This document shows positions 1 through 64,000 of a stretch of DNA of 64,000 bases, piece after piece. Position 1 is the stretch's first letter. Each line of letters begins with the position of its first letter. Origin of the DNA: Chitinophagales bacterium (GTDB lineage: Bacteria; Bacteroidota; Bacteroidia; Chitinophagales; LD1). The position numbers and the translations under genes are program-made. The stretch is taken from positions 62,001-126,000 of the forward strand of contig JAEUUZ010000025.1 of NCBI GenBank assembly GCA_016786765.1. The letters run 5' to 3'. The notes below the pieces were generated by a model, which worked only from the letters and a program-made list of their open reading frames with translations, made no database searches and was not told the origin of the DNA.

Positions 1-692
1 ACCCCTTTGTATTGCGCTTTCAATGGGGCGGTAGTTGCTCCAAGTCCGTTCCCTGCTGCAATTCCGGCTACATTTGTCCCATGTCCTTGGTCGCTCGATG
101 GCGGTATATGTGTACAAGTGCCGTTGTTAATGGCGCTTGAATCCCAGTCTGCACCATAGTTGTAGGGAGCCGGGGCCGTTCCGGTTCCATTCTGATCCCA
201 CAAATTACGAATGCGTGTTAAACCGGTTACTTTTCTGAAATCGCCATGCGGGAAATAAATGCCTCCGTCAATAATGCCCACCACTACATTCTTTCCCGAA
301 TAACTTTGAATAAGCGGAGCTATGCCACTATGTACCTTATCAATGTTATTATTCACTCGTGCAGTATCCATCAATAAATGTCCGGGTCCAAACGAATTTT
401 CTATTCGTTCCACACATGCTTCTTCCGAAAATGCTTTTAGATTTTTATACGGAATTTCAATCGCACAAATGTTTTTGGCATTGAATTTAAATAGACCATG
501 ATAGTGTTCAACAACGCGTTGAATAGCTTCCGGATTTCCTTTCACTAACAAGGCTTGTCGTTTTTCGCTACCCGCAAATTCACTGCGTTTTAAACGCTCA
601 GAGAGATATGACCCCAGTTTTGAATACTGTTGTGCCTGAACAAATGCTATGAGCAGAAAAAGGCAAACAAGAAGCATAAATAATTTTCTCAT
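1..692 (-). CDS. S8 (subtilisin-like) serine peptidase, N-terminal part, cut by window edge
   Basis: The first 230 residues of a secreted subtilisin-family protease; the rest lies beyond position 1. Residues 1-20 form a signal peptide (MRKLFMLL start, cleavage near AQA/QQ). A propeptide-like stretch follows. The Asp box is seen at VVVGIIDGGI (Asp about residue 142) and the His box at DQGHGTNVAGIAAG (His about 204), both typical of S8 peptidases; the catalytic Ser would be in the missing part. The start is the ATG at 692; no earlier in-frame start fits a signal peptide. In this phylum such proteases often end in a T9SS sorting tail, which cannot be checked here. Family confident, exact role unknown. 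Confidence 0.85.
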   Translation of the reverse strand, partial: MRKLFMLLVCLFLLIAFVQAQQYSKLGSYLSERLKRSEFAGSEKRQALLVKGNPEAIQRVVEHYHGLFKFNAKNICAIEIPYKNLKAFSEEACVERIENSFGPGHLLMDTARVNNNIDKVHSGIAPLIQSYSGKNVVVGIIDGGIYFPHGDFRKVTGLTRIRNLWDQNGTGTAPAPYNYGADWDSSAINNGTCTHIPPSSDQGHGTNVAGIAAGNGLGATTAPLKAQYKG

Positions 693-807
693 TGCATGGA
701 TTTGATTCAGAAATATAACAATAAATACGCCAATTCTTTAATTTAACTGCCTGCTTAACAAGTTGCTGATTTGTCTTTCTCCTTTCAATAAATAGCTATA
801 TTTAGGA

Positions 808-2727
808 ATGCAACGAATTGTTTTTTTGACTTTACTGTTTTTATTTTTCTCGGTACCGGGTAGCGCTCAACAGATAGCAACTGTTATTAGTCGCTGTGGT
901 GGTATCGATACGGTTTTTATTCCAACTATTATCGATGACGATCATGATAAAATGGATGATGCTTTGGAGCAGAAGTTAATTCGGAAATTTTGCCCAATGT
1001 TTATTCAGTTCGATGATGAAAGTTGCCCCGGACCTGCTTTAAACGGTACAGGTGACTCGAATCTTGTGGTGAGTCATATTTATCCTTATCCGCAACAGTA
1101 TTGTACTTCAAGTGCCTTAGATTCAGTGAAAATTAATCCATCAGCAGTTGTTCCGAAGCAAGGTTTATATCCGGGTCTGATTTGGTATAATCCTTTGATT
1201 ATGGTACACTCCGCTTTATTGTATGGTAAAGATTGCGGACTGTCGGGACATACAGCTGATGTAGAAGGGTTTAGTTATTCTATAAAATATATTGGACCTG
1301 ATACTGCTGCCGGATGGATGTACGATACCGTATTAACACATTGGCAAGGCGGCACTATTCAAACGGTATCTCACGCCTCTACGTTGTGCGAACAAATTGA
1401 AACAAAACCATCAAAAGCTATTCCTCCATTTCTTACCAACGACACAGTGTATGCGTCACCCGATAAACACGGCAATTATCTCACCATCAGCAAATGCGGA
1501 AGTTCATTTATTTGCAACCCGGGTTGCGGAGGTATTCCCGCTTCAAAAAAGGTTAAGCCTGTAAATATAGGTGAACCGGGGTTCGCACTCATTTCGGATC
1601 TAGGTACAGTTTATACAGCTTATGCAGGAAACGACCCTTGGGGAGCTGCAAATTTTTTGGCCGCACAAAGTGGGAGTGCAGGTGCAATAAAAGACAAGAT
1701 GATAAAGTCGCTCACGAGCGATTTTATTACCGGAGAAACCCTAGTTGCGAATCAAATTTGTCCGCTTTATGCCAATTGTTATGGTTCAAGCGGCACGGCT
1801 TATCTCGAATACATTTGTGCCGGTGAAACATATCCTTTCTACAATCAACAATTAACTACATCAGGTAGTTATAGTCATGTTGTATCGGATCGTTCTGGCT
1901 GTGATAGTACAATCACTGTAAATTTGGTGGTACGTCCGGTTTTTGTAAAGAATGATGCAAAACAAATCTGCTTTGGCGATAGTGTGCTTTTTGGAGGAAA
2001 GTACCTAAAAGCAGCAGGCCTATATTCCGACACACTCTATGCTTTAACCGGTTGTGATAGTATAGTGCGTTTACAACTGGATGTTGCAAGCGTATTGCAA
2101 ACATCATTGAATCGTAAAATTTGCACAGGCGATACCATTGATTTTGCCGGTATTCCGCGTTTTCAATCCGGTGTTTTTAACGATACGTTATCCGCTTTAT
2201 CCGGTTGTGATAGCGTTGTGCAATTAAATTTATGGGTTAATTCATTACCTAATGTTTCTTGGTTAACCTTTCCGGATACAATATTTGTTGATGCTGCACC
2301 TATTGTATTGCAAGGTGGAAGTCCTAGCGGAGGGGCATATACCGGTAATGGGGTGAATGCTGGCACATTTAATCCGGGATTAGCCGGGGTAGGCAGTCAT
2401 ACACTGCAATATACCTATTCCGATAGCCTGGGCTGTAGCAGCACTGCTGAACAAAGCGTAGTTGTAGTAGTAAGTACAGGCATCCAAAATCCAACACTCG
2501 AGCAATCTATCGTGCTTTACCCAAATCCTGCACAAAACAGTATCCAACTCGTTTTTTCGAATGATGTAAAGCTTATAGATGCTTCTATTTATGATAGTAA
2601 CGGAAAATTGCTGTTGAGTACTGTTACAGAGGTGATTTCAATCTCACAATTGCATTCAGGTATTTATGCAGTATCGCTGCAAACCAATAAAGGTGAAGTA
2701 CGTAAGCGATTTGCAGTAGTCAAATAA
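808..2727 (+). CDS. Secreted T9SS type A cargo protein, possible Vps62-like N-terminal domain
   Basis: A 639-residue exported protein. Residues 1-20 are a signal peptide ending in SAQ. The N-terminal 280 residues contain KFCPMF, HTADVEGF and YASPDKHGNYLT, an arrangement that recalls Vps62/DUF946-like proteins (a guess from motif order). From about residue 330 to 480 there are three related Cys-containing modules, each with a CxGxx...GCDS pattern (AGETYPF, FGDSVLF, TGDTIDF), which are common in Bacteroidota surface proteins. The last 75 residues (VLYPNPAQNSIQL ... GIYAVSL ... KRFAVVK) are a T9SS type A sorting domain, so the protein is probably delivered to the cell surface or medium. No enzymatic motif was recognised. 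Confidence 0.8.
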   Translation: MQRIVFLTLLFLFFSVPGSAQQIATVISRCGGIDTVFIPTIIDDDHDKMDDALEQKLIRKFCPMFIQFDDESCPGPALNGTGDSNLVVSHIYPYPQQYCTSSALDSVKINPSAVVPKQGLYPGLIWYNPLIMVHSALLYGKDCGLSGHTADVEGFSYSIKYIGPDTAAGWMYDTVLTHWQGGTIQTVSHASTLCEQIETKPSKAIPPFLTNDTVYASPDKHGNYLTISKCGSSFICNPGCGGIPASKKVKPVNIGEPGFALISDLGTVYTAYAGNDPWGAANFLAAQSGSAGAIKDKMIKSLTSDFITGETLVANQICPLYANCYGSSGTAYLEYICAGETYPFYNQQLTTSGSYSHVVSDRSGCDSTITVNLVVRPVFVKNDAKQICFGDSVLFGGKYLKAAGLYSDTLYALTGCDSIVRLQLDVASVLQTSLNRKICTGDTIDFAGIPRFQSGVFNDTLSALSGCDSVVQLNLWVNSLPNVSWLTFPDTIFVDAAPIVLQGGSPSGGAYTGNGVNAGTFNPGLAGVGSHTLQYTYSDSLGCSSTAEQSVVVVVSTGIQNPTLEQSIVLYPNPAQNSIQLVFSNDVKLIDASIYDSNGKLLLSTVTEVISISQLHSGIYAVSLQTNKGEVRKRFAVVK

Positions 2728-2743
2728 TTTCATGCAAAAAAAA

Positions 2744-2771
2744 ACGGGCTACCCTTATCAGAGTAACCCGT
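2744..2771. terminator. Bidirectional terminator between convergent genes
   Basis: An imperfect stem (ACGGGCTACCCT against AGAGTAACCCGT, two mismatches) with an A-run on its left (2736-2744) and a T-rich tract on its right. It can stop transcription of the cargo gene on the plus strand and of the lipoprotein gene on the minus strand. Confidence 0.7.
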
Positions 2772-2791
2772 TGTTGTTTTCTGCCCGCGAT

Positions 2792-3571
2792 TTATTTTAG
2801 ATTCACTGATTTTGTTGCACAACTTTCTTTGATAAAGTAGTATTTCTTTGCGTTAATGGTAACCGGCATAACATAGTAAGGCGTAACTTGTACTAATCCT
2901 AAATTATCTCCCTTACCTAATGATGCAACTTCACTTGCTGTGAAGGTGCTAGAGTATACACCCGGTCTTGTAGTGTGGCGCACATTTCCGTTTGGTCCAG
3001 CCATGATCCAAATAATAGAATCGCAATTGTTAGAGATAGTATTTACACTCAATGTGTAAGCGGCATTGGTTTGAACATCTGCGCTACTGGTAATAGTTCC
3101 TACCGGAGGCAAGTAGCCGCTATGTTGATAGGTAAATCCTGTGACACTTCCACTTCCACTAACATTCCAAAAATGGGAAAAACTGTTTGGATTTAACCCT
3201 AAATCGCTTCCTGATGCAACTCCACTAGGCGAAAAGGAATATCCGTTGTTTTGAAGTTTTGTTAAGATGGTATCGTTTACTTTTACCGTTCCGGCATCCA
3301 CAAGATTGGCACTACCAACCGCATCACTAAATGCAGCTAAAGCCGAAACAATGTTATAGTCTATGGTGTAAGAAGGTACTCCAGGATAAGAAGGCGTTGT
3401 ATATGACGTTTGAAGTTTAACAACACCCATAACGCCCCATGCATCATTTGGCGTATTGATAGTTGGCGCTGTATTGGCCGGTGGAGTTGGGGTAGATGAA
3501 CTGCTTTTGTTACACGAAGGTAAAACGGCTACAAGTAATAAAGCCGATAGATAAATTGCTGTTTTTTTCAT
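2792..3571 (-). CDS. Putative lipoprotein of unknown function
   Basis: 259 residues. The N-terminus MKKTAIYLSALLLVAVLPSC is a lipoprotein signal with the lipobox Cys at residue 20, followed by a Ser/Thr/Pro-rich linker (residues 21-38) and then a mature domain predicted to be mostly beta strand. Two Cys residues (about 184 and 252) could form a disulfide. No family was recognised. It is a single-gene unit: a convergent terminator lies downstream and the next gene upstream (trigger factor) has its own terminator in between. Confidence 0.7.
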   Translation of the reverse strand: MKKTAIYLSALLLVAVLPSCNKSSSSTPTPPANTAPTINTPNDAWGVMGVVKLQTSYTTPSYPGVPSYTIDYNIVSALAAFSDAVGSANLVDAGTVKVNDTILTKLQNNGYSFSPSGVASGSDLGLNPNSFSHFWNVSGSGSVTGFTYQHSGYLPPVGTITSSADVQTNAAYTLSVNTISNNCDSIIWIMAGPNGNVRHTTRPGVYSSTFTASEVASLGKGDNLGLVQVTPYYVMPVTINAKKYYFIKESCATKSVNLK

Positions 3572-3657
3572 TGGTTATTAATTTTGACACAAAACTAAGA
3601 CATCTGCTCATATTTTCTTCGCCCAAAAATTGCAATTTCTTACTGATTGGAATAAAA

Positions 3658-3683
3658 AAAGCGACCTCATGTTGAAGTCGCTT
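3658..3683 (-). terminator. Terminator of trigger factor gene
   Basis: Read on the minus strand: an 8-bp stem AAAGCGAC/GTCGCTTT enclosing about 10 bases, followed by a T-run (the A-run at 3654-3660 on the plus strand). It lies 22 bases after the tig stop codon. Confidence 0.8.
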
Positions 3684-3704
3684 TTCGAAAATCGGAATGC
3701 CTGA

Positions 3705-5075
3705 TTATGCTTTTTTCTCAACCAAAGCTTTAAAGTCGTCAAAACTGATGGCTTTTTCGGTCAAAGAAACTTGAGTTTTAACATAGTCTAATGCTTTGTT
3801 ATCTAAAATTTGCTCACGGGTTTTATCCATGTACTGTTTGTCTTTCAACTGCTTTTCGATGAACTGATCTACCCACTCATCGCCAATGTTTCGCAAGCCG
3901 TAGCTGTACATTTGAGCAATGGTATCTACTTTTACTTTGTCTCTTAATTCTTGTTCTGAAACAGTAATTTGCTGATCGGTGATGATTTTTTTCACAATCA
4001 AATTCCAACGAATTTGTTTTGCAAACATTGGATATTCGTTTTCGATTTGTTCGTCAGATATTTCTTTTTCGTTGGCCGTTTTTATCCAACGTTTCATGAA
4101 CTCATCCGGCAAAGGCAATTCAACTTTTTCCATCAACGCATTGTACAATTCGTTGGTTAAATAAGAATCGGCTTGACCGCTGAAATACGATTCCAAATCT
4201 TTAGTGATGTTTTCACGCATTTCGGCTTCTGTTTTCGGACCATTTTCACCAAAGGCTTTAACAAAGAATTCTTCATTCAAATCAGAAGGTAAAGAACGGG
4301 TGATATTGTTCAATGTTAATTTGAAATTATCGCCAAGTGTTGGAATCACCATTTCATCGGTCACATTTAAAATGTGTTTGATGATGTCTTCTTTACCACG
4401 ATCTAAAGATTCCCAAATGTTAAGTGTAATTGATTCATGCTTTTTTAATGCTAATACAGCAGGACGAGCAGATTCTTTCAACATATCCAACATCAACGAT
4501 GTAACATTGCTTGCTCCACCTTCTCTCACTGAACCATCAGCGCTTAATTCTTCAATAGTGAAAGAAAGAATGTCGTTCTCTTCAACGTTTTCAGGATATT
4601 CATACTTCGCAAAACGTTTTCTGATACGATCGATTTCTTCATTCAACATATGGTCTTCAACACCCACTTTGTATTTAGTAAAAGTTGGTTTCGAATCCAA
4701 GAAATTAAATTTCACTTCAGGGGATAGACCTACTTCGTAAGAGAAGTCGATATCTTTCATATTATTGATATCCAAATCCAACAATGGTTGGTTTGGCGAT
4801 GGCATCGGTTGACCCAATACATCGATTTTATTTTCTTGTAAGTAAGTGAAGATTTGATCGTTCAATAATTTTTGAACTTCTTCAGCCAATACGGATGTTC
4901 CGTACATTTTCTTTACCAATCCCAGTGGGGCCATACCCGGACGGAAACCTTTCAACGTAGCTTGTTTCGCTACTTTTTTTATTGTTTCGGTTACTTTCTT
5001 CTCGTAGTCTTCTTTTTTAAGTTGGACTTTGATGGTCGACACTAACGCGTTGGTGCTTTCTTGTGTAACTGTCAT
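3705..5075 (-). CDS. tig: Trigger factor, ribosome-associated chaperone
   Basis: 456 residues. Trigger factor binds the ribosome at the exit tunnel (protein L23) and shields nascent chains. The ribosome-binding signature GFRPGMAP is at residues 43-50, within a typical N-terminal domain (residues 1-115). The region at about 150-235 aligns by position with the FKBP-type prolyl isomerase domain but lacks clear FKBP motifs, as is common in this phylum, so isomerase activity is doubtful. The C-terminal 200 residues are helical with charged segments, matching the chaperone arms. ATG start at 5075; only 20 bases separate it from the poly-T tract of the upstream tRNA-Leu terminator, so it has little room for a promoter of its own. 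Confidence 0.93.
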   Translation of the reverse strand: MTVTQESTNALVSTIKVQLKKEDYEKKVTETIKKVAKQATLKGFRPGMAPLGLVKKMYGTSVLAEEVQKLLNDQIFTYLQENKIDVLGQPMPSPNQPLLDLDINNMKDIDFSYEVGLSPEVKFNFLDSKPTFTKYKVGVEDHMLNEEIDRIRKRFAKYEYPENVEENDILSFTIEELSADGSVREGGASNVTSLMLDMLKESARPAVLALKKHESITLNIWESLDRGKEDIIKHILNVTDEMVIPTLGDNFKLTLNNITRSLPSDLNEEFFVKAFGENGPKTEAEMRENITKDLESYFSGQADSYLTNELYNALMEKVELPLPDEFMKRWIKTANEKEISDEQIENEYPMFAKQIRWNLIVKKIITDQQITVSEQELRDKVKVDTIAQMYSYGLRNIGDEWVDQFIEKQLKDKQYMDKTREQILDNKALDYVKTQVSLTEKAISFDDFKALVEKKA

Positions 5076-5095
5076 TGCTTTTTTGTGTTTGTATT

Positions 5096-5125
5096 AAAAA
5101 AAGATTGCCCTAAAGCAGGGCAATC
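5096..5125 (-). terminator. Terminator-like hairpin between tRNA-Leu and tig
   Basis: A perfect 9-bp stem (5103-5111 with 5117-5125, GATTGCCCT/AGGGCAATC, 5-base loop) followed on the minus strand by seven T (5096-5102). It ends tRNA-Leu transcripts, but its T-run ends just 20 bases before the tig start codon, so it may also act as an attenuator in the tig leader. Confidence 0.85.
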
Positions 5126-5134
5126 GTTTCAAAG

Positions 5135-5216
5135 TGCGGGCGGAGGGACTTGAACCCCCATGCCGTGAGGCGCTAGATCCTAAGTCTAGTGCGTCTGCCA
5201 ATTTCGCCACGCCCGC
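5135..5216 (-). tRNA. tRNA-Leu (anticodon TAG)
   Basis: On the minus strand the 7-bp acceptor GCGGGCG pairs with CGCCCGC (discriminator A at 5135). The anticodon arm is CTAGA-CTTAGGA-TCTAG with anticodon TAG (5180-5182), decoding CUA/CUN leucine codons. A short extra variable arm and the T-arm GGGGGTTCAAGTCCCTC are present. CCA is not encoded. Length 82 bases, in the class II (long variable arm) range. Confidence 0.95.
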
Positions 5217-5291
5217 AAAAGGATTGCAAATGTAGAAGTTTATTTAAAATATGCAAATGTTTTAAGGGCAGATTAACCCCTTTTGCGGAAA

Positions 5292-7199
5292 TTATTCTGA
5301 AACTTTAGCACTCAAAAGTAGTTTCCGACCTAAAACATGGTCTTCAAAATCAGGATTTACTGAAATGCTATCCTGAAAGACAATGATGCTCTTGTATTGC
5401 TGAAGCTCAGGAACGGAGGTTTGATACTTTTTCCACAGCTTCAAAACTTCTTGTTGTTGTTGTGCAGGATTCGCTCCTACCTTGAATATTTCAGTTTCAA
5501 ATTGTCTGTAATTTTCTTTGCGGAAATGACGTGCTTTCATAATTGAATCCATATCCACTTGCTCGTTGAGGATAAACTTCATCACATAAGTGGTGCCCGA
5601 AGCTAAATTCGAATACGAAGGATAGGCTGATATTGGCCAAGTATGTATTTGGAACAATCCGCACAAACTATTGCCGAAGAGCAATAAGCTAATGACTACG
5701 ATTAAAGTTTTGTCTTTAACTGTAGGTGCAAATGAACTGCCTACACGATAGTAATGGGCTAAAGCTGTTTTTGTTTTTTCGTGCAACAATTTGTTCCAAT
5801 TGATATACGAAACATAAACATGTTGAATGTTTTCAAAGCCAATATTCATGAAGTAACGGGCCGATTGATGCAAAGCTAATCCGCTGAAAAAAGCCATCCA
5901 TCGGGTGTATGGCGAAAGAATCCAAAAGATATAAAGCAATTCGAAGTAAATGGTTGCCATACCAAGGGCTTTGGCAAGGGTAGGGTAGTGGTCGATGCGA
6001 AAGCCGGGTATGCGATTGAAGTTTTCAATCCATTCTTCTTGAATTTGATAAATGAAGTGATCGCTGTAGGCCCAACACAAACCATTGTCCCAAATTTTAT
6101 GTACACCCGACCAGAAATACATAATCCCCAACATCAGCCAAATCATGCGAAACGGAAGTGCAAAGGCGCGTTGGGGTTGTGTATCTATACTTTGTTTGAA
6201 AATATATTTTCGAATCAACGAGTCGATAGAAAGCACGCGACCGCTATTACTTAACGCTAAAATCAGCGCTGTCCAACATTGCACTTGATTGTGATTCAGC
6301 TTGCCGAAAAAACAAGGCACCGACCAAATATAGAATAACGAGAGCGTGAGTATAATGCCCGATAATCGGGTGAAGAAACCAAACATTAATCCAAAGGCGC
6401 TGATGATGGCAACCTGACAAACAAATAAGTACAAACCTTTGCTGATGGGAATAATATCAATCCACAAACCAATAAACGGTAGAGCTACTCGATCTTCTTT
6501 TCCCAGTTCAGCCCAATGGTAGAGTTCATGAGTAGGCATATACAAACCCAAGAGCAATAGACAAGCATAAACAATTCTGAAAATTGCTAATGCATAGGGC
6601 AATTCTTTCGCATTGAAATAATTGTCAATAATAAGTTTGAAAGAGTAATGATGCGTGTGAATGGCTTTCCCTAATTGAATGGCTAGGAATAGAACCAACA
6701 ATCTGGATAGCAATACCACAAAATCATAAAATGGAGGAGTGCCAAAGGTTAACATTGGAGTAAGCAGGAAATAAGCTGCCGAAAAAACGCCTAATGTAAT
6801 CGTAACTCTTGTGTATAATTCAGCGAAAAAAGAATTGTCGGAATGCTCAAAAATGCGCGCGTTTACATATTGTTTGAAAGGATAAAGCAATGTGGACGAA
6901 TATCTTTTGAGCACCCAAATGCTTATCACTACCAAGGTGAAAAGTAATGGAAAAATGCGCACTATAATGTATATGAGTTGACCAATACCCGTAAAATTGT
7001 GAACGATGTTTCCATAGTCGTCATTAATCACATACATCACAGCTCTATGGACACGCAACACATAATCCCAACAAAAGAAAAGAGGGCTGAGTATTGCAAT
7101 ACATCCAATCTGTACCACTAATTCAACGAATAGTTGTGTGAAAAAACGTTTTCCGTTTAATGTTTTTTGGATGAACTGATGTAATGCTTCAAGAGCCAT
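5292..7199 (-). CDS. HTTM-domain (vitamin K-dependent gamma-carboxylase-like) membrane protein
   Basis: 635 residues with many hydrophobic segments: roughly four in the first 190 residues, then a block of about eight (residues 200-460), then a segment near 495-515 and a soluble C-terminal tail of about 110 residues. The middle block has the layout of the HTTM family (LAIFRIVYACLLL, later MYFWSGVHKIWDNG), distantly related to vitamin K-dependent gamma-carboxylase. Bacterial members are mostly uncharacterised, so no carboxylase activity is claimed. The C-terminal part contains a charged segment (ARHFRKENYRQFETEIFK). It ends 32 bases downstream of a start on the same strand as thyA and may be co-transcribed with it. 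Confidence 0.7.
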   Translation of the reverse strand: MALEALHQFIQKTLNGKRFFTQLFVELVVQIGCIAILSPLFFCWDYVLRVHRAVMYVINDDYGNIVHNFTGIGQLIYIIVRIFPLLFTLVVISIWVLKRYSSTLLYPFKQYVNARIFEHSDNSFFAELYTRVTITLGVFSAAYFLLTPMLTFGTPPFYDFVVLLSRLLVLFLAIQLGKAIHTHHYSFKLIIDNYFNAKELPYALAIFRIVYACLLLLGLYMPTHELYHWAELGKEDRVALPFIGLWIDIIPISKGLYLFVCQVAIISAFGLMFGFFTRLSGIILTLSLFYIWSVPCFFGKLNHNQVQCWTALILALSNSGRVLSIDSLIRKYIFKQSIDTQPQRAFALPFRMIWLMLGIMYFWSGVHKIWDNGLCWAYSDHFIYQIQEEWIENFNRIPGFRIDHYPTLAKALGMATIYFELLYIFWILSPYTRWMAFFSGLALHQSARYFMNIGFENIQHVYVSYINWNKLLHEKTKTALAHYYRVGSSFAPTVKDKTLIVVISLLLFGNSLCGLFQIHTWPISAYPSYSNLASGTTYVMKFILNEQVDMDSIMKARHFRKENYRQFETEIFKVGANPAQQQQEVLKLWKKYQTSVPELQQYKSIIVFQDSISVNPDFEDHVLGRKLLLSAKVSE

Positions 7200-7230
7200 A
7201 GTTTCATTTAAACGGAGTGAATGTTTTGGT

Positions 7231-8112
7231 TTACACCGCCACTTCTCCCGCTATTGCCGGGTGTGGATCGTAGTTCAGTATTTTAAAATCTTCGTATTTG
7301 AATCCAAAAATGTCATTTACTTCTGCGTTCATTTGCAAGGTAGGCAATGTTCTAAAATCTCTTGATAGTTGCAATAACGCTTGCTCTTTGTGATTGCTAT
7401 ACAAATGCACATCGCCAAAGGTATGAACGAATTCTCCTACCGCTAGTCCGCAAACTTGCGCCACCATGTGGGTGAGCAAAGCGTATGAAGCAATGTTAAA
7501 CGGTACACCCAAAAATACATCGGCACTACGCTGGTAAAGCTGGCACGATAACTTTCCGTTGCTCACATAAAATTGAAACATGGTGTGGCATGGGGGTAAA
7601 GCCATTTGATCTACCAAAGCTACGTTCCATGCATTCACTAAGAGACGTCTGGAATTCGGGTTCTTTTTGATTTGCTCAATCAGTTGTGTAATCTGATCGA
7701 TAGTTTCACCATTTGCACCTGCCCAAGAGCGCCATTGTACGCCATACACAGGGCCAAGCTCACCCCATTGCTTAGCGAAAGCAGCGTCTTCCGCAATTTT
7801 TTTACTGAATTCTTTTAGCGTTTCTCCTTTATAGTCTGCGCTGTTTTTGTACTTCGCAAAAGGCCAATCGTCCCAAATCGACACCCCATTCTGACATAAA
7901 TAATCGATGTTTGAGCTACCTTTCAAGAACCACAAGAGTTCATGAATAATGGCTTTGGTGAATACTTTCTTTGTAGTAAGCAACGGAAAGCCTTTCTGCA
8001 AATCGAATCGCATTTGGTAACCAAAGCAACTCCATGTGCCGGTTCCTGTGCGGTCGTCTTTCCAAGTGCCGTTATCTAAAATGTGTCGGAGAAGGTCGTG
8101 GTATTGCTGCAT
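7231..8112 (-). CDS. thyA: Thymidylate synthase
   Basis: 293 residues. Converts dUMP and methylene-tetrahydrofolate to dTMP and dihydrofolate in the cytoplasm. The nucleophile is Cys175 in [11 protein letters not shown]; the phosphate-binding arginines are in RTGTGT (residues 21-26) and [10 protein letters not shown] (about 154); [20 protein letters not shown] is the conserved nucleotide-binding segment. It is about 30 residues longer than the 264-residue E. coli enzyme because of an insert near residues 85-120, a common variant. No dihydrofolate reductase gene lies next to it. Confidence 0.96.
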
Positions 8113-8174
8113 AACGTAAAATTAGTATTTCTGCCAAAATTATTCCTGTAGCCAATACCAATTTTACGAATTGT

Positions 8175-9014
8175 TTATTTCTTTCTGGAAAGCCATTTTT
8201 TTATGGCAATGGCAATCAATAAAATGGGGATTAAAAATGGCCAAGCTGCAATCACATGGAGCGTAAATCCTCTCAAATTTGTCCACCCGTTGGCAAGCGA
8301 TTCTACCACCTGCGAGCCGAAACTCACCTTTGGTTTGGTTTTGTATTCCAAGGTTTGATACATAGCTAAATTTATATCTGAATAGGCGATTTGGTCTTTG
8401 AGGTGTTTCATTCGCCCTTCGAACGATTCGATTTCCTCACGAATGGTGCGTAAATTATTTTCAACTTCCAATATTTCCGATACTTTTTTGGCATCCTTCA
8501 ATAAGGCCAAATAGCGAAGTTCCACTTCTTTTTTCGTTTTCATCCGTGCCTCCACATCTACAAATTGATCGGTAACATCAACTGCACTCACATTTTTGTA
8601 GTTGATGTAAATACCTTCATTCACCAATTCTTCCAAAATACTGTCGAATTTCACAGCCGGTACTCGAATATTCATGTTTTGGGTTATTTCATTATCGCTT
8701 TGCGAACGATTATCGCTACCGAAATAGGCATTATATTTAGCTACAATAGCTTTCACTTTTGTATAGCTCGGATCGAGGCGGTCGACCTGCATACGCACTT
8801 CCGCATTCTTTATGATTTTTGCGGGCATTTTAAGATCAGGGGTATTAGGAGCATTTTCCATTCTATCCCCTGGTTGTTCTATCTCTGGTGGAGAGTGCAT
8901 CGATACTATAGCTGAAGGTTCAGCCAACGAAAATGATGGTGCATTCGATTCATTTTGTTTTCCGCAAGCTGCAATGCTAAGCACCCCAAGCAATACGATG
9001 ATGATACGTTTCAT
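8175..9014 (-). CDS. DUF4349-type lipoprotein
   Basis: 279 residues. Residues 1-17 are a lipoprotein signal (VLLGVLSIAACG, lipobox Cys at 17). The segment at about 65-240 (KNAEVRMQVDRLDPSYTKVKAIV ... SDINLAMYQ) fits the DUF4349 domain and includes a coiled coil (LEVENNLRTIREEIESFEGRM region, about 180-215). A single membrane helix near the C-terminus (about 252-270) is followed by a basic tail KKWLSRKK. The double anchoring (lipid plus C-terminal helix) is as seen in this family; function unknown. Confidence 0.8.
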   Translation of the reverse strand: MKRIIIVLLGVLSIAACGKQNESNAPSFSLAEPSAIVSMHSPPEIEQPGDRMENAPNTPDLKMPAKIIKNAEVRMQVDRLDPSYTKVKAIVAKYNAYFGSDNRSQSDNEITQNMNIRVPAVKFDSILEELVNEGIYINYKNVSAVDVTDQFVDVEARMKTKKEVELRYLALLKDAKKVSEILEVENNLRTIREEIESFEGRMKHLKDQIAYSDINLAMYQTLEYKTKPKVSFGSQVVESLANGWTNLRGFTLHVIAAWPFLIPILLIAIAIKKWLSRKK

Positions 9015-9180
9015 AATTTATGATTTTCAAAAGAGATGAAACGTGTTTTTGAAATCCATAAACCCAGCATATTGAGTTTGTTTGTTTGACAAAAGCATGA
9101 CAAATGTTAGCGCAAAACACTTTTCATTTAGCTTAAAAAGTTATTATTGGGGCGTAAAATCACTACAACCCAAAATTTAT

Positions 9181-9762
9181 ATGAAAAGACAACTTTGCTT
9201 CTTTTTCTCCATCATCGCTTTTTCTTCTTTTGCTCAGAATAAAGCCGCTGTAGATACTTTGTTTACGAATGATGGACGAAGTTATGCCGGTACAATGGTC
9301 AAAATGCTGGATAAAGATTTTGTGGAATTTATGACGCAAGATAGTGTAAGCCACCGTGTACCTGTTACATTCATTCGTGAACTGAAGCAGGTAAATGGCT
9401 CGGTTGTTTTGGCCTCTCCACCATCGAAGAAGGCAAGTGAAGAGTCGATAAATGCAATAGGTAACAATTATTGGAAGAACCCTAAAATACCCGCTTCATT
9501 AGTACGGAAGCATAATTCTGGAATTGCTCTCACAGTAATAGGCGGGGTGTTCTTGGTTGGAGGGTCGGTAATTATTGCCGCTAGTCCTAGTAATGTAAGA
9601 ACCGTTAACAATCAATACCAATCCGGTGTATACTTTAGCGGTGCATCAGCAGTGGGGTTTCTTATGGATTTAGCAGCAATACCGATGACAATTGTGGGTA
9701 TTGTAAAGCTAACACGATCAAAGAAGCAAGCCCAGCGATTTTTGCAAAGCCGGGCCCTTTAA
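9181..9762 (+). CDS. Small exported/membrane protein of unknown function
   Basis: 193 residues. The ATG at 9181 was chosen because it starts a good signal peptide (MKRQLCFFFSIIAFSSFAQ); a 33-codon extension to 9082 is open but has no signal-peptide character. The first half of the mature part (TLFTNDGRSYAGTMVKM ... HRVPVTFIREL) is a small beta-rich domain. Two hydrophobic segments follow (IALTVIGGVFLVGGSVIIAAS and a second near residue 160), then a basic tail. No family recognised. It stands alone, with a convergent terminator directly after it. Confidence 0.65.
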   Translation: MKRQLCFFFSIIAFSSFAQNKAAVDTLFTNDGRSYAGTMVKMLDKDFVEFMTQDSVSHRVPVTFIRELKQVNGSVVLASPPSKKASEESINAIGNNYWKNPKIPASLVRKHNSGIALTVIGGVFLVGGSVIIAASPSNVRTVNNQYQSGVYFSGASAVGFLMDLAAIPMTIVGIVKLTRSKKQAQRFLQSRAL

Positions 9763-9778
9763 TTTCAGTACTAAACAA

Positions 9779-9814
9779 AAAAAAAGACCATCGCGATTTC
9801 GATGGTCTTTTTTT
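9779..9814. terminator. Bidirectional terminator
   Basis: A perfect stem of at least 13 bp (AAAAAGACCATCG with CGATGGTCTTTTT) around a 6-base loop, flanked by an A-run on the left and a T-run on the right. It serves the hypothetical gene on the plus strand and efp on the minus strand. Confidence 0.9.
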
Positions 9815-9829
9815 GTTTAAATGGAGCGA

Positions 9830-10390
9830 TTAAACTCTATCCATATATTCTCTTGTTCGAGTATCGATTTTGATTTTTGTTCCTGCCTCAACAAACATAG
9901 GTACTTTAATGGTAGCCCCTGTTTCTACTTTGCAGTTTTTAGTAACGTTAGACGAAGAGTTTCCTTTTACGTTTGGATCGGCCTCAACTACTTCTAATAC
10001 AACAAAGTTTGGAAGTTCGGTCGATAAAATTTGATTTGTTTCTTCATGTACAACAATATCGCAAATATCACCTTCTTTCATTAAGTCTTTGTTTTCAATC
10101 ATATCTCCATTTACGAAAATCTGATCGTATGTTTCTTGATTCATGAAATGGTATCCTGTATCATCGCTATATAAAAACTGATGCGGCTGACGAACAACTC
10201 TAGCTGTTTCTATATCGTGTCCTGAAGGGAATGTATGCTCTAATAATCTTCCTGTTTTGAAACTTTTCATTTTGCAACGCACGAAAGCGTTTCCTTTACC
10301 CGGTTTCACATGTTGAAATTCTACGAATTGGAAAATATCATGATTCCAAACTATACAAAGTCCGTTTTTGATGTCTGCTGTTGTAGCCAT
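9830..10390 (-). CDS. efp: Elongation factor P
   Basis: 186 residues, the usual length. EF-P binds between the P and E sites of the ribosome and relieves stalling at proline runs. The tip loop is VKPGKGNAF with Lys32 at the position that is modified (E. coli Lys34) in many bacteria; no modification gene is nearby. Three beta-barrel domains are expected, and the C-terminal signature (NVTKNCKVETGATIKVP) is present. It follows the L32 gene by about 60 bases on the same strand, so all three translation-linked genes (YceD, L32, EF-P) may form one unit. Confidence 0.96.
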   Translation of the reverse strand: MATTADIKNGLCIVWNHDIFQFVEFQHVKPGKGNAFVRCKMKSFKTGRLLEHTFPSGHDIETARVVRQPHQFLYSDDTGYHFMNQETYDQIFVNGDMIENKDLMKEGDICDIVVHEETNQILSTELPNFVVLEVVEADPNVKGNSSSNVTKNCKVETGATIKVPMFVEAGTKIKIDTRTREYMDRV

Positions 10391-10451
10391 TGTTATCTTT
10401 TTAAACTGACAAACCCCGCATGAATGCAGGGCTAATCATTACTTTAGTGAA

Positions 10452-10655
10452 TTATTCTTCAGCAGATGCCGGAGTTGATTTGTCAACAACAACTTTTCCG
10501 CGATAAACCAATTTATCTTCGCTCCAGTGTGCACGATGATACAAATGTGACTCACCTGTCAATGCATCAACACCGGTAGTAGGAGCTTCAGATTTGTAGT
10601 GCGTTCTCCTTTTGTCTCTTCTCGCTTTGGAGATCTTATGTTTAGGATGTGGCAT
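10452..10655 (-). CDS. rpmF: 50S ribosomal protein L32, Cys-free form
   Basis: 67 residues. The N-terminus [21 protein letters not shown] is the conserved basic start of L32. The usual two CxxC pairs that bind zinc are replaced ([14 protein letters not shown] ... LVYRGKVV), so this is a zinc-independent version, as is known in some Bacteroidota. It sits directly downstream of the yceD-like gene (38 bases), the classic arrangement. Confidence 0.93.
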
Positions 10656-10693
10656 TTGTTTCTAATTTATGTATGTTTTGTAAATATATCTTT

Positions 10694-11236
10694 TTAGTTC
10701 TCGTTCTTGAATTTTTTTAAGGCTGCCCAACGTGGGTCTTCATCATCAGGTGTCGATTCTTCTGATGAAGTAAGATATTTCAATACTTCAGGATTGCAGC
10801 CCGGAGTACCGTCTTCTTTATCCGGGTGAATCAATTGAATAGGTAAGCTAAGGTTAATGAAGTCGTAAATCAAATCAGCCGTTTCAATAAAGTTATCTTC
10901 TCTACTGATGAAGATAAGCTCATCGTCATCGTTAGTAAAGTCTGCACGGGCATCCTTAAACTTAACGATACATTGATAATCTCCGAAAATCTTCTTATCG
11001 AAGTTTTCTGAGCAACGATCACAAACTACATTAACAGTTCCGTCAATGAAAAAATTCAAAATAAAGAGCGTTTCTTTCTTTTCCAGCTCTAACTTCACAT
11101 GCACTTGGCAATCCGAAATCAGTGAACCTTCAAAGGCTTCAAAAAACTTTCGGTCAATCTGATAATTGAATTCGTGTATTCCAATTTTCAATCCCACATA
11201 AGGGATTTGATATTCTCGTAAAGCCTTCACAGCCAA
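10694..11236 (-). CDS. YceD/DUF177 family protein
   Basis: 180 residues. DUF177 (YceD) proteins are linked to 23S rRNA maturation/50S assembly in plants and bacteria and almost always precede rpmF, as here. The core motif is NVVCDRCSENFDKKI (two Cys, CDRC, about residue 73), followed by an acidic stretch and PIQLIHP, then a C-terminal DPRWAALKKF, the family's typical end. The acidic segment SSEESTPDDEDP precedes that end. Confidence 0.88.
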   Translation of the reverse strand: MAVKALREYQIPYVGLKIGIHEFNYQIDRKFFEAFEGSLISDCQVHVKLELEKKETLFILNFFIDGTVNVVCDRCSENFDKKIFGDYQCIVKFKDARADFTNDDDELIFISREDNFIETADLIYDFINLSLPIQLIHPDKEDGTPGCNPEVLKYLTSSEESTPDDEDPRWAALKKFKNEN

Positions 11237-11327
11237 ATTTTTATTCGGTTCCTAAAAAAGGACTGCAAATATAGCATTTTCTATTTATTTTCCAAATGAT
11301 GCCTCACACAATGACTTTAGGCTATGG

Positions 11328-11354
11328 AATTGTCATTCAATTGTCATTTAATTG
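11328..11354. repeat. Two-copy 11-bp tandem repeat (TTGTCATT)
   Basis: AATTGTCATTC, AATTGTCATTT, then a partial third copy AATTG. The 11-bp period matches about one helical turn, so it could be a double binding site on one face of the DNA. It lies in the 183-bp divergent region between the yceD-like gene and the T9SS cargo gene. The 11-mer TTGTCATTTAA here nearly recurs upstream of dnaK (TTTGTCATTTAA). Confidence 0.5.
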
Positions 11355-11419
11355 CTAAAAGGGGGAAAATCATTTTAATAAGGGGTTGTACTTTATATCA
11401 TTGCGCAAAAATTAATCAA

Positions 11420-12307
11420 ATGAAGAAAATATTTACACTTGCGGCAACGCTTCTTTTATGTTGTGGACTTTTTGCACAACAATTAAACAATGCTGGGTTT
11501 GAGAACTGGACTACAGCCGGGAATGGAACTTCAACGCCTGATAATTGGTCTTCATGGGAAAAAGCCATTGGCGCTCCACTGGGTTTGGCTACTAAAGATA
11601 CAGCCGATAAAAAGGAAGGTTTGGCCTCCATTAAAATCAAAACTGATTCTATACAAGCCGGACCAAGTAAACGTTTGATCCCCGGTTTTGTACATTATGG
11701 TTCGGTTGCTTACGCTCCACCTGCTCCGCTTCAATTTTTAGAGTCGGCTTTTGCCTATAAACCCGATACTATTTTCTTCTGGTATAAATATGCACCAGCA
11801 GGGAACGACACTGCTCTTATCAATCTTACCGCATCAGGTCCATCCGGTTCGTTGTTAAATGGTGGGTTTCTGCTTACCGGTACTGCCGGTTTATGGTTAC
11901 AAACTTATGCGGTATTAACGCCTAACTATGCTGCCGGAACAGTTGATTCTTTCTCCGTAATGTTTTCGTCAAGCAAAGGAGGCGGAGTGAAGGGTTCTGT
12001 GTTACATGTAGATGGTGTTCGTTTTGGCTACAAAACCACTACAGCCATTAACGCTGTTGCTGATAATATTCGTCTAGAATTGTTCCCAAATCCGGTGAGC
12101 GATGTATTAACTATCGTTGCCGATACCGATGCAAAAGATATGACATTTGAGTTGTTAGATGTTACCGGTAAAGTGGTGGCGACAAAAGCTTTAGATGGCA
12201 TAAAAAGCACTATCGCTTGTAACGATTTTGAAGTAGGTACTTATTTCTATCGCGTTTCATCTGTTTCAGGAACGGTTAAAAACGGAACGGTTACCATTGT
12301 TAGATAA
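11420..12307 (+). CDS. Secreted T9SS type A cargo protein, carbohydrate-binding-like
   Basis: 295 residues. The ATG at 11420 begins a clear signal peptide (MKKIFTLAATLLLCCGLFAQQ); an open extension upstream has none. The mature start (LNNAGFENWTTAGNG ... PDNWSSW) and the following 200 residues look like the jelly-roll/PCMD-type domains found in Bacteroidota exported proteins that begin with NxGFExW. The last 75 residues (LELFPNPVSDVLTIV ... GTYFYRVSS ... TVTIVR) are a T9SS type A sorting domain. No catalytic residues were recognised. Confidence 0.78.
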   Translation: MKKIFTLAATLLLCCGLFAQQLNNAGFENWTTAGNGTSTPDNWSSWEKAIGAPLGLATKDTADKKEGLASIKIKTDSIQAGPSKRLIPGFVHYGSVAYAPPAPLQFLESAFAYKPDTIFFWYKYAPAGNDTALINLTASGPSGSLLNGGFLLTGTAGLWLQTYAVLTPNYAAGTVDSFSVMFSSSKGGGVKGSVLHVDGVRFGYKTTTAINAVADNIRLELFPNPVSDVLTIVADTDAKDMTFELLDVTGKVVATKALDGIKSTIACNDFEVGTYFYRVSSVSGTVKNGTVTIVR

Positions 12308-12325
12308 TCGCAATGGTCTATTTAT

Positions 12326-12363
12326 AAAAAAAAGGCTTTCTCCAACGAGAAAGCCTTTTTTTT
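12326..12363. terminator. Bidirectional terminator
   Basis: A perfect 17-bp stem (12326-12342 with 12347-12363) with the 4-base loop CAAC, ending in T-runs on both strands. It serves the cargo gene and purB, whose stop codon begins only 2 bases further on. Confidence 0.93.
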
Positions 12364-12364
12364 A

Positions 12365-13717
12365 TTAGAAGCTTGGATTGATACCTGTATAATTTTGCGG
12401 AGTAATTTTTCGAAGTCTGATTTTGATTTCCTCGGAGGTGTCTAATGATTCAATGAACGCTTGAATAGCGGTTTTGTCAATAGCTTTCCCGCGGGTAAGC
12501 TCCTTCAACTTTTCGTATGGGTTGGGGTAACCGTTAGCACGCAAAATGGTTTGAATGGCTTCAGCTACCACAGCCCAATTGGCTTCTAGGTCGGCATCCA
12601 TTTTTTCTTCATTCAATTTTAATTTGCCAATACCTTTGAGCAACGATTCTAAAGCAATTAAGGTATGTGCATAAGGCACGCCCACATTGCGTAAAACAGT
12701 AGAATCGGTAAGGTCGCGTTGCAAGCGGGAAATGGGTAATTTAGCAGATAGATGCTCTAGCAAAGCGTTTGCGATACCGAGGTTCCCTTCGGCATTCTCA
12801 AAATCAATAGGATTTACTTTATGCGGCATGGCAGAAGAGCCAATTTCACCGGCTTTCGTTTGTTGCTTGAAGTAATCCATGGAAATGTAGGTCCAGATAT
12901 CACGCGAAAAATCCAAAAGTATTGTGTTGATTCTTTTCAACGCATCGAAACGGGCTGCCAACGAATCGTAGTGCTCGATCTGAGTGGTGAATTGTTGACG
13001 TTTCAACCCTAATTTTTCAAATACAAACTGATTGGAAAAAGATATCCAATCGATTTCAGGAAAAGTAATGTGATGGGCATTTAAATTGCCGGTCGCACCT
13101 CCAAATTTTGAAGCATACGGAATATGCGATAAGGCATTGAATTGAATATTTAAACGTTCTACAAACACATATAATTCCTTGCCAAGTGTTGTAGGAGAAG
13201 CGGGTTGTCCGTGGGTTTTAGCCAACATCGGTATGTTTGCCCATGCTTGCGATAAAGCGGTAAGCGAAGCAATCACTTCATTTAATTTTGGAAACAAAAC
13301 GTTTAATTCTGCTTCTTTTATCGATAATGGAATAGCTGTATTATTAATGTCTTGTGAGGTCAATCCGAAGTGAACGAATTCTTTGTTCAAATCCAATTGC
13401 AATTCTTCCATTTTTTCTTTGAGAAAATACTCCACTGCTTTTACATCGTGATTGGTGGTTTTTTCAATCTCTTTGATTCGTGCAGCCTGCGCTTCATTAA
13501 AATTGGAACAGATACTTCGTAACTTGGCTACACTCACTTCATCTAGGGGTGGAAACGAAGCAATACCTGCATTCGACAACGCAATTAAGTATTCAATTTC
13601 TACAAATACACGGTAGTAAATCAAGCCGTATTCCGAGAAATAAGGAGAAAACGCTGCGGTTTTGGAATGATATCGTCCGTCTATTGGGGAAATGGCAGTT
13701 AATGAACTGAGTGGCAT
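12365..13717 (-). CDS. purB: Adenylosuccinate lyase
   Basis: 450 residues from the ATG at 13717 (MPLSSLTAISPIDGRY, matching the E. coli-type PurB start); a nine-codon extension is not convincing. The enzyme releases fumarate from SAICAR and from adenylosuccinate in purine synthesis. The fumarase/aspartase superfamily signature GSSAMPHKVNPIDFENAEG (about residue 285-303) contains the flexible catalytic Ser loop, and KTHGQPASPTTLGKE (about 163) carries the catalytic His. Monocistronic, with the terminator hairpin adjoining its stop codon. Confidence 0.95.
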   Translation of the reverse strand: MPLSSLTAISPIDGRYHSKTAAFSPYFSEYGLIYYRVFVEIEYLIALSNAGIASFPPLDEVSVAKLRSICSNFNEAQAARIKEIEKTTNHDVKAVEYFLKEKMEELQLDLNKEFVHFGLTSQDINNTAIPLSIKEAELNVLFPKLNEVIASLTALSQAWANIPMLAKTHGQPASPTTLGKELYVFVERLNIQFNALSHIPYASKFGGATGNLNAHHITFPEIDWISFSNQFVFEKLGLKRQQFTTQIEHYDSLAARFDALKRINTILLDFSRDIWTYISMDYFKQQTKAGEIGSSAMPHKVNPIDFENAEGNLGIANALLEHLSAKLPISRLQRDLTDSTVLRNVGVPYAHTLIALESLLKGIGKLKLNEEKMDADLEANWAVVAEAIQTILRANGYPNPYEKLKELTRGKAIDKTAIQAFIESLDTSEEIKIRLRKITPQNYTGINPSF

Positions 13718-13801
13718 AGCTAGAATTGTTAAAAAGTTGCACAAAGTTATAATTTAAGGGAATAGATTAATCAGAAGTTTCTTAATTGCCGATTATGCCA
13801 T

Positions 13802-13809
13802 TAAATTTG
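13802..13809 (+). promoter_or_regulatory. TAnnTTTG (-7) promoter box for ccmE
   Basis: TAAATTTG, the Bacteroidota -7 element, ends 8 bases before the ccmE start codon. The -33 element (TTTG) is only weakly matched (TTTC near 13778). If real, transcription would begin within a few bases of the ATG, giving a nearly leaderless mRNA. Confidence 0.5.
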
Positions 13810-13817
13810 CACTCGAA

Positions 13818-14216
13818 ATGAAAAAGATACATATCCTTTTATTGGTTTTGGTAGCTGTTAGTATTGGCGTTATTGTAGCCATGACAGGCGATTATACTAC
13901 CTATGGCAGTTTTGCATTATCGAAGGCGAGTCCAAAGCAAACCTTAAATGTGGTGGGTTACTTACAAAAAGATAAGCCTTTGAAGTACGACCCTAAAGTC
14001 GATCCAAACTATTTCGAGTTCACTATGAGCGATAAAGAAGGGAATGTACAGCAGGTGTATTATAAAGGCGCAAAACCTCAAGATTTTGAGCGTTCAGAGC
14101 AAATTGTAGTGAAAGGTCGAATGGATGGAGCTACTTTTCACGCCTCTGAAATATTAATGAAATGTCCTTCTAAATATACTGACGATCAGATTCGTTTGAA
14201 GGAAAAAGAAGCCTAG
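13818..14216 (+). CDS. ccmE: Cytochrome c maturation heme chaperone CcmE, CxxxY type
   Basis: 132 residues. CcmE holds heme covalently in the periplasm and passes it to CcmF for attachment to apocytochrome c. Residues 1-22 are the single membrane anchor. The soluble beta-barrel region (TLNVVGYLQKD ... EQIVVKGRMDGATFHASEIL) is typical. The heme-binding position, usually HxxxY, is Cys116-Pro-Ser-Lys-Tyr120 here, so this belongs to the variant class with Cys in place of His. ccmF follows after 82 bases. No ccmA, B or C gene is in the window. Confidence 0.88.
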   Translation: MKKIHILLLVLVAVSIGVIVAMTGDYTTYGSFALSKASPKQTLNVVGYLQKDKPLKYDPKVDPNYFEFTMSDKEGNVQQVYYKGAKPQDFERSEQIVVKGRMDGATFHASEILMKCPSKYTDDQIRLKEKEA

Positions 14217-14298
14217 TCTTATCTGTTTATTTTTCTCAATATTTTCGTTGGATTAGTAATATTCGAATTGCTCGAGTACATTCGTCACCAAATTCTTG

Positions 14299-16743
14299 AT
14301 GCGTATGAATTTCTTTATCGAACGATTCGGTGCAAATGGCTTTCTTGGAGAGCATCTTTGGTTGGGTCACGTTGGTCATTTTCTAATTATTTTCGGATTT
14401 TTTGCCGCCATTTTATCGTTTTTTGCCTATGCTAGTTTTGAGCGAACGAAGGATCAAGTTTGGCAGAAGATAGGCCGTTTTTCTTTTATAGTGCACAGCA
14501 GCACTGTGTTTGGTATTTTCATTTTACTTTTTGTGATGATCCTCAACCATTGGTTTGAATACCATTATGCGTGGCGACATTCATCACAAGATTTACCGAT
14601 GAAGTATATCATTTCCAGTTTCTGGGAAGGACAAGAAGGTAGCTTTTTGTTGTGGGAATTTTGGGGCGCAATTTTAGGTTTGATATTGTTGAAAACCGCT
14701 AAAGAATGGGAAGGTGGTGTTATGACAGTGGTAGGATTAACCCAAGCCTTCTTAGGCTCTATGCTTTTGGGTGTTTATGTTTTTGGATATAAAATTGGGA
14801 GCAATCCTTTCATTTTATTACGCAATGAAATGGCAGAAGCCCCTATTTTCCAACGACCGGAGTATTTAACGATGATTGCCGATGGAAATGGATTAAATCC
14901 TCTTTTGCAAAATTATTGGATGACCATTCACCCTCCGGTATTGTTTTTGGGTTTTGCTTCTACCTTGATTCCTTGTGCTTATGTGTTTGCCAGTTTATGG
15001 CGTAATGATTTTACGGGGTGGGTAAAACCTGCATTACCATGGGCCTTGTTCAATATGGCAATTTTAGGAACCGGTATTTTAATGGGTGGTGCATGGGCAT
15101 ATGAAGCATTAAGTTTTGGAGGCTTCTGGGCATGGGACCCGGTAGAAAATATGTCGTTTGTTCCATGGTTGTTGATTGTTGCCGGACTGCATTTGCATTT
15201 GGTATATCGCTATACCGGACATGGAATTTTTAGCACGTTCTTGTTTTATATTTTAGGATGGTTAATGGTATTGTATTCTACATTTCTCACGCGTAGTGGA
15301 ATATTGGGCGATACTTCGGTTCACGCTTTTACGGATTTAGGCATGTCGGGGCAACTTATTATTTATGGAATAGCCTACCTTGTTCCTGCAGTTGCCTTGA
15401 TGGCTTTTCGTTATCCCGCATTCCCAAAAATGGAAAAGGAAGAACCTTTCTTTTCGCGCGAATTCTGGATGTTTGTGGGTGCTTTACTCTTATTACTTTC
15501 CGCAGTTCAAATGACGTTCACTACTTCTATTCCGGTGTGGAATAAAGTGTTTGGTACTAAACTCGCTCCACCTGCCGATGTTGTGTCGCACTACAATAGC
15601 ATTCAATTGTGGATTGGACTATTTGTGGCCATCTTCACAGCAAAGATTCAGTTCCTGGCATATAAATCGTCAAAAATTCCATCAGGCATTAAGTGGCTGA
15701 CATACAGTGCCGCTATTGCAGTGGTATTAGCTGCTTTCATTGCATGGGGTTGCGATATAAAATTTATGTTGCCAATTGCTGAAAACATATCTTTTTTGTC
15801 TCCTTATTTTCTGTTCTTATTCGCCTCCGTTTTTGCAGTAGTAGCTAATTTGAGTTATCTTATTTTTATTATCAAAGGTAAATGGAGTCTAAGTGGCGGC
15901 AGTGTTACTCACTTTGGTTTTGGTCTCTTTTTAGTTGGCGTTTTAATTTCACAACATAAGAAAGAGGTAGTTTCTATTAACACGCGTGGCGATAATTTTG
16001 GGAAAGGATTTGACGATAAAGAGTTGGTGGAAAATGTATTGTTGATGAAAGATTCAATATACAAAATGAGTGGCTACGATGTAACGTATACAGGTAGAAC
16101 AGATAATAAACACGAACAAGTATTTAATGTGAACTATCGCAAATTTGCGAAAGACGGCAAATCGGAGGTAGAGAATTTTACGCTTACACCGAATATTGTT
16201 CGCAATAAAAAGATGGGCGATTCTCCTAATCCAAGCACAAAGCATTATCTCTCTAAAGATGTGTTTACGCATGTTACAGCAGCATCCGATAATTCGAATG
16301 CAAAAGATACCACTATTTTGAGTGATGTTGCAGTTGGTGACACTTTTTACTTAAACAAGTATTATGTAGTCTTCGAATCCATTAATCCGCATCCCGATGT
16401 AGAAGCGCAGGATAAAGATAAGTTGGCCGTTCAAGCTAACTTAAAGGTAGGCGACTTAAAAGGAAATGTGTTGCAGGCGACACCTGTTTTTTTTATTGAT
16501 GTTCAACATGATAATGAAACATCTTCGCATGCATTTGAAAGTGAGCAGTGGGGTGTGTCTTTCGATATTGCTCGCATAAATCCTGAAACTAAGCAGTTTT
16601 CATTTGTGGTACATCAAAAGGAATTGCAACAAGAGTTTATTATTTTAAAGGCTATTGTTTTTCCTTACATTAATTTAGTATGGTTAGGCGGTATTATTAC
16701 TTTCCTTGGTATTTTTATTAGCGCGTGGCGCAGAAGAAATTAA
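14299..16743 (+). CDS. ccmF: Cytochrome c heme lyase subunit CcmF
   Basis: 814 residues from the ATG at 14299 (an in-frame TTG lies one codon earlier). CcmF takes heme from CcmE and ligates it to CxxCH motifs. It has about 14-15 membrane helices; the tryptophan-rich periplasmic heme motif WD is visible as FGGFWAWDPVENMSFVPW (about residue 275), preceded by a conserved QNYWMTIHPPVLFLG segment and followed by a second conserved TFLTRSGILGDTSVHAF segment. A large periplasmic domain occupies about residues 560-780. Starts close after ccmE; the next gene follows after 9 bases. Confidence 0.93.
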   Translation: MRMNFFIERFGANGFLGEHLWLGHVGHFLIIFGFFAAILSFFAYASFERTKDQVWQKIGRFSFIVHSSTVFGIFILLFVMILNHWFEYHYAWRHSSQDLPMKYIISSFWEGQEGSFLLWEFWGAILGLILLKTAKEWEGGVMTVVGLTQAFLGSMLLGVYVFGYKIGSNPFILLRNEMAEAPIFQRPEYLTMIADGNGLNPLLQNYWMTIHPPVLFLGFASTLIPCAYVFASLWRNDFTGWVKPALPWALFNMAILGTGILMGGAWAYEALSFGGFWAWDPVENMSFVPWLLIVAGLHLHLVYRYTGHGIFSTFLFYILGWLMVLYSTFLTRSGILGDTSVHAFTDLGMSGQLIIYGIAYLVPAVALMAFRYPAFPKMEKEEPFFSREFWMFVGALLLLLSAVQMTFTTSIPVWNKVFGTKLAPPADVVSHYNSIQLWIGLFVAIFTAKIQFLAYKSSKIPSGIKWLTYSAAIAVVLAAFIAWGCDIKFMLPIAENISFLSPYFLFLFASVFAVVANLSYLIFIIKGKWSLSGGSVTHFGFGLFLVGVLISQHKKEVVSINTRGDNFGKGFDDKELVENVLLMKDSIYKMSGYDVTYTGRTDNKHEQVFNVNYRKFAKDGKSEVENFTLTPNIVRNKKMGDSPNPSTKHYLSKDVFTHVTAASDNSNAKDTTILSDVAVGDTFYLNKYYVVFESINPHPDVEAQDKDKLAVQANLKVGDLKGNVLQATPVFFIDVQHDNETSSHAFESEQWGVSFDIARINPETKQFSFVVHQKELQQEFIILKAIVFPYINLVWLGGIITFLGIFISAWRRRN

Positions 16744-16752
16744 TGCTAAACT

Positions 16753-17529
16753 ATGATAGATTCCTTTTCAATAGCAATTGTTGGTGCAGGTAATGTAGCT
16801 ACAAACTTGGCATTATCGCTATTTGAAACAGGCGTAACTATTCGTAGTGTCTATTCTCGAAATATGGAGAATACCCATGTTTTAGCGACCCAAGTGAATG
16901 CAAGAGCTATTTCATCGTTAGCTGAAGTTCATCCCGATGTAAGCGTTATTGTTATTGCTGTTTCTGATGATGAAATTGGACATGTAGCCCATCATTTGCA
17001 AAGCCACAGCGCTCTTATTGTACATTGTTCAGGTTCGGTAGATATAAATGTGCTCTCAGGGTGTAAAAATTATGGTGTTTTTTATCCCTTTGTTGTAATG
17101 CGCAAAGCTGTGCGTACCGATTTTACAAACGTTGATTTTTTTATTGAAGCGAATGATGAAATCCATCTTTCTTTACTGAATACATTGGCCGGAAAACTAA
17201 CGAAAAGTGTAAAAACATTACATTCTAAAGCACGTTTGGCGTTACATATATCGGGGGTGTTTGCTAACAATTTTGTGAATCTTCAATTTATTATTGCACA
17301 GCAATTACTTAACGAAAATGGGATGGATTTTGATGTGCTTCGTCCTATGTTGGCGAATTATTTTCAGTTATTGTTACAATCAAATCCTGCTACAATACAA
17401 ACCGGTCCTGCCATACGGCACGATGATCGTGTGATTCAAAAGCATCTCGAACTTTTAGGTAGCCATTCCGATTTTAAAGAAGTATACCGTTTGCTAACCG
17501 CTCAAATTCAACAACTCCCTCAACAATAA
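16753..17529 (+). CDS. Rossmann-fold DUF2520 protein
   Basis: 258 residues. N-terminal NAD(P)-binding fold with VGAGNVATNLA (residues 10-20), then a C-terminal DUF2520 helical domain (HISGVFANNFVNLQF, GPAIRHDDRVIQKHL). The layout resembles 6-phosphogluconate dehydrogenase/ketopantoate reductase-like enzymes, but no substrate is known. In Bacteroidota this gene is regularly found with a UbiA-type prenyltransferase and Maf, as here, which suggests a linked but undefined role. Confidence 0.85.
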   Translation: MIDSFSIAIVGAGNVATNLALSLFETGVTIRSVYSRNMENTHVLATQVNARAISSLAEVHPDVSVIVIAVSDDEIGHVAHHLQSHSALIVHCSGSVDINVLSGCKNYGVFYPFVVMRKAVRTDFTNVDFFIEANDEIHLSLLNTLAGKLTKSVKTLHSKARLALHISGVFANNFVNLQFIIAQQLLNENGMDFDVLRPMLANYFQLLLQSNPATIQTGPAIRHDDRVIQKHLELLGSHSDFKEVYRLLTAQIQQLPQQ

Positions 17530-17535
17530 TTTATC

Positions 17536-18492
17536 ATGGTAACGCATTTTAAAAATACATTTAAACTGATTCGCGGAGGCAATTTGATTATTGTTGTTTT
17601 ATGTATGTATTGCTTTCAATATTTTGTGTTGAAGCCCCAATTCATGCAAATTCCAATGATGCCTTCTGTAGATAATACATTATTCTTTTTGCTTACACTT
17701 GGCGTTGTAATGATTACTGCGGCCGGTTATATCATCAACGATTTTTTTGATTTCGAAATTGATAAGGAATTCAAACCCGAGCGCAGCGTATTAGGAGTGT
17801 GGCTTTCATTAGATAATGCCTTCAATATACAGTTAGCATTAAATTTAGTTGGGCTAGGACTATGCTATTATGTGGGTTGGCAATTGGGGAATTATTCATT
17901 GGGTAATTACGCACTGTTTTGTGTATTGCTGTTGGTTATTTATTCTATGTTTTTGAAGAAGTATTTCTTAATAGGAAATATTGTTGTAGCTGCACTTGCC
18001 GCATTTGTATTTGTTTTTGTGGTGTTGTACGAGTACAAATTTTTCTATAACACTTACATAATTGGTAACGAATATTTTTTTGGGAAAGTGATGCAGCAAC
18101 TGCGCGGCTATGCCTTTTTTGCCTTTTTGATTTCACTTATTCGTGAAATCGTTAAAGATGCCGAGGATAAAGAGGGCGACCGTGCAGCAGGAATGCGAAC
18201 ATTGCCTATCGTACTTTCTGTTCGCTTAACGAATCTCGTTATTGGGCTATTGATTTTAACATTAATGGCACTGCTGGGTTGGGTGCAGTATCAATATTAT
18301 TTGAATGGCGATATGAAACAGTTTTGGTATATTTTGTTGTTTATTCAACTTACGTTATCTACAAATTTAATTACGTTGTTTAGTACTTCAGCACAAGCCG
18401 ATTACCATAACTTATCGGTTTTTATGAAGTTGGTAATCCTTTTTGGCGTTTTAACTATGCCCCTTTTTTATTACTTTGAATTATATAGCTAA
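17536..18492 (+). CDS. UbiA-family prenyltransferase (GGGP synthase-like)
   Basis: 318 residues, about nine membrane helices. The two Asp-rich motifs that bind the prenyl diphosphate and Mg are NDFFDFEID (residues 68-76) and KDAEDKEGDRAAGMRTLP (about 207-224). Family members transfer a polyprenyl chain to an aromatic or glycerol-phosphate acceptor; in Bacteroidota the neighbours DUF2520 and Maf usually mark the geranylgeranylglycerol-phosphate geranylgeranyltransferase-like subgroup. The usual N-R-P after the first motif is FKPERS here. The acceptor is uncertain. Confidence 0.88.
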   Translation: MVTHFKNTFKLIRGGNLIIVVLCMYCFQYFVLKPQFMQIPMMPSVDNTLFFLLTLGVVMITAAGYIINDFFDFEIDKEFKPERSVLGVWLSLDNAFNIQLALNLVGLGLCYYVGWQLGNYSLGNYALFCVLLLVIYSMFLKKYFLIGNIVVAALAAFVFVFVVLYEYKFFYNTYIIGNEYFFGKVMQQLRGYAFFAFLISLIREIVKDAEDKEGDRAAGMRTLPIVLSVRLTNLVIGLLILTLMALLGWVQYQYYLNGDMKQFWYILLFIQLTLSTNLITLFSTSAQADYHNLSVFMKLVILFGVLTMPLFYYFELYS

Positions 18493-18495
18493 TTC

Positions 18496-19065
18496 ATGAA
18501 GATTATTTTGGCATCCGGCTCTCCTCGCAGAAGCGATTTAATGCAAATGGCCGGTTTTACTTTTGAAGTTCGGGTAAAGAATACTCCGGAAACACATCCT
18601 GAAGGTGTCATAACGGAAGATATTCCATTACACCTAGCAGAGCGCAAAGCAAGCGCATTTTTAGATGAAATTTCGGATGAAGAGGTAATTGTTGCGGCCG
18701 ATACTATTGTAGTTTTAGACGGCAAGGTTTTTGAGAAACCGCAACATCGAGAAGAGGCGATGGTGATGCTTACTGCATTGAGCGGACAAACCCATAAGGT
18801 AGTTACCGGGGTATGTTTGTTATCGAAAGAAAAGAAGATTGCATTTCGTGAAGAGACAAAGGTGACATTTAATGCATTGAGTGCAAGTGAAATAGCCAAC
18901 TATGTGGATACATATAAGCCTTACGATAAAGCTGGCGCATACGCTTGTCAGGAGTGGATTGGAGCGGTAGCCATTGCAAAATTTGAAGGCGATTATTTTA
19001 ATGTTGTTGGGTTGCCCATCAACAAGGTGTATCAGTGCCTTAAAGAATTTGGCATCAACAATTAA
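18496..19065 (+). CDS. maf: Maf-like nucleoside triphosphate pyrophosphatase
   Basis: 189 residues, usual length. Maf enzymes hydrolyse non-canonical or excess NTPs (dTTP, UTP, m5UTP, CTP types) to monophosphates. The N-terminal signature LASGSPRRSDLMQMAGF (residues 5-21) and the catalytic segment VAADTIVVLDGKVFEKP (Asp about 73, KP loop) are intact, as is YDKAGAYACQEW (about 141), the substrate-binding GxY/QG-like region. Starts 3 bases after the prenyltransferase stop codon, so it is translated from the same mRNA. Confidence 0.93.
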   Translation: MKIILASGSPRRSDLMQMAGFTFEVRVKNTPETHPEGVITEDIPLHLAERKASAFLDEISDEEVIVAADTIVVLDGKVFEKPQHREEAMVMLTALSGQTHKVVTGVCLLSKEKKIAFREETKVTFNALSASEIANYVDTYKPYDKAGAYACQEWIGAVAIAKFEGDYFNVVGLPINKVYQCLKEFGINN

Positions 19066-19128
19066 ACAATTTCTATATTTTGTTGTTAATTGGGTGAACC
19101 AAGAGAAATTCGATTAGGCAGAAGAAGT

Positions 19129-20001
19129 ATGGGAAAGTATTCAATTAAAGATTTAGAGTCGTTGTCGGGCGTGAAAGCGCACACCATTCGTATTTGGGAG
19201 CAGCGCTATAAGTTGTTGCATCCTTCGCGTACCCCCACAAACATTCGTTATTATACCGATGAAGATTTAAAAACGTTACTGAATGTTTCGTTGTTGAATA
19301 AGCATGGTATCAAGATTTCCAATATTGCCCATATGGATAAAAGCGAAATGGGTGAAAAGGTGTTGAGTGTAACTTCTACTTCCTCTGATGACGATGTGCT
19401 TAACGAATCACTTTTGCGCTCGATGCTCGATTTCGATGAGGATCGTTTTGAAAAGGCTTTGAATACTGCCATCATGCGCGAAGGTTTTGAAAAGGCTTTT
19501 GTACATGTGTTATTGCCATTAATGCAACGCACCGGAGTGCTTTGGGTTTCAGGTTCTATCAAACCCTCGCAAGAGCATTTTATTTCCAACTTGATTCGCA
19601 GGAAATTATGTGTGGCTGTCGACAATATTTTTCACGATAAAGAAAAGCCATCAAAAAAGTTCTTGCTCTTTTTACCGGAAGGGGAAACGCATGAGTTGTT
19701 GTTGCTTTTTACCGAATATATCTTGCGTAAGAATAATCATCAAGTAGCCTACATTGGATCTTCACTACCTTCCGATGATATTCCTTTTGTGCATCGAAAG
19801 TTTAAGCCGGACGTATTGTTGACCTTCATTACAGTCCCCTTAAAATCAGTGTCTGTTCAGCAATTTTTGGATGGACTTTCAGAAACGTTCCCTGCGCTCA
19901 AAATTATTGTTGGAGGCTATCAGGTGAATGATGAATCCATTCTTCTTCCCAAAAATGTTGTGCGCATTAACTCAATGGAAGATTTAATTGGAGTTATTTA
20001 A
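19129..20001 (+). CDS. MerR-family regulator with cobalamin-binding-like domain (CarH/LitR-like)
   Basis: 290 residues from the ATG at 19129. The winged-helix MerR DNA-binding domain is at residues 3-70 (YSIKDLESLSGVKAHTIRIWEQRY). The middle helical region holds Trp139-x9-Glu149-His150, the Wx9EH motif that cradles the upper face of adenosylcobalamin in the light sensor CarH. The Rossmann half carries ExH (Glu186-Thr-His188), equivalent to the lower-ligand His of CarH, but the next Gly of ExHxxG is Leu. CarH proteins bind DNA in the dark and release it in light; this one may do the same, or have lost cofactor binding. No carotenoid gene is adjacent. Confidence 0.85.
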   Translation: MGKYSIKDLESLSGVKAHTIRIWEQRYKLLHPSRTPTNIRYYTDEDLKTLLNVSLLNKHGIKISNIAHMDKSEMGEKVLSVTSTSSDDDVLNESLLRSMLDFDEDRFEKALNTAIMREGFEKAFVHVLLPLMQRTGVLWVSGSIKPSQEHFISNLIRRKLCVAVDNIFHDKEKPSKKFLLFLPEGETHELLLLFTEYILRKNNHQVAYIGSSLPSDDIPFVHRKFKPDVLLTFITVPLKSVSVQQFLDGLSETFPALKIIVGGYQVNDESILLPKNVVRINSMEDLIGVI

Positions 20002-20006
20002 CTATT

Positions 20007-20966
20007 CTATAAAGTTGTGTTTAGGAAATCTATACTATACAACTCTTTTAACTTTGCTATCCTTTTATTACAGTGTTCCAGCAATTGTTGATGCGAAATC
20101 GATTGATTATTCCGTGGTCGGTGGTTTACTAATTTTTGTATCGAATCAATTTCTGCGGTGATGGAGATTGTATTGGATTGGAAATAGGTTTGAGCTAATT
20201 TTTCCCACACGTAATCAATGGCAATAGTATTGGGATGAAGCATATCTTCTGCATAAAAACGATAGTCGCGCAATTCGTCCATTATTATTTCGTATGCAGG
20301 GAAGTAGGAGTATGCCGCATTATTCGCGATTAATTCTCCTATAGCCGTAAAAAGATGTCCTTTGCTTAGCGAATTCTCAAAATGCCCAAAAGCAAAGTAG
20401 CGAACCGGACTTATCGTAAATACAATTTTTAGTTTCGGATTTATCGCTAGTAAAGGAATAAGTGCCGTATTCAGCGCATCCACAATTGCTTTACTGGAAG
20501 CTAGTTTTTGCCGGAAGGTTTTTGCCGGAAACTTATGGCAGTTCGAAACAATCTTCTCCGTTTCTGCATGCTCAAAATAATGAGCTGTTCCGAACGTGAG
20601 AAAAAGAACATCTGCATTCAACAATGTGTTGGAAGCACTTTTAAATGCAGTATTTATGAGTGTTATAGCTTCATCTTGATTGGGCGAAGAAAAATCACTG
20701 TGGTGATCGAACGACTGAAATAATTCGTTATAATATACTAGGTCGTTGGCCGTATATTCCTCGTTTCTCAGCAAACGCTGAATACCGGCTGCAACCGAAA
20801 GTGGATTGTATTGTTGTCCGAATGGATTTACGTGAATTTTAAAATTGAAATAATTGAACTTCTTGCCTATGTTTTCTGAGAAGCATGAACCAATCGAAAG
20901 CAAAGAATTTGTATGTGTTATCGAGAAATCAGGGTTTGGTAATTTTACTTTCGTTTGCAATTCCAT
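20007..20966 (-). CDS. GSCFA-domain protein
   Basis: 319 residues. The family name motif is seen as SIGSCFSENIGKKF (residues 26-39), the first block of an SGNH/GDSL-hydrolase-like fold, with further conserved blocks (PFGQQYNPLSVAAG; FLTFGTAHYFEH; VFTISPVRYFAFGH; AYSYFPAYEIIMDELRDYRFYAEDMLHPN). The Ser in GSCFS and the D..H in EDMLHPN would be the catalytic residues of such a fold. The substrate is unknown. Convergent with the MerR gene (5-base gap). Confidence 0.88.
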   Translation of the reverse strand: MELQTKVKLPNPDFSITHTNSLLSIGSCFSENIGKKFNYFNFKIHVNPFGQQYNPLSVAAGIQRLLRNEEYTANDLVYYNELFQSFDHHSDFSSPNQDEAITLINTAFKSASNTLLNADVLFLTFGTAHYFEHAETEKIVSNCHKFPAKTFRQKLASSKAIVDALNTALIPLLAINPKLKIVFTISPVRYFAFGHFENSLSKGHLFTAIGELIANNAAYSYFPAYEIIMDELRDYRFYAEDMLHPNTIAIDYVWEKLAQTYFQSNTISITAEIDSIQKLVNHRPRNNQSISHQQLLEHCNKRIAKLKELYSIDFLNTTL

Positions 20967-21003
20967 GAATCAAGTCTTTATTCCGTTATACCTCAATTTT
21001 ACT

Positions 21004-21011
21004 TATTTTTG
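21004..21011 (+). promoter_or_regulatory. TAnnTTTG promoter box for the QueD-like gene
   Basis: TATTTTTG matches the Bacteroidota -7 element exactly and lies 38 bases before the start codon of the QueD-like gene. The -33 element is weak. Confidence 0.4.
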
Positions 21012-21049
21012 GCGAATGTCATTGTTTCAATGGTATATCAATAAGGAAA

Positions 21050-21463
21050 ATGAGAAAAGTAGCCGTATACCGAAAAGCCAATTTTAATGCCGCACACCGT
21101 TTGTATCGTGAAGATTGGAGCGATGCGCATAATAAGGCTGTGTTTGGATTATGTGCTAATAAAAATTATCACGGACACAATTACACACTCGAAGTAAAGG
21201 TGGTTGGTGAAATTGATCCGGAAACCGGCTATGTGATTGATTTAAAGTTGTTGAACGATTTGATTGAAAGTGAGGTTCACGATAAGCTGGATCACAATAA
21301 TCTGAATTTGGATGTTCCTGCATTCAAAAATCTCAATCCTACAGGGGAGAACATCGTTTGGGTAATTTACGACTTACTAAGAGCCAAGCTCGATCCGAAG
21401 TTCGAATTGAAAGTAAAACTCTGGGAAACCGAACGAAATTACTTCGAATACCCGGTAAACTGA
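21050..21463 (+). CDS. queD: 6-carboxytetrahydropterin synthase / PTPS-like protein
   Basis: 137 residues. QueD-type enzymes turn dihydroneopterin triphosphate into 6-carboxytetrahydropterin for queuosine; eukaryotic relatives make tetrahydrobiopterin precursor. The zinc ligands are His16 (FNAAHRL), His41 and His43 (NYHGHNY), the catalytic Cys is Cys35 (GLCANKN), and LDHNNLN and WETERNYFEY complete the active site. queC, queE and queF are not in the window, so whether the product goes to queuosine is not shown. Confidence 0.9.
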   Translation: MRKVAVYRKANFNAAHRLYREDWSDAHNKAVFGLCANKNYHGHNYTLEVKVVGEIDPETGYVIDLKLLNDLIESEVHDKLDHNNLNLDVPAFKNLNPTGENIVWVIYDLLRAKLDPKFELKVKLWETERNYFEYPVN

Positions 21464-21482
21464 CAAAAATCATAAACTTTGC

Positions 21483-21503
21483 TATTTAGATTTGTTCTAA
21501 ATA
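21483..21503. promoter_or_regulatory. Palindromic operator 1 upstream of TonB receptor
   Basis: TATTTAGA-N5-TCTAAATA, a perfect 8-bp inverted repeat with a 5-base centre. The same half-site TTTAGA recurs in a second palindrome 60 bases on, just before the TonB receptor start. The arrangement suggests a dimeric metal-responsive repressor (Fur- or DtxR-like), but no repressor gene is adjacent and the motif is not matched to a known consensus here. Confidence 0.6.
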
Positions 21504-21544
21504 AATTGGTTTTTTGAATTTAAGGTGTATAATTTGCGCTTTAT

Positions 21545-21561
21545 TTTAGAATTAATCTAAA
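21545..21561. promoter_or_regulatory. Palindromic operator 2 upstream of TonB receptor
   Basis: TTTAGA-N5-TCTAAA, ending 5 bases before the receptor's start codon. It shares its half-sites and 5-base spacing with operator 1. A repressor bound here would block the start region directly. Confidence 0.6.
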
Positions 21562-21566
21562 TAGGT

Positions 21567-23756
21567 ATGCAAAACAAATATACATGTCTTCTTTCCGTAA
21601 TCCTTCTTTTTTCGGTTGGGAATTCTATTTCAGCGCAAAAAGATAGCACTAAAACAATTAGGTTTAATGAGGTAGAAATTCGTGCCGTTCGCACTGTAAA
21701 CGGAACAGGACATTTAGGCGAGGTTCACGATGAAATGATTTTTGCCGGAAAGAAAAACGAAGTTATTATCACTGATAGTATCAATGCGAATAAAGCGGTG
21801 AACAATACCCGTCAAATCATTGGAAGAATCCCTGGGTTAAATATTGTGGAATCAGAAACAGGTGGCTTTTCTGCCAACGGTATTGGATTTAGAGGATTAA
21901 ATCCGGTCCAGTCGTTGGAAGTAAATACACGCCAAAACGGCTATAACATTGCTGCTGATATCTATGGTTATAATGAGGCTTACTATATTCCGGCCATGGA
22001 GGCTGTTGAGCGGATAGAGGTGGTACGAGGAGCATCTTCTTTGCAATTTGGTCCGCATTTTGGCGGAATGGTTAATTATGAAGTGAAAAAGGCTCCCGAG
22101 AATAAAAAGGTAGAATTTAACTCTTCATTGACTACCGGTAGTTTTGGTTTGTTTAATGCATTTGCTTCACTTGGCGGCACAATAAAGAAGTTTAGTTATT
22201 ATGGTTTTGGCCAATATCGTTATTTTGATGGTTGGCGTCCAAACGCTCGTCAAACACAGTGGACAGGCTTTCTTCGATTCGAGTATAAGCCTGTAAGCAA
22301 ACTTACATTGGGTTTAGAGTATTCTTTTCTTCAGAGCAAAATTCAAATGCCGGGAGGTTTGTCCGATGATCAGTTCCTTGCTAATCCTCGCGCTTCTTTT
22401 CGTGCCAGAAATTGGATTACAACACCTTGGAATATTTTTGCATTTACTACCCGTTATACATTCTCGGAAAACACTTCAATCAGTTTCAAAGCAGTGTATA
22501 ATCACAGCGGTCGGAAAGTGATTTGGCGCAACGAAGATGGTGGACCGGAAGCACTAGATGAAATAGATCCTGCAACGGGTGATTTTATACCGCGTGAATT
22601 AGGGAAAACAGTGGTGAATAGCATTACAACAGAAACACGTTTTCTAACTAACTATTCCATTTTAAAAACAAAACAAACATTAGCAGCAGGCGTTCGTGTA
22701 GCGTATTCTAAATTTCATCGTCAAGGTGGGGGAGAAGGAACAACCGGTTTCGACTACAATTTTACACTGGTAAGTAGTAGATATGAATATGATTTGCAAT
22801 TTACCACATTAAATGTAGCGCCATATATAGAAAATACGTTCCGTATCGGCAACAACTTTTCGATCACACCCGGAGTGCGTTTTGAATTTATAAATTCTAA
22901 AGCTGTTGGTTATAAAGTAAAAGAGGATGTTCAACTGAATACCAATGATAGCAGAAATCGATACATTCCATTAGCGGGAATAGGTTTGGAATATAAGATT
23001 GCGCGTACAACAAATGTTTATGCGAATTTCAGTCAAGCCTATAGACCATTTGATTATAGTGATTTGACTCCTTTTGGCGTAACGTCAAAGATTGATCCTA
23101 ACATGAAAGATGCTTATGGGTGGAACGCTGATTTAGGCTATAGAGGAACCATAAAAAATATACTCAACTTCGACTTAGGTGGATTTTGTATGCAGTATAA
23201 CAACCGAATTGGCTTAGTATTAAAAACCGATGAAGCTACCGGCAAACAATATACGCTTCGCACGAATGTTGCGAATAGTCTACATGCTGGGGTAGAGAGC
23301 TATATCGAATTGAATTTAATGAAGTGGTTAGCCCCTCATTCAAAATTCGGCAACATCAGTATTTTTAACTCTTTTGCCTATATCCATGCGCGCTACATTT
23401 CTGGAGATTTTAAAGGTAATCGTGTAGAATATGCCCCTGATATTATTAATCGTGTTGGTGTTTCGTATTCCATTAAAGGGTTTTCTACCACCTTTCAAGT
23501 GGGCAATCAATCTAAAGCATATGGCGATGCTTCAAATGCAGTAGGAAGCGATAATCCGGCAGCAGGGATAGTTCCGGCATTTTATGTGATAGATTGGTCG
23601 GCTTCCTATAAAGTGAAAATGTTTGCCATCAAAGCAGGCTTAAATAATTTAACGGATCAAAAGTATTTTACTCAAAGAGCCGATGAATATCCGGGTCCCG
23701 GTATAATTCCTTCTATCGGTAGGAATTTTTATGTAGGCTTTAGTGTCAAATTATAG
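21567..23756 (+). CDS. TonB-dependent outer membrane receptor
   Basis: 729 residues. Signal peptide residues 1-23 (ending SISAQ). A TonB-box-like stretch (IRFNEVEIRAVR, about residues 31-42) precedes the plug domain (about 75-175, with IGRIPGLNIVESETGG and VERIEVVRGASSLQFGPHFGG). The rest is a 22-strand barrel ending in NFYVGFSVKL with the terminal aromatic/hydrophobic pattern of outer membrane proteins. No SusD partner is present, so it is a siderophore/metal-type receptor rather than a glycan importer. Two palindromic operators lie upstream and a di-heme peroxidase gene follows by 17 bases, implying metal-responsive co-expression. Confidence 0.9.
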   Translation: MQNKYTCLLSVILLFSVGNSISAQKDSTKTIRFNEVEIRAVRTVNGTGHLGEVHDEMIFAGKKNEVIITDSINANKAVNNTRQIIGRIPGLNIVESETGGFSANGIGFRGLNPVQSLEVNTRQNGYNIAADIYGYNEAYYIPAMEAVERIEVVRGASSLQFGPHFGGMVNYEVKKAPENKKVEFNSSLTTGSFGLFNAFASLGGTIKKFSYYGFGQYRYFDGWRPNARQTQWTGFLRFEYKPVSKLTLGLEYSFLQSKIQMPGGLSDDQFLANPRASFRARNWITTPWNIFAFTTRYTFSENTSISFKAVYNHSGRKVIWRNEDGGPEALDEIDPATGDFIPRELGKTVVNSITTETRFLTNYSILKTKQTLAAGVRVAYSKFHRQGGGEGTTGFDYNFTLVSSRYEYDLQFTTLNVAPYIENTFRIGNNFSITPGVRFEFINSKAVGYKVKEDVQLNTNDSRNRYIPLAGIGLEYKIARTTNVYANFSQAYRPFDYSDLTPFGVTSKIDPNMKDAYGWNADLGYRGTIKNILNFDLGGFCMQYNNRIGLVLKTDEATGKQYTLRTNVANSLHAGVESYIELNLMKWLAPHSKFGNISIFNSFAYIHARYISGDFKGNRVEYAPDIINRVGVSYSIKGFSTTFQVGNQSKAYGDASNAVGSDNPAAGIVPAFYVIDWSASYKVKMFAIKAGLNNLTDQKYFTQRADEYPGPGIIPSIGRNFYVGFSVKL

Positions 23757-23773
23757 TCAAAATTAAGTCTAAT

Positions 23774-24880
23774 ATGTTTTTGAAAAGCACACTACGTTTT
23801 CTCATTGTCTTATGTTTTTCGTTGTTGCTATCTGCTTGTAAGAAAGAACAAGTGGTTGGTGGTATCAATACGCGGAAAGCAGAACTAGGCAAAAAAATAT
23901 TTTTCGACAAAACACTTTCTAATCCTGAAGGGCAGGCATGTGCCAGTTGTCATGCACCTGAAACAGCTTTTAGCGATCCTAGCGGGCGTTTGATTTCTGA
24001 GGGAGCAGTAAAAGGCTTATTTGGTAAGCGAAATGCTCCAAGTATCATGTATGCTATGTTTACGCCATCATTGAGTTATAATGCAGATGACTCAACCTAT
24101 GTTGGTGGTATGTTTTTAGATGGGAGAGCCAACAGTTTGCAAGAACAGGCATTAAAGCCGTTCTTAAACAATGTTGAAATGAATATGAAGGATGTACATG
24201 CCATTGTAGCTAAAGTGAAGAACGCAGATTATTACAGTGAGCTAACAACGCTATATGGGAATACGGTTAATGATGATGTGCTCATGACTTATGTTACAGA
24301 TGCCATTGCCAACTTTGAACAAACAAAAATTTTTCACCCGTTTTCCTCTAAGTATGATTATTTTTTGAGAGGGCAAGTTCAGCTTACAGCACAAGAGTTA
24401 AACGGTTTAAAACTTTTCCAAGATACGGCAAAAGGGAAATGTGCCAATTGCCATATCACCGATAGAGACGAGGTTGCCGGGAATGCACTCTTCACCGATT
24501 TTACATACGACAATATTGGGGTTCCCAAAAACTTGAGTAGTCCTTTTCTTCAATTAGGCCCACCGTTCAACGACTTAGGCATTAATTTCATCGATTATGG
24601 ATTGGCTGTTACAGTCAATTCCTCTGCAGAGAACGGAAAGTTTAAAGTGCCAACGCTTCGAAATGTTGCAGTTACTGCTCCTTATTTTCATAATGGATTT
24701 TATACAACATTAGAAGAAGCAGTTCACTTCTATAACTCGCGTGATGTTGACCCAACCATTCCAAAGCCTGAAGTGCCTGTAAATGTCAATAAAGATGAGT
24801 TAGGTAATTTGAAACTAACACTTCAAGAAGAAGCCGATATAGTTGCCTTCCTCAAAACACTTACAGATGGTTACAAATAA
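23774..24880 (+). CDS. Di-heme cytochrome c peroxidase-family lipoprotein (CcpA/MauG/MbnH type)
   Basis: 368 residues. Lipoprotein signal with lipobox Cys22 (LLSAC). Two heme motifs: CASCH (residues 56-60) and CANCH (223-227), the spacing of bacterial di-heme peroxidases. Other family marks: DGRANSLQEQALKPF (about 117-131), KVPTLRNVAVTAPYFHNG near residue 300. The family includes H2O2-reducing CcpA and the tryptophan-modifying MauG and MbnH; the sequence alone does not separate them. Its place behind a TonB receptor with operator sites argues for a role in metal uptake rather than peroxide defence. No MbnP-like partner gene is present. Confidence 0.9.
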   Translation: MFLKSTLRFLIVLCFSLLLSACKKEQVVGGINTRKAELGKKIFFDKTLSNPEGQACASCHAPETAFSDPSGRLISEGAVKGLFGKRNAPSIMYAMFTPSLSYNADDSTYVGGMFLDGRANSLQEQALKPFLNNVEMNMKDVHAIVAKVKNADYYSELTTLYGNTVNDDVLMTYVTDAIANFEQTKIFHPFSSKYDYFLRGQVQLTAQELNGLKLFQDTAKGKCANCHITDRDEVAGNALFTDFTYDNIGVPKNLSSPFLQLGPPFNDLGINFIDYGLAVTVNSSAENGKFKVPTLRNVAVTAPYFHNGFYTTLEEAVHFYNSRDVDPTIPKPEVPVNVNKDELGNLKLTLQEEADIVAFLKTLTDGYK

Positions 24881-24881
24881 A

Positions 24882-25970
24882 TTAGCTGTTTGTAGTTGAA
24901 GAAGGTACGCCACAGGCAGCACAAAATGGAAGATGTGCAAAGTTTTTATGTCCGCATGCACCACAATTTTTAAACAATTCTAAACCGCAATGACGACAAT
25001 AATTCGTCACCAATTTGTATACTTCTGTGTCGTTGTTCTTTGTTGGTGTTTCCCATTTTTTGATAAGAAAGTCTTTGCCACAGCTTGGGCAGAAGTGATT
25101 GTCTAAAGCCTTTTCAGCCACTTCTACTTGCACATTTTTCGCCCGTTCTTGGGTAGATATTTTCAGCTCGGCTTGTTTCTGTTCAATAAATTGTCGAATG
25201 GTTTTAATGGCATAGTAACCCAATCCAAGCGATAAAACAATGCCTACTGCGTAATGCACGTATCCTCCGTAGCTGGGAAGATACGGTACCAGCCCAAAGA
25301 AAAATGTGTAAATCGAGAATAAAGTAAATCCGAAAAATAAAGGCCAAAACTTATGTCGTCTGTATCGAATAAAAAAGAAAATGCCAAGGGCTAAAATTGG
25401 TCCTACAAAAAGTAAGCGAATCAAAAATACTTTTAACTCGTATTGCTTATATACCTTGTCGTATTTTACACTGCCGGCTACTATTTCTTTGTCAATTTTT
25501 TGCTGAATCACAGCTTGTTCTTTTTCTTTTAACTCAATTTCAGCTTGCTTTGTATTTAGCTGAACACGCCAATCTTGTTCAATTTTATAAAATTCATCCA
25601 GTTGTTTTGCTCTCGCAATTACTTCTTGATCCTTATCGGGAGAGCCTAATGTTTTTCTTGTTTGCAGCCAATTGTCGAACGATTGTTTTTCATTCGTATA
25701 ATTCTCTTTGGCTGTTGCAATTGTTTTTTCAATTAATGCTTTTTTATTATTCAGATTATCGACTTCAATGGAAATCAATTCCATTTTTTTGTCCAATTCT
25801 TTACGAATAACTTTGTTTTCGAATTGGTCTTGCATCGGGCTTTCTGTAAGCCGGTCAATATCATCAATAATTCGATTCGATAAGAGTACCAAGAAAAAGC
25901 AAAGCATTACAGAAATGGTGAAGTAGATAAGGCGTGAAGTGCGTTCTAATTTCTTGCTGTTAAGTTCCAT
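24882..25970 (-). CDS. Membrane protein with coiled coil and C-terminal zinc ribbons
   Basis: 362 residues. One membrane helix near residues 15-33, a coiled-coil region (about 35-175, rich in K/E/Q, e.g. ELKEKEQAVIQQKIDKE), then three hydrophobic segments (about 183-262), and a cytoplasmic tail with four CxxC pairs (CPSC, CRHC, CGAC, CAAC at about 295-355), i.e. two double zinc-ribbon units. The zinc-ribbon tail suggests protein or nucleic acid contacts. No family name is certain. Its stop is 1 base from the peroxidase stop codon (convergent). Confidence 0.7.
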   Translation of the reverse strand: MELNSKKLERTSRLIYFTISVMLCFFLVLLSNRIIDDIDRLTESPMQDQFENKVIRKELDKKMELISIEVDNLNNKKALIEKTIATAKENYTNEKQSFDNWLQTRKTLGSPDKDQEVIARAKQLDEFYKIEQDWRVQLNTKQAEIELKEKEQAVIQQKIDKEIVAGSVKYDKVYKQYELKVFLIRLLFVGPILALGIFFFIRYRRHKFWPLFFGFTLFSIYTFFFGLVPYLPSYGGYVHYAVGIVLSLGLGYYAIKTIRQFIEQKQAELKISTQERAKNVQVEVAEKALDNHFCPSCGKDFLIKKWETPTKNNDTEVYKLVTNYCRHCGLELFKNCGACGHKNFAHLPFCAACGVPSSTTNS

Positions 25971-26050
25971 TTGCTATAATTTGTAATGTAATTTATAATT
26001 TATATGATATGCTTTAGTTGTTTTAAAGAGAATAACTATCGATTCGTATA

Positions 26051-26075
26051 TGCAAGATCACTCTGGCATCTTGCA
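26051..26075. other. Perfect hairpin in divergent intergenic region
   Basis: TGCAAGAT pairs exactly with ATCTTGCA around the 9-base loop CACTCTGGC. There is no T-run after it (CCCCC follows), so it is not an ordinary terminator. It lies in the 5' region of the M1 peptidase gene, 65 bases before its start codon. Confidence 0.5.
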
Positions 26076-26139
26076 CCCCCGATAAAAATTGACTAAGTTT
26101 GTTTTATTGGTTTCAGTTAAGATGTTTACCTATATACAA

Positions 26140-28080
26140 ATGCAAATTAAATTATTACTCGTATTGCTCATGTGGAGTGTTTTTTCATCTGCATTCTGTC
26201 AGGCACAGTACGATGAAAACTTCATCGACAAAATTGCCTTATCGGAGCAACAACATCGTAAACTGAATACAGATGGGGTTGTGTTGGCGAATTCGGGTAA
26301 TTACGATTTGAAATATGCCAAGATTACTATCTTCCCTTTAGCCGTTTTTACCGGAGGAAACTTATCCGGGAATGTGCTTTATGTATTGCATCGTATTTCC
26401 GGTAATCAGTTGGAATTTGATTTGCGCAACGGAATGAACATAGATGCTGTTGTTATCAATGGAGTTCCAACTACGGTTACACAAAGTGGCGATATAGTAA
26501 CGGTTGATATGCCTAATGGCAGTTCTTCCTTTTACGATACTATAGTTATGGCTTACTCCGGAAATGTAACCGCTTCGGGTTTTGGTTCGTTTGGGAATAC
26601 TAAACAGGGACCGGACAGTGTACCTGTGCTGTGGACCCTCTCTGAACCTTATGGCGCAAGAGATTGGATGCCTTGTAAAATGACACTCACGGACAAGATT
26701 GATTCCTTTGATATTTTCATACAGTCTAGGGGCAACTTAAAAGGAATTTCGAATGGTGTACTGAAGGCATTGATTCCACAAACAAATGGAGATACCTTAT
26801 ATCATTGGCATCATAGTTATCCAATTGCAACGTATCTTATTGCCATCGCCTTAACCAACTACGATACATTTTCGCGTGTTGCAAATACGGCACATGGAGC
26901 TATACCTATTCATTATTACCATTATCCGCAAAGTAAAACCGAATGGGAGCGCGATGAAATAAATGTAACAAACGCTATGTTGTTTTTCGATTCGCTATTC
27001 GGTGAGTACCCTTTTAAACGCGATCATTACGGACAAACACAATTCAGTTGGGGTGGGGGAATGGAGCACCAGTCCAACTCGTTTATGTTTAACATCTTCT
27101 TCGATTTAGCAGCCCATGAGTTAGCCCACCAATGGTTTGGCGATAAACTTACTTGTGCTTCATGGAAGGAAATTTGGCTAAATGAAGGTTTCGCTACATA
27201 CTGCTCAGGGCTTTGCTTTCAGCGTTATCAGCCACAATATTGGGATATATTTCTGAAGAACAATCAGGAGCGTGGTTGCCGCGAAAAAAATGGAAGTGTA
27301 GCTGTAGATGATACTACTAGCGTGCCCCGAATTTTTAGTGGTTTTTTAAGTTACAGTAAGGGGGCATATGTATTGCATATGTTGCGCGGACAATTAGGTG
27401 ATAGTTTGTTCTTTCTTTCGTTGCGTAATTATCTTTCAGATAGTTTATTGGTATACAACTATACACGAACAGTTGATTTGCAAAAAAATCTCGAGCAAAC
27501 ATCCGGCAAAACGCTTCATCGTTTTTTTGATCAGTGGGTGTTTAAACGTGGATACCCATCCTACCAATTGTTATGGTCTAAACGGGAGCAAAATTTGGAT
27601 CTTCAATTGTTCCAAACCACTTCAGATACTTCTGTTTCTTTTTTCGAAATGAATACCCCTATTTATTTTAAAAGTTCGGATTGGGATACTACCATTTGGG
27701 TAAATCACACCTACTCGGGTCAGCAATGGGCGTGGCAGTTTTCACACAGCATCGATTCGGTGTACTTTGATCCGGAGCGTTGGATTTTATCGGCCAATAA
27801 TGCAGTATACGAGGTGCCGGATCTGAATGATGAAAGCAAAATCTTCTTGTTCCCTAATCCCCCCATGCAGCAATTGAATGTAATGATAAACGGTCGTGCT
27901 GCTGAAGCATACACTGTTTCTGTGTTTGATGTACAAGGTAAGTTGGTCGTACCTGAACAAACTTTCAGTAATCGATATGTTTTACCGTTAGATGTAAGTA
28001 CCCTTTCGCAAGGCGAATACACAGTAAAAGTGTTGGCAGATAGAAAGTATTTAAAATCGGTGAAGTTTCTGAAACGTTGA
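26140..28080 (+). CDS. M1-family metallopeptidase with T9SS type A tail
   Basis: 646 residues from the ATG at 26140, which gives the best signal peptide (MQIKLLLVLLMWSVFSSAFCQA). The catalytic zinc motif HELAHQWFGDK...WLNEGFA is at about residues 326-352 (HExxH with the Glu 18 residues on). The exopeptidase motif is GGMEHQ instead of the classic GAMEN, seen in several bacterial aminopeptidase N-like enzymes. A C-terminal sorting domain (IFLFPNPPMQQLNVM ... GEYTVKVLADRKYLKSVKFLKR) marks it as surface-exposed or secreted through T9SS. Probably removes N-terminal residues from peptides outside the cell. Confidence 0.9.
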   Translation: MQIKLLLVLLMWSVFSSAFCQAQYDENFIDKIALSEQQHRKLNTDGVVLANSGNYDLKYAKITIFPLAVFTGGNLSGNVLYVLHRISGNQLEFDLRNGMNIDAVVINGVPTTVTQSGDIVTVDMPNGSSSFYDTIVMAYSGNVTASGFGSFGNTKQGPDSVPVLWTLSEPYGARDWMPCKMTLTDKIDSFDIFIQSRGNLKGISNGVLKALIPQTNGDTLYHWHHSYPIATYLIAIALTNYDTFSRVANTAHGAIPIHYYHYPQSKTEWERDEINVTNAMLFFDSLFGEYPFKRDHYGQTQFSWGGGMEHQSNSFMFNIFFDLAAHELAHQWFGDKLTCASWKEIWLNEGFATYCSGLCFQRYQPQYWDIFLKNNQERGCREKNGSVAVDDTTSVPRIFSGFLSYSKGAYVLHMLRGQLGDSLFFLSLRNYLSDSLLVYNYTRTVDLQKNLEQTSGKTLHRFFDQWVFKRGYPSYQLLWSKREQNLDLQLFQTTSDTSVSFFEMNTPIYFKSSDWDTTIWVNHTYSGQQWAWQFSHSIDSVYFDPERWILSANNAVYEVPDLNDESKIFLFPNPPMQQLNVMINGRAAEAYTVSVFDVQGKLVVPEQTFSNRYVLPLDVSTLSQGEYTVKVLADRKYLKSVKFLKR

Positions 28081-29448
28081 TTACGCCATCGCTTCAATCA
28101 AATCAAACTCTGTTATAATCGCTAAATCTCCGGTTGGCTTTGTTACTAAAACAGCAGAATTGTCTTTCGTGATATGTTTAGAAATATCGGTTGAAGTTGA
28201 ATTCCAGTCCACAAATGGAAATGCCTTTGCCATCACATCACCTACTTTTGCAGTCTTAGCCTCCGGATTATCTATAAGCAAATGCAGAATTTTGTTTTCG
28301 GCAATACTTCCAATTACTTTCTCGCTTTCTATTATGGGTAATTGTGTCAATCCCTTTTCTTTCATTTTATGAAATGCTTCAATGATAGTGTCTTCAGCAG
28401 ATGCACTAATCAATTGGTTCAAATCTTTTTTGCGCTCAATGATGGACTTAGCGGTGATTACTTCGTCTTTCAAAAAGCCACGTTCGCGCATCCAATCATC
28501 GTTGTATACTTTGCCTACATAACGGCTACCATGATCGTGAAATATAATCACCACATTATCACCTTCTTTGAAGCGATCGGCCATTTGTAATACGCCTTGC
28601 ATTACTGCCCCCCCCGAATACCCTGTGAATAGACCTTCTTCGCGCGCTAATCTTCTACACATCAAAGCGGCATCTTTATCATTTACTTGTTCTACATAAT
28701 CAATAACGGAAAAATCGAAATTCCCAGGAATGATATCTTGACCAATCCCTTCAATCAAATAGGGATATACTTCTTTGTAATCCATTTCACCTGTTTCCTT
28801 GAATCGCTTCAATAATGAACCATAAGAATCTACTGCAAGTGTATGTATATTTTGGTTTTTTTCTTTTAAGTAAGTAGCCGTTCCTGTCATTGTGCCTCCG
28901 GTTCCAATAGTAGCAACAAAGTGGGTGATTTGCCCATCGGTTTGATTCCAGATTTCCGGACCGGTAGTTAAATAATGGGCCTTACGGTTCGATAAGTTTT
29001 CGTATTGATTTATAAAACACGAATTCGGAATTTCGTGCGAGAGTCGATGCGCAACCGAGTGGTAGTTTCTTGGGTCATCATTCGCTACATTGGTAGGACA
29101 AACAATCACTTCGGCTCCTATAGCACGAAGGATGTCGATTTTTTCTTTCGATTGTTTATCGGTTGTAGTGAAGATGCATTTATAGCCTTTAACAGCAGCA
29201 GCAAGCGCTAAGCCCATACCTGTATTTCCAGAAGTACATTCGATGATTGTTCCGCCCGGTTTCAATGCTCCGGAAGCTTCAGCATCTAAAACCATTTGTA
29301 AGCCAATTCTATCTTTAATGGAGTTGCCCGGATTGAAATATTCCACCTTAGCAAAAAGGTTGGCTTTGATAATGTCTTTTCCAATTTTATTGATGCGAAC
29401 GAGAGGTGTATTCCCAATAGTATCTAGAATAGAGTCAAAAACTTGCAT
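28081..29448 (-). CDS. PLP-dependent cysteine/cystathionine synthase with CBS domains
   Basis: 455 residues. The PLP lysine is Lys45 in NPGNSIKDRIG; the phosphate loop is SGNTGMGLA and the second loop is ATIGTGGTMTG. Residues about 340-450 hold a pair of CBS modules (ASAEDTIIEAFHKMKEKGLTQLPI; TKPTGDLAIITEFDLI), so the layout matches cystathionine beta-synthase rather than the shorter CysK. It would join serine (or O-acetylserine) with homocysteine or sulfide. It abuts the M1 peptidase gene with zero bases between the two stop codons. Confidence 0.88.
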   Translation of the reverse strand: MQVFDSILDTIGNTPLVRINKIGKDIIKANLFAKVEYFNPGNSIKDRIGLQMVLDAEASGALKPGGTIIECTSGNTGMGLALAAAVKGYKCIFTTTDKQSKEKIDILRAIGAEVIVCPTNVANDDPRNYHSVAHRLSHEIPNSCFINQYENLSNRKAHYLTTGPEIWNQTDGQITHFVATIGTGGTMTGTATYLKEKNQNIHTLAVDSYGSLLKRFKETGEMDYKEVYPYLIEGIGQDIIPGNFDFSVIDYVEQVNDKDAALMCRRLAREEGLFTGYSGGAVMQGVLQMADRFKEGDNVVIIFHDHGSRYVGKVYNDDWMRERGFLKDEVITAKSIIERKKDLNQLISASAEDTIIEAFHKMKEKGLTQLPIIESEKVIGSIAENKILHLLIDNPEAKTAKVGDVMAKAFPFVDWNSTSTDISKHITKDNSAVLVTKPTGDLAIITEFDLIEAMA

Positions 29449-29515
29449 GCGTATATTTTTCGTAAAGATAATATTTACGGTTAAGTCTCTAAGTTATGTT
29501 GTGGATAAGGTAGGA

Positions 29516-30028
29516 TTACGACTTAGTGGTCATTGCTTTTTCCAATCGCTCAATTGTGGCTAATGTAGCCGGACAATATTGCAGGTTATTGGTGTACACC
29601 TTAGTTTGATCGAGAAAATCTTTACGTTTCAAGTGCGGAAATCCACTACAGTCAATAGGTCTTATGGCATACACACTACATTTGTTGGTACGGAGATTGA
29701 GGTGTTGACAAGGTTGATTTTGATTTACAATATCGCCATTGTCTTCATCAATTTTCAGATACTTTTTGAAATATTGATCATAGGTCATGCCCACATGTTC
29801 AGCAATCTTCTTTACTTCCGATTTTTTGAAAGTAGGCGTCATTGTTCGGCAACAATTTGAACATTCCAAACAATCCACTTCCTTCCAAACCTGTGTTTCG
29901 ATTTGTTTTACTTCTTTCAGTAAGTGAGCGGGCTTTCTTCGGGCTAGTTTTTTAAGAAATTCACCTAAATGTTTTTTCTTTTGGTGAGCTCTTCTGATTA
30001 ATTGTTGAAGTGGTAATGTTTTATTCAT
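29516..30028 (-). CDS. YkgJ-family cysteine cluster protein
   Basis: 170 residues. The N-terminal 35 residues are very basic (RRAHQKKKHLGEFLKKLARRK). Cys cluster VDCLECSNCCRTM (about residues 53-65) plus CQHLN, KCSVYAIRPIDC, and QYC form the 8-Cys YkgJ/UPF0153 domain, thought to bind zinc or an iron-sulfur cluster. Function unknown. Starts about 67 bases from the upstream cysteine synthase gene's start direction; a terminator hairpin separates it from the small lipoprotein. Confidence 0.85.
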   Translation of the reverse strand: MNKTLPLQQLIRRAHQKKKHLGEFLKKLARRKPAHLLKEVKQIETQVWKEVDCLECSNCCRTMTPTFKKSEVKKIAEHVGMTYDQYFKKYLKIDEDNGDIVNQNQPCQHLNLRTNKCSVYAIRPIDCSGFPHLKRKDFLDQTKVYTNNLQYCPATLATIERLEKAMTTKS

Positions 30029-30077
30029 CGTTAAGCGACAGCGGATTCTTGGATTGAGGAAATAGTTGAAATAAAAA

Positions 30078-30101
30078 AGTCCCGAACAATTAGTCGGGAC
30101 T
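30078..30101 (-). terminator. Terminator of small Ala-rich lipoprotein gene
   Basis: Stem AGTCCCGA (30078-30085) with TCGGGACT (30094-30101), 8-base loop, and a T-run on the minus strand (30073-30078 A-run on plus). Confidence 0.8.
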
Positions 30102-30124
30102 CCTTTATCTTTTGAAGAGTTAGA

Positions 30125-30361
30125 TTACTTCTTAACAACTTCTTTAACTGCAGTAGCAGCTTCAGCAGTTTTAGCAGCAGCAGAGTCAACAACTGCAACA
30201 GCAGTAGAATCAACAACAGCAGCAGCTTCAGTAGCAACTTCAGTTACTGCAGTAGCAGCAGAATCAACAGCAGCAGTAGCAGCTTCTTCAGCTGGTTTGT
30301 TGTTACAAGCAGCTAATACTACACCGGCAACAACTGCGAAAGAGAAGAATAATTTTTTCAT
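30125..30361 (-). CDS. Small alanine-rich lipoprotein
   Basis: 78 residues. Lipoprotein signal LAACNNKPAEEA (lipobox Cys19). The mature part is built of near-repeats of the kind AAxxVDSxA/EVATEAAAVVDSTA, 45% Ala plus Val, Glu, Thr, and looks like an amphipathic helix. Its codons make the other reading frames open as well: one frame is an unbroken Leu-rich string. The ATG at 30361 gives a good signal peptide. Probably a cell-envelope spacer or stabilising lipoprotein, but no family was recognised. Confidence 0.65.
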   Translation of the reverse strand: MKKLFFSFAVVAGVVLAACNNKPAEEAATAAVDSAATAVTEVATEAAAVVDSTAVAVVDSAAAKTAEAATAVKEVVKK

Positions 30362-30453
30362 TTCTTTTTGAGTTTTTTAAATTTGGGTTAAATAATTGAC
30401 GTGCGAATGTAATATGACTTTTTGATAAAATATAACAATTATTTGTTAAAATT

Positions 30454-31761
30454 TTATTTTTCTCGGAAAATGATGCTAATCGGCACCCCTTTCAACGGGA
30501 AATGTTTCCTTAACTGGTTTTCCAAAAAGTGCTTATAGCTATCGCCTATATACTTTGGATGGTTAGCAAAGAAGGCAAAAGTAGGTGTTCTTGACGGTAT
30601 TTGCGTTATATATTTGATAGTCACTAACTTCCCTGATACTGCAGGTGGATGATAACGTTCAATTTCTTTCAACATAACCTCGTTCAAACGGGCAGTAGGT
30701 ATTTTGATATTCATATTGCCGTAAATCTCCTCTATCAAATCGACTAATTTGAAAATACGTTGTTTTTCTAATGCCGAAATAAATAAAAGCGGTATATCAT
30801 TAAAAGGAGCCAATTTACGTTTCAGTTCATCTTCGAACTTAAGGATGGTTTTATCGTCCTTTTTTACCAAATCCCACTTATTGATACAAATAATAATGCC
30901 TCGTTTCTTTTTAACGGCCATTCTGAAAATGGTCAAATCTTGTTGTGATAACTCGGTAGTAGCGTCAAAAACAACTACAGCCACATCCGATTCATCAACG
31001 GCTTTTACTGCTCGAATAACTGAATAAAACTCCAAGTCTTCGTGTACTTTAGCCTTTCTTCGGATACCTGCTGTATCAATCAGCCAAAATTTCTTGTCAA
31101 ATTTTGAATATAATGTATGTATAGAATCGCGTGTAGTGCCGGCTATATTCGTAACGATGTTGCGATCTTCACCTAACAAAGCATTTACCAATGATGATTT
31201 CCCAACATTCGGCTGTCCTATGATACACACCTTAGGAATCTCTAATTCCTCTTTTTCTACAATATCGTCTGGAATTAGTTCTACCAAAGCATCCAAAACC
31301 TCACCTGTTCCACTTCCGGTCATGGCTGAAAGGCTGAACATATTTTCAAACCCTAAGCTGTAAAATTCGTTGGCGTTCATCAATCGCTCGAAATTATCGC
31401 ATTTGTTCACCACCAAAAAAACTTTCTTTGGTGAACGTCTGAGGATATTGGCGAATTCATCGTCTAAATCCGTGATTCCGCAAGTAGCATCCACCACAAA
31501 GAATAGTATCGATGCTTCTTCCATGGCAATCATTACCTGGTCGCGTATATTTTTCTCGAAAACATCTTGCGAACGAGGTACAAATCCACCGGTATCAATA
31601 ATGTTGAACTTCTTTCCTCCCCACTCGCCTTCGCCATAAATTCGATCACGGGTAACCCCGCTCACATCATCAATAATGGCTTTGCGCTCTTCAATGAGAC
31701 GATTAAAAAGGGTTGATTTTCCGACATTTGGTCGGCCGACAATAGCTACAGTAAAACTCAT
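30454..31761 (-). CDS. der: GTPase Der (EngA), ribosome assembly
   Basis: 435 residues. Two tandem GTPase domains: G1 boxes GRPNVGKSTLF (residues 9-19) and GQPNVGKSS (about 184-192), G3 boxes DTGG and DTAG, and NKCD/NKWD as G4. The C-terminal KH-like domain (about 350-435) binds 50S precursor rRNA. Der is essential for late 50S subunit assembly. Alone on its transcript; downstream gene is more than 90 bases away. Confidence 0.96.
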   Translation of the reverse strand: MSFTVAIVGRPNVGKSTLFNRLIEERKAIIDDVSGVTRDRIYGEGEWGGKKFNIIDTGGFVPRSQDVFEKNIRDQVMIAMEEASILFFVVDATCGITDLDDEFANILRRSPKKVFLVVNKCDNFERLMNANEFYSLGFENMFSLSAMTGSGTGEVLDALVELIPDDIVEKEELEIPKVCIIGQPNVGKSSLVNALLGEDRNIVTNIAGTTRDSIHTLYSKFDKKFWLIDTAGIRRKAKVHEDLEFYSVIRAVKAVDESDVAVVVFDATTELSQQDLTIFRMAVKKKRGIIICINKWDLVKKDDKTILKFEDELKRKLAPFNDIPLLFISALEKQRIFKLVDLIEEIYGNMNIKIPTARLNEVMLKEIERYHPPAVSGKLVTIKYITQIPSRTPTFAFFANHPKYIGDSYKHFLENQLRKHFPLKGVPISIIFREK

Positions 31762-31797
31762 AATATGGGGTAAATGTACTCGTTTTTTTGAAAGAAC

Positions 31798-32127
31798 TTA
31801 AACGAGTGACGATATATAGGCTGCATTAATGTCTTCGTGGGAAGCATTGTAGATGCATTTACCGTCTTTTATTAATAGTGCTTGAGGCGATTGATGCACT
31901 ACGGAAAGCCTATCGGCAATCAGATTCGAAACAGAACGAAAGCTAATGAGGTCTAGCAAATAAACTTCTGTGCTACTTGAAGTAGGCCATGCCAATTCGA
32001 ATGAACGCTTCGCCATTGCACTCACCGAACAGCGTGTACTATGCTTGAAAATTAAAACGGGATTGATTTTAGATTGCTCTAGAAGGGAAGCGAACTTTTC
32101 TTCAGAGGAGAGTGCTAACCACTGCAT
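31798..32127 (-). CDS. ytxJ: Bacillithiol-system redox-active protein YtxJ
   Basis: 109 residues. Thioredoxin-like fold with the monothiol CxxS-type active site FKHSTRCSVSAMAK (Cys at about 33). YtxJ/BrxC-like proteins are de-bacillithiolases, so the organism probably makes bacillithiol. Conserved HQSPQALLI and HEDINAAY blocks match the family. The preceding small lipoprotein gene ends 13 bases before its start codon, so they share an mRNA. Confidence 0.85.
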   Translation of the reverse strand: MQWLALSSEEKFASLLEQSKINPVLIFKHSTRCSVSAMAKRSFELAWPTSSSTEVYLLDLISFRSVSNLIADRLSVVHQSPQALLIKDGKCIYNASHEDINAAYISSLV

Positions 32128-32140
32128 AAAATACTTTGAT

Positions 32141-32269
32141 TTATGCTCTTGGCTCAGCAGTTTTGTTTTCTACTTTTGAATAGGTTGGGCATGTATGACG
32201 ATCGCATGACGAAAGTGCAACTGATAATGTAGCTACTACACCCAAAATGATTAAGAATTTCTTGCTCAT
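32141..32269 (-). CDS. 42-residue lipoprotein
   Basis: A very small open frame from the ATG at 32269: residues 1-22 form a lipoprotein signal (MSKKFLIILGVVATLS...SSC, lipobox Cys22), with a mature part of only 20 residues (CDRHTCPTYSKVENKTAEPR). The clear signal, start and stop positions, and its place 13 bases before ytxJ support it being a real gene. The mature tail's second Cys could pair with YtxJ chemistry, but that is speculation. Confidence 0.7.
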   Translation of the reverse strand: MSKKFLIILGVVATLSVALSSCDRHTCPTYSKVENKTAEPRA

Positions 32270-32366
32270 AACTCCTGATTTATTTTAAGAACGTAAATGT
32301 AATTTTTTTATTGTAAACCAAAAGTATTGGGAAATTGTTTATTTGCAGTCAATAAAAGCACTTTAA

Positions 32367-33716
32367 ATGAGAATACACTTTATTGCTATTGGAGGAGCCA
32401 TTATGCACAATATGGCCATCGTGCTGAAACGCCAAGGGCACAATGTCTCCGGTTCCGATGATAAGATAGCCGATCCGGCTAGAACGAATCTGGAAAAGGA
32501 AGGATTGTTGCCTGAAGCCATTGGCTTTTTTGCCGAAAGAATTACGTCTGATATTGATGCAATTATCCTAGGAATGCATGCCCACGAAGACAATGAAGAA
32601 CTGGAGCGAGCACAGGAGTTGGGGGTGAAAATCTATTCATTCCCGCACTTTATCTATGAAATTGCCAAGAACAAAAAGCGGGTAGTGATTGCCGGCAGTC
32701 ATGGCAAAACATCTATCACATCTATGGTGATGCATGCGCTTAAAGCGAATGGACTGCAATTCGATTATTTGGTTGGGGCTGCTGTAAAAGGCTTTGATAC
32801 AGCCGTAAAGCTGAGCGATGATGCACCTATCATTGTATTGGAGGGCGATGAATACTTGGCCTCTCCATTACATAAAGAATCGAAATTTATGTTTTACCAT
32901 CCGCATGTGGCGTTGGTGAGTGGCATAGCTTGGGATCATATTAACGTGTTCCCGGTGTATGAAGGTTATGTGAACCAGTTTGCCAAATTTATGGACACGG
33001 TATCGGAAGATATGGTATATTTCGAAGGGGATAAAGAAATGCAAACCATTGTAGCAAACTACAAAGGAACTGCACGTATTCATCCTTATAACACTCCAAA
33101 GTACAAGGTGGTGAACGAACAAACGGTAGTTGAAGCGGAACAAGATTATGCATTAAAAGTGTTTGGCGAACATAACCTGCAAAATATAGAAGGAGCACGT
33201 TTGGTGTGCGAAAGCCTAGGGGTAAAAAAGGCCGATTTCTATACTGCCATCCAAAGTTTTGAAGGTGCTGCCAATCGGTTGCAGAAGTTGGCGGAGAATG
33301 AAAAAACAGTCATTTTTAAAGATTTCGCCCATTCACCATCGAAGCTGAAAGCCACAGTAAAAGCAGCTCGTACACAATATGCCCATCGCAAAATTATAGC
33401 GGTAATGGAATTGCATACCTTCAGTAGCTTGAATAAAGATTTCTGGGCAGAATACGAAAGTAGCATGAACGAAGCGGATGTGGCCATCGTTTATGTAGAC
33501 AAAGAAACACTAGCCCTGAAACGTATGCCTGACTTGAATATCGAAGAAGTAAAAAAGAGCTTCGGACGAGCTGATTTGAAAATTCTGCAGAACAAAGAAG
33601 CGCTGGAGCAAGAGTTACTTTCCCATTCTTATAACAATGCCATGTTGCTCTTAATGACCAGCGGTACCTTTGGTGGGATGGATGTGAAAAGTTTGACGGA
33701 TAAGGTGCTTGGTTAA
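32367..33716 (+). CDS. mpl: Mpl-like UDP-N-acetylmuramate:tripeptide ligase
   Basis: 449 residues. Mpl-type Mur ligases attach recycled L-Ala-D-Glu-mDAP tripeptide to UDP-MurNAc. The N-terminal Rossmann motif is IAIGGAIMHNMA (residues 6-17); the ATP-binding P-loop is GSHGKTS (110-116); LEGDEY (about 155-160) and SGIAWDHINVFP carry metal and substrate residues; NLQNIEGA and FAHSPSK are Mur-ligase blocks. No mur gene neighbours. The exonuclease gene follows after 41 bases. Confidence 0.88.
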   Translation: MRIHFIAIGGAIMHNMAIVLKRQGHNVSGSDDKIADPARTNLEKEGLLPEAIGFFAERITSDIDAIILGMHAHEDNEELERAQELGVKIYSFPHFIYEIAKNKKRVVIAGSHGKTSITSMVMHALKANGLQFDYLVGAAVKGFDTAVKLSDDAPIIVLEGDEYLASPLHKESKFMFYHPHVALVSGIAWDHINVFPVYEGYVNQFAKFMDTVSEDMVYFEGDKEMQTIVANYKGTARIHPYNTPKYKVVNEQTVVEAEQDYALKVFGEHNLQNIEGARLVCESLGVKKADFYTAIQSFEGAANRLQKLAENEKTVIFKDFAHSPSKLKATVKAARTQYAHRKIIAVMELHTFSSLNKDFWAEYESSMNEADVAIVYVDKETLALKRMPDLNIEEVKKSFGRADLKILQNKEALEQELLSHSYNNAMLLLMTSGTFGGMDVKSLTDKVLG

Positions 33717-33757
33717 ACGAGTCATTAATTTTTGTAGGTTTACACAAAATTTTTACC

Positions 33758-34555
33758 GTGGCACAACCTGATTTGTTCGGCTTTAAACTGAACCTGAAAA
33801 AACCGCTTGCTTTCTTCGATTTGGAAACTACCGGAGTGGATATCGCCAAAGACAGAATTGTTGAAATTGGTGTTATTCGTATCAATATCGATCAAAGCCA
33901 AGATCGAATGTCGATGCGTATCAATCCAACTATCCCAATTCCATTGGAAGCATCGCAAGTGCATGGTATATATGATGAAGATGTGGTCACCTGCCCTACC
34001 TTTAAAGAAGTAGCGCAACAAATTTTCGATTTCTTGGATCCATGCGACTTTGCAGGGTACAACTCGAATTATTTCGACATCCCCATGTTGTTGGAAGAAT
34101 TCATGCGCGTTGGAATTGCCTTAGATATTGAGAAACGCAATTTAGTGGATGTGTTCAAAATTTTCACCCACTACGAAAGACGCGATTTATCTTCAGCCTA
34201 TAAATTCTATTGCGACAAAACCATCGAGAACGCACACAGTGCCGAAGCCGATATTCAGGCAACATATGAAGTGTTGTTGGCGCAGTTACAACGCTACGAC
34301 ACCTTGGAAAACGATATGCGTGTGTTGCACGAACTCACGAATAAAGATATTATTATCGACAGTGGCAGACGTTTCGTCTATCAAAACGGCAAGCCAACCG
34401 TGAATTTCGGGAAGCATAAAGGAAAGTCGGTAGAGCAGGTTTTGAAAGAAGAACCAAGTTACTATTCATGGATGATGCAGGGTGATTTCCCGGCTCACAC
34501 CAAACAAAAGTTTAAAGAATTTAAAGAGGCTTTCGATGCCAAAAAACGATTCTAA
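33758..34555 (+). CDS. DEDDh 3'-5' exonuclease with C-terminal DUF3820-like domain
   Basis: 265 residues, GTG start. Exo motifs: FFDLETTGVD (residues 19-28, Asp21/Glu23), YNSNYFDIPML, and NAHSAEADI as the His...Asp pair, as in DnaQ-type proofreading exonucleases. The last 80 residues, beginning RFVYQNGKPTVNFGKHKGKSV and ending near YYSWMMQGDF, match the DUF3820 accessory domain. No polymerase domain; likely a free-standing repair or RNA/DNA trimming nuclease. Confidence 0.88.
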   Translation: MAQPDLFGFKLNLKKPLAFFDLETTGVDIAKDRIVEIGVIRINIDQSQDRMSMRINPTIPIPLEASQVHGIYDEDVVTCPTFKEVAQQIFDFLDPCDFAGYNSNYFDIPMLLEEFMRVGIALDIEKRNLVDVFKIFTHYERRDLSSAYKFYCDKTIENAHSAEADIQATYEVLLAQLQRYDTLENDMRVLHELTNKDIIIDSGRRFVYQNGKPTVNFGKHKGKSVEQVLKEEPSYYSWMMQGDFPAHTKQKFKEFKEAFDAKKRF

Positions 34556-34601
34556 ACAATTATCTGCTTTTTTAGTTTTATAGTTCATCAATTTGTATTC
34601 A

Positions 34602-35036
34602 ATGTCGCACACTAAACATAAATTATCTGCCACGGCTCGCGTAGAAGTGCGATTTAACGATTGCGACCCTTTGGGTATTGTGTGGCATGGGAACTATATT
34701 AAGTTTTTAGAAGACGGACGTGAAGCATTTAGCAAAAAGTACGGATTCGATTATTTCAGTTTTTACAACAAAGGTTATGCTGCACCCATTGTGCATGTTT
34801 CTTGCGATTATCGAAAGTCGTTGAAGTATAGAGATATAGCGCTCATTGAAGCCACTTTCCGAAAAACCGATGCAGCCAAAATTATCTTCGATTATGTAAT
34901 TCGAAAGGAAAGCGATGGCGAGATAGTATGTAAAGGCAATACCGTACAAGTATTTGTGCATAAAGATACCATGGAGTTGAGCCTCACAGTGCCTGATTTT
35001 ATTGACGAATGGAAAAAAGAAGTGGGTCTGTTATGA
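34602..35036 (+). CDS. Hotdog-fold acyl thioesterase of the polyketide cluster
   Basis: 144 residues from the ATG at 34602. A 4HBT thioesterase: VRFNDCDPLGIVWHGNYIKFLEDGREA carries the active-site Asp/His-like segment of the 4-hydroxybenzoyl-CoA thioesterase family. Its stop codon overlaps the next start (ATGA), so it is translationally coupled to the ketosynthase and probably releases or edits acyl chains in the same pathway. The 46-base gap upstream means the cluster could still be read from mpl. Confidence 0.85.
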   Translation: MSHTKHKLSATARVEVRFNDCDPLGIVWHGNYIKFLEDGREAFSKKYGFDYFSFYNKGYAAPIVHVSCDYRKSLKYRDIALIEATFRKTDAAKIIFDYVIRKESDGEIVCKGNTVQVFVHKDTMELSLTVPDFIDEWKKEVGLL

Positions 35037-36217
35037 AAGCAGTGTATTGGGTTGAGGATTGCGCATTAACGCCTTTAGCATTTACATCCGAAGAAAACTA
35101 CCTGTTCGTTAAAGATGGGCAAACAGCAGTTGCCAACCAAGAACAATTTTCATTAAACGAAAAGCCCTTTTTTGCCTCACTGTTCTCTGAAGAGCAACGC
35201 ATTGGTTTAGAAGACGAATTACTGGAACTCAGGCACAGTGGTGCAGTGCGTGTTGAATATACCAACGATCTCACATGGTTTGAAACGCTTTGTGTGCTTT
35301 CCGTTCAAGAAGCCGTAGCCAATTCGAAAGTGGATTTCTCTGTTGCTAAAAATCTATTCATTCTTTCCACTACTAAAGGAAACATCGAATTGATTGATAC
35401 ACCTGACGATACTCGATTGCAATTGCAAATCACAGCAGAACGCATTTTAAAGGCTTGCGGACTAAATGCCTTTCCGCTTGTAGTATCAAACGCATGTATT
35501 TCTGGTGTTTCAGCCATCATCACCGCACAACGATTTTTGGCTGCCGGAGACTATGAAAACGCTATTATTTGTGGAGCCGATATCATTACAGCTTTTGTAG
35601 CGAAAGGTTTCCAGGCCTTGAATGCTACGGCAGACGGTCATTCTAGGCCCTATGATGCTGCACGAAACGGAATTAATTTAGGTGAAGCGGCTGCTACAGT
35701 GGTATTATCGACTTCCCATTTCACTTCTATTCAAGTGAAAGGCGGAAGTGTTTCCAACGATGCAAATCATATTTCCGGCCCATCGCGAACGGGCGCTGAA
35801 TTAGCCAAAACAGCGGAATTGGCGCTTGCCGAAAGTGGAATTAATGCTGCTGATTTAGCCTTTATTTCAGCCCACGGCACAGCCACTGTTTTTAACGATG
35901 AAATGGAATCCAAAGCCTTTGAATTAGCCGGTCTTTCCGCTATTCCGCTGCAGAGTTTAAAGCCGCATTTTGGACATACACTAGGTGCAGCAGGAGTTCT
36001 AGAATCTATTATTTCAATCCACGCTTTGAACGAAGGAATTGTATTGCCATCCTTGAATTACAATACCTATGGGGTGTCGGGGAAAATCACAGTTAATCAA
36101 AAAAAACAAGCTGTTTATCAAACAAGTATATTGAAAACGGCCTCCGGATTTGGAGGTTGTAATGCTTCTGTTGTATATTTGAAAATAACTCCTGAAAAAA
36201 AATTGTATGAAAACTGA
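35033..36217 (+). CDS. Beta-ketoacyl synthase (intact)
   Basis: 394 residues from the ATG at 35033 (ATGA overlap with the thioesterase; a longer open frame from 35009 is less likely). Complete catalytic triad: Cys155 in VSNACISGVSA, His281 in SAHGTATVFND, His315 in KPHFGHTLGAAG with Lys310. So it condenses malonyl-ACP-type extender units with an acyl starter. N-terminal 90 residues are divergent from FabF. In this cluster it is separated from its likely partner subunit by the flavoenzyme gene. Confidence 0.9.
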   Translation: MKAVYWVEDCALTPLAFTSEENYLFVKDGQTAVANQEQFSLNEKPFFASLFSEEQRIGLEDELLELRHSGAVRVEYTNDLTWFETLCVLSVQEAVANSKVDFSVAKNLFILSTTKGNIELIDTPDDTRLQLQITAERILKACGLNAFPLVVSNACISGVSAIITAQRFLAAGDYENAIICGADIITAFVAKGFQALNATADGHSRPYDAARNGINLGEAAATVVLSTSHFTSIQVKGGSVSNDANHISGPSRTGAELAKTAELALAESGINAADLAFISAHGTATVFNDEMESKAFELAGLSAIPLQSLKPHFGHTLGAAGVLESIISIHALNEGIVLPSLNYNTYGVSGKITVNQKKQAVYQTSILKTASGFGGCNASVVYLKITPEKKLYEN

Positions 36218-37451
36218 AAATGTTGATGTATTAGTCATCGGTGCAGGTCCTGCCGGAACTGTTGCCGCTTCCATGATTCATAAAGCCGGATTTAAGGTGA
36301 AGATTGTGGAAAAAGAAAAATTCCCTCGTTTTGTTATTGGTGAAAGTTTGTTGCCGCGTGTAATGGATCATTTGGACGAAGCAGGCCTGTTGGAGGGTGT
36401 AAAAGCTGCTGGATTCCAAGAAAAGTTTGGTGCGAAATTCGTTCGCGGTCATGAGGTTTGTGATTTCAACTTTTCGCAACAATTCAGTAAAGGGTGGACA
36501 TGGACGTGGCAAGTACCGCGCGGGCAGTTCGACCAAATTCTGGCTGCTGAAGTACAAAAGAAAGGCATCGAAGTCAACTTCCAAACAGCAGTCACTGATA
36601 TTAAATTTTCCGGTACAGATTCTACTACTACAGTGGTTGATAACAATGGCGAAACATCTACTATTCAAGCTAAGTTTATTGTGGATGCCAGTGGCTATGG
36701 TCGTGTAATTCCGCGTATGTTCGGCTTAGACGAACCTTCAAATTTGGGCGTACGTAAAACACATTTCACACATTTTCGCGATTTGAAACGTCCGGAAGGC
36801 ATTGATGGTAATCGTATTACTGTTGTGGTACATCAGCAACGTACATGGATTTGGATTATTCCTTTTTCAAATGGCATAACATCCGTTGGCTTTGTAGGGG
36901 ATCCTGAATTTTTCTTAGATCATTCCGAAAATCCTGTTGAACGTATGCAATCGATTATTGCAACCAATATCCATACTGCAGAGCGTTTCAAAGATGCCGA
37001 GATGATGTTCGAGCCCAAAACGATAGAAGGGTATTCTATCTCTACTAAGCAATTATATGGCGAGGGATTTGTGTTGTGCGGCAATGCCACAGAATTCTTG
37101 GATCCTGTGTTTTCGTCTGGTGTTACGTTTGCTATGGAATCGGGCAATAAGGCCGGTAAATTAGTAGGAGAGATGTTGGGCGGAAGAACAATTGATTGGG
37201 AAAAGGAGTACACAGCGCACATGATGCAAGGTATTAATGCGTTCAGAACATATGTAAATGGTTGGTATGACGGTAAGTTGCATTCTATTTTCTTTGCCGA
37301 TAACCCGATGGAAGATGTAAAAGAAAAGATTTGTTCTGTTTTGGCCGGCTACGTTTGGGACTTAGAGAATCCTTTTGTGAAAAATCATGAAGAGGCCGTT
37401 CGCAAGTTGTCACGTGTACTTGAAATTGATAAGATTTTAGCAGAAGGATAG
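36207..37451 (+). CDS. FAD-dependent halogenase-like oxidoreductase
   Basis: 414 residues, starting inside the ketosynthase's end (11-base overlap). FAD-binding GAGPAG at residues 12-17 and GESLLPR at 45-51. Two marks of flavin-dependent halogenases are present: WIWIIP (214-219, WxWxIP) and FLDPVFSSG (297-305, FxxPxxSxG). A Lys at about 73 (QEKFGAKF) sits where the catalytic Lys of phenol/pyrrole-type halogenases lies. Could chlorinate or hydroxylate an ACP-bound aromatic or polyene. Geranylgeranyl reductase-like reduction is the main alternative. Confidence 0.85.
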   Translation: MKTENVDVLVIGAGPAGTVAASMIHKAGFKVKIVEKEKFPRFVIGESLLPRVMDHLDEAGLLEGVKAAGFQEKFGAKFVRGHEVCDFNFSQQFSKGWTWTWQVPRGQFDQILAAEVQKKGIEVNFQTAVTDIKFSGTDSTTTVVDNNGETSTIQAKFIVDASGYGRVIPRMFGLDEPSNLGVRKTHFTHFRDLKRPEGIDGNRITVVVHQQRTWIWIIPFSNGITSVGFVGDPEFFLDHSENPVERMQSIIATNIHTAERFKDAEMMFEPKTIEGYSISTKQLYGEGFVLCGNATEFLDPVFSSGVTFAMESGNKAGKLVGEMLGGRTIDWEKEYTAHMMQGINAFRTYVNGWYDGKLHSIFFADNPMEDVKEKICSVLAGYVWDLENPFVKNHEEAVRKLSRVLEIDKILAEG

Positions 37452-38089
37452 TGACTAGAAGTTCTGTAACATCCTTACCTACTTTAGCAGCATCATGTTT
37501 TATTCATCAAGGGAAATTGGTGGTGAACGGTAATACTGTGTTTTCTTCTCATGCTCCTGTTTTAGATTTTTTTACCGAATTATATACTTTTTCAGGAGTC
37601 AATTACCCGAAATTTTATAAGATGGACGCGCAGTCGCAGTTAGCGTTTTTATGTGCTGAATTTTTACTGAAAAACAATACTATAAATGGGGTTGCGCCTT
37701 TTGATTGGTCTGTTGTTTTGTCGTGCGCCAATTCCAGTAACGATACCGATATTAAATATTGGGAAAATGCCAGGCTAGCTCCAAGTCCGGCTACGTTTGT
37801 ATATACGCTTCCCAATGTAATGCTCGGTGAAATCTGTATTCGCCATGGGTTTAAAGGAGAAAATTCATGTTTTATTTTTAATACATTTGATGCTGCTTTT
37901 CAGGTAAGTTATGTAAATCGTTTATTAGAGAAGCGGGCAAAAGTATGCGTACACGGTTGGGTGAATTTTTTCAAAGAAGAATACGCAGCTTTTTTATTTT
38001 TAACGGTGAATATTGGCGAAACTGAAGGTGAACTTCATTCACCGGAATTGATTAATAAAATAATATCGAATTATGCAGGAATTGATTAG
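37451..38089 (+). CDS. Truncated ketosynthase-like protein (chain-length-factor type)
   Basis: 212 residues, GTG start that overlaps the halogenase stop codon by one base. It resembles only the N-terminal half of a ketosynthase: the block SPATFVYTLPNVMLGEICIRHGF and ENSCFIF, without a nucleophilic Cys in the right place (NTFDAAF replaces it). Similar short 'ketoacyl-synt_2' proteins act as chain length factors in aryl polyene synthases. Likely partner of the intact ketosynthase downstream. Ends inside the ACP gene (17-base overlap). Confidence 0.75.
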   Translation: MTRSSVTSLPTLAASCFIHQGKLVVNGNTVFSSHAPVLDFFTELYTFSGVNYPKFYKMDAQSQLAFLCAEFLLKNNTINGVAPFDWSVVLSCANSSNDTDIKYWENARLAPSPATFVYTLPNVMLGEICIRHGFKGENSCFIFNTFDAAFQVSYVNRLLEKRAKVCVHGWVNFFKEEYAAFLFLTVNIGETEGELHSPELINKIISNYAGID

Positions 38090-38330
38090 CACATTGAAAC
38101 AACAGATTGTAGAGCAATTGAACTTAAAACATATTAAGCCGGAAGAAATTGGTGACGATCAGCCTTTATTTGTGGATGGCTTGGGTTTAGATTCTATTGA
38201 TGCACTCGAATTGATTGTTTTGTTGCAGCAGAAGTATGGCATTAAATTGGCAAATCCGGAAGAAGGACCGAAAGTGTTTCATACGGTTCGTGCTTTAGCT
38301 GAATTCATTACTGCTAATCAGAAAAAATAA
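38073..38330 (+). CDS. Acyl carrier protein
   Basis: 85 residues. Ser41 in LGLDSIDALEL is the 4'-phosphopantetheine attachment site. The acidic four-helix pattern is typical. It overlaps the preceding gene by 17 bases and ends 1 base before the next start codon. As a dedicated ACP between ketosynthases, it carries the growing chain in this cluster. No phosphopantetheinyl transferase gene is in the window. Confidence 0.92.
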   Translation: MQELISTLKQQIVEQLNLKHIKPEEIGDDQPLFVDGLGLDSIDALELIVLLQQKYGIKLANPEEGPKVFHTVRALAEFITANQKK

Positions 38331-38331
38331 G

Positions 38332-39537
38332 ATGCCCTCGGCAGTGTATATTGTTGGCCGTGGTGTTATTTCTGCATTAGGCGATGATCTAAGCGGAAAC
38401 AGGCAATCGTTGCTGCAATCGCAAGCCGGCATAAAAGCGATAACACGCTTAAACACACGCTACTCCGAAATGCTACCTGCAGCTGAAGTGCCGCATACAA
38501 ATGAAGCCTTAGCTGCAATGGCCGATATGCCGGTGACTACAACGCGCACAGCTTTGCTAAGTATGATAGCCGCTAAAGAAGCTTTTGATAGTTTTCAACT
38601 TCCCGATAAACTCAATTATAGAGCCGGTTTTATTTCTGCCAATACGGTTGGCGGAATGGATAAAACAGAAGACTTCATGAAGGAATTTGCGGTTGATACT
38701 ACTAAAGGAAAATTGCACGATGTGATTCATCACGATTGTGGTGCAGCTACAGAATTGGTGGCTGAAAAACTAGGTATTACAGAAGTGGTAACTACTATCA
38801 GCACCGCTTGTTCATCGGCCGCAAATGCTATGATTTATGCGGCACGGTTGATTCGAAACGGATACCTCGATTGGGCTATAGCCGGAGGTACAGATGCATT
38901 GTCTCGCTTTACAATTAATGGATTTAATTCGTTGATGATTTTAGATAATGAATTATGTCGGCCTTTTGATGATACACGAAAAGGCTTGAATTTGGGCGAA
39001 GGCGCAGGTTATGTGGTGTTAGCCTCCGAAAAAATAGTAGCGCAATTAGCACAACAACCAACAGTTAAACTCAGTGGTTTTGCCAATGCGAACGATGCCT
39101 TTCATCAAACTGCTTCCTCACCCGAAGGAAGAGGAAATTTTGACGCAATGTCGGGAGCCCTTGCTGAGGCTGGTCTTCAGCCGGCCGATATCGATTATAT
39201 TAATTTGCATGGCACCGGAACTGCGAATAACGATTCTTCGGAAGGCATCGCCATTTCACGATTGTTTGGGAAAGATTTACCGTATTTAAGTTCAACAAAA
39301 ACATACACCGGTCACACGCTTGCAGCTTGTGGCGGTATTGAAGCAATATACTCAACATTAGCCATTGAAGAAGGCGTAGTGTTTCCTAATCTTCGATTCC
39401 AACACCAAATGAAGGAATTGGAATTTGAACCGCAAATCTGTTTATTGGAAGGAAAGGAGATTCGTCATGTGTTGTCGAATTCTTTTGGCTTTGGTGGAAA
39501 TTGTACATCACTCATCTTTTCGAAAGTAAATGAATAA
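38332..39537 (+). CDS. Beta-ketoacyl synthase (intact, KS-alpha type)
   Basis: 401 residues. Full triad: Cys160 (ISTACSSAANAMI), His292 (NLHGTGTANND) and His327 (KTYTGHTLAACG). Close to FabF/type II KS. Being next to a degenerate ketosynthase, translationally coupled, it fits the KS-alpha/KS-beta pair of type II polyketide and aryl polyene synthases. Overlaps the next gene by 8 bases. Confidence 0.92.
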   Translation: MPSAVYIVGRGVISALGDDLSGNRQSLLQSQAGIKAITRLNTRYSEMLPAAEVPHTNEALAAMADMPVTTTRTALLSMIAAKEAFDSFQLPDKLNYRAGFISANTVGGMDKTEDFMKEFAVDTTKGKLHDVIHHDCGAATELVAEKLGITEVVTTISTACSSAANAMIYAARLIRNGYLDWAIAGGTDALSRFTINGFNSLMILDNELCRPFDDTRKGLNLGEGAGYVVLASEKIVAQLAQQPTVKLSGFANANDAFHQTASSPEGRGNFDAMSGALAEAGLQPADIDYINLHGTGTANNDSSEGIAISRLFGKDLPYLSSTKTYTGHTLAACGGIEAIYSTLAIEEGVVFPNLRFQHQMKELEFEPQICLLEGKEIRHVLSNSFGFGGNCTSLIFSKVNE

Positions 39538-40594
39538 GGAACTCTATATCAACGGAATTGGTGCCATCTCTCCACAAAAAACATTCGATAATAGTGTTTT
39601 CTTAGAAGAGGTGTTGAGCTATTCTACGAACAAAATGATGTGTGTAGATCCGGACTATAGCTTGTTTTTTGATGGAAGAGCGATACGGAGAATGAGTCGA
39701 ATTTTGAAGTTTGGAATCGCTGCGGCTATGATTGCTATTGAAGATGCAGGAAAGCCCGAATTAGATGCTATCAGCACAGGAACAGGCTTTGGTTGTTTGG
39801 AAGATTCTGAAATTTTTCTTCGCAATATTGTTGCGGAAAATGAAGGAGTGGTAAGTCCAACGCCTTTTATACAATCTACGCATAATACAGTAAGCGGACA
39901 AATAGCCTTATTGTTGAAATGCCAGAAATCGAATAATACGTTTTCGCATAAAGGGTTTTCGTTCGAAAGTGCTTTGTTGGATGCGCGTTTGAATGCATTA
40001 GATTATAATGTGCAACAAAATTTCTTGGTGGGTTCTTCTGATGAAGTCAGCACAGCAAGTTATGCGATTATGTCGCGCATGAATATTTTTAGAAAAGAAC
40101 CTTGTGATAATCTAGCACAGTTAGCATCGTCCGGAAAAGGAGTGATAGCGGGCGAAGGAGCGGCTTATGTGGTGTTAGGGAAAGCTGCAACTGAAAACAC
40201 GTACGGCCGATTTGTAGATGTGAAAATGATTTCCAATCCGAAAGACGAAGCTACTATTGAAAAAGCTATTCATGCTTTTTTAGCACTACATGAATTGTCG
40301 TTGAAAGATGTAGATATTGTCATCAGTGGTTTGTGTGGCGATGAAAGCAGAGATACTTTATTGAAACACTGCAATGAAAAAGTTTATACTGAACAAACTA
40401 TTGTCGGCTTTAAACATTTGTGTGGCGAGTATATGACGGCATCTTCATTTGCTGTTTGGTTGGGAGCGAAGATGTTGAAAACGCAACAAGTTCCTGAATC
40501 GGTTGTGTTGCGCAATACAGCTCGTACGCCTAAAACTATACTCATTCACAACGCTTATAAAACAAGCCATTCACTCATTTTGCTGAAGCAATGA
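39530..40594 (+). CDS. Degenerate ketosynthase, KS-beta/chain-length-factor-like
   Basis: 354 residues. Thiolase fold is recognisable (FGIAAAMIAIEDAG, STGTGFGCLEDSE, QSTHNTVSGQIALLL), but the nucleophile region reads FSHKGFSFESALLDA (no Cys at the elbow), the HGT block is GLCGDES and the GHxxxA block is LCGEYMTASS. So it cannot condense chains itself; it fits a non-catalytic KS-beta partner controlling chain length. Overlaps the neighbours by 8 bases upstream and 4 bases (ATGA) downstream. Confidence 0.8.
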   Translation: MNKELYINGIGAISPQKTFDNSVFLEEVLSYSTNKMMCVDPDYSLFFDGRAIRRMSRILKFGIAAAMIAIEDAGKPELDAISTGTGFGCLEDSEIFLRNIVAENEGVVSPTPFIQSTHNTVSGQIALLLKCQKSNNTFSHKGFSFESALLDARLNALDYNVQQNFLVGSSDEVSTASYAIMSRMNIFRKEPCDNLAQLASSGKGVIAGEGAAYVVLGKAATENTYGRFVDVKMISNPKDEATIEKAIHAFLALHELSLKDVDIVISGLCGDESRDTLLKHCNEKVYTEQTIVGFKHLCGEYMTASSFAVWLGAKMLKTQQVPESVVLRNTARTPKTILIHNAYKTSHSLILLKQ

Positions 40595-41319
40595 ACAAGC
40601 ATCGAATAACGCTTTTTGTTTTTGTTGTAGCCGCGATGGCTTGTGTGTTTTTTCGACATTATTGGTGGTTAGTATTCGTTGTTTTCTTGTATTTTTTTCT
40701 TTTGTTTTTTGCCGTGCTCATTCCGCAATTCAATTTTTTTGTGGATTCATTACATCGTATCCCTGCCTCCGGAAACTCCGTTGTGCTTACTTTTGACGAT
40801 GGTCCTATGTTCGGGCACACCGAAAAAGTTTTAGCTGTTTTAGCCGAGAAGAAGGCAAAAGCATGTTTCTTCTTAATTGGGAAAAACATGGAACAGCATC
40901 CCGAGTTGGTGAAGCAAATAATTGCGGAAGGCCATCAGGTGGGGCATCACAGCTATTCGCATGTGAATACTTTTCCCATGTGGAGTACACAGAAAGTGAA
41001 AGAGGATATTGCCAAAGCTGCATCAATATTGGAGAATATAACAGGGCAGCAAAATTTGCGTTTTCGAATTCCATTCGGTTTGTCGAATCCGAATATTGCT
41101 AAAGCTATTCTGCAGTGTAACTTTCAGTCTATAGGTTGGTCGTTGCGCACTTATGATACGATGTCGAAATCGAAAGAGCAATTAGTCCATACAATCCTTT
41201 CAAGAGTAAAAGCAGGCGATATTATTTTATTGCATGATTGGGGAACCTATACTGTTGACGCCTTGCCTGAAATTATTGATGGTGTGAGAAGGAAGGGGTT
41301 GGAGATATCCGGACTCTAG
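40591..41319 (+). CDS. Polysaccharide deacetylase (NodB homology)
   Basis: 242 residues. Two hydrophobic segments at the N-terminus (residues 8-22 and 26-46) anchor it; the NodB domain starts at VVLTFDDGPMFGHT (Asp69/Asp70), with metal ligands HHSYSH (about 117-122), RIPFGL and LLHDWG blocks. Deacetylases of this family are regular members of aryl polyene/dialkylresorcinol clusters, where they may act on a sugar attached to the polyene or lipid. Start overlaps the previous stop (ATGA). Last gene of the cluster. Confidence 0.88.
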   Translation: MNKHRITLFVFVVAAMACVFFRHYWWLVFVVFLYFFLLFFAVLIPQFNFFVDSLHRIPASGNSVVLTFDDGPMFGHTEKVLAVLAEKKAKACFFLIGKNMEQHPELVKQIIAEGHQVGHHSYSHVNTFPMWSTQKVKEDIAKAASILENITGQQNLRFRIPFGLSNPNIAKAILQCNFQSIGWSLRTYDTMSKSKEQLVHTILSRVKAGDIILLHDWGTYTVDALPEIIDGVRRKGLEISGL

Positions 41320-41391
41320 ATTTAGTTGTTAAGATTTGTTTCCTGATTAATTCTGAGATACTAAATGGATGACGGATTTCGTTAGCATAAA

Positions 41392-41964
41392 ATGCTGCGA
41401 ATATTTTTGTTATTACTCGTTTCAAATGTTGCTTTTAGTCAGACTAGTTTTCAAAATAAACTATCCTCTGCTGCAATTGCACTAACAAAGCAAAAGGTGG
41501 AGTACGATCCTGCCTATTTTACAATCGACTATCCAAATGGGGATGTGCCCATAGGGAAAGGTGTTTGCACCGATGTGGTGATTAGAGCCTACCGGAAATT
41601 AGGGATTGATTTACAAAAGAAGGTGCATGAAGATATGATAGCGCATTTCGATAAATACCCAAAACTATGGAAACTAAAGCAACCCGATAAAAACATTGAT
41701 CATCGTAGAGTACAGAATTTAATGATGTTCTTTTCGCGATTTGGTGTTGTTAAACCAAGTTCCATTCAAGCAAAAGATTATGTGCCCGGAGATATTGTTT
41801 GCTGGGATTTAGGGAAAGGAATTGTGCATATTGGATTGGTGGTGGATAGAAAATCGGAAGATAGACAACGCTATTTAATTGTGCATAATATTGGCAGAGG
41901 TCAGGTATTGGCCGATTGTCTTTTTCAATTCAAAATTATAGGTCATTATACGTATGGAGGATGA
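41392..41964 (+). CDS. DUF1287 secreted protein (NlpC/P60-like)
   Basis: 190 residues with a signal peptide (MLRIFLLLLVSNVAFSQ). The segment YDPAYFTIDYPNGDVPIGKGVCTDVVIRAYRKLG contains the Cys of the DUF1287 fold, related to NlpC/P60 amidase-like enzymes; His residues near residues 142 (KGIVHIGLVVD) and 160 (IVHNIGRG) would complete a Cys-His type active site. Likely acts on cell-wall peptides, but no substrate is known. A 72-base gap separates it from the polyketide cluster. Confidence 0.85.
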   Translation: MLRIFLLLLVSNVAFSQTSFQNKLSSAAIALTKQKVEYDPAYFTIDYPNGDVPIGKGVCTDVVIRAYRKLGIDLQKKVHEDMIAHFDKYPKLWKLKQPDKNIDHRRVQNLMMFFSRFGVVKPSSIQAKDYVPGDIVCWDLGKGIVHIGLVVDRKSEDRQRYLIVHNIGRGQVLADCLFQFKIIGHYTYGG

Positions 41965-41991
41965 TAGTATTGTCAGGATTTAAAGCATTTA

Positions 41992-43839
41992 TTAGTTTGG
42001 ATAAACCTTAGCTTTTTCTGTAAAGTTTTTGTAGCGTTCATCAAATATTGCCAATAATTTATTGATTTCTTCAGGAGTATTGTCTAACGGTTCGTATGTT
42101 GATTTTAATTCTTGTAATATATAAAGTGACATGTTAATCATTAAGCTCCATTCAGATTTACCCATGGTCTGATTATCTATGTTATTTGTATAAAGAGAGT
42201 CTGCATAGCACAATAATTTTTTAGCTACAATATCTGCCTTTTCTCTCCTGCCTATTTGAATGTAAAATGAAGGATATGATGCGCAATATACATCTAATGG
42301 AAACGTATTTTCAGGGAACCATCTTTTACAACTATCTAAAATCGTTTCTGCATTCTTTGTTTGCTTTTCTGCAATTAATGTTTCACAAAGTCGATTTAGC
42401 AAGAGTCTATGATTGGCTACAAACGCTTTAATATTTATATCTATAAAGGGCTGTTGTTTAATACAAGCTGGTTTGAAATCATGTTGATAGTACTTTAAGG
42501 AATATTTGCTGTTTACAGGAGCGTCATCATAGTTTTTTGCACTACTTCTTTTAGTGGTAAGTTTATATGCAGAACCCTGTATTTGGAGGTTTGCGTCAAA
42601 CCCCATAAAGCACTCACTACTCACAGTGTTGCAGAAATAAACAGCTCTTTCCCATTTGTTGGTTGAAAGCATATTTAAAAATAGAATCTCGTTCTTATAG
42701 ATTGTTGCTGGCTCTCTTTTTGTAATTAATCCTGTGTGTTTAAATAGTTTCACATAAAGCGGATTATCTATAAGTAAATAATCTAGACTACCATTGTCGC
42801 GATACTCTTCTGATTTAAAGGTTGAAGGAAACGGTTGTGCATCAAGAAATTTTCTTCGAATGGCATCAATGTATCTGTCTTTGCCTAACAAACTCCAATT
42901 CACAACCAAAACATCTGTTCTGAAGTGATATTTTAGCTGCAAATAGTATAACGGGTAGGTATCGTTATCTCCATTTGTAAAAAGTATCGCGTTTTTCTCA
43001 CAACTCGACAATGCATTTTGAGAAGTAGTTATAAAAAATGGGTCATACAGACTATCGGGCAGAGTGTTTGTTGCGACATCTAAACCATGATGCATCCAAA
43101 GGGCAATAAAAACATGAACGATTTCATTGCAATATTTGGTGTAGATATTCCCTACAAAGGTTTCGTATTGAGGATTCTGTTCCCATAATCTTTTGTATGT
43201 TCGAATACTATTTTCCGAACATTCCTTGTATCTTTCAATTTGCTTTGCAGTCATGCTAGAGGACTGATAGGGTAGGCGGTAACTAAGCTCTGCATTGCTG
43301 TTTACACTGAAATAGCTTGGATCATTTATTAGGTCAGCAGCATAAGCAGAATAGGCTTTACCTAATGCATATAATTTCTCATCACTCAAATCTGCCGAAT
43401 CTTTGTAAATGGCTATGATATCAGATTGCCATCTTGGGTAGCCATAGCATGGGAACTTGTCAAAACAATGTCTATCATTACGAATAATTTCAAAGTCCTT
43501 GGCTACGCTATTGGCTTCATCTTCGGATCGTTGTTGTCCGATTGCAACAAAATTATTGGTTGATTTATCCCAACATTTTACAACGGTCTTTATTGGATTG
43601 GTGTTGTTTTCATAGGCAATGGTAAGCAGAAACCACCCTTCCGTTGTTTTAGCCAATTTAAAGGATTCGTGCTCTTCATGCTGAAATGGGCTTACTCTTG
43701 TCTTTACATAGTTTACCACATCATCGTAGAAAGGGAATCCATAATTATCGAGCTTAGGTAAATTGGCATAAGTACAATTCAAAACAAACAGCAGTGCTGT
43801 TGTTTGTAGGGTTTTAAAAAAGGATATATTGTTCTTCAT
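41992..43839 (-). CDS. Secreted protein with isolated DUF2723-like C-terminal domain
   Basis: 615 residues. Signal peptide residues 1-25 (ending TYA). The segment ILFTNGDNDTYPLYYLQ ... TDVLVVNWSLLGKDRYI (about 285-325) is the pattern seen after the membrane part of DUF2723 glycosyltransferase-like proteins (NGDNDTYPLxYLQ), but no transmembrane block precedes it here. The C-terminal 170 residues are helical with TPR-like character. So the soluble domain has been detached from the usual membrane enzyme. Function unknown; not part of an operon. Confidence 0.65.
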   Translation of the reverse strand: MKNNISFFKTLQTTALLFVLNCTYANLPKLDNYGFPFYDDVVNYVKTRVSPFQHEEHESFKLAKTTEGWFLLTIAYENNTNPIKTVVKCWDKSTNNFVAIGQQRSEDEANSVAKDFEIIRNDRHCFDKFPCYGYPRWQSDIIAIYKDSADLSDEKLYALGKAYSAYAADLINDPSYFSVNSNAELSYRLPYQSSSMTAKQIERYKECSENSIRTYKRLWEQNPQYETFVGNIYTKYCNEIVHVFIALWMHHGLDVATNTLPDSLYDPFFITTSQNALSSCEKNAILFTNGDNDTYPLYYLQLKYHFRTDVLVVNWSLLGKDRYIDAIRRKFLDAQPFPSTFKSEEYRDNGSLDYLLIDNPLYVKLFKHTGLITKREPATIYKNEILFLNMLSTNKWERAVYFCNTVSSECFMGFDANLQIQGSAYKLTTKRSSAKNYDDAPVNSKYSLKYYQHDFKPACIKQQPFIDINIKAFVANHRLLLNRLCETLIAEKQTKNAETILDSCKRWFPENTFPLDVYCASYPSFYIQIGRREKADIVAKKLLCYADSLYTNNIDNQTMGKSEWSLMINMSLYILQELKSTYEPLDNTPEEINKLLAIFDERYKNFTEKAKVYPN

Positions 43840-43960
43840 AGTGTTATGCTAAAGTAAGAAAAGTTTGAAAATCTTCTTTTTCCCAAGGTTAATGTCTTGA
43901 GGCATCGACATCTGGAAGTGCCAAATACAAAGCAATGTTTGTTCGAAGCACAATTTGCGT

Positions 43961-44032
43961 AAGGGGCTGCAGCGGAAAGCCCACAGTGGAGCTGCATAGC
44001 GGAACGAGGACTTGCAGCGAAAGACCCGGTGC
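43961..44032. repeat. GC-rich intergenic repeat-like segment
   Basis: A GC-rich block inside an AT-rich intergenic region. The unit TGCAGCGGAAAGCCC (43968-43982) recurs as TGCAGCGAAAGACCC (44013-44027), with a related GCATAGCGGAACGAGG between them. The composition contrast with both flanks suggests a dispersed repetitive element rather than coding or promoter DNA. Confidence 0.5.
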
Positions 44033-44052
44033 GCTGCTTAGTGCATACGCCA

Positions 44053-44081
44053 CAAAAAAAATCCCGCCATTGCTGGCGGGA
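44053..44081 (-). terminator. Terminator of dnaK
   Basis: Stem TCCCGCCA (44062-44069) with TGGCGGGA (44074-44081) around TTGC, followed on the minus strand by eight T (44054-44061 A-run on plus). About 45 bases after the dnaK stop codon. Confidence 0.88.
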
Positions 44082-44126
44082 AGTATATTACTATGCTTTG
44101 CAGCACAGCAACAAAAGCGAGTTTAA

Positions 44127-46031
44127 TTATTTGTTGTCTTTCACCTCTTCGAACTCAACATCAGAAACGGGTTCTTCTGTTGTAGCATTTGCTTGTGGCT
44201 CTCCTCCTCCTGCGTTACCCGCTTGTTGCGATGCATTGTAGATATCTTGAGAAGCGGCATTCCAAACTGTGTTCAGTTCTTCTAGCGCTTTTTCAATTCT
44301 TGTCAAATCTTCAGAGCTTCTTGCGTCTTGCAATTCTTTCAACGCTTTTTCGATTGGCTCTTTTTTATCGGCAGGAATTTTATCGCCAAACTCTTTCAAT
44401 TGCTTTTCGGTTTGGAACGCTAAGTTATCGGCCGTGTTCAATTTTTCTGCTCTTTCGCGAAGGGCTTTATCGGCATCTTCGTTCGCTTTAGCTTCTGCTT
44501 TCATTTTTTCGATTTCTTCTTTGCTTAAGCCTGAAGAAGCCTCGATTCGAATGTTTTGCTCTTTGCCGGTGCCTTTATCTTTAGCCGTTACATGGATGAT
44601 ACCGTTAGAGTCGATGTCGAAAATAACCTCGATTTGCGGAACACCACGTTGTGCAGGTGGAATATCATTCAAGTGGAATCGGCCGATAGTTTTATTGTCT
44701 TTTGCCATAGCACGCTCGCCTTGCAACACGTGGATTTCAACCGATGGTTGATTATCTTGTGCTGTAGTAAATACTTGCGATTTTTTGGTTGGGATAGTGC
44801 TGTTTGATTCAATCAATTTCGTCATTACACCGCCCATAGTTTCGATACCTAAAGAAAGTGGAGTAACGTCAACTAGAACGATATCGTCTTTCACATCACC
44901 GCTCAAAATTCCGCCTTGGATAGCAGCACCTACGGCCACTACTTCATCCGGATTAACGCCTTTGTTCGGTTTGCGGTTGAAGAATTTCTCCACAGCCTCT
45001 TGAATTTTAGGGATACGTGTAGAACCTCCTACCAAAATTACATCATCGATTTGGCTGATGTTGTAACCAGCATCTTTCAATGCTTGCTCACATGGTTTCA
45101 GCGTTCTTTCTACTAAATCGTTCGTTAACTGATCGAATTTCGCACGCGATAATTTTTTCACTAAGTGTTTAGGCACTCCGTCAACAGCCGTTACATAAGG
45201 CAAGTTGATTTCTGTTTCTTGAGAAGACGATAACTCGATTTTCGCTTTTTCCGCAGCTTCTTTCAAACGTTGAAGGGCCATTGGATCTTTACGCAAATCT
45301 ACACGCTCTTCAGCCAAGAATTCATTAGCTAGCCATTGAATGATTTCGTGGTCGAAGTCATCACCACCTAAGTGTGTGTCACCGTTTGTCGATTTCACTT
45401 CGAATACACCATCTCCCATTTCTAGGATAGAGATATCGAATGTTCCACCACCTAAGTCGTATACCGCTACTTTCAAGTCTTTACCTTGTTTGTCCAAACC
45501 GTAAGCCAAAGCTGCTGCTGTAGGCTCGTTCAAGATTCTTCTAACTGTCAAACCTGCAATTTCGCCTGCTTCTTTAGTGGCCTGACGTTGTGCATCGTTG
45601 AAATATGCCGGAACAGTGATAACTGCTTCGGTAATGGTTTGTCCCAAATAATCTTCAGCCGTTTTTTTCATTTTCTGCAACACCATAGCCGAAAGCTCTT
45701 GCGCAGAGTACATACGTCCGTCAATATCTACACGAACGGTGTCGTTATCGCCTTTTGCCACTTTATATGGAACACGGGTCATTTCTTTTGTTGCCTCAGA
45801 AAACTTGATACCCATGAATCGTTTAATGGATTGAATGGTTTTGGTTGGGTTGGTAATAGCCTGACGTTTTGCAGGGTCGCCCACTTTACGCTCTCCATTG
45901 GTTAAGAAACCGATAATGGATGGGGTGGTTCTTCTGCCTTCATCGTTGGCGATCACAATCGGGTCATTTCCCTCCATCACAGAAACGCACGAGTTGGTTG
46001 TTCCCAAGTCTATACCTATTATTTTTGCCAT
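44127..46031 (-). CDS. dnaK: Chaperone DnaK (Hsp70)
   Basis: 634 residues. ATPase domain starts [15 protein letters not shown] (residues 4-18), contains [17 protein letters not shown] (phosphate-2 region) and [15 protein letters not shown], and ends near 385. The peptide-binding domain (about 390-605) has [14 protein letters not shown], and a Gln/Glu-rich, disordered tail ends the protein. Works with DnaJ and GrpE, neither of which is in the window. Alone on the minus strand, divergent from panB. Confidence 0.97.
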
Positions 46032-46097
46032 GTTGCTTTATTTTGTTTTGAAATACATAATCAATGAATGTGCCACCGCAAGATTTGAGGTATTATT

Positions 46098-46134
46098 GTC
46101 AAAAAAAAGTCAGTTTGTCATTTAAATATTGTCA
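46098..46134. promoter_or_regulatory. Four GTCA/TGAC repeats upstream of dnaK
   Basis: GTCA on the plus strand at 46098, 46109, 46117 and 46131 (TGAC on the dnaK strand), within 70-105 bases of the dnaK start. The unit TTTGTCATTTAA (46114-46125) nearly matches the repeat upstream of the yceD-like gene. A possible stress-response or sigma-factor site; not matched to a known heat-shock element. Confidence 0.4.
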
Positions 46135-46235
46135 GCCTTGCAAAAAAGGCAAGAAAATTGGCGGGCTTTGACTTGGTTTTTGATTAATTCCCCTACATTT
46201 ACAAACTTTAGATTGCTCATAAAAACACCAAAAAC

Positions 46236-47051
46236 GTGTCGACACACAAAGAAATTAAGCGTATTACTACCCAAACCCTACAAGATTTTAAAGAAAATGG
46301 AGAGAAGATATCGATGCTCACAGCATACGACTTTTCTATGGCCGGTATAGTAGATAGAGCCGGAATCGATGTGATTTTAGTTGGTGACTCGGCTTCGAAT
46401 GTGATGGCCGGACATGAAACTACGTTGCCGATTACCTTAAATGAGATGATTTATCATGCTTCTGCAGTGGTAAGAGCGGTGAGTCGTGCTTTGGTGGTGG
46501 TGGATTTACCATTCGGAACCTATCAGGGCAACTCCCGTTTGGCTTTGGAGTCGGCTATACGAATAATGAAAGAATCAGGTGCCCATGCCGTGAAAATGGA
46601 AGGCGGGGGTGAAATCCGTGAATCGATAGAACGGATTTTAACAGCCGGTATTCCCGTGATGGGTCATTTGGGGTTAACACCACAGTCTATATATAAATTC
46701 GGAACGTATACTGTTCGAGCGAAAGAAGAGTTGGAAGCGCAAAAACTATTGGAAGATGCGATGCTTTTGGAGAAAATCGGTTGTTTTTCGTTTGTTGTAG
46801 AGAAAATTCCGGCTCAGTTGGCAGAGAAAGTAGCAAAAAGTGTACATATTCCTGTTATTGGTATTGGAGCCGGTCCGGGAGTAGATGGGCAAGTACTTGT
46901 ATTGCATGATATGTTAGGTATTAATAAAGAGTTCCGTCCTCGCTTCGTGAGACGTTATCTAGAGATGGCTGATTTGATGGATGGTGCCGTAAAGCAATAC
47001 ATAACTGACGTAAAATCAATGAGTTTTCCAAGCAATAAGGAGATGTATTAA
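46236..47051 (+). CDS. panB: 3-methyl-2-oxobutanoate hydroxymethyltransferase (pantothenate synthesis)
   Basis: 271 residues, GTG start (N-terminus [16 protein letters not shown]). PanB makes ketopantoate from 2-oxoisovalerate and methylenetetrahydrofolate. Metal and substrate residues lie in [19 protein letters not shown] (about 45-63), [13 protein letters not shown] (about 88-100) and [12 protein letters not shown] (about 115); [19 protein letters not shown] is conserved near residue 212. panC and panD are not in the window. Confidence 0.95.
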
Positions 47052-47057
47052 CGAAAT

Positions 47058-47087
47058 TTTGTTTTATGGATTAGAACTGTAAATTTG
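47058..47087 (+). promoter_or_regulatory. Promoter TTTG-N18-TAAATTTG of the T9SS trio
   Basis: TTTG at 47058-47061 and TAAATTTG at 47080-47087, separated by 18 bases, fit the Bacteroidota primary sigma promoter. Transcription would begin near 47092-47094, about 35 bases before the type B cargo start codon. Confidence 0.65.
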
Positions 47088-47092
47088 CACCC

Positions 47093-47108
47093 GAGCATTA
47101 AAGTGCTC
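47093..47108 (+). other. Hairpin at the expected 5' end of the T9SS operon mRNA
   Basis: GAGCA (47093-47097) pairs with TGCTC (47104-47108) around TTAAAG. It begins at or next to the predicted transcription start, so it would cap the 5' end of the mRNA and could protect it from degradation. No T-run, so not a terminator. Confidence 0.45.
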
Positions 47109-47128
47109 ATCGATATAAATTAATCTAC

Positions 47129-49807
47129 ATGAAGAATATTCTATTTGCCCTGTCTTTATTAATGGTGTCTTTTTCTGGTTTTGCTCAGCCTTGCGCTGAT
47201 CTCCAGTGTAAGTCTTTTGTTGGCACCGTTAATGTTAACAGCTCTATAACTATGTGTTTTTCGCCAGGTATTGGCGTTAATGATTTGAGTGGCGGAACTT
47301 ACGCTATTCCTAATATTGACACTGCATATGTGAAGACACAAGACTTTAGAGGTAATGCATATTTTGTTAACGACAGTTGTTTGCGTTTCGATTCGGATAC
47401 AATATTAGGTACAGCTAAAATCGTTTATGTTGTTGTTGCTAATGACTCTTGCCATACAACTGTAGAGTGCAATGCTTACATATCTATTGTTTGTCCAAAA
47501 CCAACGGCTAATGATGATAATTTGTTAGCATATACTAATGTGTCTAATTTTCCATTAGGCGTTACCGCAAACGATATTTTGCTCCCTTCTTCATTTTCGT
47601 CAATAGCAGTTATTCAAAATCCGGCTCATGGAACGGCTGTGGTTTCCGGAGCATCGGTCAATTTCAGTGGAAATAACGCTTACACAGGTCCGGATACACT
47701 TATTTATACAGTAACGAATGCATGTGGATTGAAAGATACCGCTGCCGTTTTTATAAATATTATTGAATGTTTAAGTGTTGGAGCCGTGAATGATATAGTA
47801 GGCTTAGTTCAAGGTACTTCTGCTACCGCAAATGTGTTAGCGAATGATACTAATACCGCTTTCGGAACACCTAAAGTGACCATTGCTAAAGCACCAAATC
47901 ACGGAACTGCCGTTGTTACTGGAAATCAAATCGACTTCACCGGTGCGAATAATTATTTTGGATTAGACTCATTATTATATTCAGTTTGTACTGATTGCGG
48001 TTGTGATACTGCGAAACTATATTTGAATATCAGCCAAGCACCTTGTACTGCTCCTAATGCAATCGTAGATCAATATTATGCCGGCTATTCTGCTTCTTGC
48101 GCTTCAACATTTAATGTTCTTGTAAATGATGTCAACCCAGTGGGTGGTGGAAACGCTGTAGTGACTATTGCTACACCTCCAACCTTTGGAACGGCTACTG
48201 TAGTAAATAATCAAATTGTATACTCTGTTACCGACACAACACAAATCGGTTCTACCGATAATATATTCTATTCATTATGTAATGATTGTTTTTGCGATAC
48301 AGCTCGTTTGAGTATCGTAATTACAAATTACCCTTGCAATGGAGTTAAGCCTACTATTTTGCCTGATTACGCTTCTGTTTGTAGAAACGATTCAGTTTGG
48401 ATTAAAGTTACGGCTAACGATTATGATTTAGAAGGAAGCTATGTTACATTGACCGATACAAACGGAAATAGCGTTGTTGGTCAGCCTAAATTTGGTACTG
48501 TTGTTAAAGCCGATTCGGTTACATTATTATATATTCCTAATGTAAACTTCTACGGAGTAGATACATTTGTTTACCAAGGTGGCGATAATGGCAAACCTCG
48601 CTTATATGATCAAGCGCAAGTTTTTGTTACTGTGAACCACTGTAACAATCCGCCTGTTGTGTTGAATGGTTTGGGAAATCCTACTAATATCTTGTATATA
48701 ACTATACCTGAAGATTCAAATGGGACGTTGTGTTTGAACTACTTAGATGCAGATGGAGATTGGGTAACTACTTCAGCCGAACCATCTGTAGATACTATTG
48801 TTTCTATTCCAACCGGATTGAGTCCGACACCTTGTTTAGGTATAACACCACCACATGATTATGTAGGTATAGATACTGTTCAAGTTATCGTTTGCGATGA
48901 ATATCCTCTATGTGATACCGTTCTTGTAGTGATTAATGTTACTCCACGCGAAGATGCACCGGTAGCTTTACCAAACGTAATTAATTATGATTGGTCTATT
49001 CCTTGCAACGGATTAAATGTATTAACCAATGACTATGATGTTGACTTGTTGGATTCATTTACCATCACAACATTCTCAGCAACTACCGGAAAAGGTGGAA
49101 CTGTAACGCAAACTTCGGATAGCGTTTTGTGCTACACCGCTAATCCTTCCTTTACAGGAATAGATACTCTATTCTACACTATTTGTGATACTACACCACT
49201 TTGCGCTACTACATTTGTGGTTGTTAATGTTCCTTTAACTGCAAGAGACGACAACTATACCATTAATCAAGAGCAAGAAACTACTTTTGATGTGAAAGGA
49301 AACGATACCCGGTTTGATGGGGAGCAACTTACTTTATGCAGTCAGCCTCAACATGGAACAGCAACTGTTGAAAACGGACAAATCAAATACACGCCAAGCG
49401 ATGACTATCCTTACGATCCTATTCAGGATAACACCATTGGAAACGGTTTAGATTCTTTCTGCTACACACTATGTAATGGTGGAGGTACCTGCGATGTAGC
49501 ATGGGTGTATGTAACTATTATTCCTAAACCTAAGTTCTTTATTCCGGAAGGATTTTCACCAAGTGGTGATGGAACAAACGATAAGTTTGTAATTGTTTCT
49601 GCCGAAGAGTATCCTCAATCACAATTGTTGGTTTACAATCGTTGGGGAGATGAAGTGTGGAGAAACGACTCAGGTTATCAGAATGATTTTGACGGTAACT
49701 ACAAGAAAAATGGTGCCGCTTTACCAGATGGAACCTATTACTACATCTTTAAATTCAACAAAGATGGAGTGAAAGATAGAGTAGGATATATCGTAATCAA
49801 TCGTTAA
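47129..49807 (+). CDS. T9SS type B cargo: multi-domain adhesin-like protein
   Basis: 892 residues. Signal peptide residues 1-19 (ending GFAQ). Repeated Ig-like/cadherin-like modules from about residue 120 to 800, each with a VxANDxx ... NPAHGTAVV/APNHGTAVV ... NYFGLDSLLYSVC pattern, at least six; ND-D positions suggest calcium binding. The last 85 residues (FFIPEGFSPSGDGTNDKF ... VYNRWGDEVWRND ... DGTYYYIFKFN) are the 'gliding motility-associated' type B sorting domain, delivering the protein through T9SS to the surface. First of a trio with PorP/SprF and OmpA partners. Confidence 0.88.
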   Translation: MKNILFALSLLMVSFSGFAQPCADLQCKSFVGTVNVNSSITMCFSPGIGVNDLSGGTYAIPNIDTAYVKTQDFRGNAYFVNDSCLRFDSDTILGTAKIVYVVVANDSCHTTVECNAYISIVCPKPTANDDNLLAYTNVSNFPLGVTANDILLPSSFSSIAVIQNPAHGTAVVSGASVNFSGNNAYTGPDTLIYTVTNACGLKDTAAVFINIIECLSVGAVNDIVGLVQGTSATANVLANDTNTAFGTPKVTIAKAPNHGTAVVTGNQIDFTGANNYFGLDSLLYSVCTDCGCDTAKLYLNISQAPCTAPNAIVDQYYAGYSASCASTFNVLVNDVNPVGGGNAVVTIATPPTFGTATVVNNQIVYSVTDTTQIGSTDNIFYSLCNDCFCDTARLSIVITNYPCNGVKPTILPDYASVCRNDSVWIKVTANDYDLEGSYVTLTDTNGNSVVGQPKFGTVVKADSVTLLYIPNVNFYGVDTFVYQGGDNGKPRLYDQAQVFVTVNHCNNPPVVLNGLGNPTNILYITIPEDSNGTLCLNYLDADGDWVTTSAEPSVDTIVSIPTGLSPTPCLGITPPHDYVGIDTVQVIVCDEYPLCDTVLVVINVTPREDAPVALPNVINYDWSIPCNGLNVLTNDYDVDLLDSFTITTFSATTGKGGTVTQTSDSVLCYTANPSFTGIDTLFYTICDTTPLCATTFVVVNVPLTARDDNYTINQEQETTFDVKGNDTRFDGEQLTLCSQPQHGTATVENGQIKYTPSDDYPYDPIQDNTIGNGLDSFCYTLCNGGGTCDVAWVYVTIIPKPKFFIPEGFSPSGDGTNDKFVIVSAEEYPQSQLLVYNRWGDEVWRNDSGYQNDFDGNYKKNGAALPDGTYYYIFKFNKDGVKDRVGYIVINR

Positions 49808-49829
49808 TTCAAAACAACAAAGCTATATA

Positions 49830-50771
49830 ATGATAAAGAAATATCTATTTGCGATTAGTTTGTTTGTGTCTGGAATGGTGTCTGCTCAGCAAGACATCGG
49901 GTACACAATGTACAGATTCAACAACACCATTTTTAATCCTGCGTGTGCAGGAAGTAGAGATGCGCTTTCTGCAGTTGCCATTTACCGTTGGCAATGGATT
50001 AACATCCCCGGTGCACCACGTACAGGGTCGTTTTCCATTCATTCTCCGTTGAAAAATGATCATATCGGTTTAGGATTAACATTCACGAATGATCGTTTAG
50101 GTGTTACACATACCAATAAGATTGAAGGGAATTTCGCCTATAGAATTCCACTTGGAAAAAAGAAAAATGTGAAGCTTTGCTTTGGGATTAACGTAGGTGC
50201 TACGAACTATCGTTCTACATTGAGTGGGGTTCAAACCGGAAATCCTGATCCAAATTTCAGCCAAAACGTTTCACTTTGGATTCCTAACATCGGAGCAGGT
50301 GTATATGCATATAGCGATAAGTTCTTTGTAGGAGTTTCTGTTCCTCATATTTTGTCGAATTCATTATCTACTAAAAATAAGGTTTGGGAAACAGGTGTAG
50401 CTGATGCACACCAATACCTACAACTTTATGCTACTGCAGGTTATGTATTCAGCTTGGGTAAAAAAGTGAAATTTGCTCCATCTATCTTGATGAAGTATGC
50501 GCCTAAACACGCTCCAATTGATTTCGATTTCAATGCTAACTTCATTTTTATCGACAGAATTTGGTTAGGTGCAAGTTATCGTTTGTCTGATTCTTACGGA
50601 TTTATGGCTGCTTTCAATGTATTGCCTCAACTTCGTGTAGGTTATGCGTATGATTTAACGGTTAGTCCGCTTTCTAAATTTACTACCGGTTCACATGAAA
50701 TAATGTTAGGGTACGATTTTGAGTTCAAAAATAAGAGCATTGTTAACCCACGTTACGTAAGATATTTCTAA
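49830..50771 (+). CDS. PorP/SprF family T9SS outer membrane protein
   Basis: 313 residues with a signal peptide (MIKKYLFAISLFVSGMVSAQ). Beta-barrel like, with the family's blocks QDIGYTMYRFNNTIFNPACAGSRD near the start and DFEFKN near the end. PorP/SprF proteins anchor T9SS type B cargo at the outer membrane and are coded right after it, as here. 22 bases after the cargo stop codon, 22 bases before the OmpA gene. Confidence 0.9.
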   Translation: MIKKYLFAISLFVSGMVSAQQDIGYTMYRFNNTIFNPACAGSRDALSAVAIYRWQWINIPGAPRTGSFSIHSPLKNDHIGLGLTFTNDRLGVTHTNKIEGNFAYRIPLGKKKNVKLCFGINVGATNYRSTLSGVQTGNPDPNFSQNVSLWIPNIGAGVYAYSDKFFVGVSVPHILSNSLSTKNKVWETGVADAHQYLQLYATAGYVFSLGKKVKFAPSILMKYAPKHAPIDFDFNANFIFIDRIWLGASYRLSDSYGFMAAFNVLPQLRVGYAYDLTVSPLSKFTTGSHEIMLGYDFEFKNKSIVNPRYVRYF

Positions 50772-50793
50772 TAAAAAATCCTTAATCCTTGTG

Positions 50794-52977
50794 ATGATGA
50801 AGAAAAGTATATTAACCACTTTAGTAAGTCTTTTAATCCTTTCAGTTGTAGCACAAACCAACGTGAAAAGAGGCGATAGATTATTAAAATCGTTCCGATT
50901 CAAAGATGCGACTGAAGCTTACAAAGCTGTTGTTAAAAAAGCACCTAATGATGTAGATGCTCGTCAGCGTTTAGCTAGAGCCTATGTGTTAGCAGAAGAT
51001 CACGTAAATGCTGAAGCTACTTATGCCGACTTATTAAAGCTACCTAACGTCCCAGCAGTGAATCATTTATACTACGGACAAGAATTACGTGCCAACGGAA
51101 AATATAAAGAGGCTGATGATCAGTTCAATTTGTATGCTGCAGGGGCACCTTCAGATGTTCGTGGAAAGGAGTTGAGCAATGGTTTGAATAAAGTGTTGGA
51201 TTTAGCACAAGACAAAAAGGTTTATGCAATCACTAACCTTCCTATTAACTCTTCTGCATCTGATATGGGACCGGCTTTCTATAAAGAAGGTATCACATAC
51301 AGCGCAAACAAAGGCCTTGATGCTTCTGTAGTACGTTTCGATAATTGGACTGGTCGTAAATTCTACGATATATACGTTGTAAATGGAGATCAAAACGGTA
51401 ACCTATACGATGCTAAGTTATTGAAAGGTAAACAACCGAATAGACGATTTCATGAAGGTCCGGTAACTTTTGCTAATGGTGGAAAAGAAATGTATTTCAC
51501 AAGAAGTAATTATGTGAAATGTAAAGTAGGAAAGAGCAAAGATAAGATTGTAAAGTTGAAAATATTTTACGCCAGTTTCGATTCTACAAAAAACAAATGG
51601 AGCAATATTACTCCACTTCCATTTAACAGTAATGAATATTCAGTAGGACATCCATCTTTGTCTAAAGATGGAAAACGTTTGTACTTTATCTCTGACATGC
51701 CTGGAGGATATGGAGAAACAGATGTTTATGTGTCTTACAAAGATGGCTCAACTTGGGGGCCGCCAATCAACTTAGGTAAAAACGTAAATACTCCTGGTCG
51801 CGAAATGTTTCCTTTTATTGCTGAAGATGGTACGTTGTACTATTCTTCTGATACAAAAACAGGACTTGGAGGTTTGGATGTTTACTCAGCAAACTATGCT
51901 AATGCAGAATGGTCTAACGTTCAGAACTTAGGTGCTCCAATTAATACTAATGCTGATGATTTTGGTTATATTATAGATAGCAAAAACGAAAACGGATATT
52001 TTGCATCTAACCGAACCGGAGGTCAGGGGGATGATGATATTTATAAATTCAAGAAAACAGGTATCACGCTTTGCGGAACTGTTGTTGATGCAAGAACTAA
52101 AGATGTACTTCCGGGTTCTGAAGTTAAGTTGTATGAAGGCGATAAAGTTATCGGCACCAAAAATGCAGGAGCGAAAGGTGAGTTCTGCTTTAACGTATTA
52201 CCGGGCAAATCATACAAAGTAAATGCAACTAAAGCTGAGTATGAGCCAAATGGTGTAAGCTTAACTACTCGAAAAGAAAATACAATCGTACAAATTCCTT
52301 TATCTAAAACCGGTGGTATTGATTTAGCGGTTTGTGTTACAGAGAAAGGAAAAGGGACAGCAGAAGGGGCAATTGTTATCTTAACAAACAAAGCTACAGG
52401 TGAGAAAAAATCATGTGTTGTAACTGCTGATTGCAAATGTACATTTGATTTACAACCGGAGTCTGATTATGAAGTTTGCGCTTCTAAGGAATCGGCAAAT
52501 GCAAATGGCGACTACGATAAGCCATGCAAGCAAATTACAACAAAAGGAAAAGTTGCTCCTGCAAGTTTGCAAGAGAACTTGGAATTGACGTATTTGGAAG
52601 AAGGAATGGTGATTAAGTTAGAGAACATCTATTACGACTTAGACAAAGCAAATATTCGTCCGGATGCTGAAGTTGAGTTAGGCAAATTATTGAGCTTGAT
52701 GAATAAATTCCCTGTAATGGAAATTGAATTAAGTTCACATACCGACTGTCGTGCTACAGTTAAATACAACGATCAACTTTCTGCACGTAGAGCTCAGGCT
52801 TGCGTTAATTGGTTGATTAGCAAAGGCGTTAGCGGTTCAAGAATGATTGCTGCCGGATATGGTGAAAGAAAATTGACAAATGATTGTGCTTGTGAAGGTT
52901 CAGTAAAATCAAATTGTACTGATGCACAGCACCAAGCCAACAGAAGAACAGAATTCAAAATTCTTAAATTGAAATAA
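50794..52977 (+). CDS. OmpA-family protein with TPR, PD40 and regulatory-like domains
   Basis: About 727 residues (start at one of two adjacent ATG codons). Signal peptide (KKSILTTLVSLLILSVVAQ). TPR-like helices (about 25-130), PD40/WD40-like repeats with KDGKRLYFISDMPGGYGETDVYVS and DGTLYYSSDTKTGLGGLDVY (about 190-410), a carboxypeptidase-regulatory-like domain (LCGTVVDARTKDVLPGSEVKL, about 420-500), and a C-terminal OmpA domain (YYDLDKANIRPDAEVEL ... SHTDCRA ... LSARRAQACVNWL) that binds peptidoglycan. This is the usual third member of the cargo/PorP/OmpA trio. Confidence 0.9.
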   Translation: MMKKSILTTLVSLLILSVVAQTNVKRGDRLLKSFRFKDATEAYKAVVKKAPNDVDARQRLARAYVLAEDHVNAEATYADLLKLPNVPAVNHLYYGQELRANGKYKEADDQFNLYAAGAPSDVRGKELSNGLNKVLDLAQDKKVYAITNLPINSSASDMGPAFYKEGITYSANKGLDASVVRFDNWTGRKFYDIYVVNGDQNGNLYDAKLLKGKQPNRRFHEGPVTFANGGKEMYFTRSNYVKCKVGKSKDKIVKLKIFYASFDSTKNKWSNITPLPFNSNEYSVGHPSLSKDGKRLYFISDMPGGYGETDVYVSYKDGSTWGPPINLGKNVNTPGREMFPFIAEDGTLYYSSDTKTGLGGLDVYSANYANAEWSNVQNLGAPINTNADDFGYIIDSKNENGYFASNRTGGQGDDDIYKFKKTGITLCGTVVDARTKDVLPGSEVKLYEGDKVIGTKNAGAKGEFCFNVLPGKSYKVNATKAEYEPNGVSLTTRKENTIVQIPLSKTGGIDLAVCVTEKGKGTAEGAIVILTNKATGEKKSCVVTADCKCTFDLQPESDYEVCASKESANANGDYDKPCKQITTKGKVAPASLQENLELTYLEEGMVIKLENIYYDLDKANIRPDAEVELGKLLSLMNKFPVMEIELSSHTDCRATVKYNDQLSARRAQACVNWLISKGVSGSRMIAAGYGERKLTNDCACEGSVKSNCTDAQHQANRRTEFKILKLK

Positions 52978-52995
52978 TCAGTAACTCATTTTTAT

Positions 52996-53027
52996 AAAGG
53001 GTTGATCGATTGGTCAACCCTTTTTTT
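52996..53027 (+). terminator. Terminator of the T9SS operon, abutting rsmE
   Basis: A perfect 10-bp stem AAAGGGTTGA (52996-53005) with TCAACCCTTT (53014-53023), 8-base loop, and a T-run to 53027. The rsmE start codon is the very next base. Confidence 0.9.
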
Positions 53028-53729
53028 ATGAATATGCAATTATATTATCATCCTGATTTATCGATAGATACCTTTGATTTAACTGAAGAAGAGTCGGTTC
53101 ATCTCAAAGTTTTACGTCTGCAAATAGATGAGCAAATCAGTATTACTGATGGGAAAGGAACATTGGCTATAGTTGCCATTGAGCAGAATAAGCGAAAGCA
53201 ATGGACTGTTCGCGTTTTAAAGCGAGAATATACAAATGCTCCGATGTATTCTATTGAACTTGCTATTTCGCCTCTAAAGAACAATGAGCGCATTGAATGG
53301 CTATTAGAGAAGGCCACCGAAATGGGTATAACTGCATTCACCCTTTTGCCTTGTTCCCGATCAGAACGAAAAACGGTGAATGAAGAGCGCTTACGAAAAG
53401 TGATGATATCTGCTGCTAAGCAAAGTCAACATTTGCATTTTCCGGAATTACGAGTAGTGAAAACGTTTTCTGATTACATCACAGAAAAGACTGAAGCGGA
53501 AAAATGCATCGCCTTTTGTGGAGCAAATACTAAATCCATTCATGATTGTATCGCAGTTGGTAAGCCTTTACGTATTTTAATTGGACCGGAAGGCGATTTT
53601 ACGGAAGAAGAGGTAGCGCTTGCTCTTCAGCACGGATACTTATCTGTTGGTTTAGGGGAAAGTCGTTTGCGTTCTGAAACAGCAGGGTTGTATGCCGTAG
53701 CCGCTTATAAGTTTTTAAATCGACTTTAG
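53028..53729 (+). CDS. rsmE: 16S rRNA (uracil1498-N3)-methyltransferase RsmE
   Basis: 233 residues from the ATG at 53028; a longer frame that would begin inside the terminator stem is rejected. RsmE methylates U1498 in the decoding centre of 16S rRNA. SPOUT-fold signature: IEWLLEKATEMGITAF, then LIGPEGDFTEEEV and LGESRLRSETA with the AdoMet-binding knot. Starts one base after the U-run of the previous operon's terminator, so expression depends on readthrough or a promoter within the T9SS gene. Confidence 0.93.
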   Translation: MNMQLYYHPDLSIDTFDLTEEESVHLKVLRLQIDEQISITDGKGTLAIVAIEQNKRKQWTVRVLKREYTNAPMYSIELAISPLKNNERIEWLLEKATEMGITAFTLLPCSRSERKTVNEERLRKVMISAAKQSQHLHFPELRVVKTFSDYITEKTEAEKCIAFCGANTKSIHDCIAVGKPLRILIGPEGDFTEEEVALALQHGYLSVGLGESRLRSETAGLYAVAAYKFLNRL

Positions 53730-53732
53730 CGA

Positions 53733-55679
53733 TTAACTCTTGCCCATATTCGGCCGGAAAATAACAGTACCTGTTTCGTTATTGAAATCGATACGTTGCG
53801 CATTTAATACCTGAAGTTTTTTGAGTAGTTCGATTTGTTTGATTTCGTCTGTTTCTAATTGTAATTGCTCTTCAATCAATTTCACTTGTTCTAAGCTGTG
53901 ATATTGCTTCAATCGCAACACTGCCGAAAACATGTCTTTCTGAAAGAGCATCTGTTTGTCGGGCACAATTACTTGATAGCGTTTCCACCAACCATCGCTT
54001 ATTTCATGTTGGCTTGTTAATAGCTCATATGCAATTACTGCAATTGCTTGATCTTCGTGATGCATGTAGGCATTCGTTTCCAATGGCGGATCGGTTTGCT
54101 TAATCATATCAAATGCATATTTGTATTTGGTTTCAAACTCGATACCTTCTAATTCATCAAAAATAAATTTGGCTATCGTCTCATCTTGTTCATCGTACTT
54201 AATTCGCATGGCACCAAACTCCATTAAAATACGAACAATATCGCGCTCATAATATTCCAGCGATAGAGTTGCAATTTCTACTTGTTGTGTTTTATGCAAC
54301 TCGGACTCTACTTGCTGTTCGTAAGATGGTGGACCTTGATATTCTTCCTCTTTTGGTTTTGTAGTTTGGTTTTTTCTTCGAAGTTTATTCACTTCAATGA
54401 TGAGCAGTTGCTCCGACATGCCAAACTTTTCTGCACAAGAACGCACATAAACAGACCGTTGTATGGCATCCGGGATTTTTGCAACCGTTGTAATAATATC
54501 TTTAATTAACTCCGCTTTCTTTATCGGGTCGTTCTTCGCTTCTGCAGCAAATAAGGATGATTTGAATACAATTAAATCTTGCTTATGTGTTTTTACATAG
54601 TCTTCAAACGCAGTAGTACCCACCTTTTTGATGTAAGAATCCGGGTCTTCAGGCTCAGGAAGCACAACTATGCGCACGTTCATGCCTTCTTCTAAAATCA
54701 AATCAGTTCCACGCAATGCGGCCTTTACTCCGGCACTATCGCCATCATACAGTAATGTAATGTTATTGGTAAAGCGTTTTACTAATTTTATCTGATCCAC
54801 AGTTAGCGCAGTTCCTGAAGAAGCAACTACATTTTCAATACCATTTTGTACTAATGAAATAACATCGGTGTAGCCTTCACACAAAAGACATTCATCTTTT
54901 TTTCGGATATCACTTTTAGCTTGAAAAATACCGTAGAGAATTTTGCTTTTGATGTACACATCCGATTCAGGGGTGTTTACATACTTTGGCGCTTTCTCAT
55001 CCTTTTTCATAATCCTTCCGCCAAAGGCGATCACTTTGCCCATCAGATTGTGAATAGGGAACATGGCTCGGTTGCGAAAGAAATCGAAACGAGAATCTTC
55101 TTTTGCGGAAGTTAGTCCGGCTTTCTTCAAAATTTCGAGCTGGTAGCCTTGTTTTAAGCCTGTCTCGGTAAGTAATGAGCCCGATTCCGGTGAGAAGCCC
55201 AGTTGAAATTTATCGATTGTTTGCTGCGAAAACCCACGTTCTTTGAAATAGGCTAAACCCACTCGGCCTTCTTCGTTATTCAACATATAATCGGTGAAAA
55301 AACGTTGTGCAAACTGATTCACAATTAAAATACTTTCTTGTTGTGAATGTTTGATTTCGTCTTCGCGCTGCTTTTCTTCCGACACAAATTCTTCTACCAC
55401 TTCGATGTTGTATTTCTTTGCTAAGTAGCGCAAAGCCTCGGTATAACTAAGTTGTTGGTGTTCCATTAAAAAGGTAATGGAATTTCCGGCTTTCCCGCAA
55501 CCAAAACATTTGTAAATATTTTTAGCTACGGAAACATTAAAAGAGGGTGTTTTTTCGTTGTGAAACGGACAGCAGCCAATAAGCGAAGAACCTCTCTTTT
55601 TCAAGGCTACAAATTCGCCCACCACCTCATCAATATGAGCAGCATCAATAATTCTGGAGATGGTGAGTTTTGGAATCAT
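53733..55679 (-). CDS. dnaG: DNA primase DnaG
   Basis: 648 residues. Zinc-binding domain: CPFH (Cys37/His40) and CFGC (58/61) with PSFNV between. TOPRIM domain: LCEGYTDVISL and LYDGDSAGVKAALRG (about 262-325). The C-terminal helicase-binding domain is at about 480-640. Synthesises RNA primers at the replication fork with DnaB. Its stop is 3 bases from the rsmE stop (convergent); the start (55679) is divergent from the retropepsin-like gene. Confidence 0.95.
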   Translation of the reverse strand: MIPKLTISRIIDAAHIDEVVGEFVALKKRGSSLIGCCPFHNEKTPSFNVSVAKNIYKCFGCGKAGNSITFLMEHQQLSYTEALRYLAKKYNIEVVEEFVSEEKQREDEIKHSQQESILIVNQFAQRFFTDYMLNNEEGRVGLAYFKERGFSQQTIDKFQLGFSPESGSLLTETGLKQGYQLEILKKAGLTSAKEDSRFDFFRNRAMFPIHNLMGKVIAFGGRIMKKDEKAPKYVNTPESDVYIKSKILYGIFQAKSDIRKKDECLLCEGYTDVISLVQNGIENVVASSGTALTVDQIKLVKRFTNNITLLYDGDSAGVKAALRGTDLILEEGMNVRIVVLPEPEDPDSYIKKVGTTAFEDYVKTHKQDLIVFKSSLFAAEAKNDPIKKAELIKDIITTVAKIPDAIQRSVYVRSCAEKFGMSEQLLIIEVNKLRRKNQTTKPKEEEYQGPPSYEQQVESELHKTQQVEIATLSLEYYERDIVRILMEFGAMRIKYDEQDETIAKFIFDELEGIEFETKYKYAFDMIKQTDPPLETNAYMHHEDQAIAVIAYELLTSQHEISDGWWKRYQVIVPDKQMLFQKDMFSAVLRLKQYHSLEQVKLIEEQLQLETDEIKQIELLKKLQVLNAQRIDFNNETGTVIFRPNMGKS

Positions 55680-55723
55680 GGCTTAAAGCTAAAAATATTT
55701 ACATTCGGGATAAATTGAATCCA

Positions 55724-56161
55724 ATGAACATGACAGCAAAAAAAGTAGCCAAGCTCAAATTAGTGGAATTAGCCGAAAATAATTACCATGTTTTTTTAAC
55801 GGTTAAGACCAACGGCAAACGAAATATTTTCATTTTAGATACAGGGGCTTCAGGTTCGGTAGTGGATTTGAATTATTACACCAAAAATTTGGCGGCAAAA
55901 CATAAAACCATTAATCAAGAAGTGCGCGGATTGCACAGTACACAAAGTCAAACGCATGTTGGAAAATTGAAAACGCTTGAACTCGGTACATTACAATTCA
56001 AAAATGTGCAGGTGTCGTGTATTGATTTGTCGCACGTGAATCAAGCCTACAAAATGCGCGATTTGAAACTAAAAGTGAATGGGATTATCGGAAGCGATAT
56101 TCTTGTGAAGATTGGTGCTATCATTGATTACAAAACAATGGAACTGTTAGTTCGAAGTTAA
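55724..56161 (+). CDS. Retropepsin-like aspartic protease
   Basis: 145 residues (start at ATG 55724; an ATG at 55730 is also possible). FILDTGASGSVVD (Asp39, Thr, Gly, Ala, Ser) is the retropepsin active site, and VNGIIGSDILVKIGAIIDYKT is the second conserved block (flap/Asp-binding alpha loop). A single-domain protease is expected to work as a homodimer. No signal peptide or membrane helix, so cytosolic. Divergent from dnaG. Confidence 0.8.
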   Translation: MNMTAKKVAKLKLVELAENNYHVFLTVKTNGKRNIFILDTGASGSVVDLNYYTKNLAAKHKTINQEVRGLHSTQSQTHVGKLKTLELGTLQFKNVQVSCIDLSHVNQAYKMRDLKLKVNGIIGSDILVKIGAIIDYKTMELLVRS

Positions 56162-56223
56162 TGTGGTTGTTATTCATATCGCTTGCTGAAATTTTGTTGT
56201 ATGTTTAACGTATCAAATTGAAA

Positions 56224-56886
56224 ATGAAAGTTACAATCACTTTTATTGTTTGTGTTTTACTCTTTGGTGCTAGTGTTGCGCAAGAGAAACCTTTGCAGAT
56301 TGCTTTATTGAAATACAATGGTGGTGGAGATTGGTATGCAAATCCAACGTCATTGCCCAACTTGATTAAATATTGCAATCAAACCATGCGCATGAATATA
56401 GAGCCCGAACCTGCTACGGTTGAAGTAGGTAGTGCAGCGTTGTTTAATTATCCTTTTGTGCATATGACCGGTCATGGCAATGTGGTGTTTAGCAATCAAG
56501 AGTTGGAGAATTTACGCACGTATCTATTAGCCGGTGGATTTTTACATGCCGATGATAATTACGGAATGGATAAGTTTATCCGTATTCAATTGGAAAAACT
56601 ATTTCCCGGTGATAAGTTGGTTGAATTGCCTCCTTCGCATCCTATATTTCATCAGCAATTTGATTTCCCCAAGGGTCTGCCTAAAGTACATGAGCACGAT
56701 AGTAAGCCTTCACAGGCCTTTGGTTTGTTTCATGAAGGTAGAATGGTGGTACTCTATACCTTTGAATGTGATTTAGGCGATGGCTGGGAGGATCCAGAAG
56801 TACACAAAGACACTCCCGAAAATCATGAGAAGGCATTGAAAATGGGGGCTAATATTATTCGTTTTGTGTTTAGCGGAAAAAATTAG
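56224..56886 (+). CDS. DUF4159 secreted protein
   Basis: 220 residues from the ATG at 56224, signal peptide MKVTITFIVCVLLFGASVAQ. Family blocks: IALLKYNGGGDWYANPTSLPNLIKY, FVHMTGHGNVVFSNQE, GGFLHADDNYGMDKFI, HPIFHQQFDFPKGLPKVHEHD and ECDLGDGWEDP. The glutamine amidotransferase/flavodoxin-like fold lacks a nucleophile, so it may bind a ligand or partner. Its stop codon overlaps that of the convergent membrane gene by 4 bases. Confidence 0.88.
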   Translation: MKVTITFIVCVLLFGASVAQEKPLQIALLKYNGGGDWYANPTSLPNLIKYCNQTMRMNIEPEPATVEVGSAALFNYPFVHMTGHGNVVFSNQELENLRTYLLAGGFLHADDNYGMDKFIRIQLEKLFPGDKLVELPPSHPIFHQQFDFPKGLPKVHEHDSKPSQAFGLFHEGRMVVLYTFECDLGDGWEDPEVHKDTPENHEKALKMGANIIRFVFSGKN

Positions 56887-57227
56887 TTTTTCCATTTTTT
56901 AAGCATTAACGAAAGATAGTACACGGAAACAATGACCAATCCAATCACAAAGAAACTAATGGCATAGGGGCGCAACCCATCTTGAAAATAGAACTCACCA
57001 ATCATCCAAGAGGAGTTGGCGCAAATCCAGCAGCAGATAGCTAAATTGTGTGCCAATTCACTCCATGTTTTTCGATTTACCCAGGTAATGTATATAGCCA
57101 TGGAGAGAGTAGGAATAATCATTGCTACACCAACCTGGCGGCTGAGGGTAACCCAACACAAATCTTTTATCAACCAAATTAAAATGTGTAGGTTTTCGTA
57201 TTTTCGAATGTTGTTTTGCTCTTCCAA
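56883..57227 (-). CDS. Small four-helix membrane protein
   Basis: 114 residues. About four hydrophobic segments (ILIWLIKDLCWV, VGVAMIIPTLSMAIYIT, LAICCWICANSSWMIGEF, YAISFFVIGLVIVSVYYLSLML) and a basic C-terminal tail (KKWKN). WNIHILIW-like start and ELAHNLAICCWICANSSWMIGEF segment look like a conserved unknown family of the phylum. Last gene of the minus-strand accessory group; 65 bases separate it from the 354-residue membrane gene. Confidence 0.6.
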   Translation of the reverse strand: MEEQNNIRKYENLHILIWLIKDLCWVTLSRQVGVAMIIPTLSMAIYITWVNRKTWSELAHNLAICCWICANSSWMIGEFYFQDGLRPYAISFFVIGLVIVSVYYLSLMLKKWKN

Positions 57228-57292
57228 TGTTGTTCTTTCTTCGTGAAAGATGTGGAGAAAATTGCTTAAAACAAAAGATACATTCCAATCCT

Positions 57293-58357
57293 TTAATTTA
57301 CCAACTCAATAATGTATTTGTTTTTCTCTTTGTTAATGTCAAGAGGCACCGTGTTATACTTTTTTACAACCTTTCTATCATCATCAAGGCGTTCAACAGA
57401 TACAGCGTATTTGTCTTCTTCCAGAGGCATAGTAGCGATAAATACTTCTCTTTCTGAATTCCAGTCGAGTTGAACAAGTTTGTTATTGGTTGACGCAATA
57501 ATATGTACATCTACTTTTGTGCAATCGATATTACTTTCATCGTTTAGTTTTGCTGTGTTGAGGGTAAATACAATTTCATTTGGTGAAGTATGTTTAGGGA
57601 CAGCAGCTGCCGGAATCGTAGTGTCACCCCCACTACTAGGAAGTAAAAGGTCTTTAAGCTTATCGAGAAACTTCATTACTCGACCGGAATAGAATCCCGC
57701 AATAAATGAAAATACTAGCATACCTTTCCCTGCACTAACATTGGCCACTGAGCTATCCGAGGAGATGTAGGTGTAACTTAATATCAGCACTAGTGTACAC
57801 ACCGGAGCATAAACCATTTTAGCAATATGGTCATATATTTCCTTGTAGTCGAAAGCCCGTACTTCTAAAGTTGTAGATCCATCGGCAGGTTTTCCTCTAT
57901 TGGCAATACTTACATAATAAATTAAACTAAGTAAAACGCCTACAAAAGCCCATAATAAAACTTCGGCAAAACTTTGATAGCCATGTAACCAAAAAAAAGA
58001 AGACACTTTAAACTCTTGATCTTTTAAGAGCGACATTACATTTTTTGTTTTTACATCCGGCAAACTAATAAACATCCGATTTAATGGTACTATGGAATCC
58101 TCATCAAAAGATGTTTTGAGGTAGGTTATAATTCGTTTGTCGCGATGTGTTCGAAGGGTTAATTCAACACTATCTATCGGATTATTGAAATCTTCCACAA
58201 GCAGCGATAGGTTTTGAAATTGGCTATTATTCAATGTTTTCATTTCGCTACCCGGAAGGAAGAAATGGGCAATAATATACAGTATAACTGCCACCGTATG
58301 TAATAGAATAAGAAATCCGAACCAATATTTTCCTTGTTTTAGTTTTTCGAACATCAT
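57293..58357 (-). CDS. Membrane protein with C-terminal beta-rich domain, unknown
   Basis: 354 residues (ATG at 58357; a second Met follows). Helices at about 15-35, 128-150, 180-200 and 212-232; the first loop (about 40-120) is outside, with beta-strand and helical segments. After the last helix, residues 250-354 form a soluble, probably cytoplasmic, beta-sandwich-like part (NEIVFTLNTAKLNDESN ... VQLDWNSEREVFIATMPLEEDKYAVSV). No family name is certain. Follows the papain-like protease gene by 29 bases, so they are likely co-expressed. Confidence 0.6.
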   Translation of the reverse strand: MMFEKLKQGKYWFGFLILLHTVAVILYIIAHFFLPGSEMKTLNNSQFQNLSLLVEDFNNPIDSVELTLRTHRDKRIITYLKTSFDEDSIVPLNRMFISLPDVKTKNVMSLLKDQEFKVSSFFWLHGYQSFAEVLLWAFVGVLLSLIYYVSIANRGKPADGSTTLEVRAFDYKEIYDHIAKMVYAPVCTLVLILSYTYISSDSSVANVSAGKGMLVFSFIAGFYSGRVMKFLDKLKDLLLPSSGGDTTIPAAAVPKHTSPNEIVFTLNTAKLNDESNIDCTKVDVHIIASTNNKLVQLDWNSEREVFIATMPLEEDKYAVSVERLDDDRKVVKKYNTVPLDINKEKNKYIIELVN

Positions 58358-58386
58358 TTTTTATTTATCAATTTATGAGTAGTCAA

Positions 58387-59184
58387 TTATCGTTTTTTTG
58401 ATTTAAGATTAACGGAGTTTTCTTCCACTAAGCGCACAGTCCAAAAGTCATCGGCTAAATCTTCATTCAATAGATAGTCGTAGGGCATAGTGAAGTATCC
58501 TTTCTTACCCCATGTATTACCCCAGCTATTACGGACAATAAATCGCTTTGTTTTTTCATCATATCCTACCGCCAATAAGGCATGGCCGCCTAAATTGCTC
58601 TCTTCTTTTTTGGGCAGATTTAGTTTCCCGGTTTTAGCAACAGTAACACTCTCAAAGCTTTCGTACACCGAGAAGCCGAATACAAAAGGGAACCCTTCTG
58701 CTAAACACGCTTTCATCTGATTTAAATTGCGTGTTACCCTATTGTAGCTAATGGCTTGATGTTTTTCGGCTTCTTTGTAGCATTTAATTGCCGGTTTTTG
58801 GGTGAATTTCGCAATATGGTAGGGTAACATCGTTTCCGGACAAACCCCTTGTTTATTGATGGTTTTAAAGCCATCGCGAATCATTGCACCACTGTCTTCT
58901 TCCACTGTGTTTAGAATTACTCTTTCGTTATAGTAAATGAATAATCGAGATGGCATAAATGCTAATGTTTGGTTTTGTTTCAGTAAGCAAAACTGAAACG
59001 CTGCGCCAATAGCATTCGCAGTACAGCTGCCCAAATTTCCTTGGTCGTAAATAGCGGGCATTTTTTTCGATAAATCTACTTTTGTTGGAAGTTGCCGTAA
59101 CATAGATGGTCGAGCCAAGAATCGAAAGTCGCGCTGATCCGGTAAATCCGGCATCCATCCGAAGTGTTTAATATGGCGTTTCAT
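58387..59184 (-). CDS. Papain-like (C1 family) cysteine protease
   Basis: 265 residues. Catalytic residues: Gln48 (oxyanion) and Cys54 in YDQGNLGSCTANAIG, His201 in GGHALLAVGYD, Asn219 in VRNSWGNTWGKKGYF. No pro-domain longer than 40 residues and no signal peptide, so it may be cytoplasmic and active as made. Short N-terminal HFGWMPDLPDQRDF is seen in many bacterial C1 proteins. Upstream is a YjzC-like peptide (29 bases), downstream a membrane protein. Confidence 0.9.
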   Translation of the reverse strand: MKRHIKHFGWMPDLPDQRDFRFLARPSMLRQLPTKVDLSKKMPAIYDQGNLGSCTANAIGAAFQFCLLKQNQTLAFMPSRLFIYYNERVILNTVEEDSGAMIRDGFKTINKQGVCPETMLPYHIAKFTQKPAIKCYKEAEKHQAISYNRVTRNLNQMKACLAEGFPFVFGFSVYESFESVTVAKTGKLNLPKKEESNLGGHALLAVGYDEKTKRFIVRNSWGNTWGKKGYFTMPYDYLLNEDLADDFWTVRLVEENSVNLKSKKR

Positions 59185-59213
59185 ATATTAGATTTTGGTT
59201 TTAAAAATTGGAT

Positions 59214-59396
59214 TTAAGCACCTGTTGGTTTATGCATTGCAGCTTTTATTAGCTCATAATGGTAACCTCTTCCGTTACAAGGCGGGAAGTATTCTCCTTT
59301 TATAAAAGTGAGTTCCATGATATTTTTCTGATATGCAGTATGCACCTCTGCATAAATACCGCTTTGGGGTACAGTTTCACCTGGTTTGTATTTCAT
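59214..59396 (-). CDS. Small YjzC-like protein
   Basis: 60 residues. KPGETVPQSGIYAEV and KGEYFPPCNGRGYHYELIKAA follow the pattern PGexxPxSGxY...xGexFPP of small YjzC-like proteins in other bacteria. One Cys and two His near the C-terminus. Function unknown; likely folds as a small beta unit. First of the accessory group leading to the papain-like protease. Confidence 0.6.
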   Translation of the reverse strand: MKYKPGETVPQSGIYAEVHTAYQKNIMELTFIKGEYFPPCNGRGYHYELIKAAMHKPTGA

Positions 59397-59760
59397 GATT
59401 TACCTAGAATGTGATTGTATTGAAATGGGATTGTTTAAGGCTATGTACGAAATTATTATTCAACAGTATGTTGCGCATTTTTTTGTCGTTTCCCAAACCC
59501 GCATTGGATATGTTATTCAAGTAACTTTGCATAAAGTTGAATTTTATTACAAACGAATAATCTTGCTCCATTCCTCTCCAAGCGAAAAACGGTGGTAGTG
59601 CTAACGCAACACAAATGTGGGTATGCATATGTATAGAACGTAAATTACTGCCTTTACAAAGCACGTAAGGAAATAGAAGAAAAAGGAAAAATTAATACTT
59701 GAAAAACGGGTATTTGTACTCGTTTCTTTATCCCGCCCGGCTCAACAAGGTGGCTATGTT
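59397..59760. other. Intergenic region without a convincing gene
   Basis: 364 bases between the YjzC-like gene and the response regulator. Several short open frames exist on both strands but none has a start, signal or composition that stands out. It contains the promoter region of the accessory operon and the terminator of the response regulator gene. Confidence 0.5.
59704..59725 (-). terminator. Terminator of the response regulator gene
   Basis: Stem AAACGGGTA (59704-59712) with TACTCGTTT (59717-59725; one G-T pair), 4-base loop TTTG, T-run on the minus strand at 59702-59706. About 35 bases after the regulator stop codon. Confidence 0.7.
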
Positions 59761-60420
59761 TTATTCTACAATATTATTGCGAACAGCATAAAGGACTAGT
59801 CCGGCAACATTTGAAACCCCGATCTTTTTCATCAGTTCAATACGGATGGCATCTACTCTTTTCTTGCTTAGGAAAACACGTTTTGCAATTTCTTCGCTAG
59901 TTAATTCTTCGCAAATTAACTTGAGTATATTACGCTCTGTTTCTAGTAATGGTGTTCCGTTATCGTTAAACTGAGGACTGATTTTACTGCGTTTCAGTAA
60001 CCGATTAAGCAGAGCTGTATTCGACTTCTCATTGAAATAAAAATTATTGTAATACACACTTTCGATGGCAATGGCTATTTCTTCAGGATCGGAATCTTTA
60101 GTGAGAAAGCCTTTTGCGCCTGATTCGATTGCGTTTACAATATGACTTTCAGCATCAAACATTGAAATGACAATAGCTTTTAATGCTGCATATTCCGATT
60201 GAATTTTTTCTAATACTTCGTAACCATCCAGTAACGGCATTCTCAAGTCCAATAAAACGATATCTGCCGGAGTGTTTTTGAGGGTGTTTAACAGTTGTTC
60301 TCCATTTTCCGCTTCAGCAACAACGCTCACTTGAGGTAAGTCGGACAGAATAGAAATTAAGCCCTTGCGAAAGAGTTTGTGATCATCGGCAACGATGATT
60401 TTGATTTCATTTGTTTTCAT
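59761..60420 (-). CDS. Orphan LuxR/NarL-family response regulator
   Basis: 219 residues. Receiver domain with acidic pocket ADDH (residues 11-14) and phospho-acceptor Asp58 in VLLDLRMPLLDG; Lys at about 107 (FLTKDSDPEE). The LuxR-type HTH is at about 155-210 (LLETERNILKLICEELTSEEIAKRVFLSKKRVDAIRIELMKKIGV). No histidine kinase is nearby, so the partner is encoded elsewhere. Gene has its own terminator. Confidence 0.9.
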   Translation of the reverse strand: MKTNEIKIIVADDHKLFRKGLISILSDLPQVSVVAEAENGEQLLNTLKNTPADIVLLDLRMPLLDGYEVLEKIQSEYAALKAIVISMFDAESHIVNAIESGAKGFLTKDSDPEEIAIAIESVYYNNFYFNEKSNTALLNRLLKRSKISPQFNDNGTPLLETERNILKLICEELTSEEIAKRVFLSKKRVDAIRIELMKKIGVSNVAGLVLYAVRNNIVE

Positions 60421-60686
60421 GTTTTTGGTTACGCATTAACCTTACGAATTCACCGCATATTGTGGTTTTCGGCACAATAGATTTTCCCCTGCTTAAATTT
60501 ACAAATCAAAATGGTGTTGCCAAATGCTGTGCATTTTTTGTAACGTATAAAAGCCTTTGTATTTGTTTGTAAACAGCATTTTTGTTGGTTTCTTATCTAT
60601 CAATACTACTATCTATCGTATAAGCGAATCAACAGAATATTCTGTTTTGGAGGTAGTTCAGTGAACGGAAATGTTATAAAAACTAA
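60421..60686. other. Intergenic region with a perfect 16-bp palindrome
   Basis: 266 bases. Holds AACAGAATATTCTGTT (60631-60646), a perfect 16-bp palindrome, and GTTCA-G-TGAAC (60656-60666), a perfect 5-bp inverted repeat. Just before it, GGAGGTAGTTCAGT (60649-60662) resembles the 5' end of many bacterial tRNAs; no complete tRNA follows. No open frame of note. Confidence 0.45.
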
Positions 60687-60717
60687 AAAAGGTTGCCGAA
60701 AGAATCGACAACCTTTT
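60687..60717 (-). terminator. Terminator of tRNA-Cys
   Basis: Stem AAAAGGTTG (60687-60695) with CAACCTTTT (60709-60717) and an A-run at its left (T on the minus strand). It starts 3 bases after the tRNA 3' end. Confidence 0.85.
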
Positions 60718-60719
60718 AG

Positions 60720-60790
60720 AGGTCGAGAGCGGATTCGAACCGCTGTACAAGCTTTTGCAGAGCTCTGCCTAGCCACTCGGCCACCCGACC
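60720..60790 (-). tRNA. tRNA-Cys (anticodon GCA)
   Basis: On the minus strand the acceptor GGTCGGG pairs with CTCGACC, the anticodon arm is GAGCT-CTGCAAA-AGCTT with anticodon GCA, and the T-arm is AGCGG-TTCGAAT-CCGCT. 71 bases, class I; CCA not encoded. Separated from rnr by its own region. Confidence 0.95.
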
Positions 60791-60813
60791 ATTGGATTGC
60801 AAATGTAGTTTTT

Positions 60814-60846
60814 TTTGCAAATACGCAAAATCATTTTTTACTTTTG
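60814..60846 (+). promoter_or_regulatory. Promoter TTTG-N21-TACTTTTG of rnr
   Basis: TTTG at 60814-60817 and TACTTTTG (exact TAnnTTTG) at 60839-60846, 21 bases apart. The box ends 6 bases before the start codon, so the transcript would begin at or next to the ATG. Confidence 0.6.
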
Positions 60847-60852
60847 CAGTAC

Positions 60853-63033
60853 ATGACAAAAAAGAAATTACCTCAGCGTAAGCAAAAACAAACCTCAAAA
60901 CGACACCTCAAAGGGGCAAACGAAACATCAGAAACTATTTTCAGTATTATCAAACACCTCGGTTTAAAAGCCGATTTGAAGTCCATTTTTGACATCGCAC
61001 TCGATACATTCACACAGGCTGATATAGTATCGGCATTAGACAAATTAGAGCAACAAGCTAAAATTACCGTTCACCAACGGGGCCGAATAGAAGTTTTATC
61101 GAAAAAGAGACCGGAAAAGACGGCCATGGGAAAAGTATTGGTGGGCACAATCGACATTACAAGAACCGGAGCAGCTTATGTTAAGGTTCAGAAATTAGAT
61201 AGAGATGTGTTTATTATGGAACGCAATACCGGTGGCGCTTTGCAAGGAGATACTGTAGAAGTGCAATTGCGGGGCGGGAAAACCGGTAGGCCGGAAGGCA
61301 TTGTAACAGCCATAGTGAAACGCTCACAAGAAAGTTTTGAAGGCACAGTGCATCAAAACAAAACCGGATTTTATTTCCGTCCGCTCGAAAACCGGATTCG
61401 TAAAATTTTCCACTTAGACGATGCCGCTTGTGCTGATATTAAAGAAGGGCAACGCGTAATTGCGCGGATTTTGCGTTGGAAGCAAGAGCATGGAAAGCCT
61501 GATGCAGAAATTGTAGAAGTACTCAGTCATCAATCGATGTCGGATATAGAAATGAAGCGTATTCTGATTCAGAACGGTTTTCATATTGATTTCCCAAGCG
61601 AAGTAATGCAGGAATGTGCAGCCATTTCGGATGTGATTTCTCCAGAAGAAATTAAGAAACGGACCGATTACCGCGATATTCTCACCATTACGATTGACCC
61701 CGCTGATGCCAAAGATTTTGATGATGCGATTTCGTACCGCATTTTACAGAATGGCGATTATGAAGTGGGTGTACACATTGCCGATGTGGCGCATTACATC
61801 AAGAAAGGAAGTGCATTAGATAAAGAAGGGGAGCGCAGAACTACTTCGGTGTATTTACCGGATCGTGTTTGTCCGATGTTGCCAGAACGACTATCCAACG
61901 AATTGTGTTCGTTACGCCCCAATGAAGATAAACTCACCTTTGCCGCTATTTTTACGTTTTCTCCTGAAACATTGGAAATGCTCACCTTCAGCATTGCAAA
62001 AACGATTATACATTCGAAACGAAGATTTTCGTATGAAGAAGTACAAGAAGTACTGGAGACCAAGAATGGCGATTATGTGAATGAGTTATTGACTTTAGAT
62101 AAAATCGCGAAAAACATTCGCAAGTTACGTACTGCAAAAGGCGCTATTTCGTTTGAAAAGCCTGAAGTGCGCTTTAAATTAGACGCCACCGGAAAGCCGA
62201 TTGGTATCTACACGAAGGTGAGGAAAGATGCGCATTTGTTGATTGAAGACTTTATGTTGCTCGCGAATGAATCGATTGCAAAATTTGGTTCGAAGTTGAA
62301 AGTTGGAGCAACACATCAACCTTTTGTTTATCGTGTACATGATAAGCCCGATGCCGGAAAGCTAGAGCAGTTCTCGGAGATAGCCAAACGTTTTGGTTAT
62401 AATGTGAATTTCAAAAGTGCGGAAGAAGTGGCCGGTGCCATGAATATTTTATTGAAAAAGGTAGAAGGTAAACCCGAGCAGAATGTATTGGAAAGCTTGG
62501 CGATTCGCTCGATGGCGAAGGCAGAGTACACTACAAAGAACATTGGGCATTATGGTTTGGCAATGGAATTTTATACGCACTTTACTTCACCGATTCGAAG
62601 ATATCCGGATGTGTTAGTGCACCGCTTAGTTTTTGAATCGATGAACGATAACCACGCGTTTATTGCACGAGAAGAATTAGAAGAGGCATGCCGCAACAGT
62701 TCATTAATGGAACGCAAAGCCATGGATGCGGAACGCGAAGCCACGAAATACAAACAAGTAGAATTCTTGCAAGACAGAATTGGCGAGACCTTTGATGGCA
62801 TTATCACCGGAGTTATTGCACGAGGTATTTTTGTAGAACTCACCGAAAATAAATGCGAAGGCTTTATTTCGGTAGATAATTTGGGCAACGATTCATTCCA
62901 ATTCGATGAGAAAACCATTTCATTGAAAGGGTATAAAACGAAATTGAATTTCCGATTAGGCGATCAGTTGCGTGTTACGGTAAAGAATACGAATTTGGCG
63001 GAACGGAAGATCGATTTTGAGTTGGAGATATAG
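60853..63033 (+). CDS. rnr: Ribonuclease R
   Basis: 726 residues from the ATG at 60853. A longer open frame upstream overlaps tRNA-Cys on the other strand and is rejected. RNase R degrades structured RNA 3' to 5'. Basic N-terminus, cold-shock domains (about 85-230), the RNB catalytic centre IDPADAKDFDD (residues 281-291), and an S1 domain at the C-terminus (GETFDGIITGVIARGIFVELTENKCEGFI). Downstream genes begin after 80 bases. Confidence 0.95.
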   Translation: MTKKKLPQRKQKQTSKRHLKGANETSETIFSIIKHLGLKADLKSIFDIALDTFTQADIVSALDKLEQQAKITVHQRGRIEVLSKKRPEKTAMGKVLVGTIDITRTGAAYVKVQKLDRDVFIMERNTGGALQGDTVEVQLRGGKTGRPEGIVTAIVKRSQESFEGTVHQNKTGFYFRPLENRIRKIFHLDDAACADIKEGQRVIARILRWKQEHGKPDAEIVEVLSHQSMSDIEMKRILIQNGFHIDFPSEVMQECAAISDVISPEEIKKRTDYRDILTITIDPADAKDFDDAISYRILQNGDYEVGVHIADVAHYIKKGSALDKEGERRTTSVYLPDRVCPMLPERLSNELCSLRPNEDKLTFAAIFTFSPETLEMLTFSIAKTIIHSKRRFSYEEVQEVLETKNGDYVNELLTLDKIAKNIRKLRTAKGAISFEKPEVRFKLDATGKPIGIYTKVRKDAHLLIEDFMLLANESIAKFGSKLKVGATHQPFVYRVHDKPDAGKLEQFSEIAKRFGYNVNFKSAEEVAGAMNILLKKVEGKPEQNVLESLAIRSMAKAEYTTKNIGHYGLAMEFYTHFTSPIRRYPDVLVHRLVFESMNDNHAFIAREELEEACRNSSLMERKAMDAEREATKYKQVEFLQDRIGETFDGIITGVIARGIFVELTENKCEGFISVDNLGNDSFQFDEKTISLKGYKTKLNFRLGDQLRVTVKNTNLAERKIDFELEI

Positions 63034-63113
63034 TTGTCAAAGCTATTTTCCTGTATAAAGTTGTTTATAAATTGTGGTTTTTATTTCTAAATACAATTCA
63101 TTAAATTTGAATC

Positions 63114-63350
63114 ATGCCAACTGTCTTAGATGTAAATGGATATCGGTTTAAGTTTTTTAGTAATGAAAATGATGAGCCACAGCATATTCATATTACAAAA
63201 GGCGATGGAAATTCAAAGTATTGGCTTGTTCCAAAATGTGAAGAAGCCTATTCTTATGGTTTTACAGCCCAAGAAAGAAAAGCTATTAAGGGTTTAGTCA
63301 TTAAACATCAGGAATTTTTAATAAAAAAGTGGAATGAGTACTTCAAATAA
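63114..63350 (+). CDS. DUF4160 protein
   Basis: 78 residues. DUF4160 blocks GYRFKFFSNENDEPQHIHI and YGFTAQERKAIKGLVIKHQEFLIKKW. Overlaps the DUF2442 gene by 17 bases. Such DUF4160-DUF2442 pairs are common mobile small gene pairs, thought to be toxin-antitoxin-like; the role is unproven. Confidence 0.88.
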   Translation: MPTVLDVNGYRFKFFSNENDEPQHIHITKGDGNSKYWLVPKCEEAYSYGFTAQERKAIKGLVIKHQEFLIKKWNEYFK

Positions 63351-63687
63351 AAAAATAGTCAACAAAGCTTCAACTGACCCAATTGAAAAATTGATTTATG
63401 AGCATGGTCTTAGGATAACTCATGTGGTTGCATTAAAAAAGCAAGATATGCTTATTGCTTTTTTAAACAATAGCGTTACTGTTCCAGTAAAGTTATCTTC
63501 CTTTCCTTTGCTGAAAAAAGCAAATCAAACACAGTTAGATGAATGGAAGCTTATAAGTAAAGGTATTGGAATTGAATGGCCTCAACTTGATGAAGATATT
63601 TCTCTTAAAGGTTTAATAAAAGAGCTTATTCTTATGAATACTTTAAAGTTTGTAAAGGGAGAATACTCAAATTCATTAGCAGCTTAA
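63334..63687 (+). CDS. DUF2442 protein
   Basis: 117 residues. The core ALKKQDMLIAFLNNSVTVPVKLSSFPLLKKANQTQLDEWKLISKGIGIEWPQLDEDISLKGLI is the DUF2442 fold. The start is inside the DUF4160 end, so the two are translationally coupled. In such pairs DUF2442 is the presumed antitoxin/regulator. The C-terminus adds about 20 residues to the usual domain. Confidence 0.88.
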   Translation: MSTSNKKIVNKASTDPIEKLIYEHGLRITHVVALKKQDMLIAFLNNSVTVPVKLSSFPLLKKANQTQLDEWKLISKGIGIEWPQLDEDISLKGLIKELILMNTLKFVKGEYSNSLAA

Positions 63688-63721
63688 GTTTTTACAATTA
63701 TTTATTCCTTGCCATAGCTCG

Positions 63722-63790
63722 TGTCCCGCGCGAAGTCTCTATCAATATTTATTGAGATTTCTCCACTCGGGGACTCGGTCGGAAAGACGA
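63722..63790. repeat. Intergenic repeat element (GAGAAATCTC-type)
   Basis: Reading on the minus strand, TCTTTCCGACCGAGTCCC, then GAGTGGAGAAATCTCAA, then GAGACTTCGCGCGGGACACG: a composition and word set seen in dispersed intergenic repeats of many bacteria (TTTCGACCGAG...GAGAAATCTC). It sits between convergent genes, a usual place for such elements. The TCAATATTTATTGA core is a short inverted repeat. Confidence 0.55.
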
Positions 63791-63841
63791 ATATATCTTT
63801 CGAAAACATCTAGTAACAAATAAAATCATGGGCAAAGCACC

Positions 63842-64000
63842 TTACTTGTAAATTGTACTGTCGGCAATCAAAGTCCAAATTTGATTCCCTTTGCTATTGG
63901 TATTTGCAGGTGTGCATTCAAACAAGTTAACATGATCGTACATTAAATTCTGGGATTGAAAGCTACCACTGGTAATGGATAACGAATCTATCAATTGGAG
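63842..64000 (-). CDS. C-terminal fragment of an unknown protein, cut by window edge
   Basis: The last 52 codons of a minus-strand gene (ends ...QIWTLIADSTIYK, stop at 63842-63844) that continues beyond position 64000. The fragment (NLMYDHVNLFECTPANTNSKGNQIW) is too short to place. The repeat element lies just after its stop codon. Confidence 0.5.
   Translation of the reverse strand, partial: LQLIDSLSITSGSFQSQNLMYDHVNLFECTPANTNSKGNQIWTLIADSTIYK

What the first reader, a model, noticed from the sequence alone, without database searches (positions are those of the whole stretch)
34602..41319. Compact aryl-polyene/flexirubin-like type II synthase without reductase or dehydratase
Eight overlapping genes hold a thioesterase, two intact ketosynthases, two non-catalytic ketosynthase-like proteins, an ACP, a halogenase-motif flavoenzyme and a polysaccharide deacetylase. 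Known aryl polyene, dialkylresorcinol and flexirubin clusters have related genes, but also a ketoreductase, a dehydratase and a starter-unit enzyme (ammonia-lyase or ligase). None of these is here, and the flanking genes (exonuclease, DUF1287) are unrelated, so the unit seems complete at both ends. Either it borrows fatty-acid enzymes or it makes a different, poly-beta-keto product.
Basis: partly seen in the sequence, partly recalled or inferred. Interest (0 to 1): 0.68.

Follow-up and report, generated by a model that had tools for sequence, protein, structure and literature searches.

The report
Middle block of a split flexirubin cluster
These eight genes are the central piece of an ordinary orange-pigment (flexirubin / aryl polyene) pathway whose "missing" reductase, dehydratases and starter enzymes sit elsewhere in the same genome, so it is a known system whose gene cluster has been broken into pieces, not a new kind of synthase.

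Summary
The eight-gene operon (34602-41319) is real and annotated about right: thioesterase, KS, FADH2-halogenase-like flavoprotein, half-size KS-like protein, ACP, KS, non-catalytic KS-like protein, polysaccharide deacetylase. No ketoreductase (KR), dehydratase (DH) or ammonia-lyase homologue lies anywhere in the 64-kb window. But the same genome carries them on other contigs: C40 has ammonia-lyase-KR-KS-ACP-acyltransferase-DH, C14 has LolA-DUF-DH-glycosyltransferase-MMPL exporter, C40 (20 kb further) FAD-oxidoreductase-C45-AcpS, and C19 a FlxY-like CoA ligase and, separately, DarA/DarB. In relatives (G001 on one contig; L037, L038) these blocks form a single collinear cluster in this order, with the window's genes in the middle, and the content matches the published flx cluster of Chitinophaga pinensis. 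The poly-beta-keto and fatty-acid-borrowing readings are not needed. The one mildly unusual point is that the cluster is fragmented, with different breakpoints in several genomes of the same family. New member of a known kind; low interest.

The parts
34602..35036 (+). 4HBT / YbgC-FadM type acyl thioesterase (ApeK-like role; ATG start at 34602)
   Evidence: PF13279 4e-15, TIGR00051 over cut-off; same place in collinear clusters of relatives
35009..36217 (+). ketosynthase with intact Cys-His-His motifs (FlxI-like by order); best solved relatives are aryl polyene ketosynthases ApeR (7F27) and ApeO (6QSP)
   Evidence: PF02801 2e-21; motifs
36207..37451 (+). FADH2-dependent halogenase-like flavoprotein (WIWIIP motif; K73 within QEKFGAK)
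   Evidence: PF04820 1.7e-24; CmlS model 183 bits, under its cut-off; PDB 3nix 2.5e-188, CmlS 4e-46, PltA 2e-39; motifs
37451..38089 (+). 212-aa half-size ketosynthase-like protein, single thiolase fold, probable chain-length-factor partner (ApeC-like; FlxL by order)
   Evidence: PF00109 part, 17.8 bits, below cut-off; profile vs PDB best = ishigamide CLF 6kxd_B, E 1.5e-4; AlphaFold model pLDDT 86.6; Foldseek hits ishigamide CLF 5.7e-8, ApeC chains 6qsp_B 5.2e-6 and 7f28_C 6.2e-6
38073..38330 (+). acyl carrier protein (phosphopantetheine Ser in LDSID)
   Evidence: PF00550 9.9e-11, NF006617 over cut-off
38332..39537 (+). ketosynthase with intact Cys-His-His motifs (ApeO-like; FlxN by order)
   Evidence: best solved relative 6qsp_A = ApeO; motifs
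39530..40594 (+). 354-aa ketosynthase-like protein without the catalytic Cys (FlxO by order)
   Evidence: PF00109 3.9e-8; none of 17 aligned homologues has Cys at the active-site position
40591..41319 (+). membrane-anchored polysaccharide deacetylase (FlxP by order)
   Evidence: PF01522 6e-32; the flx cluster of C. pinensis lists such a gene within flxP-flxU (PMC3992019)

Best explanation
The operon is the middle third (up to flxP) of a flexirubin (aryl polyene plus dialkylresorcinol) pathway that is broken into about six loci in this genome. Inferred mechanism: the C40 ammonia-lyase makes 4-coumarate from tyrosine; the FlxY-like ligase (C19) activates it; the window's KS and half-size CLF-like partner, with its ACP and helper KS proteins, extend it with malonyl units; the KR and DH from C40 and the ApeI-like DH from C14 reduce and dehydrate each new unit to give a polyene, not a poly-beta-keto chain; the halogenase-like enzyme probably chlorinates the aryl ring; the thioesterase, acyltransferase, deacetylase, LolA, glycosyltransferase and MMPL proteins release and export the pigment; DarA/DarB supply the dialkylresorcinol ester partner. 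Shown: gene content, collinearity with relatives, active-site motifs. Inferred: product, the role of each enzyme, joint action of the dispersed loci.
For: Own genome: ammonia-lyase PF00221 at C40; KR, KS, ACP, acyltransferase, DH-like beside it; ApeI/FabA-like DH, LolA, GT2, MMPL-acyltransferase-methyltransferase on C14; DarA (BtrH_N/DUF4872) and DarB (KAS III) on C19; FAD-oxidoreductase-C45-AcpS on C40, adjacent to the MMPL gene in relative G001; FlxY-like ligase, 51% identical to G001's cluster ligase. Collinearity: G001 carries ammonia-lyase-KR-KS-ACP-LPLAT-DH-TE-KS-hal-212-ACP-KS-KSlike-PDA-LolA-DUF-DH-GT2-MMPL-FADox-C45-AcpS-ligase on one contig; L037 and L038 run the same from ammonia-lyase at least to the DUF gene, G010 to GT2, and L022, L040 and L074 hold long parts of it. 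Of 49 named Bacteroidota loci with at least 9 kb each side of the 212-aa gene, 45 have an ammonia-lyase, KR or DH within about 10 kb. Published flx cluster content matches (PMC3992019). The other loci hold no second copy of most window genes apart from a C19 ACP-KS-KSlike set, so the pieces complement each other.
Against: No expression, pigment or product data. The pieces lie on different contigs, so joint action is inferred from conserved content. The window genes are mostly only about 40-60% identical to relatives (the ACP up to about 80%). The 151-aa DH on C40 matches no Pfam family at E 0.001 and is called DH only by position and length.
Confidence: 0.93

Rival explanations
1. The operon is an autonomous non-reducing type II synthase making a poly-beta-keto or aromatic product.
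For: No KR/DH/starter gene in the 64-kb window; KS plus a half-size CLF-like protein.
Against: The window genes keep the order they have in clusters that also contain KR, DH and ammonia-lyase; the genome has exactly the complementary blocks; the KS is closest among solved structures to ApeO, a reducing polyene KS.
Confidence: 0.03
2. The KS/ACP genes serve primary fatty acid or lipid synthesis, or borrow its KR and DH.
For: KS and ACP belong to the FabF/AcpP superfamilies.
Against: A dedicated KR and DH-like genes are in the C40 and C14 blocks in flx order; the genome has another, stronger FabF-type KS on C6; only 22 of 30 same-family genomes have the 212-aa gene, so it does not look like a housekeeping function.
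Confidence: 0.02
3. The operon is a relic piece of a flexirubin cluster that no longer works.
For: Cluster is fragmented; 8 of 30 family genomes have no match to the 212-aa gene.
Against: All eight frames are open with translational overlaps and intact KS/ACP motifs; all complementary blocks are present and open.
Confidence: 0.02

Closest known systems
Flexirubin (flx/dar) clusters of Chitinophaga pinensis and Flavobacterium johnsoniae (PMC3992019)
   Same: Same enzyme set: ammonia-lyase FlxA, KR FlxB, several KS-type proteins, two DHs, deacetylase, LolA, GT, exporter, CoA ligase FlxY; dar genes at a separate locus, as in C. pinensis.
   Different: Here the flx part is further broken into about five loci; a CmlS/PltA-like flavoprotein sits inside the KS block (also in some relatives).
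Proteobacterial aryl polyene clusters (ape; ApeO-ApeC, ApeR; PMC8358021, PMC8253772)
   Same: KS plus half-size chain-length factor, second KS, ACPs, two DHs, KR, thioesterase, LolA-like, DUF3261-like, RND exporter.
   Different: The ape starter is a benzoyl-type unit loaded by an acyl-ACP synthetase, not a tyrosine ammonia-lyase product; no dialkylresorcinol block is implied.
Ishigamide KS-CLF (6KXD, 6KXE, 6KXF)
   Same: Best profile and fold match of the 212-aa protein is its chain-length factor.
   Different: The ishigamide chain-length factor is full length; here it is half-size as in ApeC.

Membership tests
Flexirubin (flx) pathway | Aromatic amino acid ammonia-lyase (FlxA-type) starter enzyme | tested here: met
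   C40:87570-89093, PF00221 4.4e-157; 65-71% identical to the near-full-length copies in family genomes, but about 34% to the other (HutH-type) copy at C6. Tyr specificity not tested.
Flexirubin (flx) pathway | 4-coumarate CoA ligase (FlxY-type) | tested here: met
   C19:69860-71113, 51% identical to the ligase at the end of the G001 cluster; identity with C. pinensis FlxY itself was not tested.
Flexirubin (flx) pathway | Ketoreductase | tested here: met
   SDR/FabG-type KR on C40, PF13561 3.7e-60
Flexirubin (flx) pathway | Two dehydratases (FlxF, FlxS positions) | tested here: inconclusive
   C14 124-aa protein: FabA 28.6 bits (over cut-off), ApeI-like below cut-off. C40 151-aa protein: no Pfam match at 0.001, assigned by position.
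Flexirubin (flx) pathway | Dialkylresorcinol enzymes DarA and DarB | tested here: met
   C19: BtrH_N + DUF4872 protein (DarA type) and KAS III-type protein (DarB type); that DarA is a BtrH_N/DUF4872 protein is from my own knowledge.
Flexirubin (flx) pathway | flx genes in one contiguous cluster (usual, but not a strict requirement) | tested here: not met
   Blocks on C60, C40 (two), C14, C19 (two). Dar genes are separate in C. pinensis too, and other family members are also split.
Flexirubin (flx) pathway | Aryl polyene-dialkylresorcinol ester pigment produced | not testable with these tools
   Needs chemistry.
Aryl polyene KS-CLF (ApeO-ApeC type) | Catalytic KS closest to ApeO | tested here: met
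   6qsp_A top PDB sequence match, E 2.7e-56
Aryl polyene KS-CLF (ApeO-ApeC type) | Half-size CLF with a single thiolase fold | tested here: inconclusive
   212-aa model, pLDDT 86.6; Foldseek matches ApeC chains with prob 1.00, but TM is only about 0.5 and full-length KS/CLF chains score as well; the half-size single-fold CLF is described in PMC8358021.
FADH2-dependent halogenase | Sequence similarity to characterised halogenases | tested here: met
   CmlS 4.4e-46, PltA 1.7e-39; WIWIIP motif.
FADH2-dependent halogenase | Halogenating activity | not testable with these tools
   Closest solved relative 3nix is named only 'flavoprotein/dehydrogenase'.

The most novel reading that the evidence does not exclude
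In this bacterial family the flexirubin pathway has been broken up repeatedly and independently into dispersed sub-operons with different breakpoints, while gene order inside each block is kept, so that a whole pigment pathway works from about six loci.
Probability: 0.55. Interest if true: 0.3.

Novelty: new member of a known kind. Interest (0 to 1): 0.15.

Why it matters
It removes a false lead: a 'reductase-less' type II synthase that a cluster finder would call incomplete or novel is one block of a dispersed known pathway. It also warns that genome mining by physical clustering will misread such genomes, and the family offers a natural series of clustered and scattered versions of one pathway.

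Tried and rejected
I considered a poly-beta-keto product, fatty-acid service and a relic; each is given as a rival and rejected. The second ammonia-lyase (C6) is only about 34% identical to the cluster type and was set aside as HutH-like. Assembly artefact as the cause of the split was rejected for the window block, which lies well inside a 153-kb contig between unrelated genes. Paper searches for 'flexirubin' with 'tryptophan halogenase', and with 'split' and Chitinophaga, found nothing. A sequence search of the 212-aa protein alone against the PDB gave only weak hits, mostly antibody chains; the profile and the fold search worked. One tblastn scan of the window used the wrong record and was repeated; the locus tallies are unaffected.

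Full report
Observation. The window holds eight co-directional, tightly packed ORFs at 34602-41319: a 4HBT thioesterase, a KS, a FAD halogenase-like protein, a 212-aa KS-like protein, an ACP, a second KS, a 354-aa KS-like protein and a polysaccharide deacetylase. Both KS proteins keep Cys-His-His motifs and the ACP its Ser. The 354-aa protein has no Cys at the active site in any of 17 aligned homologues. Flanking genes are an RNase_T exonuclease and a DUF1287 gene, and a scan of the whole 64-kb window with the genome's own KR, DH and ammonia-lyase proteins finds none.

The missing genes are elsewhere in the genome. The window is part of contig C60 (153 kb) of a 3.6-Mb, 66-contig genome. Searching that genome gave an aromatic ammonia-lyase on C40 and a weak ApeI-like dehydratase hit on C14. 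Reading around them gave: C40 about 83-89 kb, ammonia-lyase, FabG-type KR, KS, ACP, lipid-A-type acyltransferase, 151-aa DH-like protein; C14 about 25-31 kb, LolA, a DUF3261-like protein (name by position only; no Pfam match), FabA/ApeI-like DH, glycosyltransferase, MMPL exporter fused to acyltransferase and methyltransferase; C40 about 59-62.5 kb, FAD oxidoreductase, C45-like acyltransferase, AcpS (names by eye and by homology to G001); C19 about 70 kb, a CoA ligase 51% identical to that of a relative's cluster; C19 about 195-208 kb, DarB, DarA, ABC transporter, then ACP, KS, KS-like, a 561-aa halogenase-like protein and DUF1702.

Relatives show one cluster. A scan of named bacterial genomes with the 212-aa protein brought 80 loci, all Bacteroidota. 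In L037 and L038 the genes run ammonia-lyase-KR-KS-ACP-acyltransferase-DH-TE-KS-halogenase-212-ACP-KS-KSlike-PDA-LolA-DUF (and in L038 on through DH, GT2 and MMPL), apart from an ACP shifted in L038; L022, L040 and L074 show long parts of the same order. In the same family G001 carries this whole series on one contig and continues with FAD-oxidoreductase, C45, AcpS and the ligase. The window operon is exactly the TE-to-PDA part; the C40, C14 and second C40 blocks are the parts before and after. Of 49 loci with at least 9 kb on both sides, 45 have ammonia-lyase, KR or DH within about 10 kb, and 28 have all three.

Comparison with the literature. The C. pinensis flx cluster (flxA-flxY) has an ammonia-lyase shown to act on tyrosine, a CoA ligase shown to act on 4-coumarate, KS proteins FlxC, I, L, N, O, KRs FlxB/V, DHs FlxF/S, and flxP-U for a polysaccharide deacetylase, acyltransferase, LolA, glycosyltransferase and exporter, with darA/darB elsewhere in the genome (PMC3992019). 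The assignment of window genes to Flx names is by order and family, not by comparison with the C. pinensis sequences. Chlorinated and methylated flexirubins are known (same paper), which suits the halogenase-like gene; its best solved relatives are 3nix (unknown function), CmlS and other halogenases including PltA.

The two non-catalytic proteins. Aryl polyene synthesis uses a KS with a half-size chain-length factor (ApeO-ApeC), the factor having one thiolase fold, plus a second KS (PMC8358021). The window's 401-aa KS is closest among solved structures to ApeO, and its 402-aa KS has ApeR and ApeO as best matches. The 212-aa protein has a confident single-domain model that matches chain-length factors, including ApeC, though at TM about 0.5-0.6, and full-length KS chains score as well. 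Its role as an ApeC-like partner is probable, not proven.

Splitting. In the same family, 21 other genomes hold the 212-aa gene. In three (G001, G004, G010) it lies on one contig with the ammonia-lyase; in seven (G003, G006, G015, G018, G023, G027, G029) the two are on different contigs with at least 10 kb to every contig end; the rest are unresolved by assembly, and G020 has no cluster-type lyase. Breakpoints differ: after KR in G003, after the halogenase in G018, after DH in this genome. That suggests repeated fragmentation, but it was not tested on a tree and the genomes are drafts.

Verdict. It is a dispersed but otherwise ordinary flexirubin pathway.

Noticed in passing
L017:4748-9990 (G000 C19 about 195-200 kb): A second ACP-KS-KSlike set (KS 48%, KS-like 39%, ACP 51% identical to the window's) with a second, 561-aa halogenase-like flavoprotein and a DUF1702 protein, near the DarA/DarB/ABC transporter genes.
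   Followed up: partly
L013:6051-14907 (G000 C40 about 66-75 kb): Two adjacent giant proteins (1388 and 1554 aa) built of many copies of a cysteine-rich repeat like 'VCRASAGVCDVAETCTGSSAACPADAF', between two flexirubin blocks.
   Followed up: no
L119 (genome G020, C13): A 95% complete family member has the window-type KS block but no cluster-type ammonia-lyase, only a HutH-like one; its starter unit source is unclear.
   Followed up: no
L151:5751-8117 (G000 C19 about 69-71 kb): The FlxY-like ligase is preceded by a 233-aa SDR and a 122-aa small protein with a CPIC motif; the SDR might be a second ketoreductase (FlxV-like).
   Followed up: no
genome G019 (same genus as the window): The only congener in the searched set lacks the 212-aa gene and the cluster-type ammonia-lyase, but is 87% complete, so loss is uncertain.
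   Followed up: no
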